Positions 1-32,322 of a DNA stretch of 32,322 nt are shown here, in pieces; the first letter of the stretch is position 1; each line of letters begins with the position of its first letter. The position numbers and the translations under genes were made by a program. The DNA is from Chlorobaculum sp. (GTDB taxonomy: Bacteria > Bacteroidota > Chlorobiia > Chlorobiales > Chlorobiaceae), in assembly GCA_013334855.1 (NCBI GenBank), contig JAAXWU010000012.1, positions 1 to 32,322 on the forward strand, in the 5' to 3' direction. The notes under the pieces were generated by a model. That model ran no database searches and was not told where the DNA came from. It saw only the letters and a program-made list of their open reading frames with translations.

Positions 1-260
1 GCAAGGGATTGCTGCCGAAGCTCATCAACGACAAGTCGCTGGCCGACAACACCGAAAAGACGATCGTGAACCTGAGGAACGCCGCCGCCGAAACCGAGAC
101 GCTGATGAAGCAGCTCAACGACAGCCAGGGCACCCTCGGCAAGCTGAACAACGACCCGGCGCTCTACAACAACCTGAGCAAAACGCTGGTTTCGCTCGAC
201 ACCTTGCTCGTCGATCTGAAGAAGCGCCCGAACCGCTACGTGCGTTTCACGCTCTTCTGA
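1..260 (+). CDS. MCE/MlaD family substrate-binding protein, C-terminal fragment
   Basis: This is the 3' end of a gene that enters from the left edge. The frame is open from the first bases, so the TTG at 9 is not a real start. The visible 85 residues are amphipathic, helical and rich in Asn, Leu and Lys, with a repeated 'NN-DPALYNNLSKTL' flavour, and end in KKRPNRYVRFTLF. That ending is typical of MlaD/MCE proteins, whose long helices follow the MCE domain and which close with a basic, aromatic tail. The family supplies the periplasmic lipid-binding part of an ABC transporter that moves phospholipids or other hydrophobic molecules across the envelope. The MCE domain itself lies outside the window, so the call rests only on the tail. 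The stop is TGA at 258-260. Confidence 0.75.
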   Translation, partial: KGLLPKLINDKSLADNTEKTIVNLRNAAAETETLMKQLNDSQGTLGKLNNDPALYNNLSKTLVSLDTLLVDLKKRPNRYVRFTLF

Positions 261-283
261 GCTTTTCCGGCACGGAACGCACG

Positions 284-1429
284 ATGAGAACGCTTCGAAC
301 CATCCTCCTCCCGATCCTCGTCAGCGTGGCTGTAATGATGGCTGCGCTGAAGCTGGAAGCAAGAACTCCCGATTTTACAGCACTTGACAGCGTGATGCGC
401 CGTGCCGTCGCCGACAGCGTCTTTCCCGGCGCGAGTATCGCCGTGCTGTACCGGGGCAAGACGGTCTATCACAAGGCGTTCGGGCGGCTGACCTACAATC
501 AGGCGAGCGCTCCCGTGGACACGACGACTATCTACGACGCCGCGTCGCTCACCAAGGCGGTCGTCACCACGAGCATCGCCATGCAGCTCGTCGAGCGCGA
601 CTCGCTCGATCTTCGTGCGCCTGTCGCGAAATACCTGCCCGGCTTCGCCTGCAACGGCAAGGAGCGCGTCACCATCGAGCAGCTCATGCGCCACACCTCC
701 GGCCTGCGTGCGCACGCCTTTTACGCCAAAACGTGCCGCACGCCCGGCGAGGTGTTCCACGCCATCGAACAGGATTCGCTTCTCTGCAAGCCGGGCAGCC
801 AGACGGAGTACAGCGACCTGAACTTCATCCTGCTCGGCAGAATCGTCGAACAGATTACCGGCCAGAGCCTGTACGCCAACTTCCACGCCCGCTTCGCCGC
901 ACCGCTCGGCATGAACTCGATGCTCTTCAACCCGCCGCCAGCGCTCCAGCCCCGAATCGCCCCGACCGCGCCCGACGCTGCCTGGCCGCTCGCCACGCCG
1001 CGCCCGCTCGTCAACGACCAGAACGCCGCCCTCCTCGGCGGAGCGGCAGGTCACGCGGGACTCTTCACCACCACCGGCGACCTTGAAAAGATGGTGCGAA
1101 TGCTGATGAACGGAGGCGAACTCAACGGCAAGCGCTCCATCGCGGCATCGACCGTCCGGCGATTTCTGAGGAAAACCGAATGGCCGCGAGCCATCGGCTG
1201 GGACATGGTGACCACCGGAAAATCCTCGGCAGGCACCCGCTTCTCCCCAACCTCCTGGGGCCACCTCGGCTACACCGGCACCAGCATCTGGGTCGATCCG
1301 GAGAAAGATTTAGCGGTGATTTTATTGAGCAACCGGGTCTGGCCGACGGAAGAGAATATCAAGATTCGCAAGTTCAGACCATTGCTGCACGACACGGTAG
1401 TGGAGTGCGTGGAGGAGATTGCGAAATAA
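284..1429 (+). CDS. Serine hydrolase of the beta-lactamase/penicillin-binding fold (class C-like)
   Basis: A 381-residue protein with an N-terminal hydrophobic segment (about residues 5-24) that should export or anchor it. The fold's catalytic motifs are in order: SLTK at 88-91 (nucleophile Ser88, Lys91), YSD at 176-178 in place of Y-x-N, and HLG at 327-329 in place of KTG, followed by YTGTS and a closing strand. This set is usual for class C-related esterases, D-aminopeptidases and PBP-like hydrolases (Pfam Beta-lactamase, PF00144). Related Bacteroidetes/Chlorobi proteins are sometimes fused behind a NagZ-type glycosidase; this one stands alone. It starts 24 bases after the MCE gene. The substrate cannot be read from sequence: peptidoglycan peptide, an ester or a beta-lactam are all possible, and antibiotic resistance should not be assumed. 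Confidence 0.88.
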   Translation: MRTLRTILLPILVSVAVMMAALKLEARTPDFTALDSVMRRAVADSVFPGASIAVLYRGKTVYHKAFGRLTYNQASAPVDTTTIYDAASLTKAVVTTSIAMQLVERDSLDLRAPVAKYLPGFACNGKERVTIEQLMRHTSGLRAHAFYAKTCRTPGEVFHAIEQDSLLCKPGSQTEYSDLNFILLGRIVEQITGQSLYANFHARFAAPLGMNSMLFNPPPALQPRIAPTAPDAAWPLATPRPLVNDQNAALLGGAAGHAGLFTTTGDLEKMVRMLMNGGELNGKRSIAASTVRRFLRKTEWPRAIGWDMVTTGKSSAGTRFSPTSWGHLGYTGTSIWVDPEKDLAVILLSNRVWPTEENIKIRKFRPLLHDTVVECVEEIAK

Positions 1430-1523
1430 GGAAGTGTGTGTTTTGAATTAACAATACAGCGAAGTTTGTACGGTTCTTTTAAGATTTTGAAAAAGCTTTG
1501 AAAGCGACCCTGTTAGATAAAAT

Positions 1524-1547
1524 GGTTCTTCGCAGAATTTCGTGGAA
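1524..1547 (+). repeat. Left terminal inverted repeat of the ISL3 element
   Basis: 24 bases starting GGTTCTTCGCAGAATTTCG. The reverse complement of 2861-2884 is identical except for one A/G difference at position 11. Similarity stops abruptly after base 24, which fixes the inner edge of the repeat. Confidence 0.93.
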
Positions 1548-1614
1548 GAGAGGTGTATAATTGGTACCTTGGCGTAATTCTGAACCTTGTCGAACCATCT
1601 CGCAGAAATCGCCC

Positions 1615-2841
1615 ATGCAGAGCCTGACACACCACTATCACCAGCTTTTAGGTCTTCCGTCAAACTGGAAAGTCGAAAAGATCAATCTGTCAATGACTGG
1701 AAAGCAGATCGAGATTCGGCTGGTTTATGAGGGCAAACAGGTCGAATGCCCCGTCTGCGGCCAGGCTGGCAACATTTACGATCATACCGCCGAGCAACAG
1801 TGGCGGCATCTGGATACCATGCAGTTCGAGACGATTCTGGTGGCTCGGCTGCCGCGTTGTCAATGCAAGGAACACGGCGTCAAAACCGCTCAGCCGTCGT
1901 GGGCGGCAAGGCACTCACGCTTCACGCTGCTGTTCGAGAGCTTTGCTATCGAACTTTTGCAGCACTGCGCCAACATCAAGTCGGCAGCCCAAATGCTGCG
2001 ATTGGACTGGCACGCGCTCGATCAGATCATGCGTCGAGCCGTCGAACGCGGGCTGAAACGACGTGAAAATGATGAGATGACGTATTTGGGGATTGACGAA
2101 AAAAGTTTCAAGTCAGGCCATCATTACGTCACGGCGCTGAACGACCTGAAGCAAGGTCGGGTGCTCGAAGTGGTCGAACATCGAACCACCGATGCGGCCA
2201 AAGAGGCGCTCGAAACGCTGAACGAGAAGCAAAAAGAATCGGTCAAAGCGGTTGCGATGGACATGTGGAAACCCTTTGCCAGCGCGGTTCAGGAGCTGTT
2301 GCCGAATGCCGATCTGGTGCATGATCGCTTTCACGTCAGCAAGTATCTCAACGATGCGGTCGATGCGGTGCGCCGCAAGGAGTCCCGCGAACTGGATGAG
2401 GATGGCGACAAGCGTCTGGTCGGCTCGAAATACGTCTTTTTACGTAATCCAGAGCATATGCGCGAGCAGCAAAAAGCGGAGCTGAACAAGTTGATGGCCG
2501 GTGAATTCAAAACCAGTCAGGCGTGGGCGTTGAAAAACATGTTCCGATACTTCTGGCAACTTGGGGACGCTGATGGCGCAAGCTTTTTTTTCGAGTACTG
2601 GTCGAAGCGGGTCGATGAGGTTGGTTTGAGTCCGCTGATCGAGGTCAAAGAGCTTTTAGAGCGACATTTCGGCAACATACTGACGTATTTTAAACACGCC
2701 ATCACCAATGCGGTATCCGAAGGCTTGAACAGCAAGATTCAGATCGTCAAGGCCTCAGCCAAAGGATTTCACCGTTTCGAGAGTTACCGGAACCGCATTC
2801 TGTTTTACTGCGGCAAACTCAACATGGCTATCGGAGCATGA
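1615..2841 (+). CDS. ISL3-family DDE transposase
   Basis: Transposase of about 408 residues counted from ATG 1615; the frame is open upstream to TTG 1561, but ATG 1615 fits the family N-terminus better. Near the N-terminus is a zinc-ribbon-like C-x2-C (CPVCGQAG) with a later CQCKEHG, then the helix-turn-helix region around KSAAQMLRLDW. The catalytic domain shows the expected acidic residues: YLGIDEKSF (first Asp), VAMDMWKPF (second Asp) followed by LVHDRFHVSKYLNDAVD, and ITNAVSEGLNSKIQ (Glu). The C-terminal GFHRFESYRNRILFYC is a hallmark of ISL3 (IS204/IS1001/IS1096/IS1165) transposases. No frameshift or stop is seen, so the enzyme may be active. It catalyses cut-and-paste or copy transposition at the two terminal repeats. 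Confidence 0.95.
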   Translation: MQSLTHHYHQLLGLPSNWKVEKINLSMTGKQIEIRLVYEGKQVECPVCGQAGNIYDHTAEQQWRHLDTMQFETILVARLPRCQCKEHGVKTAQPSWAARHSRFTLLFESFAIELLQHCANIKSAAQMLRLDWHALDQIMRRAVERGLKRRENDEMTYLGIDEKSFKSGHHYVTALNDLKQGRVLEVVEHRTTDAAKEALETLNEKQKESVKAVAMDMWKPFASAVQELLPNADLVHDRFHVSKYLNDAVDAVRRKESRELDEDGDKRLVGSKYVFLRNPEHMREQQKAELNKLMAGEFKTSQAWALKNMFRYFWQLGDADGASFFFEYWSKRVDEVGLSPLIEVKELLERHFGNILTYFKHAITNAVSEGLNSKIQIVKASAKGFHRFESYRNRILFYCGKLNMAIGA

Positions 2842-2860
2842 CGTAATCCCGGAAAACGCT

Positions 2861-2884
2861 TTCCACGAAATTCCGCGAAGAACC
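2861..2884 (-). repeat. Right terminal inverted repeat of the ISL3 element
   Basis: Inverted partner of 1524-1547 with one mismatch in 24 bases. It starts 19 bases after the transposase stop. Confidence 0.93.
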
Positions 2885-2933
2885 AATTCTCTACATTCAG
2901 AAGAGACTCTCTTCATGGATCAATCGAGCCGTC

Positions 2934-3452
2934 ATGAATACCCTTTCACTCCTCACCGATATGTTCCGCCACATGGCATGGGCGGATGCGCTGGTTTTGT
3001 CCATGATCTCCGACAGGCCGGTGGCGGAGCGGGATGGCTATATCCTCGACAAGCTGCGGCATCTGCATATGGTGCAGAGCGTTTTTCTCGATGTCTGGTG
3101 CGGTGAGACGTTCGATCCGTGCGTGGCTGATGGCCTCGATCTCCGCGCTCTCGCCGGGTTGGCCCGCGAAGTTCACGCCGGATCGATGCGCTTTCTCGAA
3201 TCGCTGACACCCGAAGCGCTGGAGCGCGTCGTCAGGCTGCCGTGGTCGAAGATGGCGACCGCAAAGCTCGGCTTCGAGGTCGCCGCGCACACGCTTGCCG
3301 AAACGCTCGTGCAGGTGCCGGAGCACAGCGCCTACCATCGCGGCCAGCTCTGCGCCCGCTTGCGCGAACTCGGCGTCGATCCGCCCATGACCGACTACAT
3401 CGCCTGGGTCTGGCGGCATAAGCCGGATGCGGCGTGGCCTGAATCAAAATGA
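2934..3452 (+). CDS. DinB-family (DinB/YfiT-like) putative metalloenzyme
   Basis: A 172-residue all-helical protein with the DinB-like four-helix pattern. Three histidines in the expected places can form the metal site: His45 (in RHLHMVQSVF), and His131 and His135 (in EHSAYHRGQLCARLRELG). The C-terminal MTDYIAWVW is also typical. In this family the metal site often serves thiol-dependent transferases or hydrolases (bacillithiol and mycothiol S-transferases are characterised members), but the exact reaction cannot be assigned. The ATG at 2934 has no good Shine-Dalgarno site and lies 49 bases after an insertion sequence, so its original promoter may be gone. The next gene (NAT) begins 31 bases after its stop and may be co-transcribed. 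Confidence 0.85.
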   Translation: MNTLSLLTDMFRHMAWADALVLSMISDRPVAERDGYILDKLRHLHMVQSVFLDVWCGETFDPCVADGLDLRALAGLAREVHAGSMRFLESLTPEALERVVRLPWSKMATAKLGFEVAAHTLAETLVQVPEHSAYHRGQLCARLRELGVDPPMTDYIAWVWRHKPDAAWPESK

Positions 3453-3483
3453 CTGTATTTTATCTTATCAGAATGCGTTACGA

Positions 3484-4245
3484 ATGAAAGCCACCAATTT
3501 CGATCTTCCATCATATCTCGCCCGCATCGGCTTCAACGGCGAAGCGTCGCCGGATTTCGACACGCTGAAGCATCTGATGCGCTGCCAACTCTTTTCGGTT
3601 CCGTTCGAGAATCTCGACGTTCAGGCGGGCAAAGTCCCCTCGCTCGCACCTGAAGCGATCTATACGAAAATCGTCGAGCGTCGGCGCGGCGGCTACTGCT
3701 ACGAGGTGAACGGCCTCTTCGCGATGGCGCTCGAAGCGGTCGGCATCCCTTATCGATTCGTGGCGGCGCGGCCCATGACCTACGCCGTCCGGCGACCGAA
3801 AACCCACGTGGCGATCATCGCCTCCATCGACCGCGACGAGTGGCTTTGCGACCTCGGCTTCGGCGGTTACGGCATCCGCGAACCGCTCAATCTGCGCTGG
3901 CTCGACCGCGAGATCAGGCAGGATTACGACGCTTTTCGGCTGACGATGGCGTCGGAGCGCGATTATCTTTTGCAGTCGCTCGTCGATAACGAGTGGAAAA
4001 AGCTCTACGAGTTCAACCTCTGCCCGCAGGAGTGGGTTGACTTCGAACCGGCCAACTGGCTCAACGCGACCCACCCGGACTCGATCTTCGTGCAGGGGCT
4101 GATCGTCGCGATGCAGCATCCAGACGGCAAAGCGGTACTGAGCGGCGACCGGTTCCGCTACGTCTCGAAAGGGCGGGTGGAAGAGAGGATCGTCGGGCAG
4201 GATGATGTTACTGAGTTGTTGCGGCAGTGCTTTTCGCTGGGGTAA
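3484..4245 (+). CDS. Arylamine N-acetyltransferase (NAT) family protein
   Basis: A protein of about 253 residues. I chose ATG 3484 because MKATNFDLPSYLARIGF matches the usual NAT N-terminus; a frame open from 3427 would add 19 untypical residues and overlap the DinB gene. The Cys-His-Asp catalytic triad is present: Cys72 in RRGGYCYEVN, His108 in KTHVAI, and Asp123 in CDLGFGG. The family transfers acetyl groups from acetyl-CoA to arylamines or hydrazines through an acetyl-cysteine. Relatives work on amide-forming steps in natural product synthesis, so the physiological substrate is open. It is cytoplasmic, with no signal peptide. It follows the DinB-like gene closely. Confidence 0.93.
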   Translation: MKATNFDLPSYLARIGFNGEASPDFDTLKHLMRCQLFSVPFENLDVQAGKVPSLAPEAIYTKIVERRRGGYCYEVNGLFAMALEAVGIPYRFVAARPMTYAVRRPKTHVAIIASIDRDEWLCDLGFGGYGIREPLNLRWLDREIRQDYDAFRLTMASERDYLLQSLVDNEWKKLYEFNLCPQEWVDFEPANWLNATHPDSIFVQGLIVAMQHPDGKAVLSGDRFRYVSKGRVEERIVGQDDVTELLRQCFSLG

Positions 4246-4287
4246 AATGATGTATGCTTTTAGAGAATAATCGTGAGGTTTAATTCG

Positions 4288-4655
4288 ATGAGCAATATCA
4301 GGATAAAAGGGTGTATGAGCCTGCGTCTCCGGATGATGGGTATCGTGTACTTGTTGACCGGCTATGGCCTCGGGGATTGACCAAGGAGCGGGTTCAAGCC
4401 TCGATGTGGTTGAAAGAGGCTGCTCCTGAAACTCCGCTGAGAAAATGGTTCGGGCACGATCCGGCAAAGTTTAGAGAGTTTCGGCATCGTTATCTCGAAG
4501 AGCTTTCAGGCAAGCCGGATGTTATGGCTGGATTGCTTGAACTGGCGCGGAAGGATCGGGTGACTCTTCTGTATGCGGCTCGTGATCCCGAGTGCAACCA
4601 TGCTGTTGTTTTGAGGGACTACCTGCTTTCCCGTGAAGCGCAGGACGCGGAGTGA
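4288..4655 (+). CDS. DUF488-family (YeaO-like) protein with an apparent frameshift at its N-terminus
   Basis: The reading frame from 4311 to 4655 gives a DUF488 protein (YEPASPDDGYRVLVDRLWPRGL near its start, then KWFGHDP and TLLYAARD). The conserved start of the family, about MSNIRIKRVYEPAS, is split. ATG 4288, preceded by a GTGAGG-like site, encodes MSNIRIK in another frame, and the rest is reached only by adding one base or slipping back one at the AAAAGGG run (4306-4311). Either one A was lost from the A-run (true mutation or sequencing error), the ribosome slips there, or translation starts at GTG 4311 and omits about eight conserved residues. The family's function is not established. 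The gene is convergent with menD. Confidence 0.8.
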
Positions 4656-4722
4656 TCTGTAGGTGCGGTTCGCGAACCACCCTAACATTTAATCAAGTTA
4701 GGCGATACTTTGGTTACAGCAG

Positions 4723-6477
4723 TCAGAGATTGCCGAAGAAAGCGGCCTTCCCGAACACCGGGTCGAGTTGCGCCTTGAGGGTGCGGTGCAGGCGAAGGTT
4801 CTCCTGCCGGTCGCTATTGACTTCGATAACAAGGCTTTTGTTCGTGTTCAGCGCTTCGGCGTAGATGTTCATGAAATCGTGGTTTGTCGTCGGATTGACG
4901 TAATCGAGGCCGAAGGTGCGGGCGGCGGATTCGATGCTGAAGTTCTGCGGCGTGGCGAAGCACTCGTCGAGCCGGTCGGTCTGCGCGGCGATGGGCAGGA
5001 AGGAGAAGATGCCGCCGCCGTTGTTGTTCAGCACGATGACAATCAGCGGATTCCACGGATGGCCGAGCAGGGAGAGGGCGTTAAGGTCGTGCAGGAACGA
5101 GATGTCGCCGATGAGCAGCGTGGCCGGTTTGCCGAGTCCCGCCGAATAGCCCGCGGCAGTCGAGATGATGCCGTCGATGCCGCTGACGCCCCGGTTGAGC
5201 GCCACCCGCAGCGGTTTTTTCGCCCTCGGCGCGGCGTACAGATCCATGTCCCGTGCGGGCATACTGTTGGCCACGAAGAGCGCGTGATCGCCACCCGCGA
5301 GCGACGAGACGATGCGCGGCGCGGAGATTTCGTTGACCGGCTCATCGGGCTTGCAGGCAACTTCGTCAATGATGCCGGAGGCGGCTGAAAATGCGTCCCC
5401 ACAATCGATGCCCGGCAGCGGCTCACGGCACGCTTCGAGTGCCGAGGCGACTGAGGCTGGCGAGGCTTCGAGAGTCAGCGTGACGTTGTGGTCGGGGCCA
5501 AAGCGTCCTGGATGGTCGCGGACGACGACGTAGTGCAGCGGCGGATGTTTGCGCAGCGCCGTGGCGGGCTGCTTGCCGATGAGCGGGCCGCCGAAATGTA
5601 GCACCACGTCGGGCTGGAACCTGTCCGTCAAGGCTTCGTTCTGGAAGGCGAGCTGCCATGGCGTGCAAGTTGAGGACAACCGGATGCCGGAGGTGAGATC
5701 GGCGAAAAGCGGTACGCCGAGCGAGTCTGCGAGCGCCGCGACAGCCTCGCCGTCCGCCGCGTTCGACATGTTTCCGGCGACGAAGAGCGGCCTCTCGGCT
5801 CCGGCGAGAATCTCGCGCAGCGCCGCGATGCTCTCCGCTCGCGGCTCGCAGAGCGGCAGCGCGAAGCGCGACCACGGCTCGCCGGAGACTCGCCACGCTT
5901 CGAGCGGCGCGGCCCACGGATGTGTGAAATCGGGCGCTTCGGGTTCGAGCGGTTCGCGGAACGGCAGGTTCAGATGCACCGGGCCAGCGGGAGAGCCGAG
6001 GCTTCGTCTCAACGCTTGGTCAATCGTCGAAAGCAGCGAGGCGAGCGGCGTCGCGGTGCCGGGTTCGGGCAGCTCGAAGCTCCAGCGTGAGTATCCTCCG
6101 AAAATATCCTGCTGGCGGATGGTCTGGTTCGCGCCCGCTTCGAGCAGCTCGAATGGGCGGTCAGCCGAGAGCACGAGCATCGGCTGCGCGTCCGCCGAGG
6201 CTTCGACGACAGCGGGGAAGTAGTTTGCCACGGCAGTGCCAGAGGTGCAGATCAATACAGCAGGCATTCCGGTGGCTCTCGTGTAACCGAGAGCGTAAAA
6301 CCCCGCCGAACGCTCGTCGGGGAACATGCGGAATCGCGCCTTCGGATTGGAGGCCACGGCGAGGGTCAGCGGCGTCGAGCGGGAGCCGGGGGAGATACAG
6401 AAAAATCCGGCGCCCTGCCGGATCAATTCTTCCACGATAACCGCGCACCAGAGCGTGGTCGCCTGTTTGTGATTCAT
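4723..6477 (-). CDS. menD: 2-succinyl-5-enolpyruvyl-6-hydroxy-3-cyclohexene-1-carboxylate synthase
   Basis: A 584-residue thiamine-diphosphate enzyme that joins isochorismate and 2-oxoglutarate in the first committed step of menaquinone synthesis. The N-terminus has SPGSRSTPLTLAVA (about residues 30-45) and TSGTAVANYFPAVVEAS, the MenD substrate- and cofactor-binding strip. The ThDP/Mg motif starts at residue 457 (GDISFLHDLNAL), and the NNNGGGIFSFLP segment begins near 484; both are diagnostic of MenD rather than acetolactate synthase. Length is close to the family norm. It lies 7 bases after menF, so the two are almost certainly one transcript, in the order of the pathway. In green sulfur bacteria the product leads to menaquinone-7 and its derivatives, quinones near the photosynthetic reaction centre. 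Confidence 0.97.
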   Translation of the reverse strand: MNHKQATTLWCAVIVEELIRQGAGFFCISPGSRSTPLTLAVASNPKARFRMFPDERSAGFYALGYTRATGMPAVLICTSGTAVANYFPAVVEASADAQPMLVLSADRPFELLEAGANQTIRQQDIFGGYSRWSFELPEPGTATPLASLLSTIDQALRRSLGSPAGPVHLNLPFREPLEPEAPDFTHPWAAPLEAWRVSGEPWSRFALPLCEPRAESIAALREILAGAERPLFVAGNMSNAADGEAVAALADSLGVPLFADLTSGIRLSSTCTPWQLAFQNEALTDRFQPDVVLHFGGPLIGKQPATALRKHPPLHYVVVRDHPGRFGPDHNVTLTLEASPASVASALEACREPLPGIDCGDAFSAASGIIDEVACKPDEPVNEISAPRIVSSLAGGDHALFVANSMPARDMDLYAAPRAKKPLRVALNRGVSGIDGIISTAAGYSAGLGKPATLLIGDISFLHDLNALSLLGHPWNPLIVIVLNNNGGGIFSFLPIAAQTDRLDECFATPQNFSIESAARTFGLDYVNPTTNHDFMNIYAEALNTNKSLVIEVNSDRQENLRLHRTLKAQLDPVFGKAAFFGNL

Positions 6478-6484
6478 GGGCGCA

Positions 6485-7882
6485 TTATGTAGGCTGCTGG
6501 GTTATGGCCAGAATGTCGCCGATCTTCTGATCGACCTCCTCCCATTCGGAGAGCGGATTCGATCCCTTGACCAGCCCAGCTCCTGAGAAGAGATAGACCC
6601 GGTTCTCGTTGACCAGCGCCGAGCGGATGCCGACGGCGAACTCCGCGGCGTCGCGGCTGAGCCAGCCGACCGGGCCGGCGTACCATCCTCTGCCGAACGG
6701 CTCCGTCGAGAGAATCAGCTCCATCGCCTCTTCACGCGGCACGCCGCCGACCGCCGGAGTCGGGTGGAGCTGGCGGAGCACCGTGCTGTCGTTGCAGAAC
6801 TCCGGGCGCAGCCTGGCGCGGCATCGCGCATAGAGATGGGCGAGGCGGTTGATGTGGAGCACATCGACCTGCTCCTGCATGTCGATATCGCTGCACACCG
6901 GCTGAAGTTCGCGGTAGATGGTGTCCATGACGAAACGGTGCTCGCGCATATCCTTTTCGGAGTTGAGCAGCAACTCCGATGCCATGTTGTCGTCCGCCTT
7001 GGCGGTCTCCTTGGTGACGGTTCCGGCGAGCGCCTCGGTTTGCAGCATCTCCCCGTCGCGGCGGTACAGGCGCTCCGGCGTGAAGCTGATGAAGGCGTGG
7101 CCCTCGACCGGTTCGAAATAGAAGCGGTAGGTCGAGTTCTCCGGGAACGGGTAGTCGAGCAGAAAACGAATCGCTGGCACCTTGCCCGAGAATAGGAGTT
7201 CCGTCTGGCGGGCGAGGATCACCTTTTCAAGATGCCCCTCGTCGAATGTTCTCAGGATGGTCTCGCAGTTCTCGATCCACTGCTTTTTGTCGGGGCAGTA
7301 GGCGACCTGCGTCATCTCGGGAATCGCGGCAGCCTCCGGCGTCTCGCTGGCCGAGAGCGTCGAGAGGGTCAGCAAGAGCTGCTCCAGCGACTTGCGCCGG
7401 TCGTCGCCGGGCTTCAGCCAGAGCGATGCGACCAGCGAGGTCTGGCCATCGCGGTACTCGATGCTCAGGAGCGGCAGAATGAACAGCCCGGGGCTGAACG
7501 CCGACCAGAGATCGGTCTGCTCTTGCAGATTGTTGAAGCAGATGCCGCCGATGTAGCGGGCGTGCGGATTTTTCTGCTGCATGGCCTCTTCGAGCATGAG
7601 AAAGCTCAGGTCGTTTGGACCGCTTTCTGAAATCTCGATGCGATCCGCCTCTCCGATACCGGCAATCCACTCGCTCTTTTCGCGGTTCATCCAGAAGAGC
7701 TTCGGGAAAAGTCGCTGCGCTGACAGCCATCGCGTGGCATCAACCTCGCCGAGGGGCGCACGGAAGCTCTCCAGCACAGCCTCGCCGTGCTCCACAGAGG
7801 GCTGCTGCAACGCGGTCTTCACCGATTCTTCGAGGAGTTGAAGCGCCTTTTGCATCATAAGAAAACTGTCGTCCGCCGACAT
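6485..7882 (-). CDS. menF: Isochorismate synthase
   Basis: A 465-residue chorismate-utilising enzyme that converts chorismate to isochorismate for menaquinone. The C-terminal catalytic domain shows EALAGTVTKE, HRFVMDTI, LHPTPAVGGVPREEA (from about residue 372) and GWYAGPVGW, and ends with GAGLVKGSNPLSEWEE, a set specific to the MenF/EntC/anthranilate synthase component I family. Its position directly upstream of menD makes menaquinone, rather than siderophore, synthesis the likely role. The N-terminal third is variable, as usual for the family. The start ATG (complement of 7880-7882) lies 13 bases after the stop of the TPR gene. Confidence 0.96.
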   Translation of the reverse strand: MSADDSFLMMQKALQLLEESVKTALQQPSVEHGEAVLESFRAPLGEVDATRWLSAQRLFPKLFWMNREKSEWIAGIGEADRIEISESGPNDLSFLMLEEAMQQKNPHARYIGGICFNNLQEQTDLWSAFSPGLFILPLLSIEYRDGQTSLVASLWLKPGDDRRKSLEQLLLTLSTLSASETPEAAAIPEMTQVAYCPDKKQWIENCETILRTFDEGHLEKVILARQTELLFSGKVPAIRFLLDYPFPENSTYRFYFEPVEGHAFISFTPERLYRRDGEMLQTEALAGTVTKETAKADDNMASELLLNSEKDMREHRFVMDTIYRELQPVCSDIDMQEQVDVLHINRLAHLYARCRARLRPEFCNDSTVLRQLHPTPAVGGVPREEAMELILSTEPFGRGWYAGPVGWLSRDAAEFAVGIRSALVNENRVYLFSGAGLVKGSNPLSEWEEVDQKIGDILAITQQPT

Positions 7883-7895
7883 CGGGTTACGTGAT

Positions 7896-8510
7896 TCATT
7901 TTCCGGCCTTTTCAGGCAAATCGTTCAGCAGGTGCCGTTCAAGGGAGGCGGCAAGATAATTGTTTTTAGCCTGAAGCCATTTATGGATTTTACGCGCCTC
8001 TTCGATTTTTCCCATTTTGATATAGCAGACTGCCATCGAGTAGTACGCCTCCTGGAAGGAGTAGCTGTTGTCGATCGCTTTCTGGTACGATGCTACTGCG
8101 TCGTTGTAGCGATTGAGCTGGAAATAGACGTTGCCGAGATCGAACTGGCGCAACGAATCGTCCGGCGCGATGGCGACGCGCTTCTGCATCCAGGGCAGCG
8201 CCGAGTTGAACTCTTTCTTGTCGAAATAGGCAGCGCCGAGCGCCGAGTAGGCCTCGTCGAGTCCCGGTTCCAGTTCTATCGAGCGGCGGTACGCCTGGAT
8301 AGCGTCGTCGTAGCGCTGCTGGCGGGCGTACTCCTTGCCGAGGTTCAGGTAGCCTCTGGCGTCTTCGGGATTTTTCCAGACCTCCTGCTGCAACTCCTCG
8401 ATGCGCACTTCCTTGCTGTTACAGCCGGACAGAGCGGCAAGGCAAAGCAGAATGAGGAACGGACGGAAGAGGGCCGCAGCCTGGCGGTATGATTTCGAGC
8501 TTCGTGTCAT
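7896..8510 (-). CDS. TPR-repeat lipoprotein
   Basis: From ATG at 8510 the protein has 204 residues; a TTG three codons upstream is possible but less likely. A basic N-terminus and hydrophobic stretch end in a lipobox, LAALSGC, with Cys30 as the likely lipidated residue, so it should sit on the periplasmic side of a membrane. The remainder is four to five tetratricopeptide repeats (for example DDAIQAYRRSIELEPGLDEAYSALGAAYFDKKEF and the following DDSLRQFDLGNVYFQLNRYNDAVASYQKAI block), a protein-protein interaction scaffold. It precedes menF by 13 bases and probably shares its transcript, but nothing in the sequence ties it to quinone synthesis. Its partner is unknown. Confidence 0.9.
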   Translation of the reverse strand: MTRSSKSYRQAAALFRPFLILLCLAALSGCNSKEVRIEELQQEVWKNPEDARGYLNLGKEYARQQRYDDAIQAYRRSIELEPGLDEAYSALGAAYFDKKEFNSALPWMQKRVAIAPDDSLRQFDLGNVYFQLNRYNDAVASYQKAIDNSYSFQEAYYSMAVCYIKMGKIEEARKIHKWLQAKNNYLAASLERHLLNDLPEKAGK

Positions 8511-8660
8511 AGTCTTCAATATAGCGACTGGTTTATTTTTCTGCTAACCCCTGTATTCCATTGCTGTTTTTGCCGGGTCACGGTATTGCCGGTGGCCGAT
8601 TTTTTCCACACTTTTCCGGGAATGGCTTACGCTTCATTCAACAATAAACAACAGAGAACC

Positions 8661-8867
8661 ATGAAAACCGAAATACATGTCAGCGGAATGCGCTGTTCCG
8701 GCTGCGAAATGCTCATCAGCGAAGCCCTCGAAGAGATGGAGGGGGTCGAAAAGGCCAGCGCCTCCCACCAGACCGGCGTGGTCGTGGTCGAGTACGAAGA
8801 GTCGCAGGTCGATCCCGAATCGATGAAAAAGGTGATCGAGGGGCAGGGATTCAGGGTGACCGCCTGA
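8661..8867 (+). CDS. Small heavy-metal-associated (HMA) domain protein, CopZ-like
   Basis: A 68-residue protein from ATG 8661, preceded by an AGAGAA site; the open frame extends upstream, but MKTEIHVSGMRCSGCE is the natural start. It is a single ferredoxin-like HMA domain. The metal-binding loop is MRCSGC (C-x2-C, residues about 12-15), and it ends in the typical GFRVTA. Family members bind Cu(I) or other soft metal ions and pass them to P-type ATPases or store them. No ATPase or metal-responsive regulator is in the window, so the metal is not defined. It is divergent from the TPR-men operon. Confidence 0.9.
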   Translation: MKTEIHVSGMRCSGCEMLISEALEEMEGVEKASASHQTGVVVVEYEESQVDPESMKKVIEGQGFRVTA

Positions 8868-8893
8868 CGGACGAGTGGCGGAAATCCTGCAAT

Positions 8894-8921
8894 AAAAAAA
8901 GCCTCTGGTTTTGCCAGAGGC
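8894..8921 (-). terminator. Intrinsic terminator of tRNA-Asp
   Basis: An 8-bp perfect stem (GCCTCTGG at 8901-8908 with CCAGAGGC at 8914-8921) has a 5-base loop. Read on the minus strand it is followed by seven Ts (complement of 8894-8900), the arrangement of a strong rho-independent terminator 18 bases beyond the tRNA 3' end. On the plus strand it has only three Ts but may also end the HMA gene. Confidence 0.88.
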
Positions 8922-8939
8922 TTTCCGGGGGAAACGGTG

Positions 8940-9014
8940 CGGAGCTGACGGGGCTCGAACCCGCGACCTCCTACGTGACAGGCAGGCGCTCTAACCAGAC
9001 TGAGCTACAGCTCC
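8940..9014 (-). tRNA. tRNA-Asp (anticodon GTC)
   Basis: A cloverleaf can be drawn on the minus strand. The acceptor stem GGAGCTG pairs with CAGCTCC, the D-arm is GCTC-AGTCTGGTTA-GAGC, the anticodon arm is CCTGC-CTGTCAC-GTAGG with GTC in the loop, and the T-arm is GCGGG-TTCGAGC-CCCGT. The discriminator base is G, as expected for tRNA-Asp. The gene is 75 bases long and does not encode the 3' CCA, which must be added by CCA-adding enzyme. It has its own promoter-like sequence and terminator and is a single-gene unit. Confidence 0.96.
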
Positions 9015-9032
9015 GTTCCTTGATGGTGGACA

Positions 9033-9061
9033 AATGTAGAAAACCGGATTGTTGTTTCCAA
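9033..9061 (-). promoter_or_regulatory. Sigma70-type promoter of tRNA-Asp
   Basis: On the minus strand TTGGAA (complement of 9056-9061) and TACATT (complement of 9033-9038) are separated by exactly 17 bases, placing a start point about 12 bases before the tRNA. Spacing and position fit well; this is a prediction from sequence only. Confidence 0.5.
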
Positions 9062-9229
9062 ACAAAAATTTCTTTTTTGTCACAATGGCTGTCATTTTTC
9101 GGCAAGTGAGAAGAAGCGCTTGCGGGAATACGGATAATGCCGGGAGTTTCTTAAATTTACTGCCGTAGTGACGGTAACCTCCGCTTCCTGCGGCGTATAT
9201 TTTCTGCAAACGCAAAATGCCACAAGCTC

Positions 9230-10573
<1,344 letters not shown>

Positions 10574-10627
10574 GCCGACCTTACTGCACGGAAAACAGTA
10601 TTTAGTTTAATTTATTGGATTTACGAT

Positions 10628-10915
10628 ATGTCAGTCACGAAAGAAAATGTCGCCTACATCGCCGAGCTTGCCCGTCTGAAGTTCACCGATGCCGAGCAGG
10701 AGAAGATGACCAGCGAACTCAACATGATCCTGCACTACATCGAGAAGCTCAACGAGGTCGATACCGAGGGGGTCGCGCCGCTCAGCAGCATTCACGATCA
10801 AATCAACGTGCTGCGCGAGGATGTCGAGCACACGCCGCTCTCGAACGCCGAGGCGCTGAAAAACGCGCCCGACAAGCAGGATCGCTTCTTCAAGGTGCCG
10901 AAGGTGATCGGCTGA
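10628..10915 (+). CDS. gatC: Aspartyl/glutamyl-tRNA(Asn/Gln) amidotransferase subunit C
   Basis: A 95-residue protein matching GatC throughout: [17 protein letters not shown] at the N-terminus, then [22 protein letters not shown], and a C-terminal tail [11 protein letters not shown]. GatC is the small subunit that holds GatA and GatB together in the cytoplasmic complex converting Glu-tRNA(Gln) or Asp-tRNA(Asn) to the amide forms. GatA and GatB are not here, as is common when gatC is unlinked. It is followed 7 bases later by the DUF167 gene, suggesting one transcript gatC-DUF167-dtd. Confidence 0.96.
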
Positions 10916-10922
10916 ACCCGCC

Positions 10923-11240
10923 ATGTCGCCAATCAGCCAGAAGGGCGACGCGGTCTGTCTTTCCGTGCGCGTGCAGCCCCGCTCGTCCAAAAGCGGGGTT
11001 GCGGGCATGTACGGCGAGCAGATCAAAATCTGCCTCAAATCCGCGCCGGTCGATAACGCGGCCAACAAGGAGTGCTGCGAGCTGCTCGCCAAGGCGCTCG
11101 GCGTGCCGCGCTCCAGCGTGTCGGTGATGAACGGCGCAAGTTCCCGCAGCAAGGTGCTGAAGGTCGAGGGTGTCACGCAGTCAGCCGTCCGCGAGGCGCT
11201 TGCGTCATCACTCGGCGGTGAAGTGGAGAGCGGCTTATGA
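10923..11240 (+). CDS. DUF167 (YggU-type) family protein
   Basis: A 105-residue protein with the DUF167 pattern: [16 protein letters not shown] near the start, then the strongly conserved [27 protein letters not shown], and later the [11 protein letters not shown] strand. Structures of the family show a small alpha/beta fold, but no biochemical role is established. Its last four bases overlap the start of dtd (ATGA at 11237-11240), the usual sign of translational coupling, and it follows gatC by 7 bases. Confidence 0.93.
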
Positions 11241-11710
11241 GAACGGTTGTCCAGCGGGCGGGCGAGGCGAGCGTCACCATCGGCGGCGCAGTGCACAGCG
11301 GCATCGGCGCGGGGCTGCTCGTGCTTGCGGGAATCTCGCGTGATGACACGGAGGCCGATCTCGCCTGGATGAGCCGAAAAATTCCGAACCTGCGCATTTT
11401 CGAGGACGACGAGGGGAAGATGAATCGCTCGCTCAAGGACATTGGCGGCGAGCTGCTCGTCGTCTCGCAATTCACGCTCTACGCCGACGCCAGCCGCGGC
11501 AACCGCCCCGGCTTCTCCGAATCCGCGCCGCCGGAGGTCGCCAAGGCGCTGTTCGACCGCTTCGTCGAATCGATCCGCCGCGAGGCCGGTTGCGCGGTCA
11601 AAACCGGCGTCTTCGGCGCGGATATGCAGGTCTCGCTCGTCAACGACGGCCCGGTCACCATCATTCTCGAATCACCGAAAAAATCGGGCAGCTCTGCGTT
11701 ATTGTCGTGA
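11237..11710 (+). CDS. dtd: D-aminoacyl-tRNA deacylase
   Basis: A 157-residue protein that removes D-amino acids (and glycine) wrongly attached to tRNA. Both signature motifs are present: SQFTLYAD at 77-84 and NDGPVTI at 136-142 (the family's N-x-GP-x-T motif), which together form the active site across the dimer. The N-terminal [15 protein letters not shown] is also typical. The start overlaps the DUF167 stop (ATGA). It acts in the cytoplasm as a translation quality-control enzyme. The C-terminal dozen residues ([12 protein letters not shown]) extend slightly past the usual end. Confidence 0.97.
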
Positions 11711-11801
11711 GCAACCCGAGGACAAGGCGGATGGAGCGCCGAAACGGGTTTTGTATTCAGAACTGTTTTAATCTCGACAGTTGTCGGGACATTCCAGAAT
11801 C

Positions 11802-11922
11802 TTGCATTAAAATTGCCCCGGCTTTCAAGCCGGGGTTTAAGGGTAACACAAAATAATAATGGGCTTTAGCCCAATTTCTTCTTTCGGTGACTGTTATGAA
11901 TTTATTGTTGCCGGAATAATAA
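11802..11922 (+). repeat. MITE/REP-like palindromic element, copy A
   Basis: About 120 bases holding two perfect hairpins: CCCCGGCTT-TC-AAGCCGGGG (11816-11835) and GGGCT-TT-AGCCC (11861-11872), joined by an A/T-rich linker with ACAAAATAA, and ending in TTTATTGTTGCCGGAATAATAA. The same order of blocks occurs inverted at 24508-24650. The left end of this copy lacks the terminal repeat seen in the other copy. It sits in the leader of kdsB and ends 12 bases before that gene's start. Confidence 0.8.
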
Positions 11923-11934
11923 GAGAACTTTCCC

Positions 11935-12681
11935 ATGAACGCCGTCATCGTCATTCCCGCCCGTCTCAGTTCCAGCCGCCTGAAAGAGAAGATGCTCGCC
12001 GATCTTGAAGGCGAGCCGCTGATCGTGCGCACCTGGCAACAGGCGACCAAGTCGCGCCTGGCGAGCCGGGTGGTGGTGGCGACCGACAGCGAGCGCATTT
12101 TCGCGGTGCTCCGCGAGGCTGGGGCGGAGGTGGTGATGACCTCGCCCGACCTCACCTGCGGCACCGACCGCATCGCCGAGGCCGCCGGGCAGGTGGGCGG
12201 CGACGTGTTCGTCAACCTCCAGGGCGACGAACCGCTGATCGATCCCGCGACGATCGACCTGGCCATCGCGCCATTCTTTGAGGATGGCCCGCCACCCGAC
12301 TGCACCACGCTTGTCTTTCCGCTGAAGCCGGACGAACGGCACCTGATCGACGACCCGCACGTGGTCAAGGCGGTGCTCGACACCCGGGGCAACGCGCTCT
12401 ACTTCTCGCGTTGCCCGATTCCCTACCGCCGCGAAACCGTCGAAGCCACGAGATACTACCGCCACATCGGCCTCTACGCCTTCCGCGCCGACGTGCTCAG
12501 GGCGTTCGTCGCGCTTCCCCCCTCGATGCTCGAACGCACAGAATCCCTCGAACAACTCCGCCTCCTCGAAAACGGCTACCGAATCCGCTGCATCGAGACA
12601 ACAACCGACACACCGGGCGTGAACACCGAGGAGGAGCTGGAGGAGGTGCGAAGGTTGTTCAGGGCGAGGTATGGGGTTTAA
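11935..12681 (+). CDS. kdsB: 3-deoxy-manno-octulosonate cytidylyltransferase (CMP-Kdo synthetase)
   Basis: A 248-residue nucleotidyltransferase that activates Kdo with CTP for lipid A/LPS core synthesis. It begins with [18 protein letters not shown], the nucleotide-binding motif, continues with [12 protein letters not shown], the [13 protein letters not shown] motif (about residues 90-102) that carries a metal/CTP-binding Asp, and has the downstream [10 protein letters not shown] segment of KdsB enzymes. Length matches the family. The ATG at 11935 follows an AAGAGAA site formed at the end of a repeat element. It is cytoplasmic, and consistent with an LPS-bearing outer membrane. Confidence 0.97.
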
Positions 12682-12699
12682 GATGAGGCAAGTGTTATA

Positions 12700-13644
12700 T
12701 TGAATAAGACAACAACCCCTATGTTGAAAAAAGCTGAATATCTGGAAGCGAAAGCCGCATTCTCGCAAGGGTTTCAGGCGTTTGTCCAAAACCTGCGTGC
12801 TCATGTGAGCGCTGAAAATGGCGAGTGGACGGTCAAAGGCTTCATCGATATTTACCGGAATATTTACACGATCAGTTCAGACACCAAGATTGTTTCTAAA
12901 ATTCTTGAAATACATCTATTTCCAAAAATTCTTCAGTTTGCCGCAGAACAGGGATATTCGATAGTTCTTGCTGAACACCAGAACTGGTATCCTGACCTGA
13001 GTTTCGTAAATGTTGTTAACCCACAAATAAAGTTTGCAGTTGATCTGAAAACGACGTATCGAGACCCTGCATGTGAAGGGCATGTTAATGGCTTTACGCT
13101 TGGGAGTCATGGTGCGTATTTTAAAAATCGCACTTCATCCAAGAATATTCAGTTTCCGTACGATGATTATTCGGGACATTTTTGTCTGGGCATAATCTAC
13201 AGCAGGCTTGATGCAGTCGATGTTGATGAAACGGAGATTATCAATGTAAAAGAGCTTGATGATGAGCCCGGTAGTATTCAGCAAATTGGCCAGAGGACAG
13301 TTACAACCGTTGATAGTTTGCGTTCTATAACTTCGGTTATCAAGGATTTTCAGTTTTTTGTGTGTGAGAAATGGCAATTGGCAAGCGACCGTCAAGGATC
13401 GGGTAATACAGCGAACATTGGCTCGATTACTGCTATCGATGATATTCTGAAGAGTAACGGTATTTTTGCCAGGCTGGGAGAGGATTGGTTTGATGAGTAC
13501 TGGATGAATTATGGAGTGACAACAATGAGACGTGGCGGTGAGACGATCACGATAAAGCGGCTTGAGGATTTTATCGAGTTTAAAAGTTGTGATAAAAGTC
13601 TTATCGTCCCGGTGGTAACAAAAAGAAAAAGAAGGACTGAATGA
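12700..13644 (+). CDS. EcoRV-like type II restriction endonuclease
   Basis: A homologue of EcoRV (recognises GATATC). The catalytic PD-DxK residues align with identical spacing: Asp99 (in WYPDLSF), Asp115 and Lys117 (in VDLKTTY), corresponding to EcoRV Asp74, Asp90 and Lys92; Glu70 matches EcoRV Glu45 at the same distance. The recognition loop is GSGNTANIGSI, close to EcoRV's GSGNTTNIGSI, so the same or a very similar target is likely. It has 314 residues from TTG 12700 (GAGG about 11 bases upstream) or 307 from ATG 12721 (no ribosome site). EcoRV has 245; the extra length is at the N-terminus, around 170-210 and in the basic tail KRKRR. It overlaps the methylase by ATGA and is AT-richer than its neighbours, suggesting transfer. 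Confidence 0.94.
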   Translation: MNKTTTPMLKKAEYLEAKAAFSQGFQAFVQNLRAHVSAENGEWTVKGFIDIYRNIYTISSDTKIVSKILEIHLFPKILQFAAEQGYSIVLAEHQNWYPDLSFVNVVNPQIKFAVDLKTTYRDPACEGHVNGFTLGSHGAYFKNRTSSKNIQFPYDDYSGHFCLGIIYSRLDAVDVDETEIINVKELDDEPGSIQQIGQRTVTTVDSLRSITSVIKDFQFFVCEKWQLASDRQGSGNTANIGSITAIDDILKSNGIFARLGEDWFDEYWMNYGVTTMRRGGETITIKRLEDFIEFKSCDKSLIVPVVTKRKRRTE

Positions 13645-14582
13645 AGCGAGTTATTACACCACCGATCAAAAGCCAAGGGATCAAAACAAAGCTCGTTCCC
13701 TGGATTCAGGCGCTTGTTCCGTCGGTAAGAGGCCGCTGGATAGAGCCTTTTCTTGGGACGGGAGTTGTTGCATTCAACTCTGGCTTCAAACGGGCTTTGC
13801 TGGGCGATACCAATCCGCATATCATCAATTTCTATAAACAGATTCAGCAAGGAACCATATGGCCAGCACAGGTTCGTTTGTTTCTTGAGTCCGAAGGTGA
13901 GGCTTTACGTCAGGCAGATAACGACGGTTATGATTATTTTAACATTGTAAAGCAACGCTTCAACCGTTTGCATTCTCCTCTCGATTTTCTTTTCCTTTCT
14001 CGTGCCGGATTTAATGGCATGATGCGTTTCAACAAAAAGGGTGACTGGAATATTCCTTTTTGCAAGAAGCCGGAGCGTTTCGCCAAGGCTTATGTGACAA
14101 AAATTGTCAATCAGGTGTATGATGTCGCGTGCCTGATTCAGCCAGAATGGGAGTTCAGGCTTTCAACGTTCGAGTCGTTGATTCTGGATGCTGAAGAAGA
14201 GGATATTATCTATTGTGATCCTCCGTATGCCGGACGTTATGTCGATTATTTCAACGGATGGACAGATGAAGATGAAGAACGTCTTTTCGAACTGCTATTA
14301 GCAACCAAAGCCAAATTCATTTTATCGACATGGCATCACAACGATTACCGGAAAAATGAGATGATCGACCGTTATTGGAACCGTTTCAATCTCGTGACGC
14401 GGGACCATTTCTATCATTCCGGCGGCAAGATCGAGAATCGAAGATCAATTGTCGAGGCGCTTGTTTATAATTTTTCTGCTAATATCCACCAGCACAATCA
14501 CGGTGTCGTACCGAAACCCGAGCAACTGGTGCTTCTCGATGAGCGGGCAGAATACATCGCAGAACAGTTGAGCCGGGCGTGA
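13641..14582 (+). CDS. M.EcoRV-like adenine-N6 DNA methyltransferase (Dam family)
   Basis: A 313-residue methylase that should protect the EcoRV-type site from the partner nuclease. It opens with PPIKSQGIKTKLVPWI (SAM-contact motif X at the N-terminus, as in Dam/alpha-class enzymes), motif I IEPFLGTGVVAFN (about 34-46) binds SAM, LGDTNPH follows, and the catalytic motif IV is DPPY at 193-196. FLSRAGFNGMMRFN and STWHHNDYRKN are shared with M.EcoRV. The start overlaps the nuclease stop (ATGA at 13641-13644), so the two are translationally coupled with the nuclease first. The C-terminus runs about 25 residues past the M.EcoRV end. No C-protein gene is present. Confidence 0.95.
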   Translation: MKRVITPPIKSQGIKTKLVPWIQALVPSVRGRWIEPFLGTGVVAFNSGFKRALLGDTNPHIINFYKQIQQGTIWPAQVRLFLESEGEALRQADNDGYDYFNIVKQRFNRLHSPLDFLFLSRAGFNGMMRFNKKGDWNIPFCKKPERFAKAYVTKIVNQVYDVACLIQPEWEFRLSTFESLILDAEEEDIIYCDPPYAGRYVDYFNGWTDEDEERLFELLLATKAKFILSTWHHNDYRKNEMIDRYWNRFNLVTRDHFYHSGGKIENRRSIVEALVYNFSANIHQHNHGVVPKPEQLVLLDERAEYIAEQLSRA

Positions 14583-14594
14583 TTGATTTCGTGC

Positions 14595-14699
14595 TTACCC
14601 ACCAACCCGCGCCTCCCGGCGTCCGTCGAGGAAGGTCACGCTGATCTCTGCGCCTGTTTCCTGCGATACGGCGGAGGTGATGTATCGTTCCTGACCGCT
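14595..14699 (-). pseudogene. Possible C-terminal remnant of an xseA-like gene
   Basis: On the minus strand a 34-codon frame without a start codon runs to TAA (complement of 14595-14597). It contains TSAVSQETGAEISVTFLDGRREARV. This resembles the end of exodeoxyribonuclease VII large subunits, where a '...V-V-F-DG-...-A-V' strand closes the protein. An in-frame TGA lies just upstream. If the reading is right, the rest of the gene was lost, perhaps when the restriction-modification genes arrived. Short length makes this tentative; a chance frame is equally possible. Confidence 0.25.
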
Positions 14700-14790
14700 T
14701 GCGGATCATGCATAACCTCTCGTTGTCCCTCGCTCAAACGTTGAATAGCGTCACTATTCAGCGAACCATTGCCATTGGGCACTCCCGAGC

Positions 14791-16737
14791 CTACGCAAAT
14801 ATCCCGTCCATCGGTACGATGGGCAGCGGGGTCTGCCTCAGCGATTCCTTTGCGGCGATGGCGTTGGCGGCTTGCCTGCCGGTGAAGACGGCGGCTTCCA
14901 TCAGAAAAACCGGGGCTTTGGTGCGAACCCAGTCGCCCGCGAGGTAGAGATTGCTGTAGGGTGTTTCGACGCCGGGGCGTTTGGCGTGGTCGCCCGGGGC
15001 CCAGCGGGTGAAGTTGGATTGCATCATGAAAATTTCGTGCCGGATCGTCGCGTTGCGGGTTTCGGGGAACATGGCGTGCAGCTCGCGCAGCATCGTTGCC
15101 CTGATCTCGGCTTCGGGGCGAACGTCTTGCGGCGCGACGGCGTAGGCGTGCAGCTCGGCGACGCAGCCGCCGGTGCGTTTGGCCCAACTGATGAAGGGCT
15201 GCTGGAAGCTCGAATAGAAGGTGATCGAGTCGGTGTAGGTGTAGCCCGACACGGTGTAGAACGGGTACGTCGCCGAAGGAACCGGGCGGTCGAGCCAGAC
15301 GCGCCACACCACGTAGGGATCGGCCTCGCCAAGCGCGGTTACGCGCCCGGCAAAGTCGCGGTTGGCGGGCTGGCTGCCAGCGATCAACTCGCGCGAGCCG
15401 CGCACGTCCGAGGCCAGTACGCAGTAGTCGCACGGCAGCTCCTCGTCGGCGACGACCACCGGAGCCGGGGTCGCCGACGCCTGCTCGACGACGAGCAGCT
15501 CGCCCTCTTCCCTCACCGCGAGCCTCGCCAGCGGCGCTTTGGGCGGTCCGCTGACCGGTACGCCGTCGGCGTCGAACCGACCGGCGTGGCAGGGGCAGTA
15601 GAGGCCCTCCGTGCCCGCCTCCGGGCTGACCGGGCAGCCCATGTGGGTGCAGCGGGCGTCGAAAGCCACCCACGCTGAATCCCGCTTCGTGACCACAACG
15701 GGAATCCCGCTCTCCGCCATGTGTTGCTTCCAGCCCGATTCGGGCAGGTCGCGCTTCGGTATCGAGGCCAACACCGCGCCGCTCGCGGCTCCCGCGCCCG
15801 CGAGACGCACCGCCGTGACCCGGCCGTTCTGCATTGCGAGGTTGCGGGCCTTCTGGCCTTTCAGCACCCGTACGCCCATCGCTTTCAGCTTGCGCTCCAG
15901 CGGATCGATAAGAGCGCTCATGCAGTCCTTCGTGGTGATTCTGAACGACAACCCCTCCGGACTGCCCATGAAGTAGAAGTGAAAATAGCGCATCGCTTCG
16001 GCGGCGGAGAGCACCTCCATGCGGTTCATGGTGGCGTCCGAAAACGGGTGCAGCACCGTGTCGATGAAGGCCGGGAGCACCTCGCCCCGGCGGCAGTAGG
16101 TCATGAAGTCGATCTTGTCCCACTCCTTGAAGGTGCGGTCGTAGTCGTACCGGAACATGCTGATCACCGGCCACAAGCCGGGGTACTCTTTCAGGAACGA
16201 GGCGATGTCGAGCCGCTTGGACTGCTCCACCACCGAGATGATGTTGAGCGGAAACAGCTTTGGCGTCTGGCCGAACACCTCGACCTGTTTGTCGCTGAAG
16301 ATCACCGGATAGCCGGGCGAGGTGGTGAACATCTCGCTGCCGATGCCTGCCGAGGCGAACATTTCGTTGAGGTTGTAGTACTGGTCGAAAAAGCCGTGAA
16401 AGCCGTGCTCCACCGGAAAGCGCTCGCCAAGCGCGTCGATCTGCCAGCCGGTCAGCTTGCCGCCGAGCGACGGCGAGGCCTCGACGAGCGTCACCTCGAA
16501 GTTCCGGCGCGCCAGTTCGAGCGCCGAGCTGATTCCGGCCAGGCCGCCGCCAATCACCACCGCCTTTTTCGGCGTCGTCAGCTTTTCGGCCAGCTCGTCG
16601 TTATGCTTGCCGGAGGTGTCGAAAAACTCCTTGCGCGGCTGATAGTAACCGACCAGTCCTGCGGTCGCGGCAGTCAGAACGCCCGCTCCGATGCCGGCGC
16701 GTTTGAGGAAGTGCTGGAAAAACTCGCGTCGCTGCAT
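14791..16737 (-). CDS. FAD-dependent desaturase-like oxidoreductase with embedded Rieske [2Fe-2S] domain and Tat-type signal
   Basis: A 648-residue protein. The N-terminus (QRREFFQHFLKRAG, then a hydrophobic stretch to about residue 31) looks like a twin-arginine signal, so it may be exported folded. A dinucleotide-binding motif VIGGGLAGISSALELARR (61-78) opens a phytoene-desaturase/amine-oxidase FAD domain, which resumes near the C-terminus (NLYLAGDWVRT). Inserted in the middle is a Rieske domain with C363-T-H365 and C381-P-C-H384 as cluster ligands. The mixed architecture suggests electron flow between a Rieske cluster and FAD on a hydrophobic, perhaps carotenoid-like, substrate; this is inference. 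It is divergent from queG. I do not recognise a characterised homologue by name. Confidence 0.85.
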   Translation of the reverse strand: MQRREFFQHFLKRAGIGAGVLTAATAGLVGYYQPRKEFFDTSGKHNDELAEKLTTPKKAVVIGGGLAGISSALELARRNFEVTLVEASPSLGGKLTGWQIDALGERFPVEHGFHGFFDQYYNLNEMFASAGIGSEMFTTSPGYPVIFSDKQVEVFGQTPKLFPLNIISVVEQSKRLDIASFLKEYPGLWPVISMFRYDYDRTFKEWDKIDFMTYCRRGEVLPAFIDTVLHPFSDATMNRMEVLSAAEAMRYFHFYFMGSPEGLSFRITTKDCMSALIDPLERKLKAMGVRVLKGQKARNLAMQNGRVTAVRLAGAGAASGAVLASIPKRDLPESGWKQHMAESGIPVVVTKRDSAWVAFDARCTHMGCPVSPEAGTEGLYCPCHAGRFDADGVPVSGPPKAPLARLAVREEGELLVVEQASATPAPVVVADEELPCDYCVLASDVRGSRELIAGSQPANRDFAGRVTALGEADPYVVWRVWLDRPVPSATYPFYTVSGYTYTDSITFYSSFQQPFISWAKRTGGCVAELHAYAVAPQDVRPEAEIRATMLRELHAMFPETRNATIRHEIFMMQSNFTRWAPGDHAKRPGVETPYSNLYLAGDWVRTKAPVFLMEAAVFTGRQAANAIAAKESLRQTPLPIVPMDGIFA

Positions 16738-16853
16738 GGAGAAATTGGTGGCGGTTCGAGAGGTTGCGGAACAACTACGTGAAACTGCATCGTATATTTA
16801 AGAAAATAAGAAGGTTATCGCAACGTTCCCGAATCGATATATCTGAAAAGCGG

Positions 16854-17774
<921 letters not shown>

Positions 17775-17913
17775 CCGATTTCAAACGTGAATCATCTCAT
17801 ACTTCGCGTCATCGTCCTCAGACGTCAGTCATCAGGATTGTCCTGCCGCAGGGCAGTGATGAGCGTAAAAAGCGCTATGCTCAGGCTGACGGCTGAGACG
17901 CAAACGGGGTTTT

Positions 17914-17943
17914 TTGCTGCTCGTGAATTATTCAGGTTATATT
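17914..17943 (+). promoter_or_regulatory. Candidate promoter for pnp with a long untranslated leader
   Basis: TTGCTG (17914-17919) and TATATT (17938-17943) are 18 bases apart. They lie in an AT-rich part of the 302-base gap between queG and pnp and would give a leader of about 125 bases. Otherwise I see no gene in this gap. The leader could matter because pnp is autoregulated through its leader in enterobacteria, but no RNase III-type stem is obvious here. Confidence 0.35.
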
Positions 17944-18076
17944 ATATTGACTGACTTTAAATTTTTTGAATTGACTTCGCCAGTGACCGCCATCCAGGTT
18001 CCTGAAGTGCATCGACATGGTGTCGTCCCGAAGGTCCAACGAAGAGGTTCAACACTATTAACTACAACAGATTTTT

Positions 18077-20275
18077 ATGTTTATCAAAAAAGAGATCGAT
18101 CTCGGACATGGGAAGGTAATCACGATCGAAACAGGGAAAATGGCCAAACAGGCCGACGGCGCGGTTGTCGTCGCCCTCGGCGATACCATGGTGCTCGCCA
18201 CGGTGGTTTCGACAAAGAGCACGCCTCCGCCGAATCAGGACTTCTTCCCGATGCAGGTCGAGTACCGCGAAAAATACTCCGCAGCCGGCAAGTTCCCCGG
18301 CGGCTTCTTCAAGCGTGAAGGTCGTCCCTCCGAAAAAGAGATTCTCTCCGCCCGCCTGATCGACCGCGCCCTGCGCCCGCTCTTCCCGGACGGCTACTAC
18401 CACGAGACCCAGATCATCATTTCGGTCATCTCGTCCGACACGATCAACGACGCCGACGTGCTCGGCGGCATCGCGGCTTCGGCGGCGATCATGGTGTCGG
18501 ACATTCCGTTCGCCAATCCGATGTCGGAAGTCCGCGTCGGACGCATCAATGGCCTGTTCATCATCAATCCCGACATCAATGAGCTGACGCAGAGCGATAT
18601 GGACATCTGCATCGGCGGCACCGAGGATACCATCTGCATGTTGGAAGGCGAGATGAAGGAGATTTCCGAAGTCGAGATGCTCGACGCCATCCGCTACGGC
18701 CACGAAGCGATCAAGAAAATCTGCCGCCTCCAGCGCGAGCTCGCCACGGAGGTTGCCAAGCCCAAACGTCCGTTCTCGCCGACCGTCGCGCCGGACGGAC
18801 TGGTCAAATTCGTCGAGGAGCACTGCGCCGCCGAATTGAAAGCGCTGGCCTACACTCCGCTCGCCAAGGAAGATCGCGCCGAAAAGACCAAGGCGATCTA
18901 CACGCAGACCCTCAGGAAAACCCTCACGCACTTCACCGACCGCGTTGGCCCCGACCAGATCGAAGCCGATCCCTCCAGCGCCTTCTACCTGAACGAGCAT
19001 ATGATCGAAGAGTGCATCCATGCTGTCGAAAAGAAGGTGATGCGCCACATGATCCTCGACGACCAGAAGCGCCTCGACGGCCGCACGCTGGAGCAGGTTC
19101 GCCCGATCAGCATCGAGCTTGGCCTCATCCCGAGGGCGCACGGTTCGGCGCTCTTCACCCGCGGCGAAACGCAGGCGCTCGTTACCCTCACGCTCGGCAC
19201 CAAGAAGGACGCCCAGTCGGTCGATACGCTCACCGATGACAAGGACAAGCGCTTCATGCTGCACTACAACTTCCCGCCCTTCTCGGTCGGCGAAACCGGC
19301 AGGCTCGGCGGCACCGGACGGCGCGAGATCGGCCACGGCAACCTCGCCGAGCGCTCCATCAAGATGGTGATGCCGCCGGAGCAGGAGTTCCCCTACACCG
19401 TGCGTATCGTGTCGGACATTCTCGAATCGAACGGATCCTCCTCGATGGCCTCGGTCTGCGGCGGCACGCTGGCCGCGATGGACGGCGGCATTCCGCTTCG
19501 CAAGCCGGTCTCCGGCATCGCGATGGGCCTCATCAAGGAGGGCGCGAACTACGCCGTGCTCTCCGACATTCTCGGCAACGAGGATCATCTCGGCGACATG
19601 GACTTCAAGGTGGCGGGCACCTGCGACGGCATCACCGCCTGCCAGATGGACATCAAGATCGACGGCCTCGACTACCACATCCTCGAAACTGCGCTCGAAC
19701 AGGCGCACCGTGGACGCCTGCATATTCTCGAAGTCATGTCGGAAGCGCTCCCCGAATCTCGTGAAGACATCGGTCGCTACGCGCCGCGCCTCACCACCAT
19801 CCAGATTCCTGTCGATGCTATCGGCATGGTGATCGGCAAGGGCGGCGAGACCATCCGCAGCATCACCGAGGAGACCGGCGCGGAGATCAACATCGAGGAC
19901 GACGGCACGGTGACGATCGCCTGCTCCAGCCCCGAAGGCACCAAAGCGGCGGTCGAGACCATCAAGACCCTCGTCTCCAAACCCGAGGTCGGCACGGTCT
20001 ACATGGGCAAGGTGCGCGACATCCGCGACGAGCTTGGCGCGTTCGTGGAGTTCCTGCCGAAGACCGACGGTCTGGTGCATATCTCCGAGATTTCGAAGCA
20101 GCGCATCGCCAAGGTGAGCGATGTGCTCAAGGTGGGTGACCGGGTCAAGGTGAAGCTGATCGACGTGCGCAAGGATCCGCGCACCGGCAAGACCAAGTTC
20201 GCCCTCTCGATGAAAGCGTTGCTCGACGAAGAGGCCGGTGAGTCGAACGGCGCGGCAAAGCCCGAACAGAACTGA
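18077..20275 (+). CDS. pnp: Polyribonucleotide nucleotidyltransferase (PNPase)
   Basis: A 732-residue phosphorolytic 3'-5' exoribonuclease, part of RNA decay. Two RNase PH-like domains are present: the first around residues 10-220 ([43 protein letters not shown]) and the second around 310-550 ([34 protein letters not shown], and the [21 protein letters not shown] segment). They are followed by a KH domain (from about 575, [18 protein letters not shown]) and an S1 domain (from about 639, [21 protein letters not shown]...GLVHISEIS). All parts are intact and length is as usual. The start has no clear Shine-Dalgarno. A strong terminator follows, so pnp looks like a single-gene unit. Confidence 0.98.
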
Positions 20276-20296
20276 CCGCAACGTCACTGAAACGAA

Positions 20297-20339
20297 GGCA
20301 GTGCAGGAAGAGCGATAATTCCTGCACTGCCTTTTTTTT
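20297..20339 (+). terminator. Intrinsic terminator of pnp
   Basis: A perfect 13-bp stem (GGCAGTGCAGGAA at 20297-20309 with TTCCTGCACTGCC at 20319-20331) with a 9-base loop is followed by eight Ts (20332-20339). It lies 21 bases after the pnp stop. Confidence 0.95.
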
Positions 20340-20660
20340 GTTGGGTCACGGAAGAATATGTGCCTGTCAGGAGATATGCCTGTTTTCAGGCGGGGCCTGC
20401 ATCGTTGACAAGTATCCGCCGAAGAGCGAGCGAAAAGATGTGTTGGATGAAAAAAAGGGGTGGCACCGTCGCGCTGCATAAACAGCCAGTTACCAACTGA
20501 AACTCGGCACCTTTTTGTCTATTGCGTGGGGTACAGTTCAGTACGGAAACGGCACGATCCATACCGGAGCCTAGAACTCGGAGGGGTGGAAGCCGCAGCA
20601 GACGAGTCGTTCGCCTCAGTACACCACGGAGTGGAGGGAGATTATTGAGGTCAGGGGAAA
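20340..20660 (+). other. Gene-free stretch at the edge of the accessory island
   Basis: About 320 bases between the pnp terminator and the DUF3037 gene. Short frames exist on both strands, but none has a recognisable product, good start context or family resemblance. A GGGGTGGCACCG sequence near 20457-20468 recalls a T-box antiterminator core but has no partner structure. I see no confident feature; it may be decayed sequence at an insertion boundary. Confidence 0.4.
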
Positions 20661-21605
20661 TTAAAATTCGTCAAGCGAGCATTGCCGGTTTTCGGGAATT
20701 GGCTTGAACTGCTGCTTCTTGATCCAGCTTGTAAACTTCTCGACATTTCGCGCTTTCACCTCTTCGTAAACGCTTTCAACATAACGTTTCATGTCAGGAA
20801 CTCGTTGTAGTGTATAGGGTTCACCGTTTACACTTCGTTCAATTGAATGCATAGCCTGTTTTGCCTGCTTGTCTGCAAGTTGCGAGTCGTCGATGATGAT
20901 TTTGCACGCAGGCTGCATGTGCTCACGTTCACCGTCGAAAAGTGAGAGCAGGACTTTGTAAAGAAACTGCGTTTCTGCAATATTTTTCTGGACAGTAGCT
21001 GGCTGCAACTTGAGGTCGATGAAGTTGCCGCAATAAATAGCGCCATTGCCACCGATGAAATCAACGGTGATGTCAGGAATCAATGTATCGGCCTCAAAAC
21101 CATCAGAAGCGAACTTGTAACAGATGTCAAGACGCGCTCCCAGCTCCCGGTACTTCTTTGCATACTTTCGAAATACAGTGCCCGGTTCCTGGCCTCTCAG
21201 TGCCCTTGACCGAGTTTCATGCCCGTCATCGATCAGTTTGCTGTACAGCCGGTCGAACCTCTCCGCCATGACTTCAGAGGGCGATGCCTCTGCTGCAACA
21301 TCGAACACCAGTGGCTTTGGATGAGTAAATCGAATCACCCCGTTCTCATAAGCGGAAAGGTACTCAAGCTGTTTGACATCAAGAGCTTTCGGAGCCTTTT
21401 CGAAAAGCTCAAGCTTCTTGATGGCACTTTCCAGCAAGGAGGACTTACGGATGTTCAGGGCGTTATTGATCCGGTTGATCCGGTTCCGTGAGAAACGCAC
21501 AATCACCTCGCCGCTCTCAGGGCTGACCATGATGAGGCCAATGCCAAAGTACTCCTCACGATGAGGATTCGGTGCGTACTGGACGATGGTAAAATAGGTT
21601 TTCAT
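20661..21605 (-). CDS. DUF3037 family protein, partner of the adjacent HipA-like kinase
   Basis: A 314-residue protein. The N-terminus, FTIVQYAPNPHREEYFGIGLIMVSPESGEVIVRFS, fits DUF3037, where a short strand, a conserved 'R.E..NIG'-type stretch and a further strand are typical. The rest is alpha/beta with no motif I can name; TVDFIGGNGAIYCGNFIDLKLQ and CKIIIDD stand out in the second half. Its gene starts 5 bases after the stop of the HipA-like kinase, so the pair is one operon. The HipA-like/DUF3037 pairing recurs in bacteria as I recall it, but its role is unknown to me; a toxin-antitoxin-like or phage-defence function is speculation. Lower GC than the core genes suggests transfer. Confidence 0.72.
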   Translation of the reverse strand: MKTYFTIVQYAPNPHREEYFGIGLIMVSPESGEVIVRFSRNRINRINNALNIRKSSLLESAIKKLELFEKAPKALDVKQLEYLSAYENGVIRFTHPKPLVFDVAAEASPSEVMAERFDRLYSKLIDDGHETRSRALRGQEPGTVFRKYAKKYRELGARLDICYKFASDGFEADTLIPDITVDFIGGNGAIYCGNFIDLKLQPATVQKNIAETQFLYKVLLSLFDGEREHMQPACKIIIDDSQLADKQAKQAMHSIERSVNGEPYTLQRVPDMKRYVESVYEEVKARNVEKFTSWIKKQQFKPIPENRQCSLDEF

Positions 21606-21610
21606 GGTAT

Positions 21611-22420
21611 CTAAATCTTGGCGTCTTCTAAAAGTTGATGGAAGAAACCGCGAACCAAATCTTTACGGGGCAGCAGAAAACTCCAGACAATTGCCTCTTT
21701 CTCTTGATCTGACAAGCCCCATTCAGCAGGCACCTGACTGACAATTTCATACAACTCCTGTTCTGTGGTGGCCTCTATACGTTTAAGATACTTGCCAATC
21801 TCAACAGAGGCGAACAGACCAGCTTCATCATAGACCTCCCAGAATTGAGGGTGTCCGATAAGCGTATCTTCAAGGGTTAATGAAACAGGGCCGAGCCTCT
21901 CCAATCTTGAGGCGTCATAAGGGTGGTCGTCAAACATGAGAGCATGATCGATGGCCACAAATCTCAGATTATCTGCCTCAATCTCTTGCAAAAGTACATT
22001 GGGATTACGCGGCGTACGATCGATGTTATAAACCCAAAGATCAAACAAAACAATCCCGATCAATGCCTGAGAAGCGGAGAATTTACGAATTTCAGCACCC
22101 TTTATCAAATCAAAGCTGTCGAGTCCCCTTGTGATTCCGTCCAGCATTTGGGAACCGAACCCCAACCCCTCCGGAGGTTTTCGCAAAAATCTGATTCCTT
22201 CGATAGTTTCCGGCACAATTTCCACTAATGCCACTTCGGGAGTCGGAAGATCGAGATGCTCAAGCAGTTTGGCTCCCAGAAGTTCATTGATCACCTGCGT
22301 TCGCCCGTTGCCATAATGTTTAACGTAATAAGTTTCTCCATCACTGCACTCAAACAGACAGGGTACGCTACCGGCAGTTGCCAACTGGCTGATAAATCGT
22401 TCTGTCCTGACTCTTTTCAT
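21611..22420 (-). CDS. HipA-like kinase-fold protein
   Basis: A 269-residue protein resembling the HipA-like kinase group often found beside DUF3037. Kinase-type landmarks: YYVKHYGN with Lys34 (ATP-binding lysine); NELLGAKLLEHLDLPTPEVALVEI (helix carrying the conserved Glu, about 46-68); NIDRTPRNPNVLL at 132-144 (catalytic-loop equivalent with Asp134 and Asn139 or Asn141); and AIDHALMF around 157-164, in the place of the DFG-type metal-binding Asp (Asp158). HipA proper phosphorylates glutamyl-tRNA synthetase; this shorter protein lacks HipA's N-terminal subdomain and its substrate is unknown. There is no HipB-like DNA-binding partner; the downstream DUF3037 gene takes that position. Start is ATG at 22420, with a weak ribosome site. 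Confidence 0.78.
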   Translation of the reverse strand: MKRVRTERFISQLATAGSVPCLFECSDGETYYVKHYGNGRTQVINELLGAKLLEHLDLPTPEVALVEIVPETIEGIRFLRKPPEGLGFGSQMLDGITRGLDSFDLIKGAEIRKFSASQALIGIVLFDLWVYNIDRTPRNPNVLLQEIEADNLRFVAIDHALMFDDHPYDASRLERLGPVSLTLEDTLIGHPQFWEVYDEAGLFASVEIGKYLKRIEATTEQELYEIVSQVPAEWGLSDQEKEAIVWSFLLPRKDLVRGFFHQLLEDAKI

Positions 22421-22486
22421 GCCCGGGAAATTTATTATTACGTCAGAAAGGCGCTATTTGGCAAATAGAATCTGAAGTTCGAGAGT

Positions 22487-22652
22487 TCAGGGGATCAATG
22501 ACTTGGCTGCGTCTTCGTGATCGGCATCAGAATCGAGACGCTTTTCCATTTTAAAAAAATAGACACGTTTGATCTTCAGCACTTTTTCGATTTTCATCTT
22601 TACCGGCTGCAAGGACTTCTTTAAGCGAAGGCTCGGCGGTTCTAAAGCTCAT
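22487..22652 (-). pseudogene. Possible remnant starting like a DUF262 protein
   Basis: From ATG at 22652 (minus) the peptide begins MSFRTAEPSLKEVL, close to the start of DUF262/GmrSD-type proteins (which continue with a '..LPDFQR.W.W' motif that is absent here). The frame then shifts by one base into a second stretch, VLKIKRVYFFKMEKRLDSD, ending at TGA (complement of 22487-22489). This reads as the ends of one or two genes joined after a large deletion. It lies between the SLOG-TIR and HipA-like genes, in a 303-base gap with no other feature I can support. The resemblance covers only about 13 residues. Confidence 0.3.
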
Positions 22653-22723
22653 AATAGTCGTAAGTGTTTAAAGTAGAACATTCTCTTTACGAGAAAGATA
22701 CAGCTTTCTACAATGCGAATTTT

Positions 22724-23743
22724 TTATTCTAATTGCATTTTAGAGCTTATTTTATCGATAAAGCTTTTTATATCTCCTTTTAACTCTAATGGGCTTTTTT
22801 TGTATGTATGCCTGATAAATGGCCCAACATCAGATGGATATTCAACATCTCCTCTACATAACAACATAATCCTATCACTTCCCAGTCTGCCCCAAAACCA
22901 TCCAACCTCAACCCATATATTTTGCCTTGCTCTTCTAGAAAAACGCAAAACATCAACGCCCTTGATATATCCACCCTTATCATCCACCACATTGCACCCT
23001 ATATCATCAGGAGTAATTATTGCTATAGCGCAATCCGATTGAGATGCGAGGCGCTCAAAGCCACCAGAAACAGGCTCTGCCTCCTTAACAACATCACTCA
23101 TCACAATAGGGTCGGAATAAATATTTATTTTATACTTTGGATCTTTTAATATCTTTTTCAGTATTTTCTTATCACCAGAACGGCCATGAATAACAAGCAC
23201 TCTTGGATAGGTCATCAATGACAACATAATTTTATCTATCAACTCATCAATCCAATCATCAGAAACACAAGATGAGGAGGGTGGAAAATCAACTGATAAA
23301 ACCCCCTTGTCAATTTTATTGCGATAATCAGAACATAATTCTTCTGCCGCCCCACCGAAGAAAGGAATCGGAATCAATCTTTTACCTAACATTATAGCAG
23401 TTTGTCCAGCTATATATGTACCATCAGATCCCCCAATAACTATAACCGCATCTGATTCTTGTACACAAGAGATATGAGCTTTAGCCCAAACCTTTGATGC
23501 CGTATGATTCCCAACAGGATTAACACTCTCTTGGCTTTTCGACTTATAACCGTCACTTACAAAAACATCAGCTATTTTATTATTGTTATCACGTGATGTC
23601 CTTGCAACAACAAGCTGGTGTTTTTTCTCTGCCAAACGCTCGCCAATTCTATAACATAATATCTGAAAATACAACTCATTTTTTAGTTGCCACCCGAAAG
23701 AAATTGTCTCTTCACGCCAACTACCTATTACAGCAACTCTCAT
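22724..23743 (-). CDS. SLOG-like/TIR-like fusion protein, candidate NAD-targeting defence effector
   Basis: A 339-residue, very AT-rich gene with an excellent ribosome site (GAGGAG, 6 bases before the ATG) and a TATAAT-like box at 23770-23775. The N-terminal ~170 residues look like a Rossmann-type SLOG domain: MRVAVIGSW at the start, KHQLVVAR, and AVIVIGGSDGTYIAGQTAIMLGKRLIPIPFFGG (99-131), a nucleotide-phosphate loop. The C-terminal half (from about 181) matches the predicted nucleotide-binding TIR-like domain (PF10137 type): PRVLVIHGRSGD, IITPDDIG (242-249), RARQNIWVEVGWFWGRLG (271-288) with a candidate catalytic Glu279, and RGDVEYPSDV. TIR domains of this type can cleave NAD+, and SLOG domains bind nucleotide signals in Thoeris. 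A signal-sensing NADase role is inferred, not shown. Confidence 0.82.
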   Translation of the reverse strand: MRVAVIGSWREETISFGWQLKNELYFQILCYRIGERLAEKKHQLVVARTSRDNNNKIADVFVSDGYKSKSQESVNPVGNHTASKVWAKAHISCVQESDAVIVIGGSDGTYIAGQTAIMLGKRLIPIPFFGGAAEELCSDYRNKIDKGVLSVDFPPSSSCVSDDWIDELIDKIMLSLMTYPRVLVIHGRSGDKKILKKILKDPKYKINIYSDPIVMSDVVKEAEPVSGGFERLASQSDCAIAIITPDDIGCNVVDDKGGYIKGVDVLRFSRRARQNIWVEVGWFWGRLGSDRIMLLCRGDVEYPSDVGPFIRHTYKKSPLELKGDIKSFIDKISSKMQLE

Positions 23744-23782
23744 GTACGCTCCTCGTCTTAAAGGAAATTATTATAAACTTAG

Positions 23783-24208
23783 TTAAAACCCCAGCCCCAT
23801 CTGCCCCTCCTGTTGCTTTAACGTCTTCCCTGTTTTCCCCTTCTTCTCCCACAATCCAGCCGCAACCTCCTCTTCGTGAATCTTGTGATTCAGCGCTAAC
23901 GGGTGTTTCAGCACTTCGCGGCGGGCGGCAGGGTGGAGGGTGAAGCGGGTTCGGTCGGGTTCGGGGAGATATTCTACTTCGTAGAAGTCGTGGCGGAGGT
24001 CGTGGCCTGCCCAGCCGTAGGCTTCGAAGACGGCGTTGTCCATCCGGGTGTGGAGGCTGCGGAGTTTCTGGATTCCGGCGACTGCTTGGTTGATGACGAT
24101 GTTTCCCTGTGTGCGGGCAAGATACTTCCGAAGCTTGTCGGCGGATTTCCAGAGCTGGGTTTCCAGAGACTCCTGTTTGACTTCCTTCTCTTTTTTTGGT
24201 CTTGCCAT
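23783..24208 (-). pseudogene. Chimeric remnant: HsdM-type N-terminus joined to the C-terminus of another DNA methylase
   Basis: A 141-residue frame from ATG at 24208 (minus). The first 28 residues (MARPKKEKEVKQESLETQLW, then KSADKLRK) are the start of a type I restriction methylase subunit HsdM, which normally continues '...AEYKHVVLGLIFLKYI'. From about 24124 onwards the text changes to IQKLRSLHTRMDNAVFEAYGW, RFTLHPAARREVLKHPLALNH and EEVAAGLWEKKGK, which is the end of large BREX/type IIG-like adenine methylases. All catalytic parts (SAM motif, NPPY) are missing, so it cannot methylate. An in-frame deletion joining two neighbouring restriction genes explains it best. The frame is open upstream, but the added residues look non-coding. 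Confidence 0.65.
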
Positions 24209-24507
24209 TTTGCGGATAATTACGCGGATTACTTTCAACGAAATCAGTTCACAAGAAACCACGGCCTTCTGAAATGGAAGAAACCGTTCGTTGGCGACAG
24301 ATGAATCAGCCCCGAACAAACATACTCATCGATGACACAGGGGAAAGAGTAATTTCTTGATGAAAAGACGTATGAACAAATATAATAAACGGCTTGAGAT
24401 TTCGTGAAGTGGTTTTGAGATAAGAGCATACAAACCACTTCCGGCTCATGAACCGAAACGCGAAAGTTCGTCTCAGCCGCGAATGGTGGCGCGGAAGAGG
24501 ATTGCCG

Positions 24508-24650
24508 TATTATTGCTCCGGCAACAATAAATCGCAATCGTCGCAGTTGTAAGATATTGGGCTAAAGCCCTGATTTATTTTGTCTTATCCGCATACCCCG
24601 GACTGAAGTCCAGGGCAATTGTTTAAGAGTTTTAATGGCCGGAGTAATAA
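24508..24650 (-). repeat. MITE/REP-like palindromic element, copy B
   Basis: Inverted relative of 11802-11922. It contains GGGCTAAAGCCC (24559-24570), ACAAAATAA in the linker (on the minus strand), and CCCCGGACT-GA-AGTCCAGGG (24596-24615). This copy has both ends: TATTATTGCTCCGGC on the left (24508-24522) and GCCGGAGTAATA on the right (24638-24649), which are imperfect terminal inverted repeats. It carries no coding capacity; it would need a transposase acting in trans. Confidence 0.82.
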
Positions 24651-24690
24651 AACTATCAATGTCATTCATACACGAAGCCTTTTGTCGCTT

Positions 24691-24777
24691 GTCATTCTGA
24701 ACGAAGTGAAGAATCCAGAACTCTTTATTTTATAACAAGATGGATTCTTCATTACGCTTCGCTTCATTCAGAATGAC
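24691..24777. repeat. Long imperfect palindrome (GTCATTCTGAA-type)
   Basis: The left arm, starting GTCATTCTGAACGAAGTGAA (24691-24717), is inverted at 24741-24777, where the arm is 10 bases longer through partial duplication of the GAAGC-type motif. The 23-base centre is AT-rich. Repeats beginning GTCATTCTGA with GAA-rich arms are widespread between genes in several phyla; their role is unclear. Transcribed, it would make a very stable hairpin. Confidence 0.85.
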
Positions 24778-24871
24778 AGACCATCCGACAGCATCTTTTT
24801 GCGATTTTTTGTGCCCGGAGTGGTCGCCGAACGACCGTTGATAAAATTTTCAGAAAGAATCAGTATGTTCT

Positions 24872-24886
24872 CCCCACACGGTGGGG
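24872..24886. repeat. Short perfect hairpin with nearby T-run
   Basis: CCCCAC (24872-24877) pairs with GTGGGG (24881-24886) across a 3-base loop, with five Ts at 24894-24898. The T-run is 7 bases away, so it is a poor terminator; it could be an operator or attenuator in front of leuS. Confidence 0.35.
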
Positions 24887-24916
24887 TAGGCGCTTTTTCT
24901 CTGTTTTGCGACAGAT

Positions 24917-24947
24917 TTGCAGCTTTGCACCCGTAAGCCATTATAAA
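24917..24947 (+). promoter_or_regulatory. Candidate leuS promoter
   Basis: TTGCAG (24917-24922) and TATAAA (24942-24947) are separated by 19 bases. A start near 24954 would leave a leader of under 10 bases before ATG 24961. Spacing is long and the leader very short, so the call is weak. Confidence 0.3.
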
Positions 24948-24960
24948 ATATAGCAATAGC

Positions 24961-27381
24961 ATGAAATACGATTTTTCAGCGATAGAGCGGAAGTGGCAGG
25001 CGCGGTGGGCCGAAGAGAACACCTTCGCTTCGGGAAGCGACCAGCAGAAGCCCAAATATTACGTGCTCGACATGTTCCCCTACCCGAGCGGTTCGGGGCT
25101 GCACGTCGGCCACCTCGAAGGGTACACGGCCACCGACATCGTCGCCCGCTACAAGCGCTGCCGCGGCTTTAACGTGCTGCATCCGATGGGGTGGGACGCC
25201 TTCGGCCTGCCCGCCGAGCAGTTCGCCATCAAGACCGGCACGCATCCGCGCCTGACCACCGAGGTCAACGTCTCCAATTTCCGCGAGACCCTCAAGAGCA
25301 TGGGCTTCTCCTACGACTGGAACCGCGAGATCAACACCACCGACCCGAACTACTTCAAGTGGACGCAGTGGATTTTCCTCAAGCTCTACGAACGCGGCCT
25401 GGCCTACATCTCGGAGGTCGATGTCAACTGGTGCGAGGAGCTGAAGGTGGTGCTCGCCAACGAGGAGGTTGACGAGAAGCTTGCCGACGGCTACACGGTG
25501 GTTCGCCGCCCGCTCCGCCAGTGGGTGCTCAGGATCACCGCCTACGCCGAGCGGCTCATCGAAGAACTCGACGAGGTGGACTGGCCGGAGAACGTCAAGC
25601 AGATGCAGCGCAACTGGATCGGGCGCTCCGAGGGCGTCGAGATCGATTTCGAGCTGCCTTGCCACCGCACGAACCTGCGGGTCTATACCACCCGCCCTGA
25701 CACGCTTTTCGGCGCGACCTATCTCGTTATTTCGCCGGAGCATCCGATGGCCGAGAAGCTCGCCATCGCCCAGCAGCTCGTCGAAGTCAAGCGCTACATC
25801 GAGCAGGCAAAGCTCAAAACCGAGCTGGAGCGCACCGGCTTGCAGAAGGACAAAACCGGCGTCTTTACCGGCTCCTACGCCGTCAACCCGGCCACGGGCG
25901 AGGCGCTGCCGGTCTGGATTTCGGACTTCGTGCTCACCAGCTACGGCACCGGCGCGATCATGTCCGTCCCGGCGCACGACAGCCGCGACTGGGAGTTCGC
26001 CAAGAAGTTCGGCCTGCCGATCCGCGAAGTGATCAAAAGCCCGCACGATGTCGAAGAGGCGGTGTTCGAGGGCAAGGATAGCCTTTGCGTCAACTCGTCA
26101 AATGATGAAGTTTCCATCGACGGTCTCGATTTCAAGACTGCCTTCGACCGCATGGCCACCTGGATCGAATCGAAGGGCAAGGGCAAGCGCAAGGTGAACT
26201 ACAAGCTGCGCGACTGGGTTTTCAGCCGCCAGCGCTACTGGGGCGAGCCGATCCCGATCAAGCACTACGACGACGGTTCGATGCGTCCAGAAATGGAATT
26301 GCCGCTCACGCTGCCGGAGGTGGAGGCCTACCACCCGACCTCGACCGGCGAGTCGCCGCTGGCCAACATCGAGAGCTGGCTCTACGGCGAGGACGAGCAC
26401 GGCAGGTTCCGCCGCGAAACCAACACCATGCCTCAGTGGGCCGGAAGCTGCTGGTACTACCTGCGCTTCATCGATCCGCAGAACGGCGAAAAACTGATCG
26501 ATCCGTCGCAGGAGCAGTACTGGATGAACGTCGATCTCTACATTGGCGGCGCGGAGCACGCGGTGCTGCACCTGCTCTACTCGCGCTTCTGGCACAAGGT
26601 GCTCTTCGACCTCGGCGTCGTGAGCACCAGAGAGCCGTTCCAGCGCCTCTTCAATCAGGGGATGATCCTCGGCGAGGACAACGAGAAGATGTCCAAATCG
26701 CGCGGCAACGTCATTCCCGCCGACCATGTGCTGAACAGCTACGGCGCGGACGCGGTGCGGCTCTACGAGATGTTCCTCGGCCCGCTCGAACAGGTCAAGC
26801 CGTGGAACACCAACGGCATCGAGGGAATCAGCCGCTTCCTGAACAAGGCGTGGCGTCTGGTCTGGGAGGAGTTCGCCGAAACGCCGAGAGTCACCGACGC
26901 CAAACCGGACGACGCGATTCTCAAGCGGATGCACAAGGCGATCAAAAAGGTGAGCGAGGATACCGAACAGCTCAAGTTCAACACGGCCATCTCGGAGATG
27001 ATGGTGCTGACCAACGAGCTGCACAAAGCCGGATGCTACAGCCGCGAGGCGGTCGAGACGGTGCTGGTGCTGCTCTCGCCCTTCGCGCCGCATCTGGCCG
27101 AAGAGCTGTGGCAGACGCTCGGCCACACGGAGTCGATCAGCGGAGCCGCATGGCCGGTGTTCGATCCGGCGCTTGCCGCGGACGACGTGCTCACCATCGC
27201 CGTGCAGGTCAACGGCAAATTGAGGGGCACTTTCCAGTCTCCGGCGGGCTGCGCGAAGGAGGAGATGATCGCCGAGGCCAAAAAAGTGGAGAGCGTCGCG
27301 AAGTTTCTCGAAGGTCAGACCATCGTCAAAGAGATTACCGTACCGGGCAAGCTGGTCAACTTCGCCGTAAAGCCCAACTGA
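24961..27381 (+). CDS. leuS: Leucyl-tRNA synthetase
   Basis: An 806-residue class I synthetase that charges tRNA-Leu. The HIGH-type motif is HVGH near residue 49 (in YPSGSGLHVGHLEGYTATD) and the KMSKS motif is at about 576-580 (DNEKMSKSRGN). The editing (CP1) domain is present, with VYTTRPDTLFGATYLVISPEH and later GTGAIMSVPAHDSRD, the threonine-rich and conserved aspartate strips of the active editing site. WAGSCWYYLRFIDP and the C-terminal anticodon-binding part are intact. Length is standard for bacteria. It sits directly right of the accessory island with its own presumed promoter. Confidence 0.98.
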   Translation: MKYDFSAIERKWQARWAEENTFASGSDQQKPKYYVLDMFPYPSGSGLHVGHLEGYTATDIVARYKRCRGFNVLHPMGWDAFGLPAEQFAIKTGTHPRLTTEVNVSNFRETLKSMGFSYDWNREINTTDPNYFKWTQWIFLKLYERGLAYISEVDVNWCEELKVVLANEEVDEKLADGYTVVRRPLRQWVLRITAYAERLIEELDEVDWPENVKQMQRNWIGRSEGVEIDFELPCHRTNLRVYTTRPDTLFGATYLVISPEHPMAEKLAIAQQLVEVKRYIEQAKLKTELERTGLQKDKTGVFTGSYAVNPATGEALPVWISDFVLTSYGTGAIMSVPAHDSRDWEFAKKFGLPIREVIKSPHDVEEAVFEGKDSLCVNSSNDEVSIDGLDFKTAFDRMATWIESKGKGKRKVNYKLRDWVFSRQRYWGEPIPIKHYDDGSMRPEMELPLTLPEVEAYHPTSTGESPLANIESWLYGEDEHGRFRRETNTMPQWAGSCWYYLRFIDPQNGEKLIDPSQEQYWMNVDLYIGGAEHAVLHLLYSRFWHKVLFDLGVVSTREPFQRLFNQGMILGEDNEKMSKSRGNVIPADHVLNSYGADAVRLYEMFLGPLEQVKPWNTNGIEGISRFLNKAWRLVWEEFAETPRVTDAKPDDAILKRMHKAIKKVSEDTEQLKFNTAISEMMVLTNELHKAGCYSREAVETVLVLLSPFAPHLAEELWQTLGHTESISGAAWPVFDPALAADDVLTIAVQVNGKLRGTFQSPAGCAKEEMIAEAKKVESVAKFLEGQTIVKEITVPGKLVNFAVKPN

Positions 27382-27469
27382 TTAAGGGCGTGAAGGCAGC
27401 CGAAAGAAAAAAAATTCGCTTTTTGGCATCTGCTGATTTTCCGTAAATTTATAGTCCACAATTTTGAAG

Positions 27470-27543
27470 GGCTGGTTGCCGGGCCCTTACCCAAAACCGG
27501 CCAAAACGTCAGCACCCTCTCAAGGGGTGGCAGGCTTTTTTTT
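27470..27543 (+). promoter_or_regulatory. Structured leader RNA of acsA: stem-loop plus terminator-like hairpin
   Basis: GGCTGGTT (27470-27477) can pair with AACCGGCC (27495-27502) around an inner GGG-CCC hairpin; an alternative pairing GCCGG/CCGGC competes. A second hairpin follows (GCACCC near 27512-27517 with GGGGTGGC at 27524-27531), and eight Ts at 27536-27543 end it. The U-run is 22 bases before the acsA ATG. The layout of stem-loop then terminator fits an attenuator or a small RNA. The Chlorobi-1 motif (described as stem-loops followed by a terminator) is one possibility I cannot test. A weak promoter (TTGGCA at 27423, TAAATT at 27444) lies upstream. Confidence 0.45.
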
Positions 27544-27565
27544 CAATTACAAAACCGTTTTACCA

Positions 27566-29542
<1,977 letters not shown>

Positions 29543-29569
29543 CAACCGGTTCACAACATCGATTCATCA

Positions 29570-29604
29570 AACTGCCCCGCGAAAAACGGGGCAGTTTTGT
29601 TTTC
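29570..29604 (+). terminator. Intrinsic terminator of acsA
   Basis: The 10-bp perfect stem AACTGCCCCG (29570-29579) with CGGGGCAGTT (29587-29596), a 7-base loop and a TTGTTTT tract at 29597 onwards lie 28 bases after the stop. Confidence 0.9.
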
Positions 29605-29626
29605 ATGGACTGCCTCTATTCGTCGC

Positions 29627-29672
29627 ATAGGTCATATAAGTCCTATACGACCTATAGGACTTATACGACTTA
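29627..29672. repeat. Palindromic repeat built from AAGTCCTATA units
   Basis: ATAAGTCCTATA (29636-29647) and TATAGGACTTAT (29653-29664) form a perfect 12-bp inverted repeat with a 5-base centre; the flanks continue with related TATACGACTTAT and ATAGGTCATATA motifs. It is intergenic, between acsA and the DUF4405 gene. Confidence 0.8.
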
Positions 29673-29753
29673 TTGCAAAAAAACGCAGGATTCCCGGAGA
29701 AACATCGTCAGTAGTAGTAAAGCATTCTTAATAACCACTACCGACAACCAATC

Positions 29754-30242
29754 ATGAAACCGACACTGAAATCCTGGGCAACTCCGCTGATCATTGCAAC
29801 CTTCATCATCTCCGCCGTTACCGGCATTCTGATTTTCTTCCATAAGGAAGGTGGTCTCATCAAGCCTGTCCACGAATGGCTGAGCTGGGCGCTCGTCACG
29901 GGCGCCGTACTCCATACGGCAGCAAACTGGAAAAGCTTCACCAACTACTTCAGCCGCAAGGCAGCGCTCGCGATCATCTCAACGGGTCTGATCATCACCA
30001 TCGCCGCCATCACCGTTCCGTCGCAAGGCAAAGGCGGCAATCCCTTCATGAGAGTCAACCGCACGCTCTCGACCGCTTCGATTGAAACCCTCGCCCCGGT
30101 CGTCAAGCTGAGTACGGAACAGGCCGTCGCCAAGCTCGAACAGAAGGGCCTCAAAGTCGTCGATGCCTCGCAAAGCATCAAAGAGATCGCCACCGCCAAC
30201 GGCAGCGAAGAGCAGAAGGTTATTCTGGCGTTGTTCGAGTGA
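29754..30242 (+). CDS. DUF4405-like membrane protein
   Basis: A 162-residue protein with hydrophobic segments near 10-30, 42-58 and 73-89, a short loop, then a soluble tail of about 70 residues. The first part resembles DUF4405, a small membrane domain related in layout to cytochrome b561: histidines sit at the membrane edges and inside (His30 in FFHKEGG, His40 in VHEWLSW, His54 in AVLHTAANW), and could bind haem. The tail (STEQAVAKLEQKGLKVVDASQSIKEIA) looks like a DUF4405 tail domain often seen with it. Its function is unknown; a role in electron transfer is plausible but unproven. It stands alone between two repeat clusters, with convergent nfu downstream. Confidence 0.8.
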   Translation: MKPTLKSWATPLIIATFIISAVTGILIFFHKEGGLIKPVHEWLSWALVTGAVLHTAANWKSFTNYFSRKAALAIISTGLIITIAAITVPSQGKGGNPFMRVNRTLSTASIETLAPVVKLSTEQAVAKLEQKGLKVVDASQSIKEIATANGSEEQKVILALFE

Positions 30243-30276
30243 GAGCTGATTTTATCAGACAGGCAATTTCGACTTG

Positions 30277-30378
30277 ATGGACGTTATGGAAGGAATGGAC
30301 TGACCAAAAAGGACTCTTCTCTAACGTTGTCCATTCCGTCCATCTCTTACATTCGTCCACTTCGTCCATAACGTCCAT
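30277..30378. repeat. Nested inverted repeats of TGGACGTTATGGA type
   Basis: ATGGACGTTATGGA (30277-30290) is perfectly inverted at 30365-30378, and GGAATGGAC (30292-30300) is inverted at 30329-30337. The right part also has tandem GTCCAT units (ATTCCGTCCAT, ACTTCGTCCAT, AACGTCCAT). It sits just after the DUF4405 gene. Confidence 0.85.
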
Positions 30379-30405
30379 TTTTCCTCTGCTCCCGCCTTAA
30401 AACTC

Positions 30406-30439
30406 AAACGGCTGCCCCGACAAGTCGGGACAGCCGTTT
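30406..30439. terminator. Bidirectional terminator between DUF4405 and nfu
   Basis: AAACGGCTG (30406-30414) pairs with CAGCCGTTT (30431-30439), with an inner CCCGAC/GTCGGG stem. The T-tract is better on the minus strand (TTTGAGTTTT), fitting the end of nfu, but it can serve both convergent genes. Confidence 0.75.
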
Positions 30440-30460
30440 CGCTTTGCTGTGCTGTTGCGC

Positions 30461-30712
30461 TCAGACCGATTCGACGCGGGCGATTTCGGGGATCGCTTTC
30501 TTTATGGCCTGCTCGACGCCGGCGCGGAGGGTGAGGGTGCTCATCGGGCAGGAGCCGCATGCGCCGAGAAGCTTCACATCCACGACCATATCCTTGGAGA
30601 TGCCGACAAGCTGGCAGTCTCCGCCATCGACCTGAAGGTAGGGGCGGACGGTTTCAAGGGCGCTGATCACTTTGTCGTACAGCGGATCGGTTTTTGGCAG
30701 ATAATCCTTCAT
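30461..30712 (-). CDS. NifU C-terminal-type Fe-S scaffold protein
   Basis: An 83-residue protein from ATG at 30712; an upstream in-frame extension is unlikely. The whole length is one Nfu domain: VRPYLQVDGGDCQLVGI, then VDVKLLGACGSCPMSTLTLRAGVEQAIKKAIP, with the cluster-binding C-G-S-C motif. Such proteins assemble or carry [4Fe-4S] clusters and pass them to target enzymes in the cytoplasm. It is transcribed just after mrp, another Fe-S carrier, so the two probably work in the same assembly route, which is important in an anaerobe rich in iron-sulfur enzymes. Confidence 0.95.
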   Translation of the reverse strand: MKDYLPKTDPLYDKVISALETVRPYLQVDGGDCQLVGISKDMVVDVKLLGACGSCPMSTLTLRAGVEQAIKKAIPEIARVESV

Positions 30713-30794
30713 GATACTTAAACGTGTTGGTGTGTGTTGACGAACGGACGGGGCGTAGGGCCGTCCCGTACTTAAAGGCAATATAACAACAGCA

Positions 30795-30833
30795 GGTTAA
30801 CCCTGAAAAATCCATGATCATTCAGGGTTAACC
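30795..30833 (-). terminator. Perfect 13-bp hairpin after mrp
   Basis: GGTTAACCCTGAA (30795-30807) pairs perfectly with TTCAGGGTTAACC (30821-30833) across a 13-base loop, 14 bases beyond the mrp stop on the minus strand. There is no T-tract, so it may slow, process or protect the transcript rather than end it. Confidence 0.5.
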
Positions 30834-30846
30834 GATACATGTTTTG

Positions 30847-31992
30847 TCAGTCGGCTTTGCAGGTCGCGTTCAGAATCGATACCTGCCGGGCGATTTCACC
30901 GGCCACGCGGCTGGCCGCCTGCGAGGTCGGCGCGTCGGGCCTGGCGATGATCGCCGGGGTGCCGATGTCGCCGCCTTCGCGCACGGAACTGCTGATCGGA
31001 ATCGAGCCGAGGAAGGTCATGGCGTTGGCCTGGGCAAATCTTTCGCCGCCCTGGCGTCCGAAGATGTAGTCGCGCGTCCCGTCGGGCAGCTCGTACCAGC
31101 TCATGTTCTCGACGAGGCCGAGGATCGGCACGCCGACCTTCCGGAACATCGTGACCGCCTTTGCAACGTCGGCAAGCGCCACCTCCTGCGGTGTGGTGAC
31201 GACCACTGCGCCGGTGATGCCCAGGTTCTGCACGAGGGTGAGCTGAATGTCGCCGGTGCCGGGAGGGAGGTCGAAGATCAGGTAATCGAGCTCCTGCCAG
31301 TCAACGTCGACGATAAGCTGGCGAAGGGCGCTCGACGCCATCGGGCCGCGCCAGATCAGCGCCGTCTCCGGGTCGACGAGAAAGCCGATAGACATCATCT
31401 TGACGCCGAACTTTTCAATGGGGATGAGCTTGCCGTTCTGCACCTCGGGCCTGGCGTCCTGGAGACCGACCATCGTCGGGATGCTTGGCCCGTAAAGGTC
31501 GGCGTCGATCAGGCCGACCTTCGCGCCCGATGCGGCGAGGCTGACGGCCAGGTTGAGCGAGACGGTCGATTTGCCGACGCCGCCCTTGCCGGAGCCGACG
31601 GCGATGATGTTTTTCACCTTCTCGAGTTCGATCTTCTGCGGAGCGCCGTGGCCTCCGTGGCCGCCTTGATGACCGTTGCCATCGTGATGGCCCTGATGCC
31701 CGTGGTGTCCGTGCCCGCCGTGGTGGCTGCATGACGAGGTGACTTTGGAGGTCATGTTGACCTCGATCTCGCCAACCTCCGGCACAGCGGCTTTGATGGC
31801 CTCAATGCAGGAGTTTTTGATTTTCTCCTTCATCGGGCAGGCCGGAGTGGTGAGCACCAAGGTGAACGACACGTTGCCCGCCTCATCGACGGCGATGTTC
31901 TCGATCATGCCGAGGGTCATGAGGTCACGCCCAAGGTCCGGCTCCATGACTGTGCCCAGCGCCGCCTCGATCTGCGATTTTTGTATTGACAT
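30847..31992 (-). CDS. Mrp/NBP35-family Fe-S carrier ATPase with N-terminal MIP18-type domain and His/Gly-rich linker
   Basis: A 381-residue protein. Residues 1-80 are a MIP18 (DUF59) domain (EPDLGRDLMTLGMIENI, TTPACPMKEK). A linker at about 88-116 is almost only His, Gly and Gln. The ParA-like ATPase follows, with a deviant Walker A VGSGKGGVGKST near 130, LIDADLYGPS, DLPPGTGD and a C-terminal SIPISSSVREGGDIG. Mrp proteins bind and transfer [4Fe-4S] clusters. The usual C-x2-C after VENMS is absent here (VENMSWYELPDG), as I recall for Bacteroidetes-like members, so cluster binding must differ. It lies upstream of nfu on the same strand. Confidence 0.93.
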   Translation of the reverse strand: MSIQKSQIEAALGTVMEPDLGRDLMTLGMIENIAVDEAGNVSFTLVLTTPACPMKEKIKNSCIEAIKAAVPEVGEIEVNMTSKVTSSCSHHGGHGHHGHQGHHDGNGHQGGHGGHGAPQKIELEKVKNIIAVGSGKGGVGKSTVSLNLAVSLAASGAKVGLIDADLYGPSIPTMVGLQDARPEVQNGKLIPIEKFGVKMMSIGFLVDPETALIWRGPMASSALRQLIVDVDWQELDYLIFDLPPGTGDIQLTLVQNLGITGAVVVTTPQEVALADVAKAVTMFRKVGVPILGLVENMSWYELPDGTRDYIFGRQGGERFAQANAMTFLGSIPISSSVREGGDIGTPAIIARPDAPTSQAASRVAGEIARQVSILNATCKAD

Positions 31993-32076
31993 AATTATAA
32001 TTGATAATGGATAGTTGATAATGAAAGATCCGACTCAAGAGGCGGTCCCGATTTGTCGGAAACGCCCTTTTTCTTT

Positions 32077-32112
32077 GTCCCAAAAGTCCCAAAAGTCCCA
32101 TTTGTCCCAATT
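32077..32112. repeat. Tandem 9-base repeat (GTCCCAAAA type)
   Basis: Four consecutive 9-base units: GTCCCAAAA twice, then GTCCCATTT and GTCCCAATT. It lies between der and mrp. Confidence 0.85.
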
Positions 32113-32158
32113 GGCAAATTCCCAAAACACGGCACTCACCGTTCCCCGGTTCCCTCGT

Positions 32159-32322
32159 TTACTTTCGCAGAAAGCGCATCGTCACCGGGATTCCGGCGAA
32201 GTCGAAGCTTTCGCGGAGGCGTTTTTCGAGGAAGCGGCGGAAGTTGCTTTCGAGCAGCTCCGGGTCGTTGCAGAAGAAGGCGAAGACCGGGTGACCCGAC
32301 TCGATCTGGGTCATGTACTTGA
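32159..32322 (-). CDS. der: GTPase Der (EngA), C-terminal fragment
   Basis: The last 53 codons of a gene that continues past the right edge. The stop is TAA (complement of 32159-32161). The sequence [20 protein letters not shown], then [24 protein letters not shown], is the KH-like C-terminal domain of Der, a double-GTPase ribosome assembly factor for the 50S subunit. The domain's closing 'F.G.P....R' strand is intact. GTPase domains are outside the window. Confidence 0.93.

Follow-up and report, generated by a model that had tools for sequence, protein, structure and literature searches.

A HipA-like kinase gene and the DUF3037 gene that follows it in a Chlorobaculum sp. contig probably form a two-gene toxin-antitoxin module for phage defence of the HipAD/PDC-M66 type. 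Judged by sequence, this pair type is one already described elsewhere in bacteria. What is new is the evidence from repeated loss of the kinase while DUF3037 is kept. The assignment is currently supported by the intact catalytic constellation of the kinase, its near-obligate pairing with DUF3037, the defence-island context of the long form of the pair, and the one-sided kinase loss. A defence or toxin-antitoxin role, with DUF3037 replacing HipB, had been put forward in the original prediction for this region. It is the best-supported reading, and pairs of this kind are known as PDC-M66, as DS-6/HipAD, and as the HipA/DUF3037 module of Retron-Sda1.

The gene pair

The window (the complete stretch of 32,322 nt that was analyzed) is from a fragmented genome of 2.55 Mb. 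The two genes are listed here with their basis.

21611-22420, minus strand: HipA_2 kinase gene (269 aa, ATG start), probable toxin, PDC-M66A (Pfam, PADLOC, alignment, model)
20661-21605, minus strand: DUF3037 protein gene (314 aa, ATG start), probable antitoxin, PDC-M66B (Pfam, PADLOC, model)

The kinase gene is the first of the two and, as had been noticed, only 5 bases separate it from the DUF3037 gene on the same strand, which the ORF coordinates bear out. The kinase is matched by HipA_2 (PF20613, E 9e-24) and, over most of its length, by the PADLOC model PDC-M66A (E 2e-12). Its partner is matched by DUF3037 (PF11236, E 6.5e-6, above the cut-off) at residues 5-101 only and by PDC-M66B (E 3e-5) only in its N-terminal half (residues 1-152). 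A single-sequence search of genome contigs returned only one locus, a relative with 57% identity in a Chlorobiaceae MAG. Plasmid searches resulted in few and distant relatives. Carriage by phages or prophages was considered and rejected: neither protein has a tblastn match in the phage collection, and none was found in viral contigs.

The kinase

Three elements of the active site were located by sequence and alignment.

22319-22321, minus strand: codon of the invariant N-lobe lysine, Lys34
22004-22027, minus strand: catalytic loop NIDRTPRN, residues 132-139, with the invariant residues N132, D134, and R135
21947-21949, minus strand: codon of the invariant Asp158, predicted to bind metal by analogy with HipA-type kinases

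The retention of Lys34, the NIDRTPRN loop, and Asp158 had been correctly recognized; Lys34, Asp158, and three residues of the loop are within the set of seven residues that is invariant across 29 aligned sequences (K34, D127, N132, D134, R135, N141, D158). The structure model (pLDDT 89) has a fold that resembles PI4KII, CtkA, Fam20C, and HipA according to Foldseek, and PDB entries of HipA occur among the matches. HipA of the HipBA system has an N-terminal subdomain of about 100 aa ahead of the kinase core. The model of the window kinase opens directly with the strands of the N-lobe, so that this subdomain is absent, as the original prediction had stated. It had also stated that a HipB antitoxin is lacking, and indeed no HTH/HipB protein was found adjoining the kinase. 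Pfam did not detect an HTH domain in the DUF3037 partner or in the flanking ORFs that were scanned.

No operator palindrome was recognized upstream of the kinase, the inverted repeats of the window being weak and without counterpart at other loci; one inverted repeat upstream of the kinase is common to two related loci. Promoter and terminator counts were not clearly above those in shuffled sequences.

Kinase loss with DUF3037 retention in the family

Among 86 genomes from the family, 11 full-length DUF3037 genes were found together with only 5 intact kinases (the window, G026, G217, G241, and G254). The kinases of G335 and G291 have a nonsense codon in common (GAA to TAA), and that of G291 is additionally interrupted by a DDE transposase. 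The 5' part of the kinase gene is missing in G313, G209, and G266. In G233, the kinase is absent and the DUF3037 gene directly follows hsdR. The opposite case, an intact kinase without an intact DUF3037 gene, was not encountered in the 86 genomes. For 6/11 versus 0/11, Fisher's test gives p 0.012 when shared ancestry is ignored; these losses represent about five independent events. Short fragments of the two genes, in a decayed state, occur in G001, G175, and G383 (these three with decayed DUF3037 remnants), and in G198, G241:C99, and G291:C5.

Loss of the kinase with retention of DUF3037 is the pattern predicted for a toxin with a required antitoxin. The decayed DUF3037 remnants count against this reading, and the retention of DUF3037 could also simply reflect that kinase loss was recent. 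A comparison of G291 with G335 resulted in an omega (dN/dS) of 0.17 for DUF3037 and of 0.34 for the dead kinase; we take this contrast as suggestive only, since DUF3037 has threefold the synonymous divergence of the kinase, with its changes clustered, and this suggests recombination.

The neighbourhood and the pnp-leuS insertion site

20276-24960, no strand assigned: insert between pnp and leuS, holding the pair, a TIR gene, and a restriction remnant (comparison with relatives)
22724-23743, minus strand: SLOG plus CAP12-type TIR gene, upstream of the pair (Pfam/PADLOC)

G002, G003, and G009 have about 120 bp between their matches to pnp and leuS, and the window has 4.7 kb between the two genes. 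In the sister genome G010, the spacing is 5.9 kb and the insert holds a DUF4011/helicase/MTES_1575 gene of the PDC-S37/Hhe type, which is read in two ORFs. Defence genes have thus settled at this junction more than once; within the genus, it is a recurrent insertion site. The pair is thus in a defence-associated context, made up of the TIR gene, the restriction-modification remnant, and an insertion site that is also used by a Hhe-like gene. The neighbouring leuS was considered as a candidate for an aminoacyl-tRNA synthetase target of the HipA-like kind and was rejected: pnp and leuS adjoin also in relatives without the pair, so that the proximity of leuS is uninformative about the target of the kinase.

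The SLOG-TIR gene that had been reported next to the pair is real, with a CAP12-type TIR domain at residues 181-313 (E 6e-16) and a weak SLOG match (residues 93-127, E 0.02). The glutamate in WVEVGWFWG is at the position expected for the catalytic Glu of TIR domains, and PDC-S35 models match the TIR portion. A Thoeris or CBASS partner was not recognized beside this gene. It was rejected as a third component of the system, as there is no full-length homologue in 60 other genomes from the class, including the pair carriers G026, G217, and G241.

The wrecked restriction gene that had been described is found at 23783-24319 (minus strand), where models for DrmD, type IIG enzymes, and DrmMI match across about 80 residues only. 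This remnant looks chimeric, an HsdM-like N-terminal segment being joined to a type IIG/DrmMI-like segment. The HsdM-like segment is also present at the left end of the G010 insert (L205:2139-2405). Elsewhere in the window (12700-14582, plus strand), an EcoRV-like restriction endonuclease (PF09233, E 7e-111) adjoins a Dam-type adenine methyltransferase, apparently an intact type II system.

Long and short DUF3037 forms in the phylum

The survey covered 394 genomes of the Bacteroidota. HipA_2 was found in 95 and DUF3037 in 86 of these. According to two coordinate tables that were compared by eye, 85 of 89 DUF3037 matches adjoin a HipA_2 kinase; those without an adjacent kinase match are G209, G233, G266, and G290:C28. 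The pairing is far beyond chance.

The open reading frames with DUF3037 are either short (131-200 aa; 66/89) or long (278-385 aa; 23/89), and short forms normally occur once per genome. In a tree of 46 kinases, those with a short partner form one clade (support 97/87), which most of the solitary kinases join, and the window kinase groups with the long-partner kinases. The 135 proteins encoded around long pairs hit 387 PADLOC families at E 1e-8, with type IIG enzymes and the specificity and methylation subunits of type I systems at the top, whereas the 117 proteins encoded around short pairs hit 11 families, with one protein each; as neighbour genes were called as greedy longest ORFs and redundant models inflate the family counts, it is the contrast that counts and not the number. 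Synteny is common within lineages for short pairs. Several long pairs are within type I R-M operons or follow them immediately; they are located between hsdS and hsdR in L082 and L107, after hsdS in L087 and L091, and after hsdR in L075 and L077 (from sequence matches and gene order), with some of the hsdM and hsdR labels resting on phmmer similarity and sequence reading rather than on a per-gene PADLOC assignment. The long form thus sits among restriction and defence genes, while the short forms of about 131 aa are in ordinary contexts and have kinases of a separate clade. The original prediction had named a predominance of unrelated contexts as counter-evidence, and the survey bears this out by half: most pairs of the phylum are of the short form and have ordinary surroundings, but the defence context holds for the long form, which is that of the window.

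It is with respect to these short forms that a housekeeping or regulatory kinase pair outside of defence has to be weighed, comparable to the once-per-genome pairs with short DUF3037 in many Bacteroidota. Their dominance (66 of 89), their usual single copy, the 11 sparsely matched PADLOC families, and the synteny within lineages are in line with such a role. The window kinase is outside the short-partner clade and with the long-partner kinases, its pair is patchy in its own family (11/86) and repeatedly degraded, and the genes next to it are of the restriction and TIR kinds. We thus consider this explanation improbable for the window, although it fares better than the two that are treated below.

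Several further observations were made in the survey. HipA_2 kinases without a DUF3037 neighbour (L104, L099, L101, L105, L108, and others) adjoin ordinary genes in many cases, and the majority group with the short-partner clade or next to it, away from the clade of the window. In the Chlorobiaceae loci L071:3358-5160 and L072:3310-5085, the kinase is immediately preceded by two genes (325-334 and 261 aa) that are read in its direction; neither Pfam nor PADLOC matches the L071 copies. An orphan long DUF3037 gene without kinase, from a different family of the phylum (L086:4178-5925), stands behind a 254-aa gene and a large restriction-like gene, which is similar to one beside the L109 pair.

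The two domains of the DUF3037 protein

21234-21605, minus strand: N-terminal DUF3037 domain, residues 1-124 (Pfam, model, homology to short DUF3037 proteins)
20706-21188, minus strand: C-terminal domain, residues 140-300, PD-(D/E)XK-like, without recognizable active site (model, fold matches)

Profile comparisons (E 7e-7 and 3e-8) show the N-terminal domain to be homologous between the short class and the two long ones. The C-terminal domains of the window's class, which have a conserved DxIGGNG motif (residues 182-188), and of the second long class have no detectable sequence similarity to each other. The structure model of the partner (pLDDT 83) has weak but consistent matches of its C-terminal fold to domains of the PD-(D/E)XK type. 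These are FANCM-FAAP24, MUS81-EME1, ERCC1, and XPF in the PDB (E about 0.09-0.6), and DUF2726, VRR-NUC, ERCC4, and a DUF1828 protein among viral models (E about 0.004-0.2). A (D/E)xK was not found on the strand that follows the conserved D182, so that the domain is probably not an active nuclease. Its identification as DUF1829 was rejected (hhalign E 0.12, probability below 1%), and DUF1829 is not among the Pfam families matched by 26 long partners. Neither HipS nor HipA is among the best 50 Foldseek matches of the partner.

The resemblance to PD-(D/E)XK/ERCC4 nuclease folds and the occurrence of long-form pairs in restriction operons would fit a DUF3037 protein that is itself the effector or nuclease and is merely activated by the kinase through phosphorylation. 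Such a protein would have to do without a (D/E)xK after D182, and full-length DUF3037 genes persist without a kinase. In Retron-Sda1, deletion of DUF3037 is toxic and deletion of the kinase abolishes defence, which is the opposite of what would be expected (PMC12548924). We thus consider this assignment of roles unlikely. That the pair is a dying, inactive passenger in a decaying island is very improbable: the adjacent restriction gene is wrecked, relatives in the family often have broken kinases, and in G001 from the same genus both genes have collapsed, but the window genes are both full length with every invariant residue present, and the tight gene order is kept (a 5-base gap here, adjoining or overlapping frames in relatives).

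Proposed mechanism and significance

For the toxin-antitoxin module that we prefer, the single-domain HipA-like kinase would be the toxin and would phosphorylate an essential host protein. The kinase gene and the DUF3037 gene after it appear to form one operon, and from its relatives the DUF3037 protein is expected to bind and silence the kinase through its DUF3037 domain. The C-terminal nuclease-like domain would probably contact DNA (an operator or DNA derived from a phage) and in this way couple infection to the release of the kinase. Once freed by infection, the kinase would stop growth and thus block phage production. Of these steps, the silencing of the kinase and the final failure of the phage are backed by experiments on relatives.

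A more elaborate version can be offered as a tentative suggestion, with the odds rather against it in its entirety. The long DUF3037 partner would combine an antitoxin head with an inactive nuclease-fold tail for sensing DNA of phages or DNA cut by restriction, and would thereby tie the kinase to restriction operons of type I/IIG as a fallback for cell suicide. After kinase loss, orphan DUF3037 genes would be kept by selection as immunity against incoming copies of the toxin.

A HipAD/PDC-M66 pair is now placed in green sulfur bacteria. The repeated loss of the kinase with DUF3037 being kept is independent evolutionary support for the toxin and antitoxin roles that were seen experimentally elsewhere. 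The split into a long, defence-associated form and a short form in ordinary contexts bears on the use of HipA_2 and DUF3037 co-occurrence as a defence marker. We found no published trigger for such kinase-DUF3037 systems in the literature, and the long partner, with its nuclease-like tail, offers a testable lead in this respect.

Comparison with known systems

The closest solved folds of the kinase are CtkA and PI4KII, which also give weak profile matches, in the case of PI4KII around the catalytic loop; identity in the structural alignments is, however, only about 10-18%. We know of no operon partner that CtkA or PI4KII has in common with the window kinase.

The HipA-type kinase fold is common to HipBA and HipBST. 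The window pair differs from these by the absence of the N-terminal subdomain, of HipS, and of an HTH-type HipB, by having the kinase gene first, and by its DUF3037 partner; a HipBST-type third gene is not present at the pair. A phylogeny of Hip kinases distinguishes partner types including HipB, HipS, Stl-like, and HIRAN; DUF3037 is not among the partner types named in the abstract and early results of that study (PMC8262856).

DS-6, renamed HipAD, is likewise composed of a HipA-related kinase and a DUF3037 protein without HipB, as judged from the published description. In E. coli, the catalytic residue of its kinase is needed for phage defence; a toxin-antitoxin system with a predicted complex has been proposed, DS-6B being composed of DUF3037 and DUF1829 (PMC13092281, where HipAD is credited to Brenes & Laub 2025). 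The window pair is from a different phylum, and its C-terminal domain lacks a detectable DUF1829 match, a viral DUF1828 protein being among its weak fold matches. We treat DUF1829 as a variant feature of DS-6 that does not define PDC-M66, the PADLOC models of which do not name it. The PDC-M66A and PDC-M66B models match adjacent window genes in the same orientation, but the match of the latter does not extend beyond the N-terminal half of the partner.

Retron-Sda1 contains genes from the same two families, and these protect on their own against phage Bas51 (PMC12548924). They adjoin a retron reverse transcriptase and its ncRNA, whereas no reverse transcriptase was recognized among the scanned window neighbours. 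The experiments on these relatives show a need for the kinase (Retron-Sda1) and its catalytic residue (DS-6) in defence and for DUF3037 in preventing toxicity (Retron-Sda1), in line with the roles proposed for the window pair.
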